64,000 nucleotides of DNA. Origin: Serratia ficaria. GTDB taxonomy: Bacteria > Pseudomonadota > Gammaproteobacteria > Enterobacterales > Enterobacteriaceae. The stretch is taken from contig NZ_LT906479.1 in NCBI RefSeq assembly GCF_900187015.1, positions 2,728,001 through 2,792,000 of the forward strand, given 5' to 3'. The position numbers and the translations under genes were made by a program. The notes beneath the pieces are model-generated. The model was given only the letters and a program-made list of their open reading frames with translations, did no database searches and was not told where the DNA came from. Shown here one piece after another: positions 1 to 64,000 of the stretch (within the stretch, counting starts at the first letter, position 1; each line of letters opens with the position of its first letter).

Positions 1-70
1 AGTAAATTTCATTAACGCCCACGGCAATCATCAAAATGGCGTAGAGCAACCCCAGAATTAATATCATCAT
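1..70 (-). CDS. Small hydrophobic protein, C-terminus outside window
   Basis: An open frame starts at an ATG at position 70 on the minus strand and runs off the left edge of the window after 23 codons. The visible part begins MMILILGLLYAILMIAVG and is almost entirely hydrophobic, so it would be a one-helix inner-membrane peptide. A GGAG motif lies about ten bases upstream of the ATG. It sits downstream of the mgtS homologue on the same strand, separated by a 13-bp inverted repeat. I do not recognise the family. Because the gene is cut by the window edge, its length and reality are uncertain. Confidence 0.4.
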   Translation of the reverse strand, partial: MMILILGLLYAILMIAVGVNEIY

Positions 71-115
71 TATCGTTATACTCCGTTTCTCAGGCGGCGT
101 TCAGCGCGCCGTTAA

Positions 116-153
116 ATCCTCCCCATAAAAAATAAAACCATTATGGGGAGGAT
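116..153. repeat. 13-bp perfect inverted repeat (hairpin)
   Basis: The arms 116-128 and 141-153 are perfect complements (ATCCTCCCCATAA and its reverse complement) around a 12-base A-rich loop. It lies just downstream of the mgtS homologue on the minus strand and upstream of the next small ORF. Only a short T stretch follows on the minus strand, so it could be a weak terminator, a stem that stabilises the mgtS transcript end, or a protein-binding site. Confidence 0.6.
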
Positions 154-179
154 GCATCCAGGCGGATCTTTAGCGTTCA

Positions 180-272
180 TCAATCATCCCATTTGGTGCT
201 CATATAGGCCGCCAACAGGCCCAGAGAGCTGATTATTGCCAGGAATCCTACAAAAACCGTCATATTTCCCAT
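180..272 (-). CDS. mgtS: MgtS-like small inner-membrane protein (30 aa)
   Basis: A 30-codon ORF preceded by a GAGGA ribosome-binding site seven bases before the ATG. It starts MGNMTVFVGFLAI, is hydrophobic through the centre and ends AAYMSTKWDD. E. coli MgtS, from memory, starts MLGNMNVF and ends AAYFSHKWDD with the same length and layout, so the two are clearly alike. In E. coli MgtS is a 31-aa membrane protein induced by low magnesium through PhoPQ; it stabilises the MgtA magnesium importer and also acts on the PitA phosphate transporter. I could not find a convincing PhoP box upstream. Too short for default gene callers, so it is easily missed. Confidence 0.8.
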   Translation of the reverse strand: MGNMTVFVGFLAIISSLGLLAAYMSTKWDD

Positions 273-373
273 TATCTCGTCCTCAGTTAACCGTTATCGA
301 TAAAAACCTCTTTAATTAAAAAGCGGGGTTGGTCGGTGTCCATTGCGTTCTACGTCCTCCTGGTGATAAATAA

Positions 374-403
374 CATCCCCGCCCGGGCCGGCGCGGGGTG
401 ATG
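374..403. repeat. GC-rich hairpin between two small ORFs
   Basis: CCCCGC at 377-382 pairs with GCGGGG at 393-398 around a GC-rich loop. The flanking CAT/ATG bases extend the stem with a small bulge. It lies between the 31-aa ORF at 446-541 and mgtS, both minus strand. It lacks a following T run on either strand, so a terminator function is only possible. Confidence 0.35.
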
Positions 404-445
404 GTTAAATGCCCAATGCGTACTGGGCGATTTTGAAATAAATAA

Positions 446-541
446 TCAATCGGCGCTCATATAGCCGGCAACCGAAGATTCATCGAGAACTTCAGCATTG
501 GCCAGCGCCGCAGAGGAATGATTTTTAAGTGATTGAGTCAT
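446..541 (-). CDS. Unrecognised 31-aa peptide sharing the MgtS tail
   Basis: A 31-codon ORF beginning MTQSLKNHSSAALANAEV and ending VAGYMSAD, with an AGGGA ribosome-binding site just upstream of the ATG at 541. It is hydrophilic, unlike MgtS, and has no membrane helix. Its last codons resemble the mgtS 3' end at DNA level: both contain TATATGAGC, then A or G, then CC, and then GATTGAT, with mgtS carrying nine extra bases in between. This suggests duplication or recombination of the mgtS tail. Possible roles are a leader peptide for the downstream small genes or a secreted/processed peptide; neither is supported further. I do not recognise the family. Confidence 0.45.
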   Translation of the reverse strand: MTQSLKNHSSAALANAEVLDESSVAGYMSAD

Positions 542-893
542 TGTCAGTCCCTATTTCTGTTTGAACTTCAACAGCGAATCGCATAGGGGCGCAACCAAAG
601 AGGGAGTGCAGACGGCCTATCTCCGCGTCCAGGTTTTAGCACTATACAACGTATCTGAAGTGTTACTCAGAAGTTACTTTGGGCTGAACCTTAATTCGAT
701 AAAGCCTGTCTTAACCTTGGGCATCTCTCGATGTCGTCAGATCAGTAACCTGTGTTTGTATAGGAGCCTCGCCAAACGAGATACTGCATATAAACTACCG
801 GCGCAGTATAGGCGGTGTTTTCGCCGGCGGGAAGAAAATAACCTCCGCCGTTGATGGAGTATTTAGGAAACTGTTATTAATGGAATAAATCAT
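542..893. other. Non-coding stretch with RNA-like hairpins
   Basis: No convincing gene is seen. The only long open frame on the plus strand would need a TTG start without a ribosome-binding site and has an unlikely composition. The plus strand has several small stems (CTCG/CGAG at 768-780, ATACTGC/GCAGTAT at 781-809) and leads straight into the strong terminator at 894-930. A small non-coding RNA is therefore possible. E. coli carries the MgrR sRNA near mgtS, but I cannot tell whether this is a homologue. Confidence 0.4.
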
Positions 894-930
894 AAAGAAG
901 GCCGATATTATTCGGCCTTCTTTATTTTTT
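894..930 (+). terminator. Rho-independent terminator
   Basis: A perfect 12-bp stem (AAAGAAGGCCGA and its complement, 894-905 and 912-923) with a six-base loop is followed by an uninterrupted T run through 930. It is polarised for plus-strand transcripts. No plus-strand protein gene precedes it in the window, which implies an unannotated transcript. Confidence 0.85.
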
Positions 931-1010
931 GAATCGGCGTGGCGTTGGCTTTGTAATACACCGGCGTAAAACCGGTTGCCACAAAAAAGCCGGGCCTCCG
1001 CCCGGCCACC

Positions 1011-2504
1011 TCAGCGGCACACCTTGTCGCGCCGCGGCTTTTTCGGCGCCAGCAGGTAATCCACCACGCTTTCATCCACGCAGCGATCGATCCCGTTCAG
1101 CACCAGCGTGTGTCCGTCCCGTTCGCGGGTGATCAGCGGGCTTTTGAACCTGGCGGCCATCGCCTGCGCGTTGCGGTATGGCGTGGCCGGATCGTAACGC
1201 TGGCCGACAAACAGCAGCGGCGGCAGCGACGGCGACGCTACCGCCGCATGCGGCCGATCCTTGCCGCGGTACGGCCACAGGTCACACATTTCCAGCGGAT
1301 ACTCGTGCAGCGGCAGATAATGGCTGAACAGCGCGGCGGTGTTGACCTCCTGACGCTGCCGCCGCAGCCGCTGCGGATCGGCGCCCGGGTCGGCGACATC
1401 GGCGCAGGTAATGACGTTCAGGGCGTCATCGGCGTCCGGCGAGTAGCTTTCGTCAATCAGATCGGCGACCTGCCGGCCGGCGATGCCGGCGTTGATTTGC
1501 CGCACCAGGGTAGCCAGTTCATGCCAACGCTCCGGCCATGGCAGCAGCGAGCGGGTTGCGGTAATGACGTCATCGGCGGAAATCTCGTAGCCGTCCTGCG
1601 TCACGAACGGGCGTTCGTGCAGTTGGCGCAGCATCGCATGGTAGCTTTGCAGCGCCTGATTGGCGTCGGCGGACAACGGGCAGCTGCCGGTTTTGCCGCA
1701 GTAGGCCGCAAAGCGCTGGAAGCTCTGCTGGTAAGCCCGTTCCTGATTCACCCGCTGGGCAAAGTCGTCTTCGGCCAGGTCCACCACGCCATCCAGCACC
1801 AGCGCGCGGGTTTTCTTCGGGTAGCGCTCGGCGTACAGCGCCGCCACCTTGGTGCCGTAGGAATAGGCCACCGCGGTCAACCCCGGTTCGCCCAGCGCGC
1901 GCCGGATAACGTTCAGGTCGTTGACCGCCTCATCGGTGCCGATATGCTGCAGCGCCTCGGCGCCGGTTTGCCTGATGCAGGCGGCGATCATTTCCCGCAC
2001 CTGGCTTTCCGCGCCGGCCAGGTCATTGTCATCCGGCGACGGCGTTTCGTCGTTTTCGCCGCGCTGGCAGGCGATCTTCGGCGTCGACTGCCCCACGCCG
2101 CGCGGATCGTAGCCGATGATGTCGTAGGATTTTCTCAGGCGGGCGACGCTGGCGTCGGCGGCCAGCTGCGGATTGATGCCCGGCAGCCCCGGCCCGCCGG
2201 CGATCACCACCAGGCTGCCCTTTTTCGGCCCGGTGGCCGGCAGCAGCGTCAGCGCCAGACGCACGGTTTCGCTCCGGTCCGACAACGCCTGGCCGGCGCT
2301 TTCCGGGTAGATCAGCGGCGCGTCGACGTAGCCGCAGCGCAAGCCGGGCGGCGGCGTATCTTCGAACCAGCGCTGAAATCCGCTGTTCAGGCAAGATTGC
2401 CAGCGGATGCTGCTTTCCGGCGCGGCGGCGCGGACCGGCAGTTTGGCATGGGCGGGCAGATTGGCGGCGGCGGCAAGCAACACCAGAATACGCAGTACTG
2501 ACAT
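1011..2504 (-). CDS. Secreted alpha/beta-hydrolase, S33 tripeptidyl-aminopeptidase type
   Basis: The 497-aa product begins with a signal peptide (MSVLRILVLLAAAANLPAHA) and then an alpha/beta-hydrolase fold. Visible marks are the GGPG oxyanion-hole motif near residue 105, GYDPRGVGQS, the nucleophile elbow AYSYGTK with Ser near 215, and the late DGHTLV histidine. The C-terminal third matches the TAP-like domain of Streptomyces-type tripeptidyl aminopeptidases. It probably removes short peptides from N-termini in the periplasm or outside the cell; the true substrate is unknown. I chose the ATG at 2504 because AAAGGA lies six bases upstream; an in-frame TTG further upstream has no such site. It stands alone, divergent from the CsbD-like gene. 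Confidence 0.8.
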   Translation of the reverse strand: MSVLRILVLLAAAANLPAHAKLPVRAAAPESSIRWQSCLNSGFQRWFEDTPPPGLRCGYVDAPLIYPESAGQALSDRSETVRLALTLLPATGPKKGSLVVIAGGPGLPGINPQLAADASVARLRKSYDIIGYDPRGVGQSTPKIACQRGENDETPSPDDNDLAGAESQVREMIAACIRQTGAEALQHIGTDEAVNDLNVIRRALGEPGLTAVAYSYGTKVAALYAERYPKKTRALVLDGVVDLAEDDFAQRVNQERAYQQSFQRFAAYCGKTGSCPLSADANQALQSYHAMLRQLHERPFVTQDGYEISADDVITATRSLLPWPERWHELATLVRQINAGIAGRQVADLIDESYSPDADDALNVITCADVADPGADPQRLRRQRQEVNTAALFSHYLPLHEYPLEMCDLWPYRGKDRPHAAVASPSLPPLLFVGQRYDPATPYRNAQAMAARFKSPLITRERDGHTLVLNGIDRCVDESVVDYLLAPKKPRRDKVCR

Positions 2505-2713
2505 GGGGAGTCCTTTCAACTCGGCGAATCTGTTCAGGGTAAATAGCCCCGGTTAAACAGCTGACCAATAGACCATAAAAAACCTGCCGGGTGAAGGCGC
2601 GCGGTGGCTATCCCGCGCTCGGATTGCTCCCATAAGGCGCGATTATCCGTCACGCGGCCATTTCCTCTGCTAGGCTTAAGGTTCGTTTATCCAACAAGGA
2701 ACAGGAGAGTCAT

Positions 2714-2962
2714 ATGTTTGGAAAAGCTGAAGACAAAGCCAACGAAGCGGCCGGCGCGGTAGAAGAAGCGTTTGGCAAAGCCACCGACTCGCAGGAGCAT
2801 CAGGTTCGCGGCGCGGCGCGCAAATACGCCTCGCAGGCCAGCTATGCCGCCCGAGATGCGGCCGACAGCGTAAGAACCCAGGTGGAATCAAATCCGCTGG
2901 CCGGCGTGGCCATTGCCGCGGCGGTGGGCATCGTGTTCGGCTTCCTGCTGGGCCGTAAATAG
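2714..2962 (+). CDS. CsbD/DUF883-like small membrane-anchored protein
   Basis: An 82-aa protein with a lysine/alanine-rich N-terminal half (FGKAEDKANEAAGAVEEAFG) resembling CsbD stress proteins. Its C-terminal segment (NPLAGVAIAAAVGIVFGFLL then GRK) is the glycine-zipper membrane anchor of the DUF883 family (ElaB, YqjD, YgaM). In E. coli those proteins bind ribosomes at the inner membrane in stationary phase under RpoS. AGGAGA precedes the ATG and a strong terminator follows, so it is monocistronic. Function here is inferred from the anchor and helix only. Confidence 0.75.
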   Translation: MFGKAEDKANEAAGAVEEAFGKATDSQEHQVRGAARKYASQASYAARDAADSVRTQVESNPLAGVAIAAAVGIVFGFLLGRK

Positions 2963-2982
2963 ACCTTTTACGCCAGCCAGAC

Positions 2983-3009
2983 AAGGGGCCCGTTACGGGC
3001 CCTTTTTAT
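2983..3009 (+). terminator. Rho-independent terminator after the CsbD-like gene
   Basis: A ten-pair stem (2983-2992 with 2996-3005, one G-T pair) closes a TTA loop, and T residues follow. It is placed 21 bases after the stop codon of the small membrane-protein gene. Confidence 0.85.
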
Positions 3010-3176
3010 TTCCCGCCTATCGCAGCCATCGGTTAATAAACCCCCCGCCATCAACTACGATTACTTTGTGACCACCGCCGAGGCGGCGCGGTCCGGCAGA
3101 TAACCCATTGAGGATTATCATCAATATTCATGCTGTTTAAGCCGCACGCCCTTCTCGCGGCTAAGAAAGGTTGATT

Positions 3177-5282
3177 ATGGCACGCACTACCCCTATCGAA
3201 CGCTACCGCAACATCGGCATCTCCGCGCATATCGACGCCGGCAAGACCACCACCACCGAGCGCGTCCTGTTTTACACCGGGGTCAGTCACAAGCTGGGCG
3301 AAGTTCACGACGGCGCGGCGACCATGGACTGGATGGCGCAGGAGCAGGAGCGCGGCATCACCATTACCTCGGCGGCCACCACCTGCTTCTGGAACGGCAT
3401 GCAGCATAATTACCCGCAGCATCGCATCAACATCATCGACACCCCGGGGCACGTCGACTTCACCATTGAGGTGGAGCGTTCGATGCGCGTGCTGGACGGC
3501 GCGGTGATGGTCTATGACTCGGTCGGCGGCGTACAGCCGCAGTCGGAAACCGTCTGGCGCCAGGCCAACAAGTACAAAGTGCCGCGGCTGGCGTTCGTCA
3601 ACAAGATGGACCGCGTCGGCGCCGATTTCTTCCGGGTGCGCAAAATGATGATCGAGCGCCTGAAGGCCAATCCGGTGCCGATCGTCATCCCGATCGGCGC
3701 CGAAGACCATTTCACCGGCGTGGTCGATCTGGTGCGGATGAAGGCCATCCTGTGGGACGAGGCTTCGCAGGGCATGAGCTTCAGCTTTGAGGAGATCCCG
3801 GCCGAGCTGCGCGAATCGGCTCAGGAATGGCGCGAGAACATGATCGAGGCCGCCGCCGAAGCCTCGGAAGAGCTGACGGAGAAATATCTCAATCAGGTGC
3901 CGCTGAGCGAGGAAGAGATCGTCCACGGCCTGCGGGTGCGCACCGTGGCCGGCGAAATCCAGCCGATGCTGTGCGGCTCGGCGTTCCGCAACAAGGGCGT
4001 GCAGCGCATGCTCGATGCGGTGATCGAGCTGATGCCTTCGCCGCTCGACGTGCCGCCGATGGAGGGCCACGGCGAACACGATGAGATAGTCACCCGCAAA
4101 GCCGACGACAATGAAAAATTCTCGGCGCTGGCGTTCAAACTGATGACCGACCCGTTCGTCGGCCAGTTGACCTTCGTGCGGGTTTATTCCGGGGTGCTGG
4201 CGAAAGGCGACAGCGTTTACAACCCGATCAAGGGCAAGAAAGAGCGCATCGGCCGCATCGTGCAGATGCACGCCAACGACCGCAAGGACGTGGATGAGCT
4301 GCACGCCGGCGATATCGCCGCCTGCGTCGGGCTGAAGGACGTCACCACCGGCGACACCCTGTGCGATCCCGACGCCATCGTCACGCTGGAGAAAATGACG
4401 TTTCCCGAGCCGGTGATCGCCCAGGCGATCGAGCCGAAAACCAAGAGCGACCAGGAAAAAATGGGCATCGCGCTGCAGCGCCTGTCTTCGGAAGATCCTT
4501 CGTTCCGGGTGCGCACCGACGAAGAGTCCGGCCAGACCCTCATTTACGGCATGGGCGAACTGCATCTGGAAATCATCGTCGACCGCATGCGGCGCGAATT
4601 CGGCGTGGAAACCGCCACCGGCAAGCCGCAGGTCTCCTATCGGGAAACCCTCCGCAAGCGGGTGACCGACGTCGAGGGCAAGTTCGTGCGCCAGTCCGGC
4701 GGCAAGGGTCAGTACGGCCACGTGGTGCTCACCGTCGAACCGAATGAGCCGGGTAAAGGCTTCGAATTTTTCGACGAGATCAAGGGCGGCGTGATCCCGG
4801 GCGAGTTCATCCCGGCGGTGAAAAAAGGCGTGCTGGAAGCGCTGAACAACGGCGTGCTGGCGGGTTATCAGGTGGTGGACGTCAAGGTGCATCTGACCTT
4901 CGGCTCCTACCACGACGTCGACTCCTCGGAGCAGGCATTCCGCATGGCGGCGATCTTCGGCTTTAAAGAAGCCTGCCGCCTGGCGGACCCGGCGCTCCTC
5001 GAACCTGTCATGTCGGTCGAGGTGGAAACGCCGGAGGACTACGCCGGCAACGTGATGGGCGATTTATCCTCCCGCCGCGGGCTGGTGCAGGGCATGGAGG
5101 ATATCCCGGGCGGCGGCGGCAAGATGATCCACGCCAAGGTGCCGCTGTCCGAGATGTTCGGTTACTCGACCACCCTGCGCTCGATGTCGCAGGGGCGCGC
5201 CACCTACAGCATGGAGTTCAGCCACTACGCCGAAGCGCCGCGCAACGTGGCCGAAGAGATTATCCATCACCGCCAGCGTTAA
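3177..5282 (+). CDS. fusA2: Elongation factor G, second (non-str-operon) copy
   Basis: A full-length 701-aa EF-G, the GTPase that moves tRNA and mRNA through the ribosome. All marks are present: the P loop AHIDAGKT at 17-24, [12 protein letters not shown] in switch I, DTPGHVDF near 90, NKMDR, and the domain IV segments [11 protein letters not shown] and FGSYHDVDS, including the tip histidine. The start ATG at 3177 has AAGAAAGG upstream. Many positions differ from the canonical enterobacterial str-operon EF-G as I recall it, for example [10 protein letters not shown] where E. coli has MVYCAVGGVQ. The flanking genes are not rpsL, rpsG or tuf. I therefore infer a paralogue; the canonical copy must lie elsewhere. 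Confidence 0.88.
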
Positions 5283-5290
5283 CCCCATCC

Positions 5291-5316
5291 GCCCGCCGCA
5301 GTGCCGGCGGGCGTTA
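5291..5316. terminator. Convergent terminator hairpin
   Basis: GCCCGCCG at 5291-5298 pairs perfectly with CGGCGGGC at 5305-5312. It lies in the 31 bases between the stops of the EF-G gene and the convergent transporter gene, and GTTATT follows on the plus strand. It probably serves as the terminator of the EF-G gene. Confidence 0.6.
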
Positions 5317-6267
5317 TTCCCCTTCCTCCACCGGCTGCGGTTTGATGCGCATGGCATACACCACCCCGACAATCAAACAGGCGATGCCGCATAGCGTCAA
5401 CAACGGCGGCCAAGCCTGGCGCAAGATGAAGGTATAGGCCAGCCCCGCCAGAATTTCGAACACGATCAGCGGCCCCACCAGCACCGTCGGCAAACGCTGG
5501 CTGGCTTCGTTCCAACACAGCGCGCCCAGCCAGGAGCAGAATACGCCAATGATCAGCATCAGCAGGATAAACACTTCCGGCCGCGGCCCGAACGGCAATG
5601 CGAACGCAGGCTGGGTAATGGCCAGTTGGCCGCATACCAGCAGATAGCCCAACAGCGCCAGCGGCAAGGTCACTACCCCCTGCGCCGTGGCCCAGGTGGC
5701 GGGCCGCTGCGTCGGGTTCTCCCGCAGCCAGCGGGCGTTGCGCAGCGGGAACCAGGTCCAGCAAGCCACCGCCAACAGCGCCAGCCCCAGGCCGCTGAGA
5801 TAACGCCAACCGTCGAGGGGCGCCTCGTTGCCCCGCAGCTCGGCGACGTTAACGCAGGCCAGGCCGCAGCCGATCAATACCAGCGCCGGCGCCAGCTTGC
5901 GCCAGGCCAGGCGCCCGTCGTGCCGGCCATAAAACAGATTGGCGGTAATGGAAATCACCACCGGCAAGGTGCCGATGATCATGGTGGAAACCGGCGCGCC
6001 GGTGCGCTGAATGGCGCTGGCCAGGCACAGGTAATACAGCAGGTTGCCGATGGCGGTCAGCTTGAGCGCCTCCAGCCAGTCTTTGCGCAGCAGCCGCCGC
6101 AAACGGCGACGATCGAGCCAGGCCAACGGCAAGGCGATCAGCCCGAAGGCCAGATAACGCCCGGTGGACTGCAGCGCAGCGGGATAATCCGGCACCAACA
6201 GCGGGCCGACGAAGATCAACCCCCACATCAGCCCGGCCATCAGGGCAAACAACACGCCAATAAACAT
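5314..6267 (-). CDS. DMT-family (EamA) transporter
   Basis: A 317-aa integral membrane protein with about ten hydrophobic helices arranged as two EamA halves, the layout of drug/metabolite transporters such as YdcZ/RhaT-type exporters. It begins MFIGVLFALMAGLMWGLIFV, typical of this family. I chose the ATG at 6267 because GGGAG lies five bases upstream; an upstream TTG would add 12 residues. The substrate cannot be read from sequence. It lies 94 bases downstream of an AraC-type regulator gene on the same strand, so the regulator may control its own operon with this exporter. Confidence 0.8.
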   Translation of the reverse strand: MFIGVLFALMAGLMWGLIFVGPLLVPDYPAALQSTGRYLAFGLIALPLAWLDRRRLRRLLRKDWLEALKLTAIGNLLYYLCLASAIQRTGAPVSTMIIGTLPVVISITANLFYGRHDGRLAWRKLAPALVLIGCGLACVNVAELRGNEAPLDGWRYLSGLGLALLAVACWTWFPLRNARWLRENPTQRPATWATAQGVVTLPLALLGYLLVCGQLAITQPAFALPFGPRPEVFILLMLIIGVFCSWLGALCWNEASQRLPTVLVGPLIVFEILAGLAYTFILRQAWPPLLTLCGIACLIVGVVYAMRIKPQPVEEGE

Positions 6268-6361
6268 CACCACTCCCACGCTAAGCCGGCATTCCCCGGG
6301 CAATCATCATGGGAGCAGCGTAACGGAACCCAGGGGGAAATTATTGTAGCAGGTTGCTGTT

Positions 6362-7216
6362 TTAACCCAATTTAACCTGTTTTTGAAAACGCACCGGCGT
6401 GACGCCGTAACGGTTAGCGAAGGCGCGCGTCAGGTGCGCCTGGTCGGTCAACCCCGCCGCCGCCGCCACCTGAGCGGCGGGCAGGCCGCGCTCCAACAGC
6501 CGCTTGGCCTGCGACAGGCGGATAGCCATCAGCATCTGATGCGGCGAAACGTGGTATTCGGCCTTGAATTTACGCAGAAAATGGTACGGGCTGAGCGATA
6601 CCAGCGCAGCCAGTTGGTTGAGCGTAATGGCTTCGGAGAAATTATCGCGCAGATACTGTTTAACAATCTCAAAGCGGTGCGCCGCTTCGGCCTTTTCCCC
6701 GTGCGCCACGCGAATGTGCGGGCGCAACAGCCCGACCGCCTCCAGCAACAGGCCGTCGATGGCCAGCGGGTCATGTTCCCGCCACAGCCCGGCGAGAATG
6801 GCGGACAACCGCTGCGCCGCCAGCGGATCCTCGCGCACCGCGTCGGTGAACCACTGCCCCCGTTCACCGGAAAGCTGTTCCAGCGCCTCGGGCGCCAGAT
6901 AGAGCATGCGGTAGCGCCAGCCTCCGGGGGTCTCCGCTTCGCCGGTGTGCAGTTCGTCGGGGTTCATCAGCACCAGGGAACCCGGTGCCGCCAGATGCTG
7001 CGCGCCGCGGTAGCGAAAACGCTCCGCCCCGGCGTTCACGGTGCCGATGGCGAAGGCGTCGTGGGTGTGCGGTTCGAAGGCGTAGCGTTCGATATGCGCC
7101 TGATAAAGTTCTACACCCGGTAAGTGGGGCAAATGCCGAAACTGCGCGCAGTCCTTTTCAAACGGAAACTGTTCTGGAACACCCTGCACCGCATCACCTT
7201 TGTCACATGGCCTCAT
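6362..7216 (-). CDS. AraC-family transcriptional regulator
   Basis: The 284-aa protein has an N-terminal cupin-like ligand domain (EPHTHDAFAIG, then GSLVLMNPDELHTGE) and a C-terminal pair of helix-turn-helix motifs. These contain the family signature LSPYHFLRKFKAEYHVSPHQ near 210-230 and LTRAFANRYGVTPVRFQ near the end. This architecture is common in regulators that sense a small amphipathic or aromatic compound. The downstream DMT transporter gene is the likely target. The divergent aldehyde dehydrogenase gene is another candidate. The ATG at 7216 has only a G-rich stretch upstream, so the start is provisional. Confidence 0.85.
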   Translation of the reverse strand: MRPCDKGDAVQGVPEQFPFEKDCAQFRHLPHLPGVELYQAHIERYAFEPHTHDAFAIGTVNAGAERFRYRGAQHLAAPGSLVLMNPDELHTGEAETPGGWRYRMLYLAPEALEQLSGERGQWFTDAVREDPLAAQRLSAILAGLWREHDPLAIDGLLLEAVGLLRPHIRVAHGEKAEAAHRFEIVKQYLRDNFSEAITLNQLAALVSLSPYHFLRKFKAEYHVSPHQMLMAIRLSQAKRLLERGLPAAQVAAAAGLTDQAHLTRAFANRYGVTPVRFQKQVKLG

Positions 7217-7282
7217 CGGCCCCCAGCATAGCCAAAATTTGCGCGATTGAGTAGCGGCGCGGGCGCTTTCGTGCGCCGCGCC

Positions 7283-7297
7283 TAGACGATCGGTCTA
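7283..7297. promoter_or_regulatory. TetR-type operator-like dyad before the aldehyde dehydrogenase gene
   Basis: TAGAC-GATCG-GTCTA is a perfect 5-bp dyad in the 171-bp gap between the divergent araC-type and aldehyde dehydrogenase genes, 91 bases before the latter's ATG. It resembles the NemR box as I recall it (TAGACC-N4-GGTCTA) but is one base shorter. No TetR gene is adjacent, so a distant regulator would have to bind it. Confidence 0.45.
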
Positions 7298-7387
7298 ATT
7301 CCGCGTAGGGTAATTGTTCCCTGTCCGGTTCAGGTCGGCGTCATCGCGAATAACCGCCGCCTGATCCCCCGTAAGCAAGAGGCAACC

Positions 7388-8821
7388 ATGTATCCGGATA
7401 CTCAACTGTATATTGATGGCCAATGGCGCGATGCGCTGGCCGGCAAAACCATCCCGGTCACCGACCCCGCGACCGATGAAACCCTCGGCCAGGTGGCGCA
7501 CGCCGCCGCCGCCGACCTCGATCTGGCGCTGGCCGCCACCGAACGCGGCTTCAAGATCTGGCGCGACACCTCCGCCTATCAGCGCGCGATCCTGATGCGC
7601 AAGGCCGCCGCCTTGCTGCGCGAGCGCGCAGACGCCATCGCCACCACCATGAGCCAGGAACAGGGCAAACCCGTCGCGCAGGCCAGGGTCGAGATCCTCA
7701 ACTCCGCCGACGTCATCGACTGGTTCGCCGGCGAGGCCAGCCGCACCTACGGCCAAATCATCCCCTCGCGCGCCCGCGACGTTCAGCAGCAAACCCTGAA
7801 ACTGCCGGTGGGCCCGGTGGCCGCCTTCACGCCGTGGAACTTCCCGATCAACCAGATCGTGCGCAAACTTTCCGCCGCGCTGGCCGCCGGCTGCTCGATC
7901 ATCGTCAAGGGCCCGGAAGAAACCCCGGCCTCCCCGGCCGCGCTGATCAAAGCCTTCGCCGACGCCGGCGTTCCGGCCGGCGTGATTGCGCTGGTGTACG
8001 GCACCCCGGCGGAAATTTCAGAGTATTTGATCCCGCATCCGACCATCCGCAAGATCTCCTTCACCGGCTCGACCCGGGTGGGCAAACATCTGGCGGCGCT
8101 GGCCGGTCAGCATATGAAAAAGGCCACCATGGAGCTGGGCGGGCACGCCCCGGTGCTGATTTTTGACGACGCAGACCTCGACGCGGCCGCCAAAGAGCTG
8201 GCGCTGGCCAAGTTCCGCAACGCCGGCCAGGTGTGCATCGCCCCAACCCGCTTCCTGATCCAGCAAGGGGTCTATGAGGCCTTTGTGGAGAAGTTCACCG
8301 CTGCGGTGCGCGAAATCAAGCTCGGCAACGGGCAGGAAGACGGCGTCACCATGGGCCCGATGGTATTGGGCCGCAGCGTCGACGCCATCGAGGCCTTCGT
8401 GCAGGACGCGATTGCCCAAGGAGCGAAAGCCTGCACCGGCGGCAAGCGCGTGGCGGGCAAAGGCAACTTCTTCGAGCCGACGGTGCTGCGCGACGTACCG
8501 CTGAGCGCCCGCGCGATGTCGGAAGAGCCGTTCGGCCCGGTCGCCCTGCTGCGGCCGTTCGCCAGCTATGACGACGCCATCGCCGAAGCCAATCGCCTGC
8601 CGTACGGCCTGGCGGCCTATGCCTACAGCCGCAGCGTCGCCACCGTCAACGCCCTGGGCCGCGACGTGGAAAGCGGCATGCTGAGCATCAACCACATCGG
8701 CTTCGGCCTGCCGGAGACGCCGTTCGGCGGTGTGAAAGACTCCGGCCACGGCACCGAAGGCGGCAGCGAGGCGATCGAATCCTACCTGGAAACCCGCTTC
8801 GTGACCGTCGCCGGGCGCTGA
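7388..8821 (+). CDS. NAD(P)-dependent aldehyde dehydrogenase, succinate-semialdehyde type
   Basis: A 477-aa aldehyde dehydrogenase. The Rossmann segment includes FTGSTRVG near 220. The general base lies in MELGGHAP and the catalytic cysteine in GQVCIAP near residue 280, followed by the EEPFGP and PFGGVKDSG motifs. Overall similarity is to the GabD/Sad group, which oxidises succinate semialdehyde or related short semialdehydes to acids. The exact substrate is not certain from motifs. The ATG has AAGAGG upstream. It is monocistronic with a strong terminator, and a TetR-like operator lies in its promoter region. Confidence 0.85.
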
Positions 8822-8840
8822 TGCCCCGGATGAAACAGCC

Positions 8841-8866
8841 AAGCCCCGCAGTGCGGGGCTTTTTTA
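8841..8866 (+). terminator. Rho-independent terminator
   Basis: AAGCCCCGC (8841-8849) pairs with GCGGGGCTT (8853-8861) around a three-base loop and runs into T residues. It ends the aldehyde dehydrogenase transcript. Confidence 0.9.
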
Positions 8867-8907
8867 TTTAACCCGCCGGCTCGAACAGCAGGCGGGCTAT
8901 CTGAGCG

Positions 8908-9801
8908 TCAAGTGGCATCGCGCTCTCCCGACAAAAACGGCACAATCAGCGCGTTAAACGCCTCATGGCACTCTTCGGTAATAAAGTGGCCGCAGTCGGC
9001 CACCGTCTCGCCGCGCAGGTTACGCGCATTGTCCCGCAGGGTGGCGAAAGGCGCTTCGCCGGTGGCGTGCTCCGCGCCGATGGTCATCACCGGCATGTCG
9101 AGCGGGGACGCGGCGCGTTGCCGATTCTGCCGAATGGTTTCCGGAATGGCGCGATAATAATCAAACCCCGCGCGCAGGCTGCCGGGCGCCGAATAGGCGG
9201 CGATGTAGGTCTCCGCCGCCACCCGATCGCGGCGGTGCGACCAGCGGTTGAAGATGTAGCTCAGATACTGGCGTTCTCGGCCATGGGTCAGGGTTTCCGG
9301 CAGGTCCGCCAGCTGGTTGAACATGAAGTGCCACAGGAAGATGTTTTCCTCCGGCGCGACAAAGATTGGCGGCGCCGGCGCCAATCCGGGGATCACCGCT
9401 TCGGTCAGCGCCAGCCGCTCCACGGCCTGCGGGAAATCGCTCGCCATGGCGTAGCCGATCCACATGCCGATATCGTGCCCGACCAGTTGGTAACGCGAGT
9501 GCCCCAGCTGCGCCATCGCCGCGTGCAGCGTCGCCGCCACGCTGCCGGTGTCGTAACCGCTCAGGGGTTTGTCCGAGTCGCCGATGCCCGGCGGATCGAC
9601 CGCTATCGCCCGAAAGCCGGCCAAGGCCAGCGCGCGCATCACATGGCGCCAGGTATACCAGGTCTGCGGCCAGCCGGGGATCAGCAGCACCGGCGCGCCT
9701 TCGCCGAGGATCGCGCAGTGTATGCGCTGGCCATTGACCTTCAGATAGGCGTGCTCCGGCTCAGGTCCATACGGCATGGACCCGTTTTCGTGCTGTTTCA
9801 T
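8908..9801 (-). CDS. Alpha/beta-hydrolase, epoxide-hydrolase-like
   Basis: The 297-aa protein has the epoxide hydrolase/haloalkane dehalogenase fold. It shows PGWPQTW as the oxyanion-hole loop near 42-48, DPPGIGDSDKP, an aspartate nucleophile in VGHDIG near residue 110, and the terminal DCGHFITEE histidine. An Asp rather than Ser at the elbow favours epoxide hydrolase or dehalogenase chemistry over esterase. GGAG precedes the ATG. It starts 26 bases after the stop of the isomerase-like gene, so the two form an operon under the TetR regulator encoded divergently upstream. Confidence 0.8.
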   Translation of the reverse strand: MKQHENGSMPYGPEPEHAYLKVNGQRIHCAILGEGAPVLLIPGWPQTWYTWRHVMRALALAGFRAIAVDPPGIGDSDKPLSGYDTGSVAATLHAAMAQLGHSRYQLVGHDIGMWIGYAMASDFPQAVERLALTEAVIPGLAPAPPIFVAPEENIFLWHFMFNQLADLPETLTHGRERQYLSYIFNRWSHRRDRVAAETYIAAYSAPGSLRAGFDYYRAIPETIRQNRQRAASPLDMPVMTIGAEHATGEAPFATLRDNARNLRGETVADCGHFITEECHEAFNALIVPFLSGERDAT

Positions 9802-9827
9802 GGATATTCTCCGTGTTGAGGGGCGGC

Positions 9828-10883
9828 TTAGCGGATGCCAAGCAACGCGTTGATTTGCCGTTGGTTAACCGGCGCGCCGGCGAAGTCGTCGAACACTTTG
9901 TCGGTGACGTGAATGATGCGATCGCGAATAAATGCCGCGCCTTCGCGCGCGCCATCCTGCGGGTGCTTCAGGCAGCACTCCCACTCCAGCGTCGCCCAGC
10001 CCGCGTAACCATACTGCGTCAGCTTCGAAAAAATCGCCCTGAAATCCACCTGGCCGTCGCCGAGCGAACGGAAACGGCCGGCGCGATCGGCCCATGACTG
10101 ATACCCGCCATAAATGCCCTGCCGCCCGCTCGGGTTGAACTCGGCGTCCTTGACGTGGAACATGCGGATAACGTCTTTATAGATATCGATAAAATCCAGG
10201 TAGTTAAGCTGTTGCAGCACCAGGTGGCTCGGATCGAACAGCATCTGGCAGCGCGGATGGGCACCCACCCGCCGATGGAACATTTCGAAGGTCACGCCGT
10301 CGTGCAAATCTTCGCTGGGGTGGATTTCATAGCACAGGTTCACCCCCTGCTCCTCGCAGGCGTCGAGCACCGGCAGCCAGCGCTTGGCAAGTTCATCGAA
10401 CGCGGTGTCGATCAGCCCCGCCGGGCGTTGCGGGAACGGGAACAAATACGGCCAGGCCAGCGAACCGGAGAAGGTGCCCATTTCACTCAGGCCGAGCCGG
10501 GCGGAAGCGCGCGCCGCCAGCAGCAGCCGTTCGCGCGCCCATTCGCCGCGCGCCTGCGGGTCGCCATGCAGCTGCGCAGGGGCGAAGCTGTCGCACAGCG
10601 CATCGTAGGCCGGGTGCACCGCCATCAGCTGGCCGAAAATATGCGTGGTCAACTCGCTGACCACCAAACCCCGCTCCGCCAGCATGCCGCGCAGATCGTC
10701 GCAGTAGGTTTGGCTTTCCGCCGCGGTGGCCAAGTCAAACAGCCGCCGATCCCAGGCCGGGATTTGCAGGGCTTTAAAACCGGTGGCGGCGGCCCATTGG
10801 GCAATGGCCGGCAGGCTGTTGAACGGCGCGGCGTCATCGCTAAATTGGGCGAGATGCAGGCTTGGACCTTTGAGGGTTTTCAT
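9828..10883 (-). CDS. Sugar phosphate isomerase/epimerase (IolE/xylose-isomerase-like TIM barrel)
   Basis: A 351-aa member of the AP-endonuclease-2-type TIM-barrel family that contains sugar isomerases and epimerases. Likely metal ligands can be seen in order: Glu in CYEIHP, Asp and His in LFDPSH, His in MFHVKDAEF, and Glu in TLEWE. The related enzymes move carbonyls on inosose, keto-sugars or their derivatives; which sugar this one handles is unknown. It is the first gene of a two-gene operon with the epoxide-hydrolase-like gene and starts directly behind a long palindrome. Confidence 0.8.
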   Translation of the reverse strand: MKTLKGPSLHLAQFSDDAAPFNSLPAIAQWAAATGFKALQIPAWDRRLFDLATAAESQTYCDDLRGMLAERGLVVSELTTHIFGQLMAVHPAYDALCDSFAPAQLHGDPQARGEWARERLLLAARASARLGLSEMGTFSGSLAWPYLFPFPQRPAGLIDTAFDELAKRWLPVLDACEEQGVNLCYEIHPSEDLHDGVTFEMFHRRVGAHPRCQMLFDPSHLVLQQLNYLDFIDIYKDVIRMFHVKDAEFNPSGRQGIYGGYQSWADRAGRFRSLGDGQVDFRAIFSKLTQYGYAGWATLEWECCLKHPQDGAREGAAFIRDRIIHVTDKVFDDFAGAPVNQRQINALLGIR

Positions 10884-10890
10884 CCTAGAC

Positions 10891-10922
10891 TCCTATTGGT
10901 TGTCGATTGACAAACAATAGGA
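10891..10922. promoter_or_regulatory. Nested 32-bp palindrome, probable TetR operator
   Basis: Outer arms TCCTATTG (10891-10898) and CAATAGGA (10915-10922) enclose inner arms TTGTC (10900-10904) and GACAA (10909-10913) around GATT. Only one position in each half breaks the symmetry. The site lies 8-39 bases upstream of the isomerase ATG and in the gap to the divergent TetR gene. That is where an autoregulating TetR repressor would bind to shut both promoters. Confidence 0.7.
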
Positions 10923-11012
10923 CCGAATCTGCGCGGCGGCAAGCGGAATTTACAAATTGATCGGTTTAGGCAATGCTATGCCGCTGAATGAAAGGCAAAT
11001 TGGAGCACGCTG

Positions 11013-11597
11013 ATGGCAGGCAGACCACGCGAGTTCGATCGCGAACAGGCGTTAGTGAAAGCGCGGGATTTATTCTGGCGCCAGGGCTATGAAGGCACCT
11101 CGATGTCGGATCTGGTGGCCGAGCTGGGCATCGCCTCGGCCCGCATTTACAAGGCATTCGGTTCCAAGGAGCAGCTGTTTCGCGAGGCCGTCGCCAGCTA
11201 TGAAAGCCACGAGGGCGGCTTCGCCGATCGGGCGTTTAGCGAAGAAACCGGCGTGCGGGCGGCGCTCGAACGCCTGCTGAACGACGCCGTACAGCTCTAC
11301 AGTCGGCCGGATCTGCCGCGGGGGTGCATGGTGGTGTCCTCCGCCGCCAGCGTCAGCGCGGAAAACGACGGGCTGAAAGACTGGCTGGCGACGCATCGCC
11401 GCCAGCGCACCCAGGACATTATCGAGCGGCTGCGGCTGGCGGTGCAAAACGGCGAGCTGCCGCCCGCCACCGATGCCGAGGGCCTGGGCGATTACTTCGC
11501 GGCGTTTCTGCACGGGCTATCGGTGCAAGCGCGTGACGGCGTCACGAAAGAGCGCCTGACGGCGGCGGTGCAGACGGCGCTGAAGGCGTTGGCCTAG
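11013..11597 (+). CDS. TetR/AcrR-family repressor
   Basis: A 194-aa repressor with the usual N-terminal helix-turn-helix (GRPREFDREQALVKARDLFW, then MSDLVAELGIASARIYKAFG). Its C-terminal ligand-binding domain carries RGCMVVSSA, typical of the subgroup that senses small electrophiles or xenobiotics. It is divergent from the isomerase/epoxide-hydrolase pair, and the 32-bp palindrome between them is the likely operator. The ligand is probably a substrate or product of those enzymes. Confidence 0.88.
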   Translation: MAGRPREFDREQALVKARDLFWRQGYEGTSMSDLVAELGIASARIYKAFGSKEQLFREAVASYESHEGGFADRAFSEETGVRAALERLLNDAVQLYSRPDLPRGCMVVSSAASVSAENDGLKDWLATHRRQRTQDIIERLRLAVQNGELPPATDAEGLGDYFAAFLHGLSVQARDGVTKERLTAAVQTALKALA

Positions 11598-11677
11598 CCC
11601 TCGGGCAGTTCGGCGCCCAGCGCGTTTAAATCGAACAGCATCGTCGTGCCCTGTTTGTCATCCTGTGGGCCTGCACT
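11594..11677 (-). pseudogene. Possible C-terminal gene remnant (27 codons)
   Basis: Read on the minus strand there is an open stretch ending at a TAG that overlaps the TetR stop (shared CTAG). Its translation ends TMLFDLNALGAELPEG, which looks like a genuine protein C-terminus rather than random frame. It is closed upstream by another in-frame TAG at 11678-11680, and no ATG with a ribosome-binding site fits. It may be the leftover end of a deleted gene; I cannot name the family. Confidence 0.3.
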
Positions 11678-11721
11678 CTATCCTGAGCGCGCGCGGTGCT
11701 GAAATACCCCTTGGTTGCAGG

Positions 11722-12654
11722 TTATGACTCGGCGTTCTGAGCCGCCGCTTCGCGCCGCAGCCACAGCTGCAGATCCCGCCCCTCCTGCGACAGTTCGCTG
11801 TCCTGGCGCGCGCACAGGTAATAGTCGCGCCCGTCGTCGACGGCCAGGTCGAACAGTTTGATCAGCTCACCGCCGTGGAGATAAGGCGCGATCAGCGGTT
11901 CACGCATCAGCGCACAGCCCAATCCCGCCTGCACCGCCGCCAGCGTCAGCAAGCCGTCTTCAAACATCGGGCCGGCGCTGCGCGGCGGGCGCTTCACGCC
12001 GGCCTGCTGGAACCACTGCATCCAGGCGCTGCGTTCTTCGTCGTGCAGCAGCGGCAGCGACGCCAGCTGATCCGGCGTATCCAGCAGGCCATGCAGCTTG
12101 CCGAAGGCGCGGCTGCACACCGGCACCATCTTGCCGGACATCAGCTTTTCGCTGCGGTAGCCGGTCCACTGGCCGACGCCAAAACGGATCGACAGATCGG
12201 CGGCGTCGCTGAGGTAATTTCGGTGATTGGCGTACACCACGTTGATGTCGATATCCGGATTTTCACGCAGAAAACCGCGCAAACGCGGGATAAACCAGCC
12301 CATGCCGAACAGCGGGATCAGGCTGATGGTGACCTGGCGCGAGGCGGACCGCTCGCGCACCTGTTCGGTGGCCTGACGCAGCACGTTAAACGCCGCGCGA
12401 ATGGAGCGGTAATACTCCCGCCCTTCGTCGCGCAGGATCAGAGTGCGCCCCTGGCGTTCGGTCAGCGGCATCTGCAGAAACGCCTCCAGCGTTTTCAACT
12501 GATGGCTGACCGCCGAGGGGGAAATCGCCAGCTCTTTGGCGGCGGCGCCGATGCCGCCCAACCGGGCGACCGCCTCGAAGGCCCGTACGGCGCGCAGCGG
12601 CGGATCCTTGGGCAGCGTCGGCAACGGCGCATCATACTGTTCTGTTTTTTTCAT
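11722..12654 (-). CDS. LysR-family regulator, GcvA-like
   Basis: A 310-aa LysR protein with an N-terminal winged helix (LRAVRAFEAVARLGGIGAAA, then ELAISPSAVSHQLKTLE) and a periplasmic-binding-protein-like effector domain. The closest type is GcvA/AmpR-like. It is divergent from the thiazoline/cysteine import operon beginning at 12825 and is its likely activator, with an imported compound or a pathway intermediate as ligand. No Shine-Dalgarno sequence precedes the ATG at 12654, so the start or translation mode is uncertain. Confidence 0.85.
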   Translation of the reverse strand: MKKTEQYDAPLPTLPKDPPLRAVRAFEAVARLGGIGAAAKELAISPSAVSHQLKTLEAFLQMPLTERQGRTLILRDEGREYYRSIRAAFNVLRQATEQVRERSASRQVTISLIPLFGMGWFIPRLRGFLRENPDIDINVVYANHRNYLSDAADLSIRFGVGQWTGYRSEKLMSGKMVPVCSRAFGKLHGLLDTPDQLASLPLLHDEERSAWMQWFQQAGVKRPPRSAGPMFEDGLLTLAAVQAGLGCALMREPLIAPYLHGGELIKLFDLAVDDGRDYYLCARQDSELSQEGRDLQLWLRREAAAQNAES

Positions 12655-12731
12655 ATATTGACTATTTTATGGAAAATCGGCTCAGTCGTTGAAATTAATA
12701 TACAAATAAATCAATAAATTAAAAACACTCA

Positions 12732-12761
12732 TTTTTCGTATAAGAAATTATTTTTCCGTAT
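12732..12761. promoter_or_regulatory. AT-rich repeats in the LysR/ABC-operon gap
   Basis: TTTTTCGTAT (12732-12741) recurs as TTTTTCCGTAT (12751-12761), about two helical turns apart, and TTTC-N6-GAAA forms a small dyad in the first copy. The 170-bp gap is far more AT-rich than its surroundings. Spaced sites like these suit a LysR activator between divergent promoters; the assignment is inference. Confidence 0.35.
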
Positions 12762-12824
12762 TTTACAATTTTTTTTAATTCTCTAGTGTGACCTGCCTGA
12801 ATCATCATTTTTCGGGACTCCCCT

Positions 12825-13775
12825 ATGGATACGCTGGTACAGCAGACCATCAACGGACTGATGCTCGGCAGTATTTACGCGCTGATCGCCCTGGGCTACA
12901 CCATGGTTTACGGCATTCTGCGCATCATCAACTTTGCCCACGGCGACGTGCTGATGGTCGGCGCGCTGAGCGCCCTGTCGGCCATCGGCATGCTGCAACG
13001 CCACTTCCCGTCCTTGCCGCCTGCGGCGGTGCTGCTGCTGGCGGCGCTGTGCGCCATGGCGGTATGCGCGCTGACCTCGATGGCGATCGAACGCCTGGCC
13101 TATCGCCGCCTGCGCAATGCGCCGCGCCTGGCGCCGTTGATCAGCGGCATCGGCGTTTCGCTGCTGTTGCAGACGCTGGCGATGCTTATCTGGTCGCGCA
13201 ACCCGCTGATGTTCCCGCAGCTGTTGCCGATGGACCCGATAGCGCTCACGCGCGGCGGTGCGGAACATGCGCCGGCGGTGATCACCGGCACGGCGATCGC
13301 CACCCTGGCCGTCGCCGTGCTGGTGATGGCCGGCCTGCTGCTGCTGGTGGAACACAGCCGCTTTGGCCGCGCCATGCGCGCCACGGCGGAGAACCCGCAG
13401 GTCGCCGGCCTGATGGGCATCAACCCCAACCGCATCATCGTGCTGACCTTCGCGCTCGGCGGCGCGCTGGCGGCGGTGGCCGGCGTCATGATGGCCAGCA
13501 ACTACGGCAACGCCGGTTTTTCGATGGGCTTTTTGCCGGGCATCAAGGCCTTCACCGCCGCGGTGCTGGGCGGCATCGGCAACCTGCGCGGCGCCATGCT
13601 CGGCGGACTGCTGCTGGGGCTGTTCGAATCGCTGGGCACCGGCTATCTCGGCGAACTGACCGGCGGCACCTTCGGCAGCAACTACCAGGACGTGTTCGCC
13701 TTCCTGGTGCTGATCGCGGTGCTGGTGTTCCGCCCATCCGGCCTGCTGGGCGAACGCGTCGCCACCCGCGCCTGA
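12825..13775 (+). CDS. LivH-like ABC transporter permease
   Basis: A 316-aa inner-membrane permease of the branched-chain amino acid (HAAT) ABC family. It begins MDTLVQQTINGLMLGSIYAL, has about eight hydrophobic segments, and carries the typical ATAENPQVAGLMGIN cytoplasmic loop that docks to the ATPases. It is the first gene of an operon with LivM-, LivG-, LivF- and LivK-like genes and two hydrolases. The hydrolases suggest that the cargo is a heterocyclic amino acid such as 2-amino-thiazoline-4-carboxylate rather than leucine. Confidence 0.85.
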   Translation: MDTLVQQTINGLMLGSIYALIALGYTMVYGILRIINFAHGDVLMVGALSALSAIGMLQRHFPSLPPAAVLLLAALCAMAVCALTSMAIERLAYRRLRNAPRLAPLISGIGVSLLLQTLAMLIWSRNPLMFPQLLPMDPIALTRGGAEHAPAVITGTAIATLAVAVLVMAGLLLLVEHSRFGRAMRATAENPQVAGLMGINPNRIIVLTFALGGALAAVAGVMMASNYGNAGFSMGFLPGIKAFTAAVLGGIGNLRGAMLGGLLLGLFESLGTGYLGELTGGTFGSNYQDVFAFLVLIAVLVFRPSGLLGERVATRA

Positions 13776-13784
13776 GGAGTAACC

Positions 13785-14897
13785 ATGACTATCCTGACTT
13801 CCGCACTGCAGACCGCCGCTCCCCGCCGCCTCCGGCTGGGCGTGGTGCTGTTCATGCTGGGCCTGCTGCTGGCCCCCTGGCTGGCGGGCGCCGCCGGCGG
13901 CAACTATTGGGTGCGGGTGATCGACTTCGCCCTGCTGTACCTGATGCTGGCGCTGGGGCTGAACATCGTGGTCGGCTTCACCGGCCTGCTGGATATGGGG
14001 TTCATCGCGTTTTATGCGGTGGGCGCCTACCTGACGGCGCTGCTGTCTTCCCCGCACCTGACGCAACAATTTCCGCTGCTGTTGCAGTGGTTTCCGGACG
14101 GGCTGCACCTGTCGATTTTGCTGCTGATCCCGCTGTCGGCGGTGCTGGCTGCGCTGTGCGGCATCCTGCTCGGCGCGCCGACGCTGCGGCTGCGCGGCGA
14201 CTATCTGGCGATCGTCACGCTGGGCTTCGGCGAGATCGTGCGCATCCTGATGCGCAACCTCGACCGACCGGTCAACATCACCAACGGCCCGAAAGGCATT
14301 TCCGCCATCGATCCGGTCAGCCTGTTCGGCCTGCGGTTTTCCGGCATGCATGAGTGGTTCGGCGTACGCTTTTCGTCGCTGTATCTCTACTACTACCTGT
14401 TCGCCGCGCTGCTGCTGGCGATCCTGTTTATCTGCCTGCGGCTGCAGCATTCGCGCGTGGGCCGCGCCTGGGCGGCGATCCGCGAAGACGAAGACGCCGC
14501 GCGGGCGATGGGCATCAATACCCGCAACTTCAAGCTGCTGGCTTTTGCGATGGGCGCCACCTTCGGCGGCGTCGCCGGTGCATTGTTCGCCGCCTTCCAA
14601 GGATTCGTCTCGCCCGAGTCTTTCACCCTGCAGGAGTCGATCGCGGTGCTGGCGATGGTGGTGCTGGGCGGCATGGGGCACATACCGGGGGTGATCCTCG
14701 GCGCGTTGCTGCTGGCCGCCCTGCCGGAGCTGCTGCGCAGCAGCATGGGGCCGCTGCAGCAGGCGCTGTTCGGCCAGGTGTGGATCGATCCGGAGATCGT
14801 CCGCCAGCTGTTCTACGGGCTGGCGCTGATCCTGGTGATGCTGTATCGCCCGGCCGGTTTATGGCCGGCCCGCCATTCACGGGGAGCCGCCTCATGA
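13785..14897 (+). CDS. LivM-like ABC transporter permease
   Basis: The 370-aa second permease of the importer. It shows the LivM pattern: NIVVGFTGLLDMGFIAFYAV, the LRGDYLAIVTLGFGEIVRI segment, and the AIREDEDAARAMGIN coupling loop. GAGGAG lies just upstream of the ATG, nine bases after the LivH-like stop. Its TGA overlaps the ATG of the ATPase gene that follows, so translation is probably coupled. Confidence 0.85.
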   Translation: MTILTSALQTAAPRRLRLGVVLFMLGLLLAPWLAGAAGGNYWVRVIDFALLYLMLALGLNIVVGFTGLLDMGFIAFYAVGAYLTALLSSPHLTQQFPLLLQWFPDGLHLSILLLIPLSAVLAALCGILLGAPTLRLRGDYLAIVTLGFGEIVRILMRNLDRPVNITNGPKGISAIDPVSLFGLRFSGMHEWFGVRFSSLYLYYYLFAALLLAILFICLRLQHSRVGRAWAAIREDEDAARAMGINTRNFKLLAFAMGATFGGVAGALFAAFQGFVSPESFTLQESIAVLAMVVLGGMGHIPGVILGALLLAALPELLRSSMGPLQQALFGQVWIDPEIVRQLFYGLALILVMLYRPAGLWPARHSRGAAS

Positions 14898-15664
14898 CGC
14901 CGCTGCTGTGCTTAAGCCACGTCAGCAAACGCTTCGGCGGGCTGACGGCGGTGGATGACGTCAGCATGAGCATCCATCGAGGCGAAATTTACGGTTTGAT
15001 CGGACCCAACGGCGCCGGCAAGACCACCTGCTTCAACCTGATCACCGGCCTGTACCGCGCCGACGGCGGCGAGTTCAGCCTGCAGGGCCGGCGCTACCGG
15101 CCGCAGGCGATCGACAAGGTGGTGCAGGCCGGCATTGCGCGCACCTTCCAGAACCTGCGGCTGTTCAACGACATGAGCGTGCTGGAAAACGTGATGGTCG
15201 GCTGCCACGTGCGCACCCGCAACGGCCTGTGGGCGGCGATCTCTCGCCACCGCCGCGCCCGCGAGGAGGAACGGGCGGTGCGCGAAAAATCCCAGGCGCT
15301 GCTGGAGTACGTCGGCATCGGCCGGTTCGCCCACTATCGCGCCGGCGATCTTTCCTATGGCCACCAACGGCGACTGGAAATCGCCCGGGCGCTGGCCACC
15401 GAACCGCAGCTGTTGGCGCTGGATGAGCCGGCGGCCGGCATGAACGCCGGAGAAAAGGTGGCGCTGCGCGAACTGCTGCTGCGCATTCGCGACGGCGGCA
15501 CCAGCCTGCTGCTGATCGAGCACGACGTCAAGCTGGTGATGGGCCTGTGCGATCGCCTGACGGTGCTGGATTACGGCAAGGCGATCGCCGAGGGCAAACC
15601 GGCCGAGATCCGCCGTGAACCGGCGGTGATACGGGCCTATTTGGGAGGCGCGGCGCATGTCTGA
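14894..15664 (+). CDS. LivG-like ABC transporter ATPase
   Basis: A 256-aa ATPase with Walker A GPNGAGKTT, the signature LSYGHQRRLEIARAL, Walker B LLALDEPAAGM, and the switch histidine in LLLIEHDV. The LivG-type FGGLTAVDDVS start and the ARTFQNLRLF motif are present. The ATG at 14894 overlaps the permease stop as ATGA. Its own stop lies eight bases into the next ATPase gene, showing tight translational coupling. Confidence 0.87.
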   Translation: MTPLLCLSHVSKRFGGLTAVDDVSMSIHRGEIYGLIGPNGAGKTTCFNLITGLYRADGGEFSLQGRRYRPQAIDKVVQAGIARTFQNLRLFNDMSVLENVMVGCHVRTRNGLWAAISRHRRAREEERAVREKSQALLEYVGIGRFAHYRAGDLSYGHQRRLEIARALATEPQLLALDEPAAGMNAGEKVALRELLLRIRDGGTSLLLIEHDVKLVMGLCDRLTVLDYGKAIAEGKPAEIRREPAVIRAYLGGAAHV

Positions 15665-16370
15665 ACCCCTGCTGAGCGTAAAACGGCTCAAAGTGTCCTA
15701 TGGCGGCATTCATGCGGTTAAGGGCATAGATTTCACGGTAAACAGCGGCGAACAGGTGACGTTGATCGGCGCCAACGGCGCAGGCAAAACCTCCAGCCTG
15801 CGCGCATTGACCGGCCTGCTGCCGTTCGACGGCGAGATCCTGTTCGACGGCCGTTCGATTCGCGGCGTGCCGCCGCACCGCCTGCTGCAGCAAGGGCTGG
15901 TGATGGTGCCCGAGGGGCGCGGCATTTTCGCCCGCATGACGGTGCGGGAGAACCTGCAGCTCGGCGCCTATGCCCGGCGAGATCGCGCTGCGGTGCGGCA
16001 AGATCTGGCGCGGATTTACGCCACCTTCCCGCGCCTGCGCGAGCGGCTTGACCAGCAGGCCGGGCTGCTTTCCGGCGGCGAGCAGCAGATGGTGGCGATG
16101 GGCCGCGCCCTGCTGAGCCGCCCGCGCCTGCTGGTGTTGGATGAACCCTCGATGGGGCTGGCGCCGATCGTGGTGGAGGCGATCTTCGAGGTGATCAAAC
16201 AGCTGGCCAATGACGGCGTCACGCTGTTGTTGGTGGAACAAAACGCCCGGCTGGCGCTGGAGTCGACCGACCGCGCCTATGTGCTGGACAGCGGCAGCCT
16301 GAGCCACAGCGGCCCCTCTGCCGGCATGCTGGACGATGAAAAAATCAAACGGGCCTACTTAGGCGAATAA
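15657..16370 (+). CDS. LivF-like ABC transporter ATPase
   Basis: The 237-aa partner ATPase. It has Walker A GANGAGKTS, the LivF-type VPEGRGIFARMTVRENL, the signature LLSGGEQQMVAMGRAL, Walker B LLVLDEPSMGLAP, and the switch histidine position occupied by Gln (LLVEQN), as is normal for LivF. Together with the LivG-like subunit it would power import through the LivHM-like pore. It is followed after 33 bases by the binding-protein gene. Confidence 0.87.
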   Translation: MSEPLLSVKRLKVSYGGIHAVKGIDFTVNSGEQVTLIGANGAGKTSSLRALTGLLPFDGEILFDGRSIRGVPPHRLLQQGLVMVPEGRGIFARMTVRENLQLGAYARRDRAAVRQDLARIYATFPRLRERLDQQAGLLSGGEQQMVAMGRALLSRPRLLVLDEPSMGLAPIVVEAIFEVIKQLANDGVTLLLVEQNARLALESTDRAYVLDSGSLSHSGPSAGMLDDEKIKRAYLGE

Positions 16371-16403
16371 CCCTGTTACTGTTAACCGCACCGGGAGCTT
16401 TGC

Positions 16404-17558
16404 ATGAATCAGACAACTCGCTTTACCCGCTTGGCGCTGGCCGCCGCCGTGACGATCGGCCTCAGCGCCCCCGCGCTGGCCGACCAAACCCTGCTGATCG
16501 GCCTGGCCGGGCCGCTGACCGGCCCTTCCGCGCGCATCGGCAAGGATTTGGAAAACGGCGCGCAGCTGGCGATCGCCGATGCCAATGCCCAAAAGCCGAC
16601 GCTGAACGGCAAGCCGGTCACCTTCAAATTGCTGTCCGAAGACGATCAGTCCGATCCGCGCACCGCCGTGGCGGTGGCCCAGCGCCTGGTGGACGAAGGC
16701 GTGGTCGGCGTGGTCGGCCACTGGAACACCGGCACCAGCATCCCGGCGGCGCGCATCTACCACGACGCCGGCATCGCCCAGGTGGCGCCGGTGGCCACCG
16801 GCCACGGCTATACGCAGCAAGGATTCGACACCAGCTTCCGCGTGATGGGCCATGACGACGACGGCGGCAACTATGCCGGGCAGTACGCGGTGAAAGAGCT
16901 GAAGGCCAAACGCATCGCGGTCATCGACGATCGCACCGCTTTCGGCCAGGGGCTGGCGGATGAATTCGTCAAGTCGCTGCAGGCACAGGGCGTGCAGCCG
17001 GTCACCCGCGAATACGTCGACGACAAAACCGTCGACTTCAGCGCGGTGCTGACCACCATTCGCAGCAAAAACGCCGACCTGATTTTCTTTGGCGGCGTGG
17101 ATTCGCAGGCGGCGCCGCTGGCCCGCCGTCTGAAACAGCTGGGCATGAGCGCTCAATTGATGGGCGCCGGCGGCTTTGTCAGCCAAACGTTTCTGACGCT
17201 GGCGCAAAAAGAAGGCGACGGCGTGGTGGCGCTGGAGCCCGGCCTGCCGCTGGAGCAGATGCCGGGCGGCAAGGCCTTTGAGCAGGCTTACCGCGACCGC
17301 TACAAAACCCATATCGAGCTGCATGCGCCCTTCGCCTACGACGCCACCCGGGTGTTGATCGCCGCCATCGAGCAGGCCGGCTCCGCCGACCCGGCCGACT
17401 ACCTGCCGAAGCTGCGCGCCATCCGCTATCGGGGCGTAACCGGCACCATCGCCTTCGACGCCCAGGGCAACCTGCAGCGGCCGAGCTTCACCCTGTACAA
17501 GGTGGTCGACGGCAAATGGCAGCCGCAGACCGTACTGGGCGGCGCCACACCACAATAA
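16404..17558 (+). CDS. LivK-like periplasmic substrate-binding protein
   Basis: A 384-aa secreted binding protein with a clear signal peptide ending APALA before DQTLLIGLAGPLTGPSARIG. It shows the type I fold features LVDEGVVGVVGHWNTGTSIP and AVIDDRTAFGQGLADEF. It determines what the ABC system imports. Its specificity cannot be read directly, but the downstream ATC hydrolase and carbamoylase point to a thiazoline or N-carbamoyl amino acid. GGGAG precedes the ATG. The binding-protein gene sits after, not before, the membrane genes. Confidence 0.85.
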   Translation: MNQTTRFTRLALAAAVTIGLSAPALADQTLLIGLAGPLTGPSARIGKDLENGAQLAIADANAQKPTLNGKPVTFKLLSEDDQSDPRTAVAVAQRLVDEGVVGVVGHWNTGTSIPAARIYHDAGIAQVAPVATGHGYTQQGFDTSFRVMGHDDDGGNYAGQYAVKELKAKRIAVIDDRTAFGQGLADEFVKSLQAQGVQPVTREYVDDKTVDFSAVLTTIRSKNADLIFFGGVDSQAAPLARRLKQLGMSAQLMGAGGFVSQTFLTLAQKEGDGVVALEPGLPLEQMPGGKAFEQAYRDRYKTHIELHAPFAYDATRVLIAAIEQAGSADPADYLPKLRAIRYRGVTGTIAFDAQGNLQRPSFTLYKVVDGKWQPQTVLGGATPQ

Positions 17559-17580
17559 GAAAGCCATGAGGAGCATGTCG

Positions 17581-18072
17581 ATGAGCTGTGCAAAAAACGA
17601 ATTGGGCATTCTGGCCCGCCGCAGGATTGAGGCGGAGATCATCAAACCAATCTATCAAATCCTGGTGCGCGAGATCGGCAAGGCGCGCGCCCAGGCGGTG
17701 ATCGGCGAGGCGATTGAAAACGCCGCCATCGACGCCGGCAAGCGGTTTGCCGCGCAGGAGCCGGCGGGCGCGGATTTGCAAAGCTTCGCCGCGCTGCAAT
17801 ACCTGTGGGAAAAAGACGACGCGCTGCGGGTCGAAGTGGTCAACCTGGACGACCGGCACTTCGACTATAACGTCACCCGCTGCCGCTACGCCGAGATGTA
17901 CCACGAAATGGGGCTGGGCGAGATCGGCCACCTGCTGTCGTGCGCCCGCGACAGCCAGTTCATCGTCGGCTACGCGCCGGACGTCGAACTGCAGCGCAGC
18001 CAGACCATCATGTCCGGCGCGCCCTGCTGCGACTTCCGCTACACCGCCAAAACTCGGGAAGAGAAAAAATGA
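17581..18072 (+). CDS. L-2-amino-thiazoline-4-carboxylic acid (ATC) hydrolase family protein
   Basis: A 163-aa protein matching the ATC hydrolase family (Pfam ATC_hydrolase). The C-terminal block with RCRYAEMYHEMGLGEIGHLL, then SCARDSQF, then CCDFRY is the part I recognise. In Pseudomonas, AtcB of this family opens L-ATC to N-carbamoyl-L-cysteine. The start at 17581 is set by AGGAG seven bases upstream; two earlier in-frame ATGs (17566, 17575) overlap or crowd that site. Its stop overlaps the start of the amidohydrolase gene (ATGA), which catalyses the expected next step. The family call is firm, the precise substrate inferred. Confidence 0.8.
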   Translation: MSCAKNELGILARRRIEAEIIKPIYQILVREIGKARAQAVIGEAIENAAIDAGKRFAAQEPAGADLQSFAALQYLWEKDDALRVEVVNLDDRHFDYNVTRCRYAEMYHEMGLGEIGHLLSCARDSQFIVGYAPDVELQRSQTIMSGAPCCDFRYTAKTREEKK

Positions 18073-19295
18073 CTCTGCAGATCGACGGCGAGCGCCTGTG
18101 GCGCAGCCTGCATGAGATGGCGCAGTTCGGCGCCATCGCCAACAACGGCGTCACCAGGCTGGCGCTGAGCGAAGAAGACCGGCGGGCGCGCGACCAGCTG
18201 CGCGACTGGGCGCTGCAGGCCGGCTGCAGCGTGCGGGTCGACCGCATGGGCAATATGTTCCTGCGCCGCGAAGGCGCGCGCCCCGAGCTGGCGCCGGTGG
18301 TGACCGGTTCGCACGGCGATTCCCAGCCCAACGGCGGCCGTTTCGACGGCATTTACGGCGTGCTGGCCGGCCTGGAGGTGCTGCGCACCCTCAACGATCG
18401 CCAGATCGCCACCGAACGGGCGATCGAGGTGATCAACTGGACCAACGAAGAAGGCGCGCGTTTTGCGCCGGCGATGATTTCCTCCGGGGTCTTCTCCGGC
18501 GAGTTCAGCCTGGAATACGGCCTGTCGCGCCGCGATGCGCAGGGCGTCAGCATCGGCGAGGCATTGCGGGAAATCGGCTATGACGGCGAACGGCCGGTGG
18601 GCGGCCTGCCGATCCACGCGGCCTTCGAGTTGCATATCGAGCAAGGGCCGATCCTCGAGGCGGAAAACATCGCGATCGGCGTGGTGACCGCCGCGCAAGG
18701 GCAGCGCTGGTATGAACTGGAGATCGTCGGTTTCAGCGCCCACGCCGGCACCACGCCGATGGATCGCCGCCGCGACGCCCTGCTCGGCTTTGCCGAGCTG
18801 GTCACGGCGGTCAACCGGATTGGCCTGGACTTTGCGCCGGACGCGCGCGCCACCGTCGGCATGGCGCAAATCACCCCCAATTCGCGCAACGTGGTGCCGG
18901 GCAAGGTGTTCTTCAGCGTCGAGTTTCGCCATCCGCAGGAAGCGGTGCTGGAACAAATGGAGCAGCGCCTGCTGGCGGCGGTCGGCGCGGTGAATGGCGA
19001 CGCCTTGAGCGCCCGCGCCGAGCGCATCTTCCAGTATCGGCCGATCCGCTTCGACGCCGCCTGCATCGCCAGCGTGCGCCAGGCGGCGCAGACGCTGGGC
19101 TACAGCCATCGCGACATGATCTCCGGTGCCGGCCACGACGCCTGTTATCTGAGCCGGGTGGCGCCGACCGCGATGATTTTCATCCCCTGCGTGGACGGTA
19201 TCAGCCACAACGAACGGGAAAACATCACGCCGGGCTGGGCCGCCGCCGGCGCCAACGTGCTGTTGCACGCGCTGCTGGCGCACGCCGACGCCTGA
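18069..19295 (+). CDS. Zn-dependent amidase/hydantoinase-carbamoylase (M20 family)
   Basis: A 408-aa member of the N-carbamoyl-L-amino-acid hydrolase group. Metal-site motifs are GSHGDSQPNGGRFDG near 80, WTNEEGARF near 125, and HIEQGP near 190. The dimerisation-domain motif FSAHAGTTPMDRRRDA and the late AGHDACYL, PTAMIF and SHNE are also present. Such enzymes cleave N-carbamoyl amino acids to the amino acid, ammonia and CO2. Next to an ATC hydrolase the expected substrate is N-carbamoyl-L-cysteine (AtcC role), giving L-cysteine. It is the last gene of the operon. Confidence 0.83.
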   Translation: MTLQIDGERLWRSLHEMAQFGAIANNGVTRLALSEEDRRARDQLRDWALQAGCSVRVDRMGNMFLRREGARPELAPVVTGSHGDSQPNGGRFDGIYGVLAGLEVLRTLNDRQIATERAIEVINWTNEEGARFAPAMISSGVFSGEFSLEYGLSRRDAQGVSIGEALREIGYDGERPVGGLPIHAAFELHIEQGPILEAENIAIGVVTAAQGQRWYELEIVGFSAHAGTTPMDRRRDALLGFAELVTAVNRIGLDFAPDARATVGMAQITPNSRNVVPGKVFFSVEFRHPQEAVLEQMEQRLLAAVGAVNGDALSARAERIFQYRPIRFDAACIASVRQAAQTLGYSHRDMISGAGHDACYLSRVAPTAMIFIPCVDGISHNERENITPGWAAAGANVLLHALLAHADA

Positions 19296-19333
19296 TCCCT
19301 TTGCGCCCCCGGCAGCCGCTCGGGGCGCAAAAA

Positions 19334-19359
19334 AATATTCAACAAGATGGTTGAATATT
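19334..19359. promoter_or_regulatory. ArsR-family operator dyad 1
   Basis: AATATTCAAC and GTTGAATATT are perfect 10-bp arms separated by six bases. The right arm contains the predicted -35 hexamer of the arsR-type promoter, so binding would block RNA polymerase. Confidence 0.7.
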
Positions 19360-19386
19360 AGCCTGACTGTTCTATATTCAACCATA
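19351..19386 (+). promoter_or_regulatory. arsR-type promoter, apparently leaderless transcript
   Basis: TTGAAT (19351-19356) and TATATT (19373-19378) are spaced by 16 bases. Transcription would start seven or eight bases later, at or next to the A of the ATG at 19386. No Shine-Dalgarno sequence precedes that ATG. Promoter geometry and the missing ribosome-binding site agree on a leaderless mRNA. Confidence 0.55.
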
Positions 19387-19395
19387 TGGTTAAAT
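19376..19395. promoter_or_regulatory. ArsR-family operator dyad 2, over the start codon
   Basis: A 20-bp imperfect palindrome centred on CATATG (core AACCATATGGTT) overlaps the -10 element and the arsR ATG. Its half-site TTCAACC resembles the arms of the first dyad, so the same repressor probably binds both. Confidence 0.55.
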
Positions 19396-19733
19396 TATCT
19401 TCCTCTCAGCTGGACGCCATTTTCCACGCGCTGTCCGACCCGACCCGGCGCTCCATGCTGCGCGCGCTGGCCGACGGCGAACGCAGCATCGGCGAACTGG
19501 CCGCGCCGCTGCAGATGTCGTTCGCCGGCGCCTCCAAGCACGTTAAAGCACTGGAACATGCGGGCCTGGTGCAGCGAACCGTGCAGGGAAGAAACCATAT
19601 TTGCCGGCTCGAACCCGAGCCGATGGCGCAGGCCATGCAATGGCTGCAAACCTATGAACATTTCTGGACTGAACGGCTGGACGCGCTGGAACTGGCGCTG
19701 CGCCAGGCCGAACAGCATCCTCCCAAGGAGTGA
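19386..19733 (+). CDS. ArsR-family (SRPBCC-associated) transcriptional regulator
   Basis: A 115-aa winged-helix repressor starting MVKLSSSQLDAIFHALSDPT and carrying ALADGERSIGELAAPLQMSF, then SKHVKALEHAGLVQR. There is no metal-binding CxC motif. This subgroup regularly pairs with an AHSA1/SRPBCC gene, as here, where the partner begins four bases after the stop. The promoter region holds two dyads that suit autorepression. The ligand is unknown. Confidence 0.87.
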   Translation: MVKLSSSQLDAIFHALSDPTRRSMLRALADGERSIGELAAPLQMSFAGASKHVKALEHAGLVQRTVQGRNHICRLEPEPMAQAMQWLQTYEHFWTERLDALELALRQAEQHPPKE

Positions 19734-19736
19734 ACC

Positions 19737-20270
19737 ATGAATGACTACGGCATGATTATCGAACCCGGCACGCTGCGCATCCAGCGGTTGCTGCCCGGCC
19801 CGATCGAACGGGTCTGGGCCTACCTGACCGAATCCGACAAGCGCGCCACCTGGCTGGCGGCCGGTGAGATGACGCTGGAAAGCGGCGCGGCGCTGGAGCT
19901 GAATTTCCGCAATTCCGATCTGGCGGGCGAGCACGAACAGCCGCCGGCCAAATACAAACAGCACGGCGGCTGCGTCAGCAACCGCGGGCACATTACCTGC
20001 CTTTTCCCGCCGCGCCTGCTGAGCTTTACCTGGGCCGAACAGGATCAGGGCCGCCCTTCCGAAGTGACTTTCGAGCTGACCGAGCAAGGTCAGGCGGTGC
20101 TGCTGACGGTGACCCATCGCCGGTTGGCCAACCGCGACGACATGCTCAGCGTGGCCGGCGGCTGGCACACCCACCTGGATATCCTGGTGGACCGGCTGCA
20201 TGACCGCCAGCCACGGCCGTTCTGGAGCACCCACGCCAGGCTGGAAGAGGAATACCGCGCCAGGCTGTGA
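19737..20270 (+). CDS. AHSA1/SRPBCC-domain protein
   Basis: A 177-aa START-like protein of the AHSA1 group. It opens with LRIQRLLPGPIERVWAYLTE, the usual first strand and helix, then WLAAGEMTL, and ends with SVAGGWHTHLDILVDRL. Such proteins have a deep hydrophobic cavity and often bind a small molecule; the bacterial members' roles are mostly unknown. AAGGAG precedes the ATG. It is co-transcribed with the ArsR regulator, which may sense the same ligand. Confidence 0.8.
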   Translation: MNDYGMIIEPGTLRIQRLLPGPIERVWAYLTESDKRATWLAAGEMTLESGAALELNFRNSDLAGEHEQPPAKYKQHGGCVSNRGHITCLFPPRLLSFTWAEQDQGRPSEVTFELTEQGQAVLLTVTHRRLANRDDMLSVAGGWHTHLDILVDRLHDRQPRPFWSTHARLEEEYRARL

Positions 20271-21299
20271 TCAGCCGTCGTCCCTGCGCCTGAACGCCAG
20301 ATAACCGGCGATCAGCGTAAAACTGCCGACCAGCAACACCAGCAGGATAAAACCGTGGTGATTGCTGGCCAGCGGGATCCCCCCGACGTTCATACCGAAA
20401 AAGCCGGCGACGATGTTGATCGGCAGCGCCAGCACGGTGATCACCGTCAGGGTGTACAGCGTGCGGTTGTTCTGCTCCATCTGCTTGGCGCCAATTTCCT
20501 CCTGCAGCAGCCGGATGCGCTCGGTGAGGCTGGCGAGATCGTTCAGCACCACGGTGAATTCCTCGGTGAACTGGCGCAGGTCCTGCACCACCTCGCGGCT
20601 CAGCCAGTTCGGCGGGCGATTCAGCAGGCGGAACAGCGCCGCCGGCTCCGGCGCCAACAGGCGCTGAAAGCGCAGCAGCATGCGGCGCATGCGCCCCAAC
20701 TCGGTGCGGTTGCGCTTGACGTGGTTGCTCAACAGGCGATCTTCGATGGTATCGACATAGTGGTTGGCCTGGCGCACCACCTGCTCCAGCACCTCCTCCT
20801 GCTCTTCGAGCAAGTGCGCCAGCAGTTCGGTCGAAGACGCCAGCTGCAGCGGCCCCAGCCGGCCGAGCAGCCGTTCGATCAGGCGCAGCGGCTTATGCCG
20901 CACGGTCACCACCAGCCCGCTGCAGCAGTACAGCCACAGCGTCGCGGTTTCGGGGTTGTTCTCTTTGGGATGGAAAATCACGTCGTTGAGCACCGCGAAC
21001 AGGTCGTCGCCCTGCCGCTCGATGCGCGTGGTGTGCGAACCGTGGCGAATTTCGTCGAAGAAAAAATCGGAAATGGCGAAATGATTTCTCAGCCACTTTT
21101 CCGCCGCCGCGTGGTTGAGATTGAGGTGCAGCCAGATAAATCCTTCGCCGGGCGGCAGCGTCTGGTAAGCCTGGCAGACCCGCTGCGACGTCAGCCGCTG
21201 CGGCGGCTCGCCCTGGCGGAATAGGTGGCCGTAGATCAGGCCGGTCACCTCGTCGTCGAAATCAAGCTGGTGCATTTTTTCCGCAAGCGTCTGAGCCAT
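20271..21299 (-). CDS. CorA/ZntB-type divalent cation transporter
   Basis: A 342-aa protein with a long soluble N-terminal domain, coiled helices around residues 150-270, and two C-terminal membrane helices. The family signature GMNVGGIP comes between the helices. CorA has GMN-MPE at this place and ZntB has G-N-GGIP, so zinc (ZntB) is the likelier ion. The ATG at 21299 is preferred over an upstream TTG that would add 19 residues, although its AGGG is rather far upstream. It is monocistronic and convergent with the AHSA1 gene. Confidence 0.8.
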   Translation of the reverse strand: MAQTLAEKMHQLDFDDEVTGLIYGHLFRQGEPPQRLTSQRVCQAYQTLPPGEGFIWLHLNLNHAAAEKWLRNHFAISDFFFDEIRHGSHTTRIERQGDDLFAVLNDVIFHPKENNPETATLWLYCCSGLVVTVRHKPLRLIERLLGRLGPLQLASSTELLAHLLEEQEEVLEQVVRQANHYVDTIEDRLLSNHVKRNRTELGRMRRMLLRFQRLLAPEPAALFRLLNRPPNWLSREVVQDLRQFTEEFTVVLNDLASLTERIRLLQEEIGAKQMEQNNRTLYTLTVITVLALPINIVAGFFGMNVGGIPLASNHHGFILLVLLVGSFTLIAGYLAFRRRDDG

Positions 21300-21486
21300 A
21301 AATATCGCTACCCTGAGAAACCGGACCTCGCCTTTATAGCAATCTTTATCCGCCAACGTTAATTATTTTCACCTTTCCCGATGATTAATATTCCCGTCAT
21401 AAAAAAGTCACAGTAATTCAGAATACTTTGCAGGCAATAGCCAGCACACGTTCAATATTTTAATGCAGTTTCTCAGGAAGGTCCTT

Positions 21487-23097
21487 ATGAGCGATAACAG
21501 CGCCGTTCAACAGGGTGCGCCGGCCGCATCCAGCCTGCCAAAGATCTACCAAAAGAACAGTCGATTAACTGTTCTTTTTTTTGTGTTTTCATTGGTACTG
21601 GGGATCGCCTTCGCCGGGGTGAACTTATTTAACGACGTCACCGACGCCGGTGCGGTTTATACCAGTTACGTCCCGTTTCTCTTATTAGGCCTGGCGCTAC
21701 TTATTGCGCTTGGTTTTGAATTCGTTAACGGTTTTCACGATACCGCCAACGCGGTGGCGACCGTGATTTATACCCACTCGCTGTCGCCGATGGTGGCGGT
21801 GGTGTGGTCCGGCTTTTTCAACTTTCTCGGCGTGCTGCTGTCCAGCGGCGTGGTGGCTTTCGGCATCATTTCGCTGCTGCCGGTGGAGCTGATCCTGCAG
21901 GCCGGAACCGGCAACGGCTTCGCCATGGTGTACGCCCTGCTGTTCTCGGCGATTATCTGGAACCTCGGCACCTGGTGGCTCGGGCTGCCGGCGTCGTCGT
22001 CGCACACGCTGATCGGCTCGATTATCGGCGTCGGCGTGGCCAACGCGCTGATCCACGGCCGCACCGGCACCAGCGGCGTGGACTGGGGCCAGGCGATTAA
22101 GGTGGGCTACGCGCTGCTGCTGTCGCCGGTGATCGGCTTCGCGTGCGCCGCCCTGCTGCTGCTGGCGCTGAAAGCGCTGGTTAAAAACCGCCAGCTGTAT
22201 ACCGCCCCCAAGGGCGATGCGCCGCCGCCGCTGTGGATCCGCGGCCTGCTGATCCTCACCTGCACCGGCGTTTCCTTCGCCCACGGCTCCAACGACGGCC
22301 AGAAAGGCATGGGGCTGATCATGCTGATCCTGGTGGGCACCATGCCGATCGCCTACGCCCTGAACCGCTCGATGCCGCCGGATCAAATCCCGCGCGTGGC
22401 GGCGCTGGCGGAAGTGACCAAGAATGATTTGCTGCGGCAGTTCCCGGCGCGGAGCCAGACGCCGGCACGCGAGGTGTTGACCGGCTATGTGCGCACCAGC
22501 GAACTGACCCCGGACGTGGTGCCGGCCCTGGCGCAGCTGACCGGCGCCATCGGCGACCAGATCCGCCAGTACGGTTCGGTCGACAAGATCCCGGCGCAGG
22601 CGGTCTCCAACACCCGTAACGACATGTACCTGGCGTCGGAAACCATCAAGCATCTGAAGTCGGAGAAGCTGCTGCAGATTGCCGCCGGCTCGCAGCGCAA
22701 CCTCGACGCGCTGAAAGGCGAGCTGGACAGCGCCACCCGCTTTATCCCGTTCTGGGTCAAGGTGGTGGTGGCGATCGCCCTGGGCCTCGGCACCATGGTC
22801 GGCTGGCGGCGCATCGTGGTGACCGTCGGCGAGAAAATCGGCAAATCGCACCTGACCTACGCCCAGGGCGCCAGCGCCGAACTGGTGGCGATGACCACCA
22901 TCGGCGCGGCGGACGCCTTCGGCCTGCCGGTATCCACCACTCACGTGCTGTCCTCCGGCATCGCCGGCACCATGGCGGCCAACCGTTCCGGCCTGCAGAT
23001 GTCCACGCTGCGCAACCTGCTGATGGCCTGGGTGCTGACGCTGCCGGTCTCGATACTGCTTTCGGCGGTGCTGTACTGGATCTTCACCCATATCTAA
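21487..23097 (+). CDS. Inorganic phosphate transporter, PiT family
   Basis: A 537-aa membrane protein with the two PiT signature blocks, GFEFVNGFHDTANAVATVIY near residue 75 and the C-terminal GAADAFGLPVSTTHVLSSGI. About ten membrane helices and a large cytoplasmic loop lie between them. It imports phosphate, usually with divalent metal and proton. GGAAGG precedes the ATG at 21487. The next gene, 27 bases on, is a polyphosphate kinase 2, so phosphate uptake and polyphosphate metabolism are coupled in one operon. It is a different subtype from compact PitA. Confidence 0.87.
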   Translation: MSDNSAVQQGAPAASSLPKIYQKNSRLTVLFFVFSLVLGIAFAGVNLFNDVTDAGAVYTSYVPFLLLGLALLIALGFEFVNGFHDTANAVATVIYTHSLSPMVAVVWSGFFNFLGVLLSSGVVAFGIISLLPVELILQAGTGNGFAMVYALLFSAIIWNLGTWWLGLPASSSHTLIGSIIGVGVANALIHGRTGTSGVDWGQAIKVGYALLLSPVIGFACAALLLLALKALVKNRQLYTAPKGDAPPPLWIRGLLILTCTGVSFAHGSNDGQKGMGLIMLILVGTMPIAYALNRSMPPDQIPRVAALAEVTKNDLLRQFPARSQTPAREVLTGYVRTSELTPDVVPALAQLTGAIGDQIRQYGSVDKIPAQAVSNTRNDMYLASETIKHLKSEKLLQIAAGSQRNLDALKGELDSATRFIPFWVKVVVAIALGLGTMVGWRRIVVTVGEKIGKSHLTYAQGASAELVAMTTIGAADAFGLPVSTTHVLSSGIAGTMAANRSGLQMSTLRNLLMAWVLTLPVSILLSAVLYWIFTHI

Positions 23098-23124
23098 AAC
23101 CGGGCTAACACGGAGAAAACTATT

Positions 23125-24039
23125 ATGTCTATGCATGAATTTAACCGCGACGACAGCTTCAACCAGCGCCTGCTGCAGGAATTTTACGACAGCTACGACG
23201 AAGAGCTGGAGATGGAGTTGGACGACCTGCGTTTCGACGCCGCCGAAGTGGACAGCGATCAGAAAAAGGCCTGGCGCAAGCAGTACTTCCGCGAACTGCT
23301 GCGCCTGCAGGGCGAGCTGGTGAAGCTGCAGGACTGGGTGATGCGCACCGGCCACCGTTTGGTGATCATCTTCGAAGGGCGCGACGCCGCCGGCAAAGGC
23401 GGCGTGATCAAACGCATCACTCAGCGTCTGAACCCGCGCACCTGCCGCGTGGCGGCGCTGCCGGCGCCGAACGACCGCGAACGCACCCAGTGGTATTTTC
23501 AGCGCTATATCGCCCACCTGCCCGCCGCCGGCGAGATGGTGCTGTTCGACCGCAGCTGGTACAACCGCGCCGGCGTGGAGCGGGTGATGGGCTTTTGCAA
23601 CGATGAAGAGTACGAAGAGTTTTTCCGCAGCGTGCCGGAGTTCGAAAAAATGCTGACCCGCAGCGGCATTCAGATCGTCAAGTATTGGTTCTCGATCACC
23701 GATGACGAACAGGAGCTGCGCTTTCTCAGCCGCATCCACGATCCGCTCAAACAGTGGAAGCTCAGCCCGATGGATCTGGAGAGCCGCCGGCGCTGGGAAG
23801 ACTATACCGAAGCCAAAGAGGTCATGTTAGCACGCACTAACATTGCGGAAGCGCCATGGTGGGTGGTTCAGGGCGTCGACAAAAAAAAGGCGCGGCTGAA
23901 CTGCATCAGCCATCTGCTGCAGCAGGTGCCGTATGAGGAAAGCGCTGGCAACGTCATTACCCTGCCGCCGCGCAAGCGCAGCCCCGAATACAGCCGCAGC
24001 CCGATGCCGGACGAAATGGTGGTGCCGGAAGTCTATTGA
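23125..24039 (+). CDS. ppk2: Polyphosphate kinase 2 (PPK2)
   Basis: A 304-aa PPK2 enzyme, which transfers phosphate between polyphosphate and nucleotides. Walker A is EGRDAAGKGG at 84-93, Walker B is FDRSWYNRAGVERVMGF from 141, and the lid module has ESRRRWEDY near 230. One PPK2 domain with this length fits class I, which phosphorylates nucleoside diphosphates using polyphosphate. An acidic stretch (YDSYDEELEMELDDL) precedes the catalytic domain. It is translated from GGAGAAAACTATT-ATG and follows the phosphate transporter gene. Confidence 0.9.
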   Translation: MSMHEFNRDDSFNQRLLQEFYDSYDEELEMELDDLRFDAAEVDSDQKKAWRKQYFRELLRLQGELVKLQDWVMRTGHRLVIIFEGRDAAGKGGVIKRITQRLNPRTCRVAALPAPNDRERTQWYFQRYIAHLPAAGEMVLFDRSWYNRAGVERVMGFCNDEEYEEFFRSVPEFEKMLTRSGIQIVKYWFSITDDEQELRFLSRIHDPLKQWKLSPMDLESRRRWEDYTEAKEVMLARTNIAEAPWWVVQGVDKKKARLNCISHLLQQVPYEESAGNVITLPPRKRSPEYSRSPMPDEMVVPEVY

Positions 24040-24048
24040 GTGCCGCAC

Positions 24049-24068
24049 AGGGGCGGGCAACCGCCCCT
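24049..24068 (+). terminator. Hairpin after ppk2 (no T run)
   Basis: AGGGGCGG pairs perfectly with CCGCCCCT around a GCAA tetraloop ten bases after the ppk2 stop. Lacking T residues, it may stabilise the mRNA end or assist Rho-dependent termination. Confidence 0.45.
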
Positions 24069-24209
24069 CGCTCAGCCGGACCCTGCGGCAACAGGGTTGC
24101 TGTAACGCCTGTTAACAGATTGAAGGGCCATCCCCCTATTTTCTCCACATTTACTGCTCAGACTCTTACCGATATTTATTAATCACTTAGGGTCATAGTT
24201 GCGGTCGCC

Positions 24210-25025
24210 ATGTTTTTATCCAAACCTTTTTCTCGTGTTCTCGTGCTGTTCCTCGGCCTGTTGGCCGCCCTGTCTCAGGCCCACGCCGCCGCGCCGCCGG
24301 TGCTGAATTCCAAGGCCGCGCTGGTGGTCAACCCACGTACCGGTAAAGTCCTCTATCAAAAACAAGCCAACCGCGTGCTGCCCATCGCTTCGCTGACCAA
24401 GCTGATGACCGCCATGGTAACGCTCGACGCCAAACGCCCGTTGGGCAACAAGATGCGGGTCACCCCCGCCGATCGCGACCTGCTGAAGAAAACCCATTCG
24501 CGGTTGACCATAGGTTCCACCCTCAGCCGCCGCGATATGTTGCATATCGCGCTGATGTCGTCGGAAAACCGCGCCGCTTCGGCGCTGAGCCGCAACTATC
24601 CCGGCGGGCGCAAGGCCTTTGTGGCGAAAATGAACCGCAAGGCGCGCGCCATCGGCATGAAGCGCGCCCGCTTCTACGATCCGACCGGTCTGACGCCGCG
24701 CAACGTCGCCAGCGCCAGGGATCTGCTGCAGATGGTCAATCACGCCTACCGCTACCAGACCATTCGCCGCTTCAGCACCGACAAACAGCAGATCGTGCGG
24801 CCGGGCCGCGGCCAACTGGTGTACCGCAGCTCCAACGGGCTGATCAACAACCCGGCCTGGAAAATTCAGTTGCAAAAGACCGGCTTTACCGACGAAGCCG
24901 GCCACTGTCTGGTGATGCGCACGGTGATCAACGGCCAGCCGGTGGTGATGATCCTGCTCGGCTCGCCGCAGCGCTACGGCCACTACAGCGACGCCGTTCG
25001 CCTGAAGGCCTGGCTGGCGTCCTGA
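24210..25025 (+). CDS. pbpG: D-alanyl-D-alanine endopeptidase PBP7
   Basis: A 271-aa low-molecular-mass penicillin-binding protein that cuts D-Ala-meso-DAP cross-links in peptidoglycan. A signal peptide ends near AHAAAPP. The three active-site motifs are SLTK at 61-64, SEN at 118-120 and KTG at 223-225. E. coli PBP7 is about 310 aa; this one is shorter at the N-terminus but complete in all motifs. It is monocistronic with a GC-rich hairpin downstream. Confidence 0.87.
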   Translation: MFLSKPFSRVLVLFLGLLAALSQAHAAAPPVLNSKAALVVNPRTGKVLYQKQANRVLPIASLTKLMTAMVTLDAKRPLGNKMRVTPADRDLLKKTHSRLTIGSTLSRRDMLHIALMSSENRAASALSRNYPGGRKAFVAKMNRKARAIGMKRARFYDPTGLTPRNVASARDLLQMVNHAYRYQTIRRFSTDKQQIVRPGRGQLVYRSSNGLINNPAWKIQLQKTGFTDEAGHCLVMRTVINGQPVVMILLGSPQRYGHYSDAVRLKAWLAS

Positions 25026-25032
25026 GCGCCCG

Positions 25033-25056
25033 GGGCGCGCTGATGGCGCGCCCTTT
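25033..25056 (+). terminator. Hairpin terminator after pbpG
   Basis: GGGCGCGC (25033-25040) pairs with GCGCGCCC (25046-25053) and TTT follows. The T tract is short, so termination is probably partial. Confidence 0.5.
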
Positions 25057-25179
25057 ACCGCCAGCCGCATATCTAAATTCGTTTTGTATCAATGGAATAT
25101 CCTATCTCCAATCAGTATTAAGCCGCCGGCGATGCCCATGGTATTTGTCATGGATAACTGATGACAAAGGAGCGGGAAA

Positions 25180-26166
25180 ATGGCTTATGCCCTGAGCATA
25201 TTGGAAAAAAGTCCGATTGCCGAAGGAGAAAGCGCCGCGCAGGCGTTGGCGCGCACGCGGCATCTGGCGCAGCAGGCGGAAAGCTGGGGCTATCGCCGTT
25301 TCTGGCTGGCGGAACACCACAATACCCCGCAGCTCGCCTGCCCGTCGCCGGAGGTGCTAATCGCCTACCTGCTGGGGCAAACCTCGCACATTCGCATCGG
25401 CTCCGGCGGCGTGATGCTGCAGCATTACAGCGCCTATAAAGTGGCGGAAAACTTCAATCTGCTGGCGGCGCTGGCGCCGGGCCGGGTCGATCTCGGGGTG
25501 GGCAAGGCGCCGGGCGGCCTGCCGCTTGCCACCCAGGCGCTGCAGGCCGCCCACGATCGGCAGCGCAAGCCGGGCTTTCCCGAGCAGCTGGCCCAGCTTA
25601 CCGCTCATCTGAATGACGATGCGCAGCCGGGCCTGAGCGCCACCCCGCTGCCGCCGCAGCCCGCTCAACGTTTTCTGCTCGGCGCCAGCGAAGAAAGCGC
25701 CCGGCTGGCGGCGGAACAGGGCTGGGCCTTTGTGTTCGCCGCCCATCTGAACGGCAATCCGCAGGATATCCAACGCGCGCTGGCGCAGTACGCGGCGCTG
25801 AGCGGCGGACGCAAAGCGCTGCTGGCGGTGGCGGTGATTGTCGCGGAAAGCGCCGAACAGGCGGCAACGCTGGCGGCGGGGATCCAGCAATATCGGGTAC
25901 ACGTCACCGGCGCGCAAAGCGTGACCGTCGGCAGTCTGGAACAGGCGGAAAGCTTTGTGCAGCAGGCCGGCGCGACCGAATATCGCATCGAACCGCGCGA
26001 GAGCCATATTCTGCTGGGCACCGCGCGGCAGGTGCGTCAACAGCTGGACCAGCTGCAGCGGCAATACGCCGTGGACGAATTCATCATCGATACCCCGATC
26101 GGCGAGCCCGCCGCCCGTTTGGCCTCTCTGCGGCTGTTGGCGCAGGAAAACCTGACGCCGGCCTAG
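25180..26166 (+). CDS. LLM-class flavin-dependent oxidoreductase
   Basis: A 328-aa luciferase-like TIM-barrel protein of the YhbW/MsnO8 group. It has the early SILEKSPIAEGESAAQAL, AESWGYRRFWLAEHHNTPQL, and RIGSGGVMLQHYSAYKVAE segments that line the FMN pocket. These enzymes use FMNH2 from a partner reductase to oxidise small molecules; the substrate here is unknown. AAGGAGCGGG precedes the ATG. Its stop overlaps the stop of the convergent MocR gene (CTAG). Confidence 0.82.
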   Translation: MAYALSILEKSPIAEGESAAQALARTRHLAQQAESWGYRRFWLAEHHNTPQLACPSPEVLIAYLLGQTSHIRIGSGGVMLQHYSAYKVAENFNLLAALAPGRVDLGVGKAPGGLPLATQALQAAHDRQRKPGFPEQLAQLTAHLNDDAQPGLSATPLPPQPAQRFLLGASEESARLAAEQGWAFVFAAHLNGNPQDIQRALAQYAALSGGRKALLAVAVIVAESAEQAATLAAGIQQYRVHVTGAQSVTVGSLEQAESFVQQAGATEYRIEPRESHILLGTARQVRQQLDQLQRQYAVDEFIIDTPIGEPAARLASLRLLAQENLTPA

Positions 26167-27452
26167 TTGACCGCCACGCCGGCGCTCAACGCATCGGTCA
26201 AATCCTGCGCCAGCTGCGCCAATCGTTCCAGGCCGACGTTGGCCAGGCTGACGCGGATCGCCGGGCCGCTCTTCAGGCGGAAAGGCTCCCCGCCCTGCAC
26301 CAACCAGCCGCGCTGCGCCATCAGCTGGGCGGCGGCGGTTTCCGAGCGCACCGGCAGCCACAGATGCAACCCTTCTCCCACCGGCACGCTCAGCGGGCTC
26401 AAGACATTCAACCGCTGGGTCAGCGCTTCGCGCCGGGCCTGATACGCCTGCCGCGCCCGCAGCAGCCCCCCATCCCGCTGCGCCTGCTCCCAGAGCCTGG
26501 CGGCAATCTGCTGCAGAATGTGGCTGACCCAGCGTTCGCTGATGTAGCGGTCGGCGCGCATCGCCTGCAACAGCTGCGGATTGCCGCAGGCCAGCGCAAT
26601 GCGCAGGTCCGGGCTGAGAAACTTGCTCAGCGACAGCAGGTACAGCCCGCGATCGCCGTCGAACGGCAGATGCAGCGGCTGTTGCGACAGCGGGCCCCAA
26701 AAATCGTCGACGATCGCCAGACAGCCGCTGTGGCGCGCCAGAAATGCGCGCCACTCCTGCGCCCGCCCGGCGCTGAGAGAAATGCCGGTCGGATTTTGCG
26801 CCCGCGGCGTCAGGATCACCGCGCATGCCGCCTGGTTCTCCGGCAGCCGGCAGCCTTGCCGATCCATCGCCAGCGGCAGCGGCCGCAGGCGCAAATGCCG
26901 CAGCAGCGTCAGCAGCGGCGGCCAGCAGGGATCTTCCACCCACACCGCCTCACCCGGCTGGGCATGGCTGCGCAGCGCTTTCTCAATCGCGCTCAGCGCG
27001 CCGGAAAACACCGCCGGCTCGGACAACGCCACGCCCTGCGCCTGCAGCCAGTCAGCGGTCAGCGTGCAAAGCGCCGGCAGATCGCCGCTGATGTCATAAC
27101 CGCTTTGCTGCGGAAAAACGTCCTGCACGCCCAGCGCCGGCAGCAGCGCGGCATCCAGATTGCCGCTGGCCAGGTCGCGCAGCCCCGGCGGCACCTGCGG
27201 CGCCGGGTTCACCGCCGTCAGCGGCCGTTCCAGCACCCGCGTTCCGGCGCGCCCGCGGGTGGCGACCAACCCGGCGTCGCGCAGCCTGGCGTAGGCGCTG
27301 GCGACGGTGTTGGGGTTCACCGCCAGCTCCGCCGCCAGCTGCCGCACCGGCGGCAACAGTTCGCCCGGCCGCAGCTCGCCGCTTTTGATGCGTGCGCCGA
27401 TCTGTTCAGCAATCTGGACAGCGCCGCCGCCTTTTGCATACAATAAACTCAT
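26163..27452 (-). CDS. ptsJ: MocR-type (GntR + aminotransferase) regulator, PtsJ-like
   Basis: A 429-aa fusion. The N-terminal GntR winged helix (residues about 10-75) includes LPPVRQLAAELAVNPNTVAS and AYARLRDAGLV. An aminotransferase-like PLP domain follows, with SLSKFLSPDLRIAL holding the PLP lysine. MocR proteins sense PLP or amino-PLP adducts. Salmonella PtsJ is encoded beside pdxK and controls it; here pdxK is the third gene of the divergent operon, supporting the PtsJ assignment. The likely operator is in the 67-bp gap. Confidence 0.75.
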   Translation of the reverse strand: MSLLYAKGGGAVQIAEQIGARIKSGELRPGELLPPVRQLAAELAVNPNTVASAYARLRDAGLVATRGRAGTRVLERPLTAVNPAPQVPPGLRDLASGNLDAALLPALGVQDVFPQQSGYDISGDLPALCTLTADWLQAQGVALSEPAVFSGALSAIEKALRSHAQPGEAVWVEDPCWPPLLTLLRHLRLRPLPLAMDRQGCRLPENQAACAVILTPRAQNPTGISLSAGRAQEWRAFLARHSGCLAIVDDFWGPLSQQPLHLPFDGDRGLYLLSLSKFLSPDLRIALACGNPQLLQAMRADRYISERWVSHILQQIAARLWEQAQRDGGLLRARQAYQARREALTQRLNVLSPLSVPVGEGLHLWLPVRSETAAAQLMAQRGWLVQGGEPFRLKSGPAIRVSLANVGLERLAQLAQDLTDALSAGVAVN

Positions 27453-27465
27453 ACATAAAACCTTT

Positions 27466-27479
27466 TTGTACTAGTTCAA
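27466..27479. promoter_or_regulatory. Candidate MocR operator
   Basis: TTGTACTAGTTCAA is a 14-bp near-palindrome with one mismatched pair, located between the divergent ptsJ-like gene and the pdxK operon. Its place and size suit a MocR binding element, but no second repeat is obvious. Confidence 0.4.
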
Positions 27480-27519
27480 ATCAGAATATCAGCTTCTGCG
27501 GCTAAAGGTAAGGGTCATT

Positions 27520-27774
27520 GTGGATAAACATTACGTGCTCGACATTCAGTATGCAGGAAAGGCCTTCGGCCGCCTGCAGATGTTCACCCCCTGGGCCGCC
27601 GGCCAACTGGAGCAGGCCCGCGCGCTGTTCCCGGCAACCCAGGGCTACCAGCTGCAAATCAGCCAGGTTAGCGAACGCAAAATGCTCTATCAGAGCGGCA
27701 ATCAGGGCATTGTCGTCCTGGGAGAATCGTGGGTGCTGGCGCCTTGCCCCGCCGTTGAGGAGGAACAACCATGA
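27520..27774 (+). CDS. Unknown 84-aa protein in the pdxK operon
   Basis: An 84-aa protein starting with GTG (AGGG five bases upstream) and beginning MDKHYVLDIQYAGKAFGRLQ. It is soluble, has no signal peptide or cysteine cluster, and ends in an acidic tail. Its TGA overlaps the ATG of the glutamine amidotransferase gene, so the two are translationally coupled and probably act together. I do not recognise the family. Confidence 0.65.
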   Translation: MDKHYVLDIQYAGKAFGRLQMFTPWAAGQLEQARALFPATQGYQLQISQVSERKMLYQSGNQGIVVLGESWVLAPCPAVEEEQP

Positions 27775-28484
27775 AGAAAGTGGTCGCCATTCGGCACGTC
27801 AATTTCGAAAATTTGGGCATTTTAGGCTCGCTGCTGTCGCTGCGCGGTTATCAGATTGATTATTATGATGCAGGCCGGGATGATATCCGTGCTATCAATA
27901 ATGAGAACGTCGATCTGCTGGTGGTGCTCGGCGGGCCGATCAGCGCCGCGCAGCATTTTTCCGGCGAGCTGCGCTACGACTTTCTCGATCATCAGCTGGC
28001 GCTGGTGCAACAGCGTATGGCACGGCGACAGGCCACCCTCGGCGTATGCCTGGGCGCGCAGGTGGTAGCCCAGGCGCTGGGCGCCGACGTGGTTTCGCTG
28101 GGGGTCAAAGAGATCGGCTATGCGCCGCTGACGCTGGCGGCAGACGGCGACTCGGTGCTGGCGCCGCTGGCGGACACGCCGGTGCTGCACTGGCATGGCG
28201 ATATGTTCATGATCCCCGCCGGCGCCCGCCGCCTGGCGGGTACCGCAGTCTGCCCGCATCAGGCGTTTGACTATCAGGACTTCGCTCTGGGCCTGCAGTT
28301 CCATCTGGAAGCCGACTATCGCGATATCGAACGCTGGCTGATCGGCCATGCCTGCGAGCTGGCGCAGGCCGGCATCGATCCGCAGGATCTGCGCGATCAG
28401 GCCGAACGGCACGGTCCGCGGCTGGAGCAGCGCGCCCGGCAGGTGTTCCAGCGCTGGCTGGATAAATACGAACAAAGGAAGTGA
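27771..28484 (+). CDS. Class I glutamine amidotransferase (GuaA-GATase-like)
   Basis: A 237-aa stand-alone GATase domain. The catalytic cysteine lies in LGVCLGAQ (Cys93) and the His/Glu pair in LQFHLEAD (His178, Glu180), so glutaminase activity is expected. The free-standing form lacks a synthase domain, as in the YfeJ-type proteins. The gene is coupled to the 84-aa gene upstream, and pdxK begins three bases after its stop. A role supplying ammonia for, or removing a glutamyl group from, a vitamin B6-related compound is a guess from context. Confidence 0.8.
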   Translation: MKKVVAIRHVNFENLGILGSLLSLRGYQIDYYDAGRDDIRAINNENVDLLVVLGGPISAAQHFSGELRYDFLDHQLALVQQRMARRQATLGVCLGAQVVAQALGADVVSLGVKEIGYAPLTLAADGDSVLAPLADTPVLHWHGDMFMIPAGARRLAGTAVCPHQAFDYQDFALGLQFHLEADYRDIERWLIGHACELAQAGIDPQDLRDQAERHGPRLEQRARQVFQRWLDKYEQRK

Positions 28485-28486
28485 CC

Positions 28487-29326
28487 ATGCAACAGGCTTC
28501 TCAACGGCGTTCGCCGCCGATCGACGTGATCAGCATTCAGTCCCAGGTGGTGTATGGCAGCGTCGGCAACGGCATCGCCTACCGCACCCTGCTGAAAAAG
28601 GGGCTGGAAGCGCTGCAGGTGCCCAGCGTGCTGTTCGGTTGCCCGCCCTATTACGGCCGGCCGCACGGCGGCGCCATTCCGCAGGAATGGTTCGCCGGCT
28701 TTCTCGATGACCTGATTGAACGCGGGGTGATGGAACGCACCCGGGCGGTGATCGTCGGCTATTTAGGCGAGGTGATGCAGTGCCATATTCTGGCCGACTG
28801 GCTGCAACGCGTGCGCGCGATCAATCCGCAGATAAAAATCTATATCGATCCGGTGATGGGCGACTACGGCGAAGGCATTTACGTCGATCGGCGCCTCGTC
28901 GACTGCTATCGTTCGCCGTTTTTGCACCTGGCCAACGGCCTGACGCCGAACGGCTTCGAGCTGGAGCAGCTGTGCGGGCACAGCCTGTCCAGCCGCGAAC
29001 AGACCCAACGCGCCGCGCAGGCGTTGCTGAACGACACCACCGAATGGGTGCTGGTCACCAGCGCGCCGGGCGTGGCGGAAAACGAGAGTCGGGTGGGTTT
29101 GCTGCTGGTCAGCCGGGATGAGGTGCGAAGCTACAGCCATCCGAAGATCGCATCGGCGGCCAAGGGCACCGGCGACCTGTTCACCGCGCTGCTGGTCAGC
29201 CACCTGCTGCTGGGCAAAAGCCTCAGCGAGGCGATCGCGATCGCCGGCGATGAAGTCTGTGAGGTGTTGGCCGAGGCGGCGCATTTTGGCTGGGAAGAAA
29301 TTGGCAGCCTGCGCGCGTTGAAGTGA
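28487..29326 (+). CDS. pdxK: Pyridoxine/pyridoxal/pyridoxamine kinase
   Basis: A 279-aa ribokinase-fold vitamin kinase that makes the 5'-phosphates of pyridoxal, pyridoxine and pyridoxamine. It has the PdxK-specific start ISIQSQVVYGSVGNGIAYRT and GGAIPQEWFAGFL, which match E. coli PdxK better than PdxY, and the ATP-site motif KGTGDLFTALLV near the C-terminus. The ATG at 28487 is favoured over the GTG six bases earlier because AGGA lies seven bases upstream. It is the third gene of the operon divergent from the PtsJ-like regulator. Confidence 0.85.
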   Translation: MQQASQRRSPPIDVISIQSQVVYGSVGNGIAYRTLLKKGLEALQVPSVLFGCPPYYGRPHGGAIPQEWFAGFLDDLIERGVMERTRAVIVGYLGEVMQCHILADWLQRVRAINPQIKIYIDPVMGDYGEGIYVDRRLVDCYRSPFLHLANGLTPNGFELEQLCGHSLSSREQTQRAAQALLNDTTEWVLVTSAPGVAENESRVGLLLVSRDEVRSYSHPKIASAAKGTGDLFTALLVSHLLLGKSLSEAIAIAGDEVCEVLAEAAHFGWEEIGSLRALK

Positions 29327-29332
29327 AGCATC

Positions 29333-29350
29333 GGGGCAGCCCGCTGCCCC
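29333..29350. terminator. Convergent hairpin between pdxK and ycgR
   Basis: GGGGCAG (29333-29339) pairs with CTGCCCC (29344-29350). It lies between two convergent genes; no strong T run follows on either strand. Confidence 0.45.
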
Positions 29351-29359
29351 AGCGGAAGA

Positions 29360-30073
29360 TCAGCGTTTCTTTTTCTTGTTGAAATCCAGTTCGAAGGCAA
29401 ACACCGCGCTCTGGATTTTCCTTTCCGTCGCCAGCCCGAGCTTGAGAAAACGGCACGACAGACGCGAAAAATGCACCACCTGGTCGTGGTCGTCCACTTC
29501 CCGATCGGCATTAACCACCACCAGCTCCATATTTACCTTGAAGCTGCCGTAGCTGCCGAGATCCAGCTGCGCTTTTTGCAGCAGCAAACCCGGCTGGAGA
29601 AACGCCGGCACCTCGCCGTCGAAACGCAGGCCGACGCCGCCGGCGGAAAGATCATGTATGCGCAGTTGATACGGCGTGCCGTCCGGGTATTCGCCGGTGC
29701 ACAGAAACTCGCGCCAGTGCGGCGTGGTAATGCGGAACTGACGCCGGCGCTGAATATAGACCAGCTCCTGCGGCAGGCGGGTCGAACAGGCGGCGACGCC
29801 CTGATGTTCGGTCATCTGCGGCTGGCCGACCGCAAACTCAATTTTGGCGTCGTGGCTTTCAATCACGATGGTGAATTCGCCGTCGATCGTCGGCTGGTTC
29901 TCGTCGCCGCTGAATACGATGTTGTCCGCCCCGACGCTCAATAGCAGACTCTGAAACCGCTGTTGCTGGCTCTCCACACGCAGCGGCGTGCGTTGTTTGC
30001 AAATTTCGCGCAAAATCGCCAGAACCTCAAAACGCTCCCGTTTGATAAACAGTCCGCTATCGCTGTGTTCCAC
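29360..30073 (-). CDS. ycgR: Flagellar brake protein YcgR (c-di-GMP receptor)
   Basis: A 237-aa protein with the YcgR N-terminal domain and a C-terminal PilZ domain. The c-di-GMP contacts are visible as RRRQFR near residue 110 and DLSAGGVGL near 145. Bound to c-di-GMP, YcgR slows the flagellar motor. The GTG at 30073 is preceded by AGGAG at six bases. It carries an unusual all-basic tail (NKKKKR). No flagellar genes are nearby, which is usual for ycgR, and I did not find a convincing FliA promoter. Confidence 0.85.
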   Translation of the reverse strand: MEHSDSGLFIKRERFEVLAILREICKQRTPLRVESQQQRFQSLLLSVGADNIVFSGDENQPTIDGEFTIVIESHDAKIEFAVGQPQMTEHQGVAACSTRLPQELVYIQRRRQFRITTPHWREFLCTGEYPDGTPYQLRIHDLSAGGVGLRFDGEVPAFLQPGLLLQKAQLDLGSYGSFKVNMELVVVNADREVDDHDQVVHFSRLSCRFLKLGLATERKIQSAVFAFELDFNKKKKR

Positions 30074-30148
30074 ACGTCTCTCCTGACCTATTCCCACTGG
30101 GGGATGACAAAATCCTTACGGATATCATCTCTGGGAATATTCCTAAAG

Positions 30149-30931
30149 TCAAATTTGCCAGCGCAGCCAAGCCTGCGGCAGCAGGCGCGCCAGGCGCTTC
30201 GCCCAGGCCTGCTGGCCCCGCTCGTCGACGATCAGATCCTGGCGAATTTCAATGCCCACGTAAGGCAAACCGCGGCGTTCCGCGTGGACCGGCAGCGTAT
30301 AGTCGGTGGCATCGGTCATGGCGTAAGGTTGGTTGACGCCGACCTGCAGATCCCCTTCCTCCCGCAGCAGTTCGGCCAGCAAATGCGCAAACTCGGGCTG
30401 GCGGTTGAACAGCAGCCCCACCGGCCAGGGCCGCGCGTCGCCTTTGAAGACCGGCGTAAAGCTGTGCATGGCGATAATGGCGGTGGGACGTTGGCGCATG
30501 TGGCGCTCGCCGAGGTGATCGTCGATGGCGCGGTGGTAAGGCAGGAAGATTTCGCGCTCACGCGCCAGCGCGTGCTCGGCGTCGATGCCGATATTGCCGG
30601 GGATCGGCGTCAGCTCGGACAGCTGCGGGATCGAACTGGCGATGCCCGGCGCGCGGTTGCAGTCGATCACCAGCCGGGAGTAGCGCTGGTGTATCAGCGT
30701 GGCGTCCAGATGGCGGCTCAGATGACGGGAAACGCTCAACGCGCCGATGTCCCAGCCGATATGGCGGTCGATCTCGCCCGGCGGCAGGCCCAGACCGCCC
30801 AACCGCCGAGGTATCGCCTGGCCGGCGTGATCGCACAGCAACAAAAACGGCGCCGCGCCCTGCGGAGTTTCAACGGCCACCGCAGGCGGTTCCTCGGCGG
30901 ATAACAGTGGCGGGATAAATGACTGCGACAT
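30149..30931 (-). CDS. N-formylglutamate amidohydrolase family protein
   Basis: A 260-aa member of the FGase family, Zn-dependent hydrolases best known for the last step of histidine degradation. Visible marks are LLLCDHAGQAIP near residue 30, SRLVIDCNR near 85, and AIIAMHSFTPVF near 150. No hut genes lie nearby, so the physiological substrate is open. GGAG precedes the ATG. It lies between olsF and ycgR on the same strand. Confidence 0.8.
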   Translation of the reverse strand: MSQSFIPPLLSAEEPPAVAVETPQGAAPFLLLCDHAGQAIPRRLGGLGLPPGEIDRHIGWDIGALSVSRHLSRHLDATLIHQRYSRLVIDCNRAPGIASSIPQLSELTPIPGNIGIDAEHALAREREIFLPYHRAIDDHLGERHMRQRPTAIIAMHSFTPVFKGDARPWPVGLLFNRQPEFAHLLAELLREEGDLQVGVNQPYAMTDATDYTLPVHAERRGLPYVGIEIRQDLIVDERGQQAWAKRLARLLPQAWLRWQI

Positions 30932-31033
30932 GGCAAGCTCCGGCGGCTCGATAACAAAACGTCTATCGTAGCGCTATCTCGCCGCCGGCCCCAAGCCGGG
31001 GCTTAGATCAAAAAGGCATGAGTGTGCGGCCGG

Positions 31034-32755
31034 TCACACTGCGTCCGCCGCCTGCGGCTGATGCACCGCAATGTAACGCTGGTAGCGCGCCGGTTTGAGG
31101 CGCGTGGTATCCACCAGCACCAGCCCGTCGATGCAGTTGTTGAACGCCGGATCCGTGCCGAAATCGATAAACTGCACCCCGCCCGGCTCGCACAATTCGG
31201 TGTACTGCTTGTACAACGTCGGGATCGAACAGCCGATATTGCTGAGCAGGCTTTTCAACCGCACCAGATCTTCCTGGTAGTTGTCGCCGGCGAACTGCGC
31301 CAGCACCTGCGGCAGCGAAGCGGGATAAGGCTGGCGCGACTGCGCGAACGCCTGATCCGGCGAGAAATACAGGCGATAGAAGGCGATCAACAGGTCGCGC
31401 GCCGCCAGCGGCATGCCGCCGGAGATCGACACCGGACCGAACAGATAGCGGTACTGCGGGTATTTCGCCAGGTAGGCACCGATGCCCAGCCACAGGTAGT
31501 CCAGGCCGCGCTTGCCCCAGTAGGCCGGCTGAATGAAGCTGCGCCCCAGCTCGATGCCCTGCGCCAGGATCGGCGCCATATCGCGATCGTAGTGAAACAG
31601 GCTGTTGCTGTAGATGCTTTCCAGCCCCTTGCGCTCGAGCTGTTCGGCGGTCGGGATAAACCGATAGGCGCCGACGATTTCCAGCTCGTCTTCGTCCCAC
31701 AGCACCAGGTGATAATAGTCGTCGTCATAGCTGTCCAGATCGCGGCGGCGGCCGGAGCCTTCCCCCACCGCGCGGAAGGCGATTTCCCGCAGCCGCCCCA
31801 GCTCGCGCAGGATCGGGGTGCGCGCTTCATCCTGCCGGCGATACAGGAAGATGGTTTTTCCGTCCGGCGTCACCCCCAAGCGTTCGCAGTGGCTCAGCGC
31901 TTTCTTCAGCTCCAGACGATCCTCCGGCAGCGCGATTGGCGACTCGCTGGCGAACAGGCCCGGTTTGCCCTGGCCCAGGCGATACACGTGGCGACGGAAG
32001 CGTTCGGCCAGATCCTTGGCGCTGGTGTGGCCGTCGTGCCAGTTGGCGAACGGCACGCGGCCGCCGATGCGGATTTTGATGCGCCCGCCCTGCTGCTGGA
32101 ACATTTCGCGCACTAACAGCAGCGTCGACAGCGGCCGATAAACCAACGAGGTAAAGTAGAACAGATTGCTGTTGCGCGCGCTGATGTGGATCGGCACGAT
32201 CGGCGCGCGCGCCTTGGCGGCCAGGCGCAGGAAACCGGTATGCCAGTGGCCGTCGCGGATGCCTTTCGGGCTCATGCGCGACACTTCGCCGGCCGGGAAC
32301 AGGATCAGCGCGCCCTGGTTATCCAACTGGCGCTGCATGCCTTCGATTTGCTTGCGGTTGGTTTTGTTCGCCACGTTGTCCACCGGCACAAACAGGCTGC
32401 GCAGCGGTTCGATGTAGGTCAGCAGCTGGCTGGCGACCACTTTGACGTCCGGCCGCACCGCGGCGACGGCGCGCAGCAGCACCAGCCCGTCCAGCGAGCC
32501 GATCGGGTGGTTGGCCACCAGCACCACCGGCCCCTGGCTGGGAATGTTTTCCAGGTCACCGTCCACCAGCTCGCAGCTGAGGTTGAAATGGACCACCACC
32601 TGTTCTATCAGGTCCAACCCTTTCAGATGGGGATAATCGACGGCGAACTGTTTGAATTCTTTTTCGAAGAGAAGGCTTCTCAGCAGGCTACGCTGCCAGG
32701 CGGGGGTATTGCGGTGTGGAAAGGCGTCTTGCAACAGAGAATCCAGGCTGAACAT
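31034..32755 (-). CDS. olsF: Bifunctional ornithine lipid synthase OlsF
   Basis: A 573-aa fusion of two acyltransferases. The N-terminal PlsC-like domain (about 70-260) has NHPIGSLDG at 82-90 and FPAGEVSRM. The C-terminal GNAT-like hemolysin/OlsB domain (about 290-460) has a REIAFRAVGEGSG loop and ELGRSFIQPAYWGKRGLDYL. As described for Serratia proteamaculans OlsF, the C-terminal half N-acylates ornithine and the N-terminal half adds the second acyl chain, making phosphorus-free ornithine lipids. It is monocistronic with AGGAG before the ATG. Recognition rests on domain pair and order. Confidence 0.8.
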   Translation of the reverse strand: MFSLDSLLQDAFPHRNTPAWQRSLLRSLLFEKEFKQFAVDYPHLKGLDLIEQVVVHFNLSCELVDGDLENIPSQGPVVLVANHPIGSLDGLVLLRAVAAVRPDVKVVASQLLTYIEPLRSLFVPVDNVANKTNRKQIEGMQRQLDNQGALILFPAGEVSRMSPKGIRDGHWHTGFLRLAAKARAPIVPIHISARNSNLFYFTSLVYRPLSTLLLVREMFQQQGGRIKIRIGGRVPFANWHDGHTSAKDLAERFRRHVYRLGQGKPGLFASESPIALPEDRLELKKALSHCERLGVTPDGKTIFLYRRQDEARTPILRELGRLREIAFRAVGEGSGRRRDLDSYDDDYYHLVLWDEDELEIVGAYRFIPTAEQLERKGLESIYSNSLFHYDRDMAPILAQGIELGRSFIQPAYWGKRGLDYLWLGIGAYLAKYPQYRYLFGPVSISGGMPLAARDLLIAFYRLYFSPDQAFAQSRQPYPASLPQVLAQFAGDNYQEDLVRLKSLLSNIGCSIPTLYKQYTELCEPGGVQFIDFGTDPAFNNCIDGLVLVDTTRLKPARYQRYIAVHQPQAADAV

Positions 32756-32872
32756 CGCGTTATCTCCTGACTTAGTCGCTGCAAACTTAAGCTAGAGGCA
32801 TGACTCTAACGTGTCAGTTACATGACAAAAAAATGAAATCCCTCGACTATCAGGTATAGCAAATAATGGTGA

Positions 32873-33115
<243 letters not shown>

Positions 33116-33147
33116 TAATCGGTCTATCGAACAGAGGAGTGATCCAG

Positions 33148-33672
33148 ATGCAGACTTTTTTAATTGACCGTATGGCCACGCCGGTGGGCGAACTGGTGCT
33201 GATCGCCGATGAGCAGGACCGCCTGCGCGCTATCGACTGGACCGATCACCAAGCGCGCCTGATGAAGCTGCTGAATACCCATTACCGGGCGGACCGTTTC
33301 CAACTGCGCGAACGGCGTAATCCCGGCGGCCTGACGGAGGCCATGCAGCGCTATTTTTCCGGGGAGCTGGCGGTGATCGACCGGCTGCCGGTGATGACCG
33401 CGGGCACCGAATTCCAGCGCACCGTTTGGCAACAGCTGCGCCAGATCCCCTGCGGCGAAATCCTCACCTACGGCGAGCTGGCCAAGCGCATCGGCCGGCC
33501 AACCGCCTCGCGCGCGGTCGGCATGGCCAACGGCTCCAACCCGATCAGCATCGTGGTGCCCTGCCACCGGGTGATCGGTTCGCAGGGCGCCCTGACCGGC
33601 TATGCCGGCGGCGTGCAGCGCAAGCAATGGCTGCTGCAGCATGAAGGCTATCTGCCAAAAGCGCTGCTTTAA
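33148..33672 (+). CDS. ogt: Methylated-DNA--[protein]-cysteine S-methyltransferase
   Basis: A 174-aa suicide DNA-repair protein that moves the methyl group from O6-methylguanine to its own cysteine. The acceptor is in IVVPCHRVIG (Cys139), preceded by the helix-turn-helix segment CGEILTYGELAKRIGRPTAS. The length and lack of an AraC-like domain fit Ogt rather than Ada. GAGGAG precedes the ATG. Its TAA overlaps the stop of the convergent regulator gene by three bases. Confidence 0.9.
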   Translation: MQTFLIDRMATPVGELVLIADEQDRLRAIDWTDHQARLMKLLNTHYRADRFQLRERRNPGGLTEAMQRYFSGELAVIDRLPVMTAGTEFQRTVWQQLRQIPCGEILTYGELAKRIGRPTASRAVGMANGSNPISIVVPCHRVIGSQGALTGYAGGVQRKQWLLQHEGYLPKALL

Positions 33673-34616
33673 TCCGCCAGCAGCGCCAGGGCGCTGTCTT
33701 CGTCGGTCACCAGCCCGTTGATCCAGCGGCCGGCCAGCGCGGCGCGAATGGCGCGGTGTTTTTCCGGCCCGCCGGCCAAGGCGATCACCGGCTTTTCCGG
33801 CCGCTGGCGCAGGCCGACGCTGGTCAGACGCGCATCCAGATCGCTGGCGACGCGCGCGCCCTCGGCGTCGATAAAGTGGCCCAGCATTTCCGCCACCGCA
33901 TTGGCCGCCGTCAACCGCTGCACATCCTCCAACGAGATAAACCCATCCTGGTGCAGCGGACAGCGTTCGCCGATGGTGCCGATGCCGATAAAGGTGACGT
34001 CCGCCTGGCTGGCCTTGTCGTTCACCGTGCGGTAAATGCGGTGGTTGCACCACAGCGCGCGATCCTGCTCGCTGTCGGCGAACAGCGGCGCCGGTAGGAT
34101 GAAATAGCGCCCCTGGGTTTTTTCCGCCATCCATAGCGGCACGTCGTAACGCGTACAGGAACCGTCCGAAGCAATGGCGCCGATCAGCGAAACACAGCTG
34201 TGCTGCGGCCGTTGATACTCCGCCAACTCGTCGATCGCCGCCTTCAGGCTGCGCCCCGATCCCACGCCGATAATCAGCGGCGCTTCGCTGCGGATAAACT
34301 GCGCCATCACCTCGGCGCCCGCCACCGCCACCGCCCGATTGATGCCGGCGCCGTCCATGCCCTGGCTCGGCACCACCTGACAGAGCGCCAGACCATAACG
34401 CGCGCCGAGCTGCGCGGCCAATTCCATACTGCGGCCCACCGGATGAGCGATGCTGACGCTGACCAGGCCGTTGTCGATGGCGCAGGCCACCAACCGCTGC
34501 GCCACCTGCCGCGAGACGCCAAGCGCCTCGGCGATCTCGTGCTGGGTCTGCCCCGCAACGTAATACATCCAGGCGGCGCGCGCCGCCTGATCCAATTTCC
34601 TGTCGTGTTTACTCAT
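33669..34616 (-). CDS. dalR: SorC/DeoR-type sugar-binding regulator of the D-arabinitol operon
   Basis: A 315-aa regulator with an N-terminal helix-turn-helix (YVAGQTQHEIAEALGVSRQV) and a C-terminal SorC sugar-binding domain (IIGVGSGRSLKAAIDEL; FIGIGTIGE; ALAGGPEKHRAI). It is divergent from the arabinitol dehydrogenase operon and is the likely repressor or activator that responds to arabinitol or xylulose. Two starts are possible: ATG 34616 gives the typical MSKHDRKL beginning, while ATG 34631 has a GAGG four bases upstream. Confidence 0.8.
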   Translation of the reverse strand: MSKHDRKLDQAARAAWMYYVAGQTQHEIAEALGVSRQVAQRLVACAIDNGLVSVSIAHPVGRSMELAAQLGARYGLALCQVVPSQGMDGAGINRAVAVAGAEVMAQFIRSEAPLIIGVGSGRSLKAAIDELAEYQRPQHSCVSLIGAIASDGSCTRYDVPLWMAEKTQGRYFILPAPLFADSEQDRALWCNHRIYRTVNDKASQADVTFIGIGTIGERCPLHQDGFISLEDVQRLTAANAVAEMLGHFIDAEGARVASDLDARLTSVGLRQRPEKPVIALAGGPEKHRAIRAALAGRWINGLVTDEDSALALLAD

Positions 34617-34703
34617 CTGCCGTTCGCCCATGAAGCCTCATGCCGCCATGTTACTGCCATCACCGGCCCGGTGGCGTGCCAATTTACACTTTTGTGAGCT
34701 AAA

Positions 34704-34718
34704 GCCCATTTAATGGGC
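34704..34718. promoter_or_regulatory. Palindromic operator for the arabinitol regulator
   Basis: GCCCATT-T-AATGGGC is a perfect 7-bp dyad in the gap between dalR and dalD. Read on the minus strand it contains TTTTGCCCATT, the same element repeated nearer to dalD. Confidence 0.55.
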
Positions 34719-34754
34719 AAAAGTTTGATTAGGCTACAGCGCATCGACCGAGCA

Positions 34755-34782
34755 TTTGCCCAACAAAAGGGCCTTTGCCCAA
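34755..34782. promoter_or_regulatory. Direct repeats TTTGCCCAA before dalD
   Basis: TTTGCCCAA occurs at 34755-34763 and again at 34774-34782, 19 bases (about two helical turns) apart, 28-55 bases before the dalD ATG. With the upstream dyad they form a multi-site operator suited to a tetrameric SorC-type regulator. Confidence 0.5.
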
Positions 34783-34809
34783 ATAATCTTGGATCCACGG
34801 AGAATCTTT

Positions 34810-36192
34810 ATGCCGCAAACCCATTCCACCCCTGCCGTCTGGCTGCACATCGGCGCCGGCTCGTTCCACCGCGCGCATCAGGCCTGGTACCTGCATCGCC
34901 TGCGGCTCGCCGGCGATCGGCGCTGGTCGATCACGCTGGCCAATATCCGCGACGACGCCGCGCCGCTGTTGGCGGCCCTTGAGGCCCAGCACGGCGAGTA
35001 CGTGCTGGAAACGGTGACGCCGCACGGGGAACGCAGCTATGAAACCATCACCTCGATTCAAACCATCGTCCCCTGGGATGCCGAACTGGCGGCCCTGACC
35101 GCCGAAGGCGCGCGGCCCGAAACCCGGGTGATCTCTTTCACCGTGACCGAAGCCGGCTATTACCTGGACAATCAGTTCAATCTCGACCGGCAGCATGCCG
35201 ATATCCAGGCCGACCTGCACGGCGCCTGCCGCACCATTTATGGCGCGCTCACCCAGCTGCTGCAGCGCAGAATGCAGCTCAATGGTGACCCCGTCACCTT
35301 GCTGAACTGCGATAACCTGCGGCACAACGGCGACCGCTTCCGCCGGGGGCTGATGCAGTTTCTTCAGCTGCGCCGCGAGGATGCGCTGATCGACTGGATC
35401 GAACGCTGCACCCGCTGCCCCAACACCATGGTCGATCGCATCACGCCGCGTCCTTCACCAGAGGTGGCGGTACGCGTCGCCGAGGCCACCGGCATTCAGG
35501 ACCGGGCGCCGGTGATGGCGGAGTCCTTCATTCAGTGGGTGATCGAGGATAACTTCGCCGCAGGCCGACCGGCGCTGGAACAGGTTGGCGTCGAGCTGGT
35601 CGATTCGGTGCTGCCTTACGAAGAGGCGAAGATCCGCATCCTCAACGCCAGCCACAGCTGCATCGCCTGGGCCGGCACGCTGATCGGCCAACGCTTCATT
35701 CATGAAAGCACCCGGACCGACGCCATTCGCCAAATGGCCTGCGACTACCTCACCCAGGACGTCATCCCTTGCCTGACGCCCAGCCCGATCGACCTGACCG
35801 ACTATCGCGATCGGGTTCTGGAACGCTTTGGCAATCCCGATATCCGCGACACCAACCAGCGCGTGGCCGCCGACGGCTTCTCAAAAATCCCCGGTTTTAT
35901 CGTGCCGACGCTCAGCGAGTGTTTCCAGCGCGGCGAAACGCCGCAGGCCACCGCCATGCTGCCGGCGCTGTTCTTTGTTTTTATGCGGCGCTGGCATCAG
36001 GGGCGCCTGCCTTACGACTATCAGGACGGCATGCTGGATGCCCCGGCGGTGCAGCGGATGTTCGAGGCCGCCGACCCGCTTGCGGTTTACGCCGCCGATG
36101 AGGCGCTGTTCGGCGCACTGGCCCACAACGCCGGGTTTACCCAACTGCTGCGCCACGCCGTAGAGCGGGTCAACCGCTGGCTGGGCGAGTGA
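34810..36192 (+). CDS. dalD: D-arabinitol 4-dehydrogenase
   Basis: A 460-aa long-chain polyol dehydrogenase of the mannitol dehydrogenase family, converting D-arabinitol to D-xylulose with NAD. The N-terminal nucleotide site is [20 protein letters not shown]. The catalytic part contains [29 protein letters not shown] with the active-site lysine, and the [13 protein letters not shown] segment. The next genes, xylulokinase and a polyol permease, match the Klebsiella dal operon. GGAG lies eight bases before the ATG at 34810. Confidence 0.85.
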
Positions 36193-36203
36193 CGGAGAAC
36201 GTT

Positions 36204-37676
36204 ATGTATCTGGGAATCGATCTGGGCACCTCGGAAATTAAAGCGATGGTGGTGGATGAACGCGGCACGCCGCTGGCCAGCGCCGGTGAAACGCTGGAGG
36301 TGCAACGTCCCCATCCGCTGTGGGCCGAACAAAACCCGGCGGACTGGTGGCGGGCGACGCAGAGCGCGATCGCCCGGCTGCGCGCCAAAATCCCGCAGCG
36401 CTGGCCGCACATCCGCGCTATCGGGCTGTCTGGCCAGATGCACGGCGCGGTGCTGATGGACAGCGAAAACCGGGTGCTGCGCCCGGCGATTTTATGGAAC
36501 GACGGGCGCTGCGCGGAACAGTGCCTGCAGCTGACGCGCAGCGCCCCCCATCTGCATGCCGTCGCCGGCAATCTGGCGATGCCCGGCTTTACCGCCCCGA
36601 AACTGCTGTGGGTGGCGCGCCATGAGCCGGAAATTTTCGCGCAAACCGCCTGCGTGCTGCTGCCGAAGGATTACCTGCGCTGGATGATGAGCGGCGAGAA
36701 AATTTCCGATATGTCAGACGCCGCCGGCACCCTGTGGCTGGACGTGGCGCAGCGCGACTGGTCCGACAGCCTGCTGGCCGCCTGCGGCCTGACGCGCGAT
36801 CAGATGCCGCGGCTGGAAGAAGGCAGCCGGGTGGCCGGGGTATTGAAAGGCGACATCGCCCGCGCCTGGGGGCTGAGCGACGACGTGATCATCGCCGGCG
36901 GCGGCGGCGACAACGCCGCCAGCGCGGTCGGCATCGGCGCGGTCAATCCCGGCGACGCCTTTATCTCGCTCGGCACCTCGGGCGTGCTGTTCGCCGTCAA
37001 CGATCGCTTCCGCCCCAACCCGCACTCGGCGCTGCACGCATTCTGCCATACGCTGCCGAACCGCTGGCACCAGATGAGCGTCATGCTGACCGCCGCCAGC
37101 GCCCTGCGCTGGTTCTGCCAACTGACCGGCAGCAGCGAAATCCAGCTGCTGGCGGAAATCGCCCAGCTGGATCAGGCCGAACAACGCCAGGCGCCGCTGT
37201 TTCTGCCCTACCTTTCCGGCGAGCGCACGCCGCACAACGATCCGCAGGCCAGCGGCGCGTTTCACGGCCTGACGCATGCCCATCGTCGGGCGGCGCTCGG
37301 CTATGCGGTGTTGGAAGGCGTGGCGTTCGGCATGGCGGACGGGCTGTCGGTCATGCAACAGGCCGGCACCCGGCTGGAACAATGCTCGCTGATTGGCGGC
37401 GGCGCCCGCAGCGAGCGCTGGGCGCAGCTGTTGGCCGACGCGCTCCATTTGCCGATCGTCACCCATCAGGGCGGCGAAGCCGGCGGCGCCCTGGGCGCGG
37501 CGCGGCTGGGCCAGCTGGCGGACGGCGGCGCCGAAGCCGAGGTGTGCCGCCGGCCGCCGATCGAACGGCGTTTCCTGCCGGACGGCGCCGTGCAGCCGAT
37601 GCTCGACGCGCGTCTGGCGACCTATCGCCGGCTGTACCAACAGCAGCTCGCGCTGCGCCAGGCCGGGCACCAATAA
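36204..37676 (+). CDS. dalK: Xylulokinase
   Basis: A 490-aa FGGY-family sugar kinase that phosphorylates D-xylulose to xylulose 5-phosphate for the pentose phosphate pathway. It begins MYLGIDLGTSEIKAMVVDE, contains IGLSGQMHGAVLMD near residue 75 (the XylB signature with catalytic Asp later), and has the FGGY segment ISLGTSGVLFAV and the GGGARSERWAQLLAD ATP-site helix. ACGGAG precedes the ATG, 11 bases after the dehydrogenase stop. Confidence 0.87.
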   Translation: MYLGIDLGTSEIKAMVVDERGTPLASAGETLEVQRPHPLWAEQNPADWWRATQSAIARLRAKIPQRWPHIRAIGLSGQMHGAVLMDSENRVLRPAILWNDGRCAEQCLQLTRSAPHLHAVAGNLAMPGFTAPKLLWVARHEPEIFAQTACVLLPKDYLRWMMSGEKISDMSDAAGTLWLDVAQRDWSDSLLAACGLTRDQMPRLEEGSRVAGVLKGDIARAWGLSDDVIIAGGGGDNAASAVGIGAVNPGDAFISLGTSGVLFAVNDRFRPNPHSALHAFCHTLPNRWHQMSVMLTAASALRWFCQLTGSSEIQLLAEIAQLDQAEQRQAPLFLPYLSGERTPHNDPQASGAFHGLTHAHRRAALGYAVLEGVAFGMADGLSVMQQAGTRLEQCSLIGGGARSERWAQLLADALHLPIVTHQGGEAGGALGAARLGQLADGGAEAEVCRRPPIERRFLPDGAVQPMLDARLATYRRLYQQQLALRQAGHQ

Positions 37677-37730
37677 CAATAAAACCGCTGTCCCTACATC
37701 CGCCGGCTGAGGCCGGCCTAGGAGTTTGCT

Positions 37731-39026
37731 ATGCAACAACCGCACAAACACTGGTTCGGGCTGCCGATGAACCTGCTGTGGGGCTATATCGCCATCGCCG
37801 TGTTCATGAGCGGCGACGGCTTTGAAATGGCCTTCCTGTCCAAGCACATCACCGATATGGGCTTTTCTCCGACGCAGTCGGCGCTGGTGTTTACCCTGTA
37901 TGGGCTCGCCGCCGCGCTCGCCGCCTGGAGCTCCGGCGTGGTGGCCGAGATCATCACGCCGCAGAAAGCCATGTGCATCGGCTTCATTCTCTGGGTGGTG
38001 ATGCATGCGCTGTTTATGCTGTTCGGGCTCGGCATGAAAAATTACCCGCTGATGCTGCTGTTCTACGGGGTGCGCGGCCTGGCCTATCCGCTGTTTATCT
38101 ACTCGTTCGTGATGCTGGTGGTGCAGAACGTGCCGAAACATCAGCTTTCGTCGGCGATGGGCTGGTTCTGGGCGATGTACTCGATTGGCATCGGCTGTAT
38201 CGGCAGCTACCTGCCGAGCTTCACCATTCCGCTGATCGGCGAGACCGGCACGCTGTGGTTCGCCATCGTTTGGGTGGCGGTTGGCGGGCTGATGGCGCTG
38301 GTGCTGCTGCGCCGCGTCGGCACGGCCGGCAGCAAAACCGATCTGACGCCGAAGGAGAAGCTGAAGGAGCTGTCGCGCGCGGTCACCATTCTGTTCACCA
38401 ACCGCAATATTTTCCTGTCTTGCCTGATCCGCATCATCAATACCCTGTCGCTGTTCGGCTTCGCGGTGATCATGCCGATGCTGTTCGTCGGCCGGCTGGG
38501 CTTCAGCATGTCCGAGTGGCTGCAGATCTGGGCGGTATTCTTCTTCGTCACCATTTTCACCAACGTGATGTGGGGCATTCTGGGCGAAAAGATTGGCTGG
38601 ATGCGCCAGGTGCGCTGGTTTGGCTGCATCGGCTGCGCTATCTCCAGCCTGGCGTTTTACTACCTGCCGGTCCACTTCGGCCACAATTTTTGGGCGGCGT
38701 TGATTCCGGCGGTGATGCTGGGCATCACGGTGGCGGCCTTCGTGCCGATGACCGCGGTCTTCCCGGTGCTGGAGCCGAATCACAAGGGCGCGGCGGTGTC
38801 CATTTACAACCTTTCCGCCGGCCTGAGCAACTTCGCCGCCCCGGCGATCGCCTCCCTGGTGCTGCCGTTTTTCGACATCGTCGGCGTGGTGTGGGTATAT
38901 ACCGCGCTCTACCTGGTGGCGGCGGTGCTGACGCTGATAGTCAAGGTCGACCAGCCCGGGCACGCCGCGGCGCCGCGCTATGTTGCCGGCGCCGAAGCGC
39001 TGGCCGAGCGCTCCGAACGCGGCTAA
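37731..39026 (+). CDS. dalT: MFS polyol (D-arabinitol) transporter
   Basis: A 431-aa major-facilitator protein with 12 predicted helices, similar to the Klebsiella arabinitol/ribitol permeases DalT and RbtT. It begins with a short cytoplasmic stretch (PHKHWFGLPMNLLWGYIAI) and the helix 1 motif MSGDGFEMAFLSKH. A cytoplasmic central loop carries TDLTPKEKLKELSRAV. TAGGAG precedes the ATG, and a small hairpin (CCGGC/GCCGG) lies in the 54-bp gap after the kinase gene, perhaps tuning expression. Confidence 0.83.
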   Translation: MQQPHKHWFGLPMNLLWGYIAIAVFMSGDGFEMAFLSKHITDMGFSPTQSALVFTLYGLAAALAAWSSGVVAEIITPQKAMCIGFILWVVMHALFMLFGLGMKNYPLMLLFYGVRGLAYPLFIYSFVMLVVQNVPKHQLSSAMGWFWAMYSIGIGCIGSYLPSFTIPLIGETGTLWFAIVWVAVGGLMALVLLRRVGTAGSKTDLTPKEKLKELSRAVTILFTNRNIFLSCLIRIINTLSLFGFAVIMPMLFVGRLGFSMSEWLQIWAVFFFVTIFTNVMWGILGEKIGWMRQVRWFGCIGCAISSLAFYYLPVHFGHNFWAALIPAVMLGITVAAFVPMTAVFPVLEPNHKGAAVSIYNLSAGLSNFAAPAIASLVLPFFDIVGVVWVYTALYLVAAVLTLIVKVDQPGHAAAPRYVAGAEALAERSERG

Positions 39027-39061
39027 CCGCAGAGTGAAATATCAAGCGACACCAAGCGAAA

Positions 39062-39084
39062 TAAACCGCGGCCAACGCGGTTTA
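39062..39084 (+). terminator. Hairpin after dalT
   Basis: TAAACCGCG (39062-39070) pairs with CGCGGTTTA (39076-39084) around GCCAA. It lies 36 bases past the dalT stop; the following bases are C/T mixed, so it is a plausible but weak terminator. Confidence 0.5.
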
Positions 39085-39235
39085 CTCCCCTTCGCCGCCG
39101 GCGCCAAGTAGAGAATAACGCATCCGTTTTTCACCGGGCGGCGAATAATCTTCGGCGTATGTGCGCAAAATTCGCACACAATGCCCCTGATCTTATTAAT
39201 GCTACCCTTATCAGCTGCGGCAAAAGATGTTAAAA

Positions 39236-39249
39236 TTGACTCATATCAA
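39236..39249. promoter_or_regulatory. FNR box upstream of fnr
   Basis: TTGAC-TCAT-ATCAA matches the FNR consensus TTGAT-N4-ATCAA in nine of ten half-site positions, 20 bases before the fnr ATG. Placed over the start region of the transcript it suits negative autoregulation, as known in E. coli. Confidence 0.8.
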
Positions 39250-39269
39250 TTATTGAATGAGCGTAATCT

Positions 39270-40034
39270 ATGATCCCGGAAAAACGCGTGATTCGTCGTA
39301 TCCAGTCTGGTGGTTGTGCGATCCATTGTCAGGACTGCAGCATCAGCCAGCTGTGCATTCCTTTTACCCTTAATGCTCACGAGCTGGACCAGCTCGACAA
39401 CATTATCGAAAGGAAAAAGCCGATCCAGAAAGGCCAGACCCTGTTCAAGGCCGGCGACGAACTGAAGTCGCTGTACGCAATCCGCTCCGGGACCATCAAG
39501 AGCTACACCATTACCGAACAGGGCGATGAGCAAATCACCGGCTTCCATCTGGCGGGCGATTTGGTCGGCTTCGACGCCATCGGCGGCCTGAAGCACCCCA
39601 GCTTCGCTCAGGCGCTGGAAACCGCGATGGTGTGCGAGATCCCGTTCGAAACCCTCGACGATCTGTCCGGCAAAATGCCGAACCTGCGCCAGCAAATCAT
39701 GCGCCTGATGAGCGGCGAGATTAAGGGCGATCAGGACATGATCCTGCTGCTGTCGAAGAAAAACGCCGAAGAACGCCTGGCGGCGTTCGTTTACAACCTG
39801 TCGCGCCGCTTCGCCGAACGCGGCTTTTCGCCGCGCGAGTTCCGCCTGACCATGACCCGCGGCGACATCGGCAACTACCTCGGCCTGACGGTGGAAACCA
39901 TCAGCCGCCTGCTGGGCCGCTTCCAGAAAAGCGAGATCCTCAGCGTAAAAGGCAAATACATCACCATCGAAAACGCCGACGCCCTGTCGGCGCTGGCCGG
40001 CACGCCGCGCATCAACGTCAGCGTCAATGCCTGA
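39270..40034 (+). CDS. fnr: Anaerobic regulator FNR
   Basis: A 254-aa CRP/FNR regulator nearly identical to E. coli FNR as I recall it. The iron-sulfur cluster ligands Cys20, Cys23, Cys29 and the later Cys in AMVCEIP are present, as is the DNA-recognition helix [13 protein letters not shown]. The 4Fe-4S cluster is lost with oxygen, ending DNA binding. The C-terminal tail is a little longer and different. An FNR box lies just upstream, and uspE follows as in E. coli. Confidence 0.97.
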
Positions 40035-40158
40035 TCCCCCGCCGGATCGACAATTCGCGAAATTGTTGATCCGGCACGCTTCTGTCGCTGTTCTGTTTTT
40101 CAATGTTGGGTTACTCTGTAAATTAACAGACTGTTGATTTCAGCTGTAAGGAGGCCCT

Positions 40159-41121
40159 ATGGCGAAGTATCAGAATCTTCTGGTGGCTATTGACCCCAAT
40201 CAGGACGATCAACCGGCGCTGCGCCGGGCGGTGTACCTGGTAAAGCGGAACGGCGGGCGCATCAAGGCCTTCCTTCCTATCTATGACTTCTCTTACGAGA
40301 TGACGACCCTGCTTTCCCCGGACGAACGGACGGCGATGCGGCAAGGCGTTATCAGCCAACGCGCCGCGTGGATCAACGAGCAATGCCGTTTTTACCTCGA
40401 CGAAGGCGTGCCTATTGAAATCAAAGTGGTCTGGCACAACCGCCCCTTCGAGGCCATCATCCAGGAAGTGCTGACCGGGCAACACGACCTGCTGCTGAAG
40501 ATGGCGCACCAGCACGACCGTCTGGAATCCGTCATTTTCACCCCGACCGACTGGCATCTGCTGCGCAAATGCCCTTGCCCGGTCTGGATGGTCAAGGACC
40601 AGCCGTGGCCGGAAGGCGGCAAGGCGCTGGTGGCGGTCAACCTGGCCAGCGAAGAACCCTATCACGATCCGCTCAACCTGAAGCTGGTGCAGGAAACCGT
40701 CGAGCTGGCGGAAAACGTCAACCAGACCGAAGTGCACCTGGTGGGCGCCTATCCCGTCACCCCGATCAACATCGCCATCGAACTGCCCGATTTTGACCCC
40801 AGCGTCTATAACGACGCCATCCGCGGGCAGCATCTGATCGCCATGAAGGCGTTAAGGCAGAAATTCTGCATTAAAGAAGAGTTCACCCACGTGGAGAAAG
40901 GCCTGCCGGAAGAAGTGATCCCGGATTTGGCCGAGCATCTGCAGGCCGGCGTGGTGGTGCTGGGCACCCTCGGCCGTACCGGCATTTCGGCGGCCTTTAT
41001 CGGCAATACCGCCGAACATGTGATCGATCATCTGAAATGCGATCTGCTGGTGATTAAGCCGGAGAACTTCAACTGCCCGATCGAAGCGGACGAAGACGAT
41101 GAGCACGACGACGAAGATTAA
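40159..41121 (+). CDS. uspE: Universal stress protein E
   Basis: A 320-aa protein of two tandem Usp domains ([17 protein letters not shown] opening the first; the second ends with [20 protein letters not shown]). It is linked to stress resistance, motility and adhesion in E. coli, where it also follows fnr. It ends in an acidic run ([12 protein letters not shown]). AAGGAGG precedes the ATG. A bidirectional terminator separates it from pntB. Confidence 0.95.
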
Positions 41122-41135
41122 GCTCCGCGCATAAA

Positions 41136-41163
41136 AAAACACGGGCCGATTGGCCCGTGTTTT
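41136..41163. terminator. Bidirectional terminator between uspE and pntB
   Basis: A 12-bp perfect stem (41136-41147 with 41152-41163) closes a GATT loop, with A residues on the left and T residues on the right. It can terminate both convergent transcripts. Confidence 0.9.
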
Positions 41164-41175
41164 CATCTGGCGGCG

Positions 41176-42570
41176 TTACTGCTGCAACGCCCGCAGGATC
41201 GCTTCCACACTCTCTTTGGCGTCGCCAAACAGCATCTGGGTGTTCTCCTTGAAGAACAGCGGGTTCTGCACGCCGGCGTAGCCGGTATTCATCGAACGCT
41301 TGAAGGCGATCACGTTCTGCGCTTTCCATACCTCCAGCACCGGCATGCCGGCGATCGGGCTGCGCGGATCCTCCAGCGCCGCCGGGTTTACCGTGTCGTT
41401 GGCGCCAATCACCAGCACGGTGTCGGTGTCCGGGAAATCTTCGTTGATTTCGTCCATCTCCAACACCACGTCGTACGGCACCTTGGCCTCCGCCAACAGC
41501 ACGTTCATATGGCCCGGCAGGCGCCCGGCGACCGGGTGAATGCCGAAACGCACCTTGATGCCGCGCGCGCGCAGCTTCTCGGTGATTTCCGCCACCGGAT
41601 ACTGCGCCTGCGCCACCGCCATGCCGTAGCCCGGGGTGATGATCACCGACGTGGAGTTCTTCAGCTGTTCGGCCACCTCTTCCGCGGTGGTTTCGCGGTA
41701 CTCGCCCATCTCTTCGGCGTCACCGGTGGAAGACCCGTCGGTGCCGAAGCCGCCGGCGATCACGCTGATGAACGAACGGTTCATCGCCTTGCACATGATG
41801 TAGGACAGAATGGCGCCCGAAGAGCCGACCAGCGCGCCGGTGACGATCAGCAAATCGTTGCTCAGCATAAAGCCCGCCGCCGCCGCCGCCCAGCCCGAAT
41901 AAGAGTTGAGCATCGACACCACCACCGGCATGTCGGCGCCGCCGATAGAAGCCACCAGGTGCCAGCCGAAGGCCAGCGCAATCAGCGTCATCAGCAGCAG
42001 CGCCACCGCCTGCCAGCCCAGGCTGTCGGCGCGCACGAACACCACCAGCAGCAGGAAGGAAACCACCAGCGCCGCCAGATTCAGCTTGTGGCGGTTCGGC
42101 AGCATCAGCGGTTTGGACGAGATGATGCCGCGCAGCTTGCCGAAGGCGACGATCGACCCGGTGAAGGTCACCGCACCGATAAAGATGCCGAGGAACACTT
42201 CGGTCAGATGGATGTTCTCCATCACCGGTTCCATCGGCGCGCCGTGGTCCAGGTAGCTGTTGAAGCCCACCAGCACCGCGGCCAGGCCGACGAAGCTGTG
42301 CAGCACCGCCACCAGCTCCGGCATCTCGGTCATTTCGACCTTTTTCGCCAGATAGATGCCGATCGAGCCGCCGATGATCATGGCGATGATGATCCAGCCC
42401 ACGTTGCCGGAATCCGGCCCCAGGATGGTGGCGATCAGCGCAATCGCCATCCCCGCGACGCCGAACAGGTTGCCCTGCTTCGACGTTTCGTGGCGCGACA
42501 GGCCCGCCAGGCTGAAAATAAACAGAATAGCGGCAACAATGTATGCAGCTGTAACTAATCCTCCAGACAT
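41176..42570 (-). CDS. pntB: NAD(P) transhydrogenase subunit beta
   Basis: A 464-aa inner-membrane subunit of the proton-translocating transhydrogenase, which makes NADPH from NADH using the proton gradient. About nine helices precede the NADP-binding domain, recognised by [20 protein letters not shown] and the [20 protein letters not shown] segment. It follows pntA by ten bases and both form the operon. Confidence 0.96.
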
Positions 42571-42580
42571 GTGTTACCCC

Positions 42581-44122
<1,542 letters not shown>

Positions 44123-44167
44123 TCACCTGTCTTGGATGATGTTTATTATCTTCCTGCCCATAGCACC

Positions 44168-44220
44168 GGCGCCCTCGGGCGGTCTTTTACTTATGCTTAC
44201 CCGTCCGAATTTCGGGCGCC
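44168..44220. promoter_or_regulatory. Extended hairpin in the pntA leader
   Basis: GGCGCCC (44168-44174) pairs with GGGCGCC (44214-44220). Inside it TCGGGCGG (44175-44182) pairs with CCGTCCGA (44201-44208) with a single mismatch or wobble. If the pntA transcript starts upstream, this stem lies about 60-110 bases before its ATG and could influence expression. Confidence 0.4.
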
Positions 44221-44565
44221 ATCTATAACCTACTGAAAATAAGGTCGATGATCCATAACTGCTTACGCATTCATCTCAGTTTTTACATAAAAACGCAGGC
44301 GGCGATATGACAGAACGCAATTTTCAGTGAAAAAAGTCATATAGAACATCGCTTTCTTCGCAACATTACGTTTTTCGCCCTCGCGGCATTTTCTGCAGCC
44401 ATGCGGCGAACGGGAATAAAAGTTAGTAAATTGTGAATAATTAACACTAATGACACCAAAGCCTTTATTATTGAAACTTATGGCGTTTGAACCCGGCGGG
44501 CGCTGAGCGTTTCCTCAGGCGATTTGTCGTCAGGGATAACATAAAATGCTGAGACAGTTTCCGGG

Positions 44566-44577
44566 ATTACATGTAAT
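44566..44577. promoter_or_regulatory. 12-bp palindrome upstream of ydgH
   Basis: ATTACATGTAAT is perfectly symmetric and lies about 75 bases before the ydgH ATG. Its TACATGTA part resembles the first half of an RstA box (TACATNTNGTTACA) but the second half does not fit. The binding protein is unknown. Confidence 0.4.
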
Positions 44578-44650
44578 AATCGACGGCTGAATTACACTTA
44601 AACAGTTCAGCACGTTATAAACGTTAATGCGCTAGGCGAAAGGATTTTTT

Positions 44651-45601
44651 ATGAAGCTGAAGACCACGATCATCGCATCAGCCTTGTTATCACTCACTGC
44701 GCTGTCTGCTCATGCGGCGCAAGAGTTAACTCCTGAAAAAGCGGCGGCGCTGAAGCCGTTTGATCGCATCACGATTACCGGCCGCTTTAATGCCATCAAT
44801 GAAGCCGTCGATGCCGTATCCCGCCGTGCAGACAAACTGGGCGCAGATTCCTTCTACATCCAGGACAGCAATAACAGCAACAACGGCGGCAACTGGCGCG
44901 TCACCGCAGACCTTTACCATAAAGATGCGCCGGAAGTGAGCAAAGAGCAAAAATACCGCGTATTTAACGGCGTGAACGAACTGCCAAAAGACCAGGCTTA
45001 CCTGCTTGAGCCTTACGATACCGTCAGCGTCAGCGGGTTCTACCGCAGCCAGCCGGACATCAACGACGCCATCTCCAAAGAAGCGAAGAAGAAAGGCGCC
45101 GCCTCGTTCTTTATCGTGCGTCAGGTTGATGCCAACCAGGGCGGCAACCAGTTCATCACCGCTTACGTCTACAAAGCCGATGCGCCAAAACGCCGCGTGC
45201 AGAGCCCAGACGCCATTCCGGCCGACTCCGAAGCCGGTAAGGCCGCGCTGGCCGCCGGCGGCGCCGCCGCCGCTAAAGTGGAAATTCCTGGCGTCGCCTC
45301 TTCCGGTTCGCCAAGCCGCGAGGTTGGCCGTTTCTTCGAAACCCAGTCCTCCACCGGCCAACGCTATACCGTCACGCTGCCTAACGGCACCAAGATCCAG
45401 GAAGTGAACAACGTGACCGCCGCGCAGATGGTGCCGTTCGATTCTGTGACCTTCACCGGCCACTTCAACAGCATGACCGACGTTTCCAGCGAAGTGGCGA
45501 AACGCGCGGCAGAGAAAGGCGCCAAGTACTACCACGTGACCCGTCAGTGGCAGAACAAAAGCGGCGGCAACCTGACCGTCAGCGCCGACCTGTTCAAATA
45601 A
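44651..45601 (+). CDS. ydgH: YdgH, DUF1471 periplasmic protein
   Basis: A 316-aa secreted protein with a signal peptide ending SAHAA. It has three YdgH/BhsA/McbA-type repeats: PFDRITITGRFNAINEAVDA, PYDTVSVSGFYRSQPDINDA, and PFDSVTFTGHFNSMTDVSSE. Each ends in a GGN segment. The family is tied to stress response and biofilm; the molecular function of YdgH is not known. Gene order pntBA-ydgH-ydgI is as in E. coli. Confidence 0.93.
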   Translation: MKLKTTIIASALLSLTALSAHAAQELTPEKAAALKPFDRITITGRFNAINEAVDAVSRRADKLGADSFYIQDSNNSNNGGNWRVTADLYHKDAPEVSKEQKYRVFNGVNELPKDQAYLLEPYDTVSVSGFYRSQPDINDAISKEAKKKGAASFFIVRQVDANQGGNQFITAYVYKADAPKRRVQSPDAIPADSEAGKAALAAGGAAAAKVEIPGVASSGSPSREVGRFFETQSSTGQRYTVTLPNGTKIQEVNNVTAAQMVPFDSVTFTGHFNSMTDVSSEVAKRAAEKGAKYYHVTRQWQNKSGGNLTVSADLFK

Positions 45602-45629
45602 TCGTATTTGCCCCAAAAGGGTTTACCAT

Positions 45630-45656
45630 CGGGCAGCCTTTGAGCTGCCCGTTTTT
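45630..45656 (+). terminator. Rho-independent terminator after ydgH
   Basis: CGGGCAGC (45630-45637) pairs with GCTGCCCG (45644-45651), followed by TTTTT. Confidence 0.88.
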
Positions 45657-45851
45657 ATTTGCCCCGCCGCGCCCGCCGGTTGAATAGTTTTTTGTAAATA
45701 CCGCATATTCAATCATTGCATCTGCAATCATCCCTCCGTAGAATTTGCGCCAATTTTTAGGGCTATTGTCTATACGCGCGGTGATTGTCGCCACGTTGTT
45801 GCTGCCAAGCAGTTCCCTTCCAGTTGTTTATTCTGTGTTCAGGACCCGTCA

Positions 45852-47243
45852 TTGGAAAAAAAACTAGGTCTTACCGCGTTAACCGCATTGGTGCTGAGCT
45901 CGATGCTGGGCGCCGGGGTTTTCAGCCTGCCGCAAAACATGGCGCAGGTGGCCAGCCCCGCCGCGCTGCTGCTGGGCTGGGCGATTACCGGCGTCGGCAT
46001 TTTGTTTCTGGCCTTCGCCATGCTGCTGCTGACCCGCCTGCGTCCCGATCTGGACGGCGGCATATTCACCTACGCCAAGGAAGGCTTCGGCGAGCTGGTG
46101 GGCTTCTGCTCGGCCTGGGGCTATTGGCTGTGCGCGGTGATCGCCAACGTCTCTTATCTGGTGATCGTCTTTGCCGCGCTGAGCATCTTCACCGACCGCG
46201 GCGGCCAGGTCATTCTGGGTGACGGCAACACCTGGCAGGCCCTGATCGCCGAATCGCTGCTGCTGTGGGTGGTGCACGCGCTGGTGCTGCGCGGCGTGCA
46301 AACCGCCGCCAGCATCAATCTGGCGGCCACGCTGGCCAAGCTGCTGCCGCTCGGGCTGTTCGCCGTGCTGGCGGCCATCGCCTTTAAAATGGAAGTGTTC
46401 ACCCTCGATTTCCAGGGCATCGCGCTCGGCAAACCGGTGTGGGAGCAGGTGAAAGACACCATGCTGATCACCCTGTGGGTGTTTATCGGCGTAGAGGGCG
46501 CGGTGGTGGTTTCGGCCCGCGCGCGCAACAAGAAAGACGTGGGGCGCGCCACCATGCTGGCGGTGCTGTCGGCGCTGGCGGTGTATCTGCTGGTTACGCT
46601 GTTGTCATTGGGCGTGGTACCGCGCACCGAGCTGGCCGAGATGCGCAACCCGTCGATGGCGGTGCTGATGGTGGATCTGATCGGCCCCTGGGGCGACGTG
46701 ATCATCGCCGCCGGCCTGATTATTTCCGTCTGCGGCGCCTACCTGAGCTGGACCATCATGGCGGCCGAAGTGCCGCTATTGGCCGCCCAGCACGGCGCCT
46801 TCCCGCGCATGTTCCGCAAACAGAACCGGCATCACGCCCCTTCGGCTTCGCTGTGGCTGACCAATATTGCGGTGCAGCTGGCGCTGGTGCTGATTTGGCT
46901 GACCGGCAGCAACTACAATTCGCTGCTGACCATCGCCTCGGAAATGATCCTGGTGCCTTACTTCCTGGTCGGCGCTTTCCTGTTCAAGGTGGCGCTACGC
47001 CGCCGGGACAAACGGCTGATCTTCGCCGCCACCGGCGCCTGCCTGTATGGGATTTGGCTGCTGTATGCGTCAGGTTTGATGCACCTGCTGATGTCGGTGC
47101 TGCTGTATGCGCCGGGCCTGCTGGTGTTTATCTACGCCCGTCACGGGCATCAGGACATCGCGCTGCTGAACCGACTGGAGAAAGGCAGCATCTTTCTGCT
47201 GCTGGCGGCCACGGTGCCGGCCGGATGGTTTATGTTGCAGTAA
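45852..47243 (+). CDS. ydgI: Basic amino-acid antiporter YdgI (ArcD-like)
   Basis: A 463-aa APC-family transporter with about 12 helices, resembling the ArcD arginine/ornithine antiporter. It begins MEKKLGLTALTALVLSSMLG with the APC helix 1 motif GAGVFSLP, and carries TLWVFIGVEGAVVVSARARN. Translation starts with TTG (AGGA ten bases upstream); no ATG or GTG fits, and the family sequence begins exactly here. Position after ydgH matches E. coli. Confidence 0.88.
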   Translation: MEKKLGLTALTALVLSSMLGAGVFSLPQNMAQVASPAALLLGWAITGVGILFLAFAMLLLTRLRPDLDGGIFTYAKEGFGELVGFCSAWGYWLCAVIANVSYLVIVFAALSIFTDRGGQVILGDGNTWQALIAESLLLWVVHALVLRGVQTAASINLAATLAKLLPLGLFAVLAAIAFKMEVFTLDFQGIALGKPVWEQVKDTMLITLWVFIGVEGAVVVSARARNKKDVGRATMLAVLSALAVYLLVTLLSLGVVPRTELAEMRNPSMAVLMVDLIGPWGDVIIAAGLIISVCGAYLSWTIMAAEVPLLAAQHGAFPRMFRKQNRHHAPSASLWLTNIAVQLALVLIWLTGSNYNSLLTIASEMILVPYFLVGAFLFKVALRRRDKRLIFAATGACLYGIWLLYASGLMHLLMSVLLYAPGLLVFIYARHGHQDIALLNRLEKGSIFLLLAATVPAGWFMLQ

Positions 47244-47272
47244 TTGAGAGACGGCCGGGTGGAAACACCCGG

Positions 47273-47683
47273 TCAGTTTCCGTGCGGGAGAGTGATGGTC
47301 ATGCGTTCTCCCTCCAGTGCGATCTCCACACCTTCTACACACTCTTTTCGGATCGCCGCCAGCTGTTCCGCATCCAGCGCGTACGGCAGCTGAATGTCGA
47401 ACACCGCCAATCCCTGCTGCTGCGCCAGGTCGATCAGGCGCACAATATTGGTTTCGTCGCTGACCTGGGTAGACACCACCTGCAGCGCCAACTCCTTCAA
47501 CTGCTCTTTGCGCGTTTGTGACGTGGTCACCCGTGATTTCAACACCATGCCGAAGATCGGCATCACACCATAAATAGCATCTACAAAGCGCCAGTGCTTT
47601 CTGCACGATGCGGACAGAAAATCCATGTAATCGAAACAGATTTTCTCACTGCGCGCGATGGATGCAAGGTGACTGCTGTTCAT
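47273..47683 (-). CDS. Unknown 136-aa protein between ydgI and folM
   Basis: A 136-aa soluble protein beginning MNSSHLASIARSEKICFDYM and ending with IALEGERMTITLPHGN. It is convergent with ydgI and divergent from folM, with good ribosome-binding sequence (GAGGGG) before its ATG. In E. coli nothing lies here, while ydgC lies between folM and rstA; that gene is absent in this window. I do not recognise the family, and there is no signal peptide or membrane helix. Confidence 0.65.
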   Translation of the reverse strand: MNSSHLASIARSEKICFDYMDFLSASCRKHWRFVDAIYGVMPIFGMVLKSRVTTSQTRKEQLKELALQVVSTQVSDETNIVRLIDLAQQQGLAVFDIQLPYALDAEQLAAIRKECVEGVEIALEGERMTITLPHGN

Positions 47684-47868
47684 CCCCTCATTCCTCTCAT
47701 GGCCAGTGTTAACCCGTGGTATTTCAACCTGCCGATGCCCGGCAACCTGAAATTCATTGGGGATCTTACATCCGGAAATGGATAATCGATGCGAAGCCTT
47801 AACGACTTTCCGCCGTATAATGGCATAATTCCCCTATTGTTTGCCAGTCTGTCCAGGAGCTTTAATCG

Positions 47869-48591
47869 ATGGAACATCACAACTCAGCCCCGGTGCTGAT
47901 CACCGGCGGCGCGCGGCGGATCGGGCTGGCGCTCGCCAGGTCATTTTTGCAGCGCGGCGTGCCGGTGATCATCGCCTACCGCAGCGATTATCCGGCGCTG
48001 GCCGAGCTGAAAGGGCTGGGGGCATGTTGCATTCAAGGGGACTTTTCGACCCATGAAGGGATCTACCGCTTTGCCGAACAGGTGCGGCAGACTGCACCCA
48101 AGCTGCGCGCGGTGATCCACAACGCCAGCGCCTGGCAGGCGGAATCGCCGGCGGTGCCGCCGGAGCAGGTTATGGCGGCAATGCTGCAAATCCATGTTTA
48201 CACCCCTTACCTGCTGAATCAGTTGCTTGAGCCCTGCCTGCGGGGCCAGGGCCAGGCCGGCGCCGACATTATCCACCTGACCGATTACGTGGTGGAAAAA
48301 GGCAGCGACAAACATATCGCCTACGCCGCCAGCAAGGCGGCGCTGGACAACATGACCCGCTCCTTCGCCCGCAAGCTGGCGCCGGAGGTCAAGGTGAACG
48401 CCATCGCGCCGGCGCTGATTATCTTTAATCCCGGCGACGACGAGGCCTACCGCCAGCAGGCGCTGGCGAAATCGCTGATGCAGGTCGCCCCCGGCGAGAG
48501 CGAAGTGGTGAATCTGGTGGATTATCTGCTGGAAAGCCGCTACGTCACCGGCCGCACCCATGGCGTAGACGGCGGGCGCCCGCTGCGCTAG
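47869..48591 (+). CDS. folM: Dihydromonapterin reductase FolM
   Basis: A 240-aa short-chain dehydrogenase. The cofactor site is LITGGARRIGLALARSFLQR, followed by VIHNASAW and the active-site YAASKAALDNMTRSFA. In this pterin-reductase subgroup the usual Ser before the Tyr is replaced within HLTDYVVEKG. It reduces dihydromonapterin to tetrahydromonapterin. The ATG has AGGAG about nine bases upstream. It precedes rstAB as in E. coli, without ydgC in between. Confidence 0.9.
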   Translation: MEHHNSAPVLITGGARRIGLALARSFLQRGVPVIIAYRSDYPALAELKGLGACCIQGDFSTHEGIYRFAEQVRQTAPKLRAVIHNASAWQAESPAVPPEQVMAAMLQIHVYTPYLLNQLLEPCLRGQGQAGADIIHLTDYVVEKGSDKHIAYAASKAALDNMTRSFARKLAPEVKVNAIAPALIIFNPGDDEAYRQQALAKSLMQVAPGESEVVNLVDYLLESRYVTGRTHGVDGGRPLR

Positions 48592-48664
48592 AACAGATGT
48601 GCGTGGCGTATCCCTTGGCGCCGCGCTATGCTGAATTCCGCTTTTCTCATAAAACCGCTGGCCT

Positions 48665-49390
48665 ATGCATAAAATTGTTTTTGTAGAAGACGACCCAGAG
48701 GTCGGCAAGCTGATTGCCGCCTACCTGGGCAAGCACGATATCGACGTGCTGATCGAGCCGCGCGGCGACAGCGCGCAGGCGCGCATCGAACAGGAACAGC
48801 CCGATCTGGTGCTGCTGGACATCATGCTGCCCGGCAAGGACGGCATGACGCTGTGCCGCGATCTGCGGCCGACCTTTCCCGGCCCCATCGTGCTGCTCAC
48901 CTCGCTCGACAGCGATATGAACCATATTCTTTCGCTGGAAATGGGCGCCAACGACTACATTCTGAAAACCACCCCGCCGGCGGTGCTGCTGGCGCGGCTG
49001 CGCCTGCATCTTCGCCAGCACAGCCAGCAGCCGAAGGAAGAGTCCTCCCAGCCGCTCACCCAGCACAACGCCTTGCATTTCGGCCTGCTGTGCATCGATC
49101 CGGTCAACCGCCAGGTGACGCTGGGAGAAGAAACCGTCACCCTGTCCACCTCCGACTTTGATTTGCTGTGGGAGCTGGCGACCCACGCCGGGCAGATCAT
49201 GGATCGCGAAGCCCTGCTGCAGAACCTGCGCGGCGTGAGCTACGACGGCCTCGACCGCAGCATCGACGTGGCCATTTCGCGCCTGCGCCGCAAACTGTAC
49301 GACAGCGCGCTGGAGCCGTTCCGCATCAAAACCGTGCGTAACAAGGGCTATTTGTTCGCCCCTAACGCCTGGGAATCGGTGCAGCAATGA
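48665..49390 (+). CDS. rstA: Response regulator RstA
   Basis: A 241-aa OmpR-type regulator. The receiver domain has the acidic pair in VEDDPEVGK, the phosphorylated Asp52 in LVLLDIMLPGKDG, and Lys101. The C-terminal winged helix includes SYDGLDRSIDVAISRLRRKL. It is phosphorylated by RstB and, in E. coli, is induced through PhoPQ by low magnesium. Known RstA targets include asr, and an RstA-like box precedes asr in this window. The stop overlaps the rstB start as ATGA. Confidence 0.93.
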   Translation: MHKIVFVEDDPEVGKLIAAYLGKHDIDVLIEPRGDSAQARIEQEQPDLVLLDIMLPGKDGMTLCRDLRPTFPGPIVLLTSLDSDMNHILSLEMGANDYILKTTPPAVLLARLRLHLRQHSQQPKEESSQPLTQHNALHFGLLCIDPVNRQVTLGEETVTLSTSDFDLLWELATHAGQIMDREALLQNLRGVSYDGLDRSIDVAISRLRRKLYDSALEPFRIKTVRNKGYLFAPNAWESVQQ

Positions 49391-50691
49391 GAAAGCTTTT
49401 CGTGCAGTTCTTCCTGCTGCTGTTCGTCTGTTTTCTGGTGATGGCGATGCTGGTCGGCCTGGTGTACAAGGTTACCGCCGAACGCGCCGGCCGCCAGTCG
49501 ATGGACGACCTGATGAAAAGCTCGCTGTACCTGATGCGCAGCGAACTGCGCGAAATCCCGCTGAAAGACTGGAACAAGACCATCGCCACGCTGGATTTGA
49601 ATCTGTCGTTCAAGCTGCATATCGAGCCGCTCGGCAAGCAGGATCTGAGCGAGGATCTGAAGAAAAGGCTGCGGCTGGGCGAAATCATCGCGCTCGACGA
49701 TCAGTACACCTTCATGCAGCGCATCCCGCGCAGCCACTACGTGCTGGTGGTCGGTCCGATCCCTTATCTGTTCTACCTGCACCAGATGCGGCTGCTGGAC
49801 CTGGCGTTGCTGGTGTTTATCGGCATGTCGCTGGCGCTGCCGGTGTTTCTGTGGATGCGCCCGCACTGGCAGGACTTGCTCAAGCTGGAAAACGCCGCCC
49901 AGCGGCTGGGCGCCGGGCACCTTGACGAGCGCACCCATTTCGATCCCACTTCCAGCCTGAGCCGGCTCGGGGTGGCGTTCAACCAAATGGCCGACAACGT
50001 CAATACGCTGATCGCCAGCAAGAAACAGCTGATCGACGGCATCGCCCACGAGCTGCGCACCCCGCTGGTGCGCCTGCGCTATCGGCTGGCGATGAGCGAT
50101 AACCTGGCCGAAAGCGAACAGCAGGCGTTGAACCGCGACATCGGCCAGCTGGAATCGCTGATTGATGAGCTGCTGACCTATGCGCGTCTGGACCGCCCGC
50201 AGGTCGCGCTGAACATCGAGCCGCTCGATCTGCCGACCTGGCTGCAGGACAAGGTCGAGGATATGCGCCTGATCCACCCGGAGCGCGAGATCCAGCTCGA
50301 TATCCCGCACGCCGGCGACTTCGGCGGCGTGGATCTGCGCCTGATGGAGCGAGTGCTGGACAACCTGGTCAACAACGCGCTGCGTTATTCACGGCAACGC
50401 CTGCGCGTGGGCCTGTGGTTCGACGGCGACCTGGCCTGCCTGCAGGTGGAAGACGACGGCCCGGGCATTCCGCCGGAAGAGCGCCTGAGAGTGTTCGAGC
50501 CGTTCGTGCGCCTCGATCCGAGCCGCGACCGCGCGACCGGCGGCTGCGGCCTGGGGCTGGCGATCGTCCATTCCATCGCCGTGGCCTATCAGGGCCAGGT
50601 TTTTGTCGAAGGCAGCCCCCTCGGCGGCGCCGGCTTCCGCTTCTGTTGGCCGCTGAAGCCCACCTTCAATTTAAAAGCGGACCCGGCGTAA
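49387..50691 (+). CDS. rstB: Sensor histidine kinase RstB
   Basis: A 434-aa inner-membrane sensor. It has a first helix (FFLLLFVCFLVMAMLVGLVY), a periplasmic domain of about 110 residues, a second helix near 137-157, and a HAMP region. The phosphorylated histidine lies in DGIAHELRTPLVRLRYRL (His221), and the ATP site includes NLVNNALRYS, VEDDGPGIP and GGCGLGLAIVHSI. It acts with RstA. A carboxypeptidase gene follows after 34 bases and may be co-transcribed. Confidence 0.93.
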   Translation: MRKLFVQFFLLLFVCFLVMAMLVGLVYKVTAERAGRQSMDDLMKSSLYLMRSELREIPLKDWNKTIATLDLNLSFKLHIEPLGKQDLSEDLKKRLRLGEIIALDDQYTFMQRIPRSHYVLVVGPIPYLFYLHQMRLLDLALLVFIGMSLALPVFLWMRPHWQDLLKLENAAQRLGAGHLDERTHFDPTSSLSRLGVAFNQMADNVNTLIASKKQLIDGIAHELRTPLVRLRYRLAMSDNLAESEQQALNRDIGQLESLIDELLTYARLDRPQVALNIEPLDLPTWLQDKVEDMRLIHPEREIQLDIPHAGDFGGVDLRLMERVLDNLVNNALRYSRQRLRVGLWFDGDLACLQVEDDGPGIPPEERLRVFEPFVRLDPSRDRATGGCGLGLAIVHSIAVAYQGQVFVEGSPLGGAGFRFCWPLKPTFNLKADPA

Positions 50692-50725
50692 TCGAGTCCG
50701 GATCACTATCCTATGGAGCTGAACA

Positions 50726-52225
50726 ATGACATCTGCACATTCCCCATCCTCCGCCTACGGCGAGCTGCGCGCCCTGTTCACCAGGCTGTCGCGTTTCGGC
50801 CACCTCTCCGCCATCGCCGGCTGGGACATGCAAACCATGATGCCGCCGGGCGGCAGCAAGGCGCGTTCGGAAGCGCTGGCCGAGCTCAGCGTACTGCAGC
50901 ACCAGATCCTGACGGCGGAAAAAACCGGCGCGTTGCTCGATCGCGCGCAGCAGGAACCCCTGGATGAACTCGACCGCGCCAACCTGCGCGAAATGCGCCG
51001 CCAGTACGACAACGCGGCGATGGTGCCGGAATCGCTGGTCGAAGCCAAGTCACTGGCCGGCGCCCGCTGCGAACACGCCTGGCGTGCCCAACGCCCGGCC
51101 AACGACTGGGATGGCTTCGCCGAGAACCTGCGCGAAGTGGTCAAATTGAGCCGGCAGGAAGCGCAGATCCGCGCCCAGGCCGCCGGCACCAGCCGCTACG
51201 ACGCCCTGCTCAACCTGTACGAACCGGGCATGCGCAGCAGCGATCTGGAACGCATCTTCGGCGACCTGAAAACCTGGCTGCCGGATCTGCTGCAGCGCGT
51301 GGTGGCCAAACAGGCCGGAGAGCCCTGCCTGACGCCGCAGGGGCCGTTCAACCTGGATACCCAGCGCCAGCTGAGCCTAAGCGTCATGAAGCTGCTGGGC
51401 TTCAACTTTGACGGCGGCCGGGTCGACGTCAGCGCGCATCCATTCTGCGGCGGCGTGCCGGAAGACGTGCGCATCACCACCCGCTACAACGATAAAGAGT
51501 TTCTCACCGCGCTGCTCGGCATCGTCCACGAAACCGGCCATGCGCGCTACGAGCAGAACCTGCCGCGCGATCTGCCTGGCCAGCCGGTGGCGCTGGCGCG
51601 TTCGACCGCGATCCACGAGTCGCAGAGCCTGCTGTTCGAAATGCAGCTGGCGCGCGGCGGCGACTTCCTGAAAATCCTGCGTCCGCTGGCCATTGCGCAA
51701 TTCGGCGAGCAACCGGCGCTGGAAGAACGCAACTTTATCCGCCTCAACCAGCGGGTGAAACCGGGGCTGATCCGCGTAGATGCCGATGAGGTGAGCTACC
51801 CGGCGCACGTCATGCTGCGTTATGAAATCGAGAAGGCGCTGATCGAGGGCGACATCGAGGTAGAGGACATTCCGGCGCTGTGGAATGAGAAGATGCAGAG
51901 CTACCTGGGTCTGGATACCATCGGCAACTACCGCAACGGTTGCATGCAGGATATCCACTGGACCGACGGCGCCTTCGGCTACTTCCCAACCTACACGCTG
52001 GGCGCGATGTACGCCGCGCAGCTGTTCCACAGCGTGCGCCAGGCGCTGCCGTCGCTGAGCGAAGATATCGCCGCGGGCAATCTGCAGCCGCTGTTCCACT
52101 GGCTGCAGCACAATATCTGGCGCCACGGCAGCCGTTTCCCGACCGACACGCTGATCGCCAACGCCACCGGCGAAGCGCTTAACCCGCGCTATTTCCGCGA
52201 ACACCTGGAAAGCCGTTACCTGTAA
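50726..52225 (+). CDS. M32-family metallocarboxypeptidase
   Basis: A 499-aa M32 carboxypeptidase (Taq/Pfu carboxypeptidase family), a cytosolic broad-specificity enzyme removing C-terminal residues. Motifs in order are HPF at 238-240, DVRITTRY, the zinc site HETGH at 268-272, the third ligand in IHESQSLLFEMQ (Glu298), RVDADEVSYPAH, and GYFPTYTLGAMYAAQLF. GGAG precedes the ATG and a terminator follows. Confidence 0.92.
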   Translation: MTSAHSPSSAYGELRALFTRLSRFGHLSAIAGWDMQTMMPPGGSKARSEALAELSVLQHQILTAEKTGALLDRAQQEPLDELDRANLREMRRQYDNAAMVPESLVEAKSLAGARCEHAWRAQRPANDWDGFAENLREVVKLSRQEAQIRAQAAGTSRYDALLNLYEPGMRSSDLERIFGDLKTWLPDLLQRVVAKQAGEPCLTPQGPFNLDTQRQLSLSVMKLLGFNFDGGRVDVSAHPFCGGVPEDVRITTRYNDKEFLTALLGIVHETGHARYEQNLPRDLPGQPVALARSTAIHESQSLLFEMQLARGGDFLKILRPLAIAQFGEQPALEERNFIRLNQRVKPGLIRVDADEVSYPAHVMLRYEIEKALIEGDIEVEDIPALWNEKMQSYLGLDTIGNYRNGCMQDIHWTDGAFGYFPTYTLGAMYAAQLFHSVRQALPSLSEDIAAGNLQPLFHWLQHNIWRHGSRFPTDTLIANATGEALNPRYFREHLESRYL

Positions 52226-52233
52226 TCCGCTTC

Positions 52234-52261
52234 AAAGGCGCGGCTTGCCCTGCGCCTTTTT
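52234..52261 (+). terminator. Rho-independent terminator after the carboxypeptidase gene
   Basis: AAAGGCGC (52234-52241) pairs with GCGCCTTT (52252-52259) and T residues follow. Confidence 0.8.
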
Positions 52262-52395
52262 CCCTGCCTGACCCTGCCATGCGTCATGGCCCCGTCTCCC
52301 TCTGGCGTTACCCTGGCCGCAGAGTGGCGGTCTTCAGCACCCTATAAGTATGTTGTAACTAAAATGAGTACTGCCGCCGGCGCTGGCCGGCGACT

Positions 52396-53325
52396 TTATT
52401 GCAGGCCGCGCCCGGCGCACGGTTCCGCCGCATGCTCGGCGATCAGCGCAATCAGCCGTGGCCGCAGCTGGGGCGGCAGATCATGCCCCATGCCGGGGAT
52501 GGTGTGCAGCCTGGCGTTGGCCACCGCCCTGGCGATGGCCACGCCGCCGGCCTTACGCACCAGCCGGTCCGCCTCGCCGTGGATCACCAGCGTCGGGGCG
52601 CTAATCTTGCGGCTGTAGCGGCGCAGGTCGCCGCTGCCCAACAGCGCGGACAGCTGCCGCTGCATGCCTTCCGGCTCTACGCCCCGCTTCAGCAGCCGTC
52701 GCACCAGCAGGTCCAACTCCGCCTCGTCCAGCGGGTAACTGCGGGTGCCCAGCGCGCGCAGGAAGTCCTTCATCGCTTGCTGCCTTTGCTGCTGCGTCGC
52801 TTCGGCCGGCGGGCGGCGCAGCAGCCGCAGCAACAAGGAAGGCGCCGGCGGCGGCAACAGCGGCTGGTTGGTGCTGGAAAACAGAATCGTCAGCGAGCGC
52901 ACCCGCTGCGGATACTCGGCGGCCAGCACCTGGGCAATCATGCCGCCCATCGAGGCGCCCAGCACGTGCGCCTGGGGAATTTGCAGGTGGTCCAGCAGGC
53001 GCACCGCATCCGCCGCCATGTCCGCCAGGGTGTAAGGCACCGCGGTTTGCCACCCCAACTGGGCGCGCAGCATCAGCAACCACAGCGGCATCCGGCGTTG
53101 GCCCTGCGTCTTGCCGGATAACCCGACGTCGCGGTTGTCGAAACGGATCACCCGAAAACCTTTGGCCACCAGCGCACGGCAAAAATCGTCCGGCCACAAC
53201 AGCATTTGGGCGCCGATCCCCATAATCAGCAGCAACGGCGGGTGCGAAACGGCGCCCCAGTCCTCATAGGCGATGGGCACGTCACCCTGTTCGGTGACCC
53301 CGCGGCGAATTTCTATCTCATTCAT
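52396..53325 (-). CDS. Alpha/beta-hydrolase
   Basis: A 309-aa serine hydrolase of the aclacinomycin-methylesterase/RdmC-like group. The oxyanion loop is LLLIMGIGAQMLLWP, the nucleophile elbow is LGASMGGM (Ser125), an acid lies near HGEADRLV, and the histidine is in PGMGHDLPP. Substrate unknown; such proteins hydrolyse esters or lactones in the cytosol. AAGGGA precedes the ATG. It is convergent with the carboxypeptidase gene and divergent from asr. Confidence 0.8.
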   Translation of the reverse strand: MNEIEIRRGVTEQGDVPIAYEDWGAVSHPPLLLIMGIGAQMLLWPDDFCRALVAKGFRVIRFDNRDVGLSGKTQGQRRMPLWLLMLRAQLGWQTAVPYTLADMAADAVRLLDHLQIPQAHVLGASMGGMIAQVLAAEYPQRVRSLTILFSSTNQPLLPPPAPSLLLRLLRRPPAEATQQQRQQAMKDFLRALGTRSYPLDEAELDLLVRRLLKRGVEPEGMQRQLSALLGSGDLRRYSRKISAPTLVIHGEADRLVRKAGGVAIARAVANARLHTIPGMGHDLPPQLRPRLIALIAEHAAEPCAGRGLQ

Positions 53326-53392
53326 TTAAAATCCCTTTTCACATGCCATGGCGGCCATTATAGCAGCAATGCCGCCGGCCGCCGCCGCCCTG

Positions 53393-53406
53393 TACATTAG
53401 GTTACA
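53393..53406. promoter_or_regulatory. RstA box upstream of asr
   Basis: TACATTAGGTTACA matches the RstA consensus TACATNTNGTTACA at 11 of 12 defined positions. It lies about 105 bases before the asr ATG. In E. coli RstA binds and activates the asr promoter under acid, and rstAB is in this same window. Confidence 0.75.
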
Positions 53407-53510
53407 CGCCGAAACCAATCACTCACGGAAAGCGCGCCGTCATTTGCCTAGTATCTTTCCAACGGCCCCGCAGTGGGGTTGATACCTGAAAGTAATTAGA
53501 GGAATCGACG

Positions 53511-53795
53511 ATGAAAAAAGTATTGGCTCTGGTTGTTGCCGCTGCAATGGGTCTGTCTTCCGTGGCCTTCGCGGCTGATGCCGCCACCACCACCTCCGCG
53601 CCGGCCGCCGCCGCGACCGCCGCTCCGGCTAAAACCGCTCACGTGAAAAAGCATCACGCGAAGAAAGCCCCGGTGCAAAAAGCTCAGGCGGCTAAAAAGC
53701 ACCACAAGAAAGCCCCGGCGCAGAAAGCCCAGGCGGCTAAAAAGCATCACAAGAAAGCCAGCCACAAAAAAGCGACCAGCACTCCGGCTGCCTAA
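53511..53795 (+). CDS. asr: Acid shock protein Asr
   Basis: A 94-aa periplasmic protein with a signal peptide ([20 protein letters not shown] ending before ADA), nearly the same as in E. coli. A lysine/histidine/alanine-rich mature part follows, with the repeated segment [15 protein letters not shown]. It is an intrinsically disordered, proton-buffering or chaperone-like acid-shock product. AGAGGA precedes the ATG. It is likely controlled by RstA through the upstream box. Confidence 0.93.
53661..53750 (+). repeat. Two tandem 45-bp units inside asr
   Basis: Units 53661-53705 and 53706-53750 differ at only a few third-codon positions and each encode a 15-residue [14 protein letters not shown] block. 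Such tandem repeats can expand or contract and change protein length. Confidence 0.85.
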
Positions 53796-53846
53796 TCGCA
53801 ACCTGCAGTGAGGCACCCCCTCACCCGTTCAGGCCAGAGTTGTCCC

Positions 53847-53871
53847 ACACCCGGTTCGCCGGGTGTTTTTT
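53847..53871 (+). terminator. Rho-independent terminator after asr
   Basis: ACACCCGG (53847-53854) pairs with CCGGGTGT (53859-53866) around a TTCG tetraloop and is followed by a T run. Confidence 0.92.
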
Positions 53872-53889
53872 CATCGGGGGTTCCCATCC

Positions 53890-53970
53890 ATGCTGCGTCG
53901 CTACCTGTTCGAAATCATTCTGGCCGCCCTGATCCTGTGCGGACTGATCGCCGCCTGCTTTTACCTGTAA
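53890..53970 (+). CDS. ydgU: YdgU-like 26-aa membrane peptide
   Basis: A 26-codon ORF that begins MLRRYLFEIILAAL and ends CGLIAACFYL, with a single hydrophobic helix. Only a G-rich stretch precedes the ATG as ribosome-binding site. In E. coli the small gene ydgU lies at the same place between asr and ydgD, and its product has, as I recall, the same RYRFE-like start and FYL end. Function unknown. Confidence 0.6.
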   Translation: MLRRYLFEIILAALILCGLIAACFYL

Positions 53971-54098
53971 TCCGCCGCGCATTCCGGTGGGAAATTATTG
54001 AAAAATCAATCGACGCCCATCCACACGCCGATTAATTCAGTCTATAGTTAGCATTCAGTGTGTTTATGGATGATCCGTATTCGTCAGGCAAGAGATCT

Positions 54099-54929
54099 AT
54101 GCGCATATCCGTTTTACTTTTGCTGTGCTCATTCCCGTTCGCGCTCTCCCTTTCGGCTCGCGCCGACAGCCCATCCGATGACGGCTCGGCCGAACAGATC
54201 CGGCTGTTTTTCGGCAAGGATGAACGAATAAAAGTCGCGGAAACCGCCGGCTGGCCATGGCAGGCGATTGGCCAGGTAGAAACCGCCAGCGGCAACCTGT
54301 GCACCGCCACGCTGATCTCCCCGCATCTGGCGTTAACCGCCGGCCACTGCGTGCTGGCGCCGCCGGGGCAGCTCGACAAGGCCATCGCGCTGCGTTTTGT
54401 CGCCGGCAATAAAAGCTGGAAGTACCAAACCGACAATATCGAAACCCTGGTCGACAGCAAGCTGGGCAAAAAGCTGAAGCCGGACGGCGACGGCTGGATA
54501 GTTCCCCCGGCGGCGGCGGCCTATGACTTCGCGCTGATCCGTCTGAAGGATAAAACCCCGTTGCCGATAAAACCCCTGCCGCTGTGGCAAGGCGACGCCA
54601 AGGCGCTGACCCAGACGCTGAAACAGGCGAAAAGGCTGATTACCCAGGCGGGATATCCGGAGGATCATCTGGATGACCTCTACAGCCATCAGAACTGCAA
54701 GGTCACCGGCTGGGCGCAACAGGGCGTTCTTTCGCACCAGTGCGATACCCTGCCCGGCGACAGCGGTTCGCCGCTGCTGCTGAAAACCGCCGCCGGCTGG
54801 AGCCTGATCGCCATCCAAAGCTCGGCGCCGGCCGCCAAAGACCGTTACCGCGCCGACAACCGCGCGCTGGCGGTAACCGGCATTCGCGACGCGCTGGACG
54901 CGCTGGACGCGCTGGCCGCCGGCGGGTGA
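54099..54929 (+). CDS. ydgD: Secreted trypsin-like serine protease YdgD
   Basis: A 276-aa secreted chymotrypsin-fold protease. The signal peptide runs [20 protein letters not shown]. The triad is His in LALTAGHCV (about 83), Asp in AYDFALIRL (about 145), and Ser in [10 protein letters not shown] (about 220). The ATG at 54099 (AAGAG upstream) gives a proper signal peptide; an upstream ATG at 54066 adds a hydrophilic stretch. Gene order asr-ydgU-ydgD is as in E. coli. Confidence 0.85.
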
Positions 54930-54995
54930 TCATGGTGCGGCGGCCACGCGGTTGCCGCGCAGCCCGATCTGCGCCAGCCGTTTGCCGGCCGGCGC

Positions 54996-57900
54996 TTAGG
55001 CGGAAAGCTGCTCGATGGTTTGCAGGATGCGCTTGTCCGAAATCGGATAAGGGGTGCCCAGCTGCTGGGCGAACAGGCTGACGCGCAGCTCTTCAATCAT
55101 CCAGCGCACCTCTTTCACCTCTTCCTCCTGCTGGCGCTTCGGCGGCAGCTTGTTCAGCCACTGCTGCCAAGCCTGCTGCACCTGCTCCACCCGCAGCATT
55201 TGCGCGCGGTCGCGGTGCGGATCGATAGCCAGTTTCTCCAATCGGCGTTCAATCGCCTGCAGGTAACGCAGGGTATCCGGCAGGCGTTTCCAGCCGTTGT
55301 TGGTGACGAATCCGCGATAGACCAGCCCGCCGAGCTGGGTTTTCACGTCCGACAGCGCCAGCGCCAGCGACATGTCCACTCGCCCCTTCAGCCGCTTGTT
55401 GATGTTGAACACCGCCGTCAGGATCTGTTCGACCTGCCTGGCCACCTCCACCACGGTATCGTTCAATTCGGCGCGTATCTGTTCCTGCAGCCGGGCGAAG
55501 CGTTCTTCCTGCCATACCGGCCCGCCGTGTTCGGCAATCAGTTTGTCGATGCCGCAGGATATGCAGTCGTCGATCAGATCCAACACCTTGCCGTAAGGGT
55601 TGAAATACAGCCCCAGCTTGGCCTTGTTCGGCAGCTTCTCGTGCAGGTACTTGATTGGCGAGGGGATGTTCAGCAACAGCAGGCGGCGGGTGCCTTGCCA
55701 CATCGCCTGTTGCTGCTCCCGCTCGCTGTCGAACAGGCGGATCGCCACGCTGTCTTTCTCGTCCACCAGCGCCGGGTAGGCCTTCATCGAGTAGCCGCCG
55801 CGTTTCTGCTCGTAGAACGCCGGCAGTTCGCCGAAGCTCCAGATATGCAGGTTGCTTTGCTCCAGCCCGTCGTCCGCCACCGCCGACAGCGTCTCCTGCA
55901 CTTTGTCCTTCAATTGCAGCCGCAGCGCCGCCAAATCCTTGCCTTCGCGCAGGGTCTGGTGCTTTTCGCCCACCACCCGGAAGGTCATTTTCAGGTGATC
56001 GGGCACCTGATCCCACTGCCAGTCATCACGTGACACGGTCACACCAGTCATGCGGCGCAGCTCGCGCTCCAGCGCATCCAGCAGCGGCAGTTCCAGCGCG
56101 GTAACCCGGCCGAGGAACGCCTCGGCGTAGTTCGGCGCCGGCACAAAGTTGCGGCGCACCGGCTTCGGCAGCGATTTGATCAGCGCAATCACCAGTTCGC
56201 GACGAATGCCGGGAATTTGCCATTCAAAGCCCTGCTCCTCCACCTGATTGAGGATCGGCAGCGGGATGTGCACCGTCACGCCATCGGCGTCGGCGCCCGG
56301 TTCAAACTGGTAGCTCAACCGCAGCTTGAGATTGCCCTGATGCCAGAAATTCGGGTAGTCCAGCGCGCTGATTTTGTTGGCGCCGTCCTTAATCAGCATC
56401 TCTTTTTCGAAGTTGAGCAGGTCAGGCTGCTGCCTGCCGGCGTTTTTCCACCAGTTGTCGAAATGGCGGCCGGACACCACGTCGTTCGGAATGCGCTGGT
56501 CGTAGAAGCTGAACAGGGTTTCGTCGTCGACCAGAATGTCGCGACGGCGCGACTTATGCTCCAGCTCTTCCACTTCGGCGCGCAGCTTGAGGTTTTCCCG
56601 GAAGAACGCGTGGCGCGTCTGCCAGTCGCCCTCCACCAGCGCGTGGCGGATAAACAGTTCGCGGCACAGCAGCGGATCGATCGCGCCGTAGTTCACCTGG
56701 CGGGCGGCGACGATCGGCAGACCGAACAGCGTCACCTTCTCGCTGGCCATCACCGCGCCCTGCGATTTCGACCAGTGCGGCTCGCTGTAGCTGCGCTTCA
56801 CCAGGTGCTGGGCCAGCGGTTCTATCCACTCGGGCTCGATGCGCGCGGCAATGCGCCCCCACAGGCGGCTGGTTTCCACCAGCTCGGCCACCATAGTCCA
56901 TTTTGGCGGCTTCTTGAACAGCCCGGAGCCGGGGAAAATCGAGAAGCGGGCGTTGCGCGCGCCGGTAAACTCCTGCTTGTCGGCATCTTTCTGGCCGATA
57001 TGCGACAGCAGGCCGGTCAGCAACGCGGTGTGCACGCTGCGGTAGTCGGAAGGCACGCTGTTGACCGGCAGGCCGAGCTCCTTCACCACCTGCCGCAGCT
57101 GGGTGTAGATATCCTGCCACTCGCGCACCCGCAGATAGTTGAGGAAATCGTTGCGGCACAGCCGGCGGAACTGGCTGGAGGACAGCGCTTTCTGCTGCTC
57201 TTTCAGGTAGTCCCACAGGTTGACGTACGCCAGAAAGTCCGAATCCTTGTCGGCGAAGCGGCGGTGCTTTTCGTCCGACGCCTGCTGCTTGTCCATCGGC
57301 CGTTCGCGCGGATCCTGGATCGACAGCGCGGCGGTGATGATCATCACCTCGCGTACGCTGCCGCTCTTCTGCGCCTCCAGCACCATGCGCGCCAGCCGAG
57401 GGTCGATCGGCAACTGCGCCAGCTGGCGGCCCTGCGGCGTCAGCTGATAATGGCCGTTGTCGGCGGTCCTGATGGCGCCCAGCTCTTCCAGCAGCCGCAC
57501 GCCGTCCTGAATGTTGCGCTTGTCCGGCGCCTCCACGAACGGGAAGGCGGCGATGTCGCCCAGGCCGAGCGAGGTCATCTGCAAGATGACCGACGCCAGG
57601 TTGGTGCGCAGGATCTCCGGATCGGTAAATTCAGGCCGCGACAGGAAGTCCTGCTCCGAATACAGGCGGATGCAGACGCCCTCGGAAACGCGGCCGCAGC
57701 GGCCCTTGCGCTGGTTGGCCGAGGCCTGAGACACCGGCTCGATCGGCAGGCGCTGCACCTTGGTGCGGAAGCTGTAGCGGCTGATGCGCGCGGTGCCGGG
57801 GTCAATCACGTATTTGATGCCCGGCACCGTCAGCGAGGTTTCCGCCACGTTGGTCGCCAGCACGATACGCCGGCCGTGGTGCGACTGGAATACCCGGTTC

Positions 57901-58904
57901 TGCTCGCTGTTCGACAAACGCGCGTACAGCGGCAGCACCTCGGTGTGCGGCAGGTTTAAGCGGTTCAGCGCGTCGGCGGTATCGCGAATTTCGCGCTCGC
58001 CGCTCATAAAGATCAGGATATCGCCGGGCCCTTCGCGCCCGAGCTCATCCACCGCGTCGAAAATCGCCTGCAGCTGATCGCGTTCGGTATCGTCGGCGTC
58101 GTCGACCACCGGCCGATAACGCACCTCTACCGGGTAGGTGCGGCCGGACACTTCGATGATCGGCGCGTTGTTGAAGTGGCGCGAGAAGCGCTGCGGATCG
58201 ATGGTGGCCGAGGTGATGATCACCTTCAGGTCCGGGCGTTTCGGCAGCAGCTCGCGCAGATAACCGAGGATGAAGTCGATGTTCAGGCTGCGCTCGTGCG
58301 CCTCGTCGATGATCAGCGTGTCGTACTGCATCAGCAGGCGGTCCTGCTGGATCTCCGCCAGCAGGATGCCGTCGGTCATCAGCTTGACCAGGGTGTTGTC
58401 GCTTACCTGGTCGTTAAAGCGCACCTTATAGCCGACGCTGCCGCCGAGCGGGGTTTCCAGCTCGTCGGCGATGCGGTTGGCCACGGTGCGCGCCGCCAGA
58501 CGGCGCGGCTGGGTGTGGCCGATCAGCCCTTTCACGCCGCGCCCCAGCTCCAGGCAAATCTTCGGCAGCTGGGTGGTTTTGCCCGAGCCGGTTTCACCGG
58601 CGACGATCACCACCTGGTTTTCGCGAATGGCGTCCAGGATGTCCTGTTTTTTCTGGCTGACCGGCAGGTTTGCCGGGTAGCTGATTTTCGGGCACGCGGC
58701 GGCGCGCGCCTGCACTTTTTGCCGCGCCGCCGCGATGTCACTTTCCAGCTCGCCGGCCATCGCGGCCAGAGCATCGGGATTTTTGATTTTTCGTGCGCCC
58801 TGCAGGCGGCGCTGCAGGCGTTGTTGATCGCGGAGCATCAGCTCGCCCAGTTGGGCCGGCACTGTCTCGAGCGGAGATTTCACGTTCGGCATTCCTTGTT
58901 TCAT
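54996..58904 (-). CDS. hrpA: ATP-dependent RNA helicase HrpA
   Basis: A 1302-aa DEAH-box helicase, close in length to E. coli HrpA (1300 aa). Motifs are GETGSGKTT (I), DEAHERS (II), SATIDPQRF (III) and QRKGRCGR (VI). The HA2 and OB regions and a long C-terminal DUF3418 domain follow. E. coli HrpA resolves stalled or collided ribosomes and processes fimbrial mRNA. The ATG at 58904 gives the length that fits the family; the upstream TTG adds eight residues. It is divergent from azoR, as in E. coli. Confidence 0.95.
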   Translation of the reverse strand: MKQGMPNVKSPLETVPAQLGELMLRDQQRLQRRLQGARKIKNPDALAAMAGELESDIAAARQKVQARAAACPKISYPANLPVSQKKQDILDAIRENQVVIVAGETGSGKTTQLPKICLELGRGVKGLIGHTQPRRLAARTVANRIADELETPLGGSVGYKVRFNDQVSDNTLVKLMTDGILLAEIQQDRLLMQYDTLIIDEAHERSLNIDFILGYLRELLPKRPDLKVIITSATIDPQRFSRHFNNAPIIEVSGRTYPVEVRYRPVVDDADDTERDQLQAIFDAVDELGREGPGDILIFMSGEREIRDTADALNRLNLPHTEVLPLYARLSNSEQNRVFQSHHGRRIVLATNVAETSLTVPGIKYVIDPGTARISRYSFRTKVQRLPIEPVSQASANQRKGRCGRVSEGVCIRLYSEQDFLSRPEFTDPEILRTNLASVILQMTSLGLGDIAAFPFVEAPDKRNIQDGVRLLEELGAIRTADNGHYQLTPQGRQLAQLPIDPRLARMVLEAQKSGSVREVMIITAALSIQDPRERPMDKQQASDEKHRRFADKDSDFLAYVNLWDYLKEQQKALSSSQFRRLCRNDFLNYLRVREWQDIYTQLRQVVKELGLPVNSVPSDYRSVHTALLTGLLSHIGQKDADKQEFTGARNARFSIFPGSGLFKKPPKWTMVAELVETSRLWGRIAARIEPEWIEPLAQHLVKRSYSEPHWSKSQGAVMASEKVTLFGLPIVAARQVNYGAIDPLLCRELFIRHALVEGDWQTRHAFFRENLKLRAEVEELEHKSRRRDILVDDETLFSFYDQRIPNDVVSGRHFDNWWKNAGRQQPDLLNFEKEMLIKDGANKISALDYPNFWHQGNLKLRLSYQFEPGADADGVTVHIPLPILNQVEEQGFEWQIPGIRRELVIALIKSLPKPVRRNFVPAPNYAEAFLGRVTALELPLLDALERELRRMTGVTVSRDDWQWDQVPDHLKMTFRVVGEKHQTLREGKDLAALRLQLKDKVQETLSAVADDGLEQSNLHIWSFGELPAFYEQKRGGYSMKAYPALVDEKDSVAIRLFDSEREQQQAMWQGTRRLLLLNIPSPIKYLHEKLPNKAKLGLYFNPYGKVLDLIDDCISCGIDKLIAEHGGPVWQEERFARLQEQIRAELNDTVVEVARQVEQILTAVFNINKRLKGRVDMSLALALSDVKTQLGGLVYRGFVTNNGWKRLPDTLRYLQAIERRLEKLAIDPHRDRAQMLRVEQVQQAWQQWLNKLPPKRQQEEEVKEVRWMIEELRVSLFAQQLGTPYPISDKRILQTIEQLSA

Positions 58905-59137
58905 CGCTGCTGTGACGAGGCTTGGCAACGGTTTAATGGTGTTTTAGCGATTTTTCAGCTTTAGCCGCACAGCCTATCACACGCGGCTTTTTCCCCATAA
59001 TCCCTCTGCTTGAGAGGCATCATGTCATTCAATAAAATCGAACGAAGAACTCGAAATATTGCGCTATCACTGTTGGAAAAATGTGAATAGCATGTACTCC
59101 ATGCAAAGGACGCTCCGTCCTGATGTCACTGTCATAA

Positions 59138-59758
<621 letters not shown>

Positions 59759-59853
59759 CGCCCGCGCAGGGGCGCGCCGCCCCTGCTCCGCAGGATCCTC
59801 ATCCTGTCAAACCTGCACTACCCTCATAATAATCCAATGTCTGTATTACCGTT

Positions 59854-59878
59854 GCGCGCCTGATGGCGCGCTTTTTTT
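59854..59878 (+). terminator. Rho-independent terminator after azoR
   Basis: GCGCGCC (59854-59860) pairs with GGCGCGC (59865-59871) around TGAT and runs into seven T residues. A second GC stem without T residues (59766-59786) comes earlier. Confidence 0.9.
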
Positions 59879-60200
59879 ATTTCTTCAGCCATTGGCCGTT
59901 GATGCCGCGCACATATTCGCCGCTTGGCGCCCGCGTCACCAGCTTTTGCCCCGCCATGCGCGCCACTTCGTCGATCGCGATGTGATTGCCGTCCGCCACT
60001 TCCTGGTATTTCTCGGCGCGGCCGGCGTTGATGCGCTTTACCAGATCCAGCGTTTCCGCATCCTGCTTCACCGGCGCGATATAGCCGCTGAGGGTTTCGC
60101 CCACTCGCCCCTGCTGTTTGGCTTCGTCCAGCGTCAGCGCCATCGCCAACCCGCTGAAAAGCCAACTGGCGCCCATCAGCCACAAATAACGTTTTTTCAT
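59877..60200 (-). CDS. ydbL: YdbL, DUF1318 periplasmic protein
   Basis: A 107-aa protein with a signal peptide (MKKRYLWLMGASWLFSGLAMA) and a DUF1318 domain (LTLDEAKQQGRVGETLSGYI). In E. coli YdbL works with the lipoprotein YnbE and the AsmA-like protein YdbH, which forms a bridge moving phospholipids between the inner and outer membranes. All three are adjacent here in the same order. Confidence 0.93.
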   Translation of the reverse strand: MKKRYLWLMGASWLFSGLAMALTLDEAKQQGRVGETLSGYIAPVKQDAETLDLVKRINAGRAEKYQEVADGNHIAIDEVARMAGQKLVTRAPSGEYVRGINGQWLKK

Positions 60201-60208
60201 GTTGGCTC

Positions 60209-60406
60209 CTAGAACAGACCGCTTTGGTTCTTCAGCAGATTTTCCACGTCTTTATCCACCTTGATATGAATTTCGTGCTCGATCTTGACGTTCATATTGA
60301 TGGTGATCGGATCTTTGGGCGTCGCCACCTCGATGCGCGGCACGCAGCCGCTCAGCAAGGAGGCGCTCAGCACCGTCGCCAGCACCGGCGCGCTCATGAT
60401 TTTCAT
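60209..60406 (-). CDS. ynbE: YnbE outer-membrane lipoprotein
   Basis: A 65-aa lipoprotein with lipobox LLSGC followed by a short beta-strand-rich mature part (RIEVATPKDPITINMNVKIE). YnbE is the outer-membrane anchor that extends the YdbH beta-bridge. The ATG at 60406 overlaps the ydbH stop (ATGA), so the two are translationally coupled. Confidence 0.92.
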   Translation of the reverse strand: MKIMSAPVLATVLSASLLSGCVPRIEVATPKDPITINMNVKIEHEIHIKVDKDVENLLKNQSGLF

Positions 60407-63015
60407 TGTTGTTCCCCAGGTTGTGAGAGGGCCTGCTCCAGCCACTCCTGTAAATTGTCGCCGAAGCGCAGGCTGCGCCACAACTGAAACACGTTTTCCT
60501 GATGGCTGTAGTTCAGGATTACCTCGCGCTTGGCGTTTTTCTGCGGATTAACCCCGTCGATGCGCGCCCGCAGCGTCAGTTCGCCCAGGTTGTCCAGATC
60601 GACCCTGGCCTGCGAACGGTTGATTTCCATATAGCGCAGCCAGTCGATGGCCGCGCCGGTGGCCAGGTTATTGCTGCCGATGGCGTCGGCCATGTCCTTG
60701 TCCAGCCGCAGCGTCAGGGTGCCGGCGTTGGCGATCCAACCGTCGTGCACCAGCCATTTCGGGTGGTTCAGGTACAGCGGCAATTCGCCGTCGACCCGGC
60801 CGGACATGGCGAATTGTTTCGGCTTCAGCGCGGTAAACAGCGCGCTGAGATCCACTTTGTCCAGTTTGAGCACCGCGGCGTCATGCTGCGGCAAGCGCAG
60901 CGCCGACAGGCTGATATGCCCGTTCAGGGCATCCACCCCAACGTTGCTCAGCGTCAGCGGCGCCCCCTCATCGTAAGGATAGGTGCCCTGCAGATCGGCG
61001 GTGATGTTCTGCATTTCAAACAGGTTGCTGAAGGATTTGATGCGCAGCATGACCGGCCGCCTGGCGCCCAGTTGCCACCGGTGGTTCTTCAACCGGTAGG
61101 ACATGACAAAATCCAGGCCGCTCATTTCGCCGTCTTTCAGCCACATGCCGCCGTTTTTCACCACCCAGTGGCCGCCGGCTTCAAACCCCTGCACCCGGGC
61201 GGCGGAAAACGCCGACTGCGCGTAAAACTCGCCGTCGCGCAGCGTAATGTTCAAATCCGGTGAAATCAGCGGCTGGAATACCTTCAGCGACTGCTTCGGC
61301 CACCAGCCTTCGCCGCGCAGGCGCTCGCCGTCCCAGCGGCCGCGCAGCGCGATCGGGCCGATTTGCTCGGCCTGCAGCTTGCCCTGCAGCTGGAAGCTGT
61401 CCGGAGCGCTGCCTTTGAGCTGTAACGCCAACACCGGCGCCGGCAGGTGGCCGCCGTCGTTGAAGCTGACCTTGCTCGCCGCCAGCTGCAGTTCGCCGTT
61501 GAACGCCGGGGCCTGTTGACCCCGCTGCCAGCGCAGAGGCCGGCTCAGGGTCAGGCGCGGCGCATCGACGGTGACCAGACCGTATTTCAGTTTATCGAAG
61601 CCGGTGGAAAGCCTGTCGAGCTCCAGCGCGCTGTCCTGCCAGCGGCCGCTGCCGGCCACGTCCCAGGCGGCCTGCAGCGGCGGCAGCTGGCCATTGCCCC
61701 AATAGCGCCACTGCCAGTCGCCGTGATCCGGCCAAAAGTCCTGCGCCTTGCCGTCCAGGTGCAGCTTGAAACGCCCCCAGTAGCTGTCGCTGGCGTTAAT
61801 GATCGCCTGCAGGCGGCCGGTGATGCCGTTGGCCGTGACCTTCACCCCGGCCAGCGGCAAACGCGCCTCTTCCAGCTTCATCTCCGGCGTGGCGTTGCCC
61901 CACAGGCGCAACAACGCCCCCGGCTGCAGCACCAGCGTTGGGTTCAGCATGCTGCCGCCGAGAATGCCGGGGATCGAAGCGGTCAGGGAGAAGTCGGCCA
62001 GGTTGGCCTGCCCGGTCAGTTGAAAACGCAAATCGCTGTCGGTCAGCCCGATCTTGCCCGGCCCCAGCGTCAACACGGCGTTGCCCTTGCCGTTGTGGCC
62101 GGCGGTGATCACATTGAGGCGAGCGCTGACCTGGGTTTCATCGAAGCCTTTGCTCCAGTCGTGCAGCGCGATGCTCAGGCCGCCGGTCAGCGGTTGCTGG
62201 CTGTACGGCCAGCGCCACTCGCCCTGCCGGATGCTGACCTGCTGCGGGGTGACTTCCCACGGCAGCGTGGCCAGCGGCCGTTCGTCGCCCTTTTCGGTCA
62301 ACGTCAACACGCCTTGCCGATGGTGCCAGCGCATATCCAGCAACAGCGGTTTTTCCAGGTAACCGGTCTGCATTTCGCCCTGCAGCGCGCCCTGTTCCGG
62401 TACGCTGGCCATATCCAACGGCATGGCGACCTTGCCGGTCAGGCGCAGCGGCCGTTCGCCGTTCGGCGGCGTGACGGTCAGGCGGTTTAACCTCAGCTGC
62501 TGCTGCGGATCCAGCAGCGCTTCCGCGCTGAGATGGCGGCCCTGATAATGCAGGCGCTGCCCTTCGGCATCAGCGCTCAGCTGCAGTTGGCCGGCGTAGC
62601 GCTGCCAGGGGATCACAGTGAGTTGATTGATGGTGAGATCCAGCGGCGGAAGCCGCTTTTGCAACCGATCGAGCGCCAACGGCGGGCTGTCGGCGGCCGC
62701 GGCCGGCAGTTTGGATAAACAGGCGGTATCGACGCTGGCCCGTTCGCTGAGCAACTGCCAGCGCCCCTGGCGGTAGGCCAACCGGGTTGGCCCGAGATTG
62801 GCCAGCAGGCAGTCTTGCGCCTTGAATCGGGCGCCGTCCAGCTGCAGCCCGCCCTGTCGCCAGTGCAGATTGCCCTGCAGCGTCAGCTGGCTGCCCTGCG
62901 GCAACCAGTGCGCTAACAGGCTCGGCAGCCAGCGCGGCAGGGTTTGCCACAGCGCCAGCAGCAGGATCACGCAACCCGCCACCATCCCTATGAATATTTT
63001 CAATCGCTTAGTCAT
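60403..63015 (-). CDS. ydbH: AsmA-like intermembrane phospholipid transport protein YdbH
   Basis: An 870-aa protein with one N-terminal inner-membrane helix (IFIGMVAGCVILLLALW) and a long periplasmic beta-rich body. Near the C-terminus is the YdbH segment SGRVDGELPLYLNHPKWLVH. With TamB and YhdP it is one of three partly redundant AsmA-like bridges carrying phospholipids to the outer membrane in E. coli. It forms an operon with ynbE and ydbL. Confidence 0.93.
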   Translation of the reverse strand: MTKRLKIFIGMVAGCVILLLALWQTLPRWLPSLLAHWLPQGSQLTLQGNLHWRQGGLQLDGARFKAQDCLLANLGPTRLAYRQGRWQLLSERASVDTACLSKLPAAAADSPPLALDRLQKRLPPLDLTINQLTVIPWQRYAGQLQLSADAEGQRLHYQGRHLSAEALLDPQQQLRLNRLTVTPPNGERPLRLTGKVAMPLDMASVPEQGALQGEMQTGYLEKPLLLDMRWHHRQGVLTLTEKGDERPLATLPWEVTPQQVSIRQGEWRWPYSQQPLTGGLSIALHDWSKGFDETQVSARLNVITAGHNGKGNAVLTLGPGKIGLTDSDLRFQLTGQANLADFSLTASIPGILGGSMLNPTLVLQPGALLRLWGNATPEMKLEEARLPLAGVKVTANGITGRLQAIINASDSYWGRFKLHLDGKAQDFWPDHGDWQWRYWGNGQLPPLQAAWDVAGSGRWQDSALELDRLSTGFDKLKYGLVTVDAPRLTLSRPLRWQRGQQAPAFNGELQLAASKVSFNDGGHLPAPVLALQLKGSAPDSFQLQGKLQAEQIGPIALRGRWDGERLRGEGWWPKQSLKVFQPLISPDLNITLRDGEFYAQSAFSAARVQGFEAGGHWVVKNGGMWLKDGEMSGLDFVMSYRLKNHRWQLGARRPVMLRIKSFSNLFEMQNITADLQGTYPYDEGAPLTLSNVGVDALNGHISLSALRLPQHDAAVLKLDKVDLSALFTALKPKQFAMSGRVDGELPLYLNHPKWLVHDGWIANAGTLTLRLDKDMADAIGSNNLATGAAIDWLRYMEINRSQARVDLDNLGELTLRARIDGVNPQKNAKREVILNYSHQENVFQLWRSLRFGDNLQEWLEQALSQPGEQQ

Positions 63016-63481
63016 TAAATGATTGTTTCAGTCCTGAGTGAGGCAACAGGGTAAGTCTATGCCTGAATTAGCAATAATGATGGCACGAATTTGACACCGG
63101 GTGAAGCCGGGAGCGGCGCTAAACGCCGCCCGCGGGGGTTTTGCCCCCCTGCGCGACGGGTTCTGTAGGTTTTAGTTACATATTCGTCACATAAAGGGGG
63201 GTGCTTTCAGACTTTTGTTATTGTTGTTGCACTTGAGGATTAATAGGCTGGCAACCATTCCAATAAAAGTAAGCTGTTAGCTAACTGTGTATTAGAGAAG
63301 CCATTCCCCACACCCCCGTGGGGATTTTTTTGTCGCCATCGCCCGCCGCCGCGCCCCTCTTGATAACCGCCGCTCAAGCGCAGAAAATGCCTTGATGCCA
63401 GCCCATTTCAAAATGCTAACCAATTGTAGAATTTACTAAAATCTGTTAAATTGATCACAAAATCACGGTGGAGAAACCACG
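63016..63481. other. Divergent gap between ydbH and ldhA with hairpins and a terminator
   Basis: This 466-bp gap holds two GC-rich stems (GCGGCG/CGCCGC at 63113-63129; GGGGG/CCCCC at 63134-63148) and a GU-rich stretch near 63210-63230. It also has a 10-bp palindrome GTTAGCTAAC at 63276-63285 and a strong plus-strand terminator at 63305-63331 that no protein gene explains. The ldhA promoter must lie after it. A small RNA in 63180-63331 is possible. Confidence 0.5.
63305..63331 (+). terminator. Rho-independent terminator in the ydbH-ldhA gap
   Basis: TCCCCAC (63305-63311) pairs with GTGGGGA (63318-63324) and is followed by seven T residues. It is oriented with ldhA, which starts 150 bases later, so it ends an unannotated upstream transcript or attenuates ldhA. 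Confidence 0.8.
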
Positions 63482-64000
63482 ATGAAATTGGCGATATACA
63501 GTACTAAACAGTATGACCGTAAATATCTCGAACTGGTGAATCAGCAGTTTGGCTTTGAGCTGGAGTTTTTCGATTTCATGCTCAGCAAGAAAACCGCCAA
63601 AACCGCCGCCGGATGCAAGGCGGTGTGTATTTTCGTCAACGACGACGGCAGCCGTGAAGTGCTCGAAGAACTGGCGGCGTTAGGGGTGGAGATCCTCGCC
63701 CTGCGCTGCGCCGGCTTCAACAACGTGGACCTGGACGCCGCCAGGCGTCTGGGCATCAAGGTGGTGCGCGTGCCGGCCTATTCCCCGGAAGCGGTGGCCG
63801 AACACGCGGTTGGCATGATGATGTGCCTGAACCGCCGCATTCACCGCGCCTATCAGCGCACCCGCGACGCCAACTTCTCGCTGGAAGGGCTGATCGGCTT
63901 CAACATGCACAACCGCACCGCCGGGGTGATCGGCACCGGCAAAATCGGCGTGGCGACCATGCGCATCCTGAAAGGCTTCGGCATGCGGCTGCTGGCTTAC
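63482..64000 (+). CDS. ldhA: D-lactate dehydrogenase (fermentative), 5' part
   Basis: The first 173 codons of the NADH-dependent D-lactate dehydrogenase that reduces pyruvate in fermentation; the gene continues past the window. It begins MKLAIYSTKQYDRKYLELVN. It contains the D-2-hydroxyacid dehydrogenase segments ALRCAGFNNVDLDAAR and VPAYSPEAVAEHAVGMMM, and the start of the NAD site VIGTGKIGVATMRIL. GGTGGAG precedes the ATG. Adjacent to ydbH as in E. coli. Confidence 0.95.
   Translation, partial: MKLAIYSTKQYDRKYLELVNQQFGFELEFFDFMLSKKTAKTAAGCKAVCIFVNDDGSREVLEELAALGVEILALRCAGFNNVDLDAARRLGIKVVRVPAYSPEAVAEHAVGMMMCLNRRIHRAYQRTRDANFSLEGLIGFNMHNRTAGVIGTGKIGVATMRILKGFGMRLLAY

Follow-up and report, generated by a model that had tools for sequence, protein, structure and literature searches.

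Enzymes of the AtcB/AtcC type are known from industrial cysteine production, and 2-amino-thiazoline-4-carboxylate (ATC) has been regarded as a feedstock for industry and as a marker in forensics. In the assayed ATC pathway the gene order is atcB, then atcC. Titles cited by PMC10821248 name both enzymes, L-ATC hydrolase and N-carbamoyl-L-cysteine amidohydrolase, as well as the N-carbamoyl intermediate. As regards uptake, PMC7373191 reports for E. coli K-12 no dedicated importer for free cysteine, which enters accidentally through the LIV system. Here we describe a Serratia locus in which relatives of both enzymes share an operon with an importer of their own. On balance, we favour the view that this operon is dedicated to the uptake and hydrolysis of a cyclic, masked cysteine, most likely L-ATC.

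Organisation and probable regulation of the operon

The operon occupies 11722..19295 of the window (the whole 64,000-nt stretch of DNA that was analysed) and consists of seven co-directional genes opposite one divergent LysR gene:

11722-12654, minus strand: LysR-type regulator, GcvA-like, 310 aa; PF00126 and PF03466 above cut-offs (Pfam)
12740-12768, plus strand: conserved promoter box ahead of livH, putative LysR site
12825-13775, plus strand: ABC importer permease, LivH-like; PF02653 (BPD_transp_2); LivH model 227 bits, cut-off 379
13785-14897, plus strand: ABC importer permease, LivM-like; PF02653 (BPD_transp_2); LivM model 277.5 bits, cut-off 366
14894-15664, plus strand: ABC importer ATPase, LivG-like; PF00005 (ABC_tran) and PF12399 (BCA_ABC_TP_C); 4-base overlap at start
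15657-16370, plus strand: ABC importer ATPase, LivF-like; PF00005 (ABC_tran); 8-base overlap
16404-17558, plus strand: periplasmic binding protein, HAAT type, 384 aa; PF13458 (Peripla_BP_6), 215.1 bits
17581-18072, plus strand: AtcB, ATC hydrolase family, 163 aa; PF14196, 137.5 bits, cut-off 28.1, profile positions 1-145 of 145
18069-19295, plus strand: AtcC, M20 N-carbamoyl-amino-acid amidohydrolase, 408 aa; PF01546 (Peptidase_M20); TIGR01879, 417.1 bits, cut-off 204

The preliminary description had proposed a LysR regulator divergent from seven tightly packed genes, with overlaps of 4-8 bases at several joints, and had assigned to them a complete HAAT importer, a 163-aa protein of the ATC hydrolase family and an N-carbamoyl-amino-acid amidohydrolase. 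All eight genes were found at the expected positions. Three of the six joints are overlaps (4, 8 and 4 bases) and three are gaps (9, 33 and 22 bases), and the Pfam assignments show that a single operon encodes a binding protein together with two permeases and two ATPases. The profile matches listed above likewise uphold both enzyme assignments.

As comparison set we used the best 80 of 167 relatives; since these loci were found by AtcB, AtcB is present in all 80. All eight genes occur together in 70 of the 80, so the arrangement is more than chance. The kept loci fall into 23 groups of surroundings and, barring antisense frames of the operon itself, no gene family outside the unit is common to more than 17 of 81 loci. 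The coupling of the two enzyme genes is stricter still, as they overlap in all 79 related loci (by 4 bases in the window).

The regulator belongs to the LysR family by Pfam; its best NCBIfam match, GcvA, stays below the cut-off (259.7 bits, cut-off 288), and an ortholog is present in 78 of the best 80 loci among the 167 relatives. The box ahead of livH overlaps a -35-like TTTACA (12762-12767), with TAGTGT following 16 bases on (12784-12789). It is retained in all 12 aligned Serratia sequences, recognisable in the 14 aligned sequences of the Enterobacteriaceae group (39 extracted) and less clear in the 14 aligned Pseudomonas sequences (25 extracted). When up to three mismatches were allowed, this was the only site in the genome, and the reversed control gave none. 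A consensus promoter scan did not list a promoter at this box. Judging from sequence, the box is probably a LysR binding site, and the divergent regulator would switch the operon there, over the -35 element, in response to ATC or one of its products. E. coli sulfur importers are reported to stand under CysB, which we count against the reading as an ATC operon.

The two hydrolases

According to PMC5847659, the thiazoline ring is opened by an enzyme that belongs to PF14196, a family with a three-cysteine cluster. The three cysteines of AtcB (C101, C121 and C150) are invariant throughout an alignment of 40 sequences, and the cluster probably holds a metal. An HHalign comparison of AtcB with the V4R domain gave a weak match over 127 columns (probability 34.9%, compared with at most 1.6% in controls) in which two of the three cysteines align with V4R cysteines, and the Pfam V4R model matched none of the 40 members. 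Kinship of the two had previously been stated in PMC5847659. A sequence search for relatives of AtcB among solved structures returned none at E values up to 1, and a search with the AtcB profile gave one chance-level match only (E 0.45). Identity to the AtcB of Pseudomonas orthologs in general is 67-74%.

AtcC shows full-length similarity to the solved M20 carbamoylases 5THW, 5I4M, 4WJB and 8C46 (589 to 430 bits). An alignment with the solved chain 8c46 equates its residues E127, Q192, R287 and H380 with Glu131, Gln196, Arg291 and His385 of RrCbetaAA, and all four are invariant in 80 of 80 sequences (the best 80 of 167 relatives). Thus, the catalytic and carboxylate-binding residues are kept, including those that handle the carbamoyl group. 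For 4WJB itself, a match of 411 residues (903 bits) was obtained with AtcC from a LysR-SBP-AtcB-AtcC locus in Burkholderia.

The substrate of AtcC is not readable from the family, because the closest solved chain, 5THW, is reported to be a complex with N-carbamoyl-beta-alanine. This complex would suit a salvage of ureides or pyrimidines, with AtcC as a beta-ureidopropionase or an allantoate-type amidohydrolase, the importer carrying a ureide, and AtcB unrelated or a helper; so would the top model of AtcC, NF006769, which is named allantoate amidohydrolase (626.6 bits, cut-off 452). We regard such a role as improbable, since AtcC falls below the equivalog cut-off of true allantoate deiminases (TIGR03176, 252.6 compared with 597.75 bits) and its gene overlaps that of AtcB in every one of the 79 loci, AtcB being in all 80 by way of finding. 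In the preferred pathway, judging from the families, AtcB would hydrate the ring at C2 and open the C-S bond to give N-carbamoyl-L-cysteine, which AtcC, with its conserved active-site residues, would convert into L-cysteine, CO2 and ammonia. The gain would most likely be cysteine as sulfur source together with some nitrogen.

A racemase had been called absent in the preliminary description, with the consequence that only L-ATC may be used. The first statement holds for the operon but not for the genome, in which PF01177 has four matches, three above cut-off and none tied to the operon. One of these three proteins lies beside an allantoinase-like gene (by eye) and has no NCBIfam match, the second is Asp/Glu-racemase-like and the third MurI-like by eye. 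The restriction to L-ATC does not follow, because the three proteins encoded elsewhere could act in trans. Among related loci, one (L087) has a PF01177 gene beside an AtcB relative, and another (L051) has an Amdase/PF01177 gene downstream of AtcC that is EutA-like but under cut-off.

The importer and its ligand pocket

All five importer proteins score below the cut-offs of the NCBIfam LIV models (227/379, 277.5/366, 276.9/362, 237.9/441 and 220.9/477 bits). The Serratia genome encodes at least three other HAAT importers elsewhere, among them a separate, true LIV operon and two further systems of the HAAT type.

We then compared the binding protein with LivJ, for which the roles of the pocket residues were taken from PMC13103812. 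In 74 of 74 sequences from the best 80 of 167 relatives the carboxylate anchors of LivJ are retained (T109 and T132). In the same 74, E226 of LivJ, the ammonium ligand, is replaced by Gly (G256 here) and Y202 by Val or Ile. The glutamate of a GG-x-H-P-E motif was considered as an equivalent of the ammonium ligand and ruled out by numbered residue mapping. A pocket with the carboxylate anchors but without the ammonium glutamate fits a ligand whose amine is ring-bound or acylated, although two other binding proteins also lack the acidic residue, one from Azospirillum and one encoded next to tryptophan-degradation genes in Aminobacter. The claim of the preliminary description that the bacterium imports ATC with its own transporter thus gained ground insofar as the importer goes with the enzymes: the eight-gene unit is conserved, the LIV system is separate and the pocket is unlike that of LivJ. 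In the proposed uptake, the binding protein would grip the ligand by its carboxylate and the five-part HAAT importer, all parts of which are present, would bring it in.

We also considered the cysteine content of the importer as a sign of sulfur starvation. The mean over 71 importer sets is 0.43%, and the set in the window has 8 cysteines in 1567 residues (0.51%), compared with 10 in 1501 (0.67%) for E. coli LIV, where LivF was covered in part only; the binding protein lacks any cysteine in 72 of 73 cases. The direction is right, but the difference is too weak to use.

Distribution of the unit and relation to known systems

The complete unit is found on a conjugative plasmid of Kosakonia cowanii and on a plasmid of Pantoea dispersa. 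Of the 27 Pseudomonas loci, 25 extend far enough to judge the importer and 21 of those carry it. The importer is missing from five loci that have LysR-AtcB-AtcC, and AtcC is missing beside the AtcB of a Sinorhizobium plasmid. In a phylum search covering about 1.5 kb on each side, AtcC was present in only 5 of 29 loci with AtcB relatives. We count these incomplete sets against the ATC reading. No match to the operon was detected in 20,395 E. coli records at blastn sensitivity. Of the 23 surroundings, 6 (15 of 80 loci) contain NMT1-type binding proteins close to the unit, compared with no match in 208 kb of control DNA; luciferase-like monooxygenases were seen in 3 of the 23 and once in the control DNA. 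Since the queries came from those same flanks, these counts are circular and were not used as evidence.

The chief rival to the ATC reading keeps the architecture and changes the ring: the operon would import some other cyclic derivative of an amino acid (a hydantoin, a thiazolidine of the 2-oxo or 2-thioxo kind, or a further cyclic amidine), and AtcB would open it to an N-carbamoyl-type product from which AtcC frees the amino acid. PF14196 is wide and, to our knowledge, only a few of its Pseudomonas members have been assayed, and the pocket would suit any carboxylate with its amine in a ring or acylated. On the Pantoea dispersa plasmid the unit adjoins hydantoinase/oxoprolinase genes, and on Azospirillum p2 two PF14196 genes are accompanied by a different HAAT importer, by an M20 gene and by an FAD oxidoreductase. 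Hydantoinase-like neighbours, however, occur in just one of the six plasmid regions examined, two of which are without annotation, and the strict AtcB-AtcC coupling in all 79 loci reproduces the gene order of the assayed ATC pathway. We therefore consider a different ring unlikely.

Cyanide and cystine yield ATC, according to PMC10575699. It is thus conceivable that the operon serves to clear cyanide trapped as ATC, with cysteine recovery secondary, and on the Aminobacter plasmid pAM01 atcBC does lie no more than about 6 kb away from genes for a cytochrome bd-type oxidase. But the importer would carry ATC inward and does not remove cyanide, and no cyanide-handling family stood out by eye in the top 45 clusters of shared neighbours. 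Moreover, a search of the Serratia genome through the Fer2_4 family revealed no recognisable HcnABC set; of the two matches to this family, one lies in a 925-aa open frame and the other in a cluster resembling hydroxyproline epimerase/dehydrogenase (by eye). Cyanide defence as the purpose is therefore highly improbable, and self-made cyanide an unlikely source of ATC, as far as the Fer2_4 search tells.

More tentatively, and with rather less confidence than we place in the ATC operon itself, one may envisage a widespread mobile route in which cyanide-derived ATC is taken up by a specialised HAAT importer and unmasked inside the cell by two enzymes, a V4R-like metal hydrolase and a carbamoylase, with a LysR switch of their own.

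Taken together, the conserved operon and a pocket without a grip on the free amino group suggest that bacteria use ATC-like rings naturally as a nutrient. If this is true, ATC would be a real nutrient in nature, beyond its roles in industry and forensics, and a dedicated importer for protected cysteine would exist even where none is known for the free amino acid. Such a LIV-like importer would be the natural counterpart to the accidental uptake by E. coli K-12. The operon would also give context to the solved but uninterpreted structure 4WJB, and its importer could be of use in the conversion of ATC.

Compared with the V4R sensor domains of the PoxR/MopR type, AtcB is, by family, a free-standing enzyme rather than a sensor, and AtcC has its four key residues in common with the M20 carbamoylases of solved structure. 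The importer shares with LIV (LivJ/LivK-HMGF) the five-part HAAT architecture, the fold family of the binding protein and the carboxylate anchors, but differs from it in falling below all LIV cut-offs and in the replacement of E226 and Y202. The atcB-atcC genes of Pseudomonas sp. BS/ON-4a resemble the Serratia pair in protein family, gene order and product size, the features on which this comparison was made; the masses are 18.4 (AtcB) and 44.3 kDa (AtcC) here and reportedly 19.5 and 44.7 kDa in strain BS. In Serratia the two genes are part of an operon that also encodes a five-part importer, with a LysR gene diverging from it. The kind of the two enzymes is thus known from the atcBC pathway; what is new is the importer that goes with them.

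Organization and conservation of the operon

The eight genes were found as the preliminary description had reported them, and all parts were named by Pfam:

11722-12654, minus strand: LysR gene
from 12825: livH, first of seven genes encoding LivH, LivM, LivG, LivF, the 384-aa binding protein, AtcB and AtcC

The LysR gene and livH are separated by 170 bases. Three of the six joints among the seven genes are overlaps (4, 8 and 4 bases) and three are gaps (9, 33 and 22 bases). The operon has a G+C content of 66.4%, against 62.4% for the whole window and 27.6% for the LysR-livH interval. The assignment of the 163-aa AtcB to the ATC hydrolase family (PF14196; ATC, 2-amino-thiazoline-4-carboxylate) was borne out by a Pfam score of 137.5 bits (cut-off 28.1). 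The observation of the operon is right, and better founded than sequence alone could show.

A scan of genome contigs for AtcB revealed 167 places bearing a relative. As the best 80 of these were retained, the locus counts concern close relatives (AtcB identity 67-91%). The complete eight-gene set is present in 70 of the 80 loci. L048 lacks AtcC by the criterion of 50% identity and 60% coverage; five loci (L051, L059, L069, L070 and L076) lack the importer, with LysR divergent from AtcB-AtcC; and two Herbaspirillum loci (L071 and L073) retain the binding protein without permeases and ATPases. L078 and L079 are incomplete because they are truncated by contig ends. With the start of AtcC set at the earliest in-frame ATG or GTG lying no more than 14 bases ahead of the stop, all 79 loci showed an overlap of AtcB and AtcC: 66 loci had 4 bases, 12 had 8 and a single locus had 1. 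Neighbour clustering of 81 loci gave no ninth partner, the widest outside family reaching 17 of the 81, operon antisense frames aside; a loose ABC-ATPase family recurs in 11 loci from several lineages, its position varying. The surroundings fall into 23 groups, one of which lumps Serratia and Enterobacter. Asp/Glu-racemase-family genes lie beside or near AtcB at L087:749-1423 and L051:11904-12668 and are either ATC racemase candidates or unrelated. NMT1-type binding proteins and luciferase-like monooxygenases are located near several Pseudomonas and Herbaspirillum loci (L061:2951-3958, L068:260-3906, L069:5004-6050 and L071:2920-4254), a candidate tie to sulfur metabolism.

The tree of joined AtcB-AtcC sequences (quick method, no bootstrap) largely tracks taxonomy, so that the window copy does not look recently acquired; its closest kin are from Serratia, beside the S. 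marcescens group. The window spans 2728001-2792000 of a single 5.21-Mb contig, and the host genome has one PF14196 occurrence. Within the genus, 22 of 30 genomes carry the family; across the phylum, 30 of 398 sampled genomes do, host included; E. coli gave zero matches at blastn sensitivity. Since AtcC was near the AtcB relative in 5 of 29 phylum-search loci (about 1.5 kb read on each side), more distant members of PF14196 are mostly accompanied by different partners.

Six of 84 matching plasmid records were opened. The entire unit is borne by a conjugative Kosakonia cowanii plasmid (L128:3165-10736) and likewise by a Pantoea dispersa plasmid; therefore, the unit can move. A Burkholderia plasmid was also among the six. 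An Aminobacter plasmid carries LysR, AtcB and AtcC, and a Sinorhizobium plasmid AtcB without AtcC or LysR. On Azospirillum brasilense plasmid p2 (L131:840-9477) another importer of the HAAT type is flanked by two PF14196 genes, an M20 gene and an FAD oxidoreductase, a further case, distinct from the operon, in which PF14196 is paired with such an importer. On pAM01 of Aminobacter sp. MSH1 (L130:630-9501), cytochrome bd-type oxidase genes and a DUF2474 gene lie within about 6 kb of LysR-AtcB-AtcC, and in this one instance a link to cyanide resistance is possible.

The two hydrolases

An alignment of 40 AtcB sequences, 14 of them just 30-35% identical to the window AtcB, revealed C101, C121, D124, R139, T142 and C150, among others, as invariant; the cysteines are putative metal holders. 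A sequence search of solved structures yielded no AtcB relative. According to a 2018 paper, PF14196 resembles V4R and heme-NO-binding domains and has three conserved cysteines in common with V4R (PMC5847659). We compared a profile of 64 AtcB-family sequences (24 distant ones picked by script) with V4R segments using HHalign; 19 segments were taken of 30 loci, and 15 were kept after dropping four whose chosen frame lacked the motif. The alignment spans 127 columns (probability 34.9%; E 4e-4 for one comparison; 39.7% with the four motif-less rows left in) and places C121 and C150 onto V4R cysteines. Among the controls, five unrelated profiles did not exceed 1.6%, nor 30 column shuffles 0.8%; reversing the profile gave 0.15%. 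In Pfam, none of the 40 members matched V4R even at E up to 10, and three touched MetOD1 (best E 0.068). Judged from these profiles, kinship of AtcB with V4R is likely, not proved.

The last operon protein, the 408-aa AtcC, belongs to Peptidase_M20 and clears the cut-off of the hydantoinase/carbamoylase model TIGR01879 (417.1 bits against 204). Among solved chains, 5THW, 5I4M and 4WJB are nearest to it. The RrCbetaAA residues that deal with the carbamoyl group are Glu131, Gln196 and His385; for the carboxylate it is Arg291 (PMC10952681). These align with AtcC E127, Q192, H380 and R287, the chain numbering differing from that of the paper by one constant offset, and each occurs in 80 of 80 sequences. 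As 5THW is cited as a complex with N-carbamoyl-beta-alanine (PMC10952681), the substrate of AtcC is not readable from its family. Salvage of ureides or pyrimidines by the operon is a less likely explanation because AtcB and AtcC are constantly coupled. 4WJB, entered in the PDB as 'putative amidohydrolase/peptidase', gives a match of 903 bits over 411 residues with the Burkholderia cenocepacia AtcC (L133:9488-10729), and thus appears to be the solved structure of an AtcC from a LysR-SBP-AtcB-AtcC context. This Burkholderia locus has LysR, binding protein, AtcB and AtcC; since no permease lies within the 18 kb read, its binding protein may use another permease.

Importer pocket and regulatory region

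The host genome encodes at least three further HAAT systems: the branched-chain amino acid (LIV) operon, whose proteins are 76-88% identical to the E. coli ones, another system of the amino-acid type, and a less closely related one that is putatively of the urea type. The operon importer scores below all LIV cut-offs. E. coli LivJ bonds to the carboxylate of the ligand through S79 and T102 and to its ammonium through E226; Y202 bonds too (PMC13103812). When the window binding protein and 73 orthologs are compared in LivJ numbering, position 79 is Thr and position 102 Thr in all 74, E226 is replaced by Gly in all 74, Y202 by Val in 73 with a single Ile, and Y150 by Phe. Position 226 is Glu in LivK and the host LivJ/K-like protein, and Asp in the host's second one. 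These swaps indicate that the carboxylate grip was kept and the ammonium grip given up, as expected for a pocket that would suit a ligand with a ring-held or acylated amine. The acid is likewise missing from the Azospirillum binding protein and from an Aminobacter one encoded next to genes for tryptophan degradation, and therefore the change is not a specific pointer to ATC. The evidence would fit other five-membered rings as well, and such a ring as substrate is the chief rival explanation.

A conserved block, ATAAGAAATTATTTTTCCGTATTTTACAA, lies at 12740-12768 between LysR and livH. It varies little across all 12 Serratia sequences, is recognisable in Enterobacteriaceae (14 of 39 extracted sequences aligned) and is less clear in Pseudomonas (14 of 25). 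At up to 3 mismatches it occurs once in the genome (reversed control, 0). The block overlaps TTTACA, with TAGTGT 16 bases further on; a consensus promoter scan did not list this site. We infer that it is a putative LysR binding site.

By eye, a perfect 10-base inverted repeat (19300-19331) directly follows AtcC, with A's, not T's, next on the plus strand. A palindrome, AATATTCAAC-N6-GTTGAATATT (19334-19359), also seen by eye, just precedes genes for an ArsR-type regulator and an AHSA1 protein (19386-20270) downstream of the operon, and is probably the site of that regulator. Elsewhere in the window, a 703-aa open frame (3171-5282) resembles elongation factor G by eye and has neighbours unlike the usual ribosomal operon; it is perhaps a second copy.

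Proposed function and known sulfur importers

In the likeliest course, ATC would be captured and imported, AtcB would open the ring to give N-carbamoyl-L-cysteine, and AtcC would strip the carbamoyl group to release cysteine. Pseudomonas enzymes of the ATC pathway have been assayed. They appear in reference titles of a review that names two routes, N- and S-carbamoyl, and depicts the S-carbamoyl route in a figure legend (PMC10821248). The earlier interpretation of the operon as a route from ATC to L-cysteine is sound as a hypothesis; its claim that only L-ATC may be used is unsafe. Cyanide and cystine yield ATC (PMC10575699). No HcnABC set, sought through Fer2_4, was recognised in the host genome, and any cyanide would therefore be of external origin. 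The idea that the operon serves cyanide defence finds little support. Titles and abstracts of the mostly open-access literature on ATC, its hydrolase and N-carbamoyl-cysteine contained no description of an importer-plus-atcBC operon.

E. coli K-12 reportedly has no importer devoted to free cysteine, which enters accidentally via LIV (PMC7373191). Speculatively, turning a LIV-like importer to protected cysteine would be a natural step. The sulfur importers of E. coli are under CysB (PMC7373191); the operon described here has a private LysR regulator.
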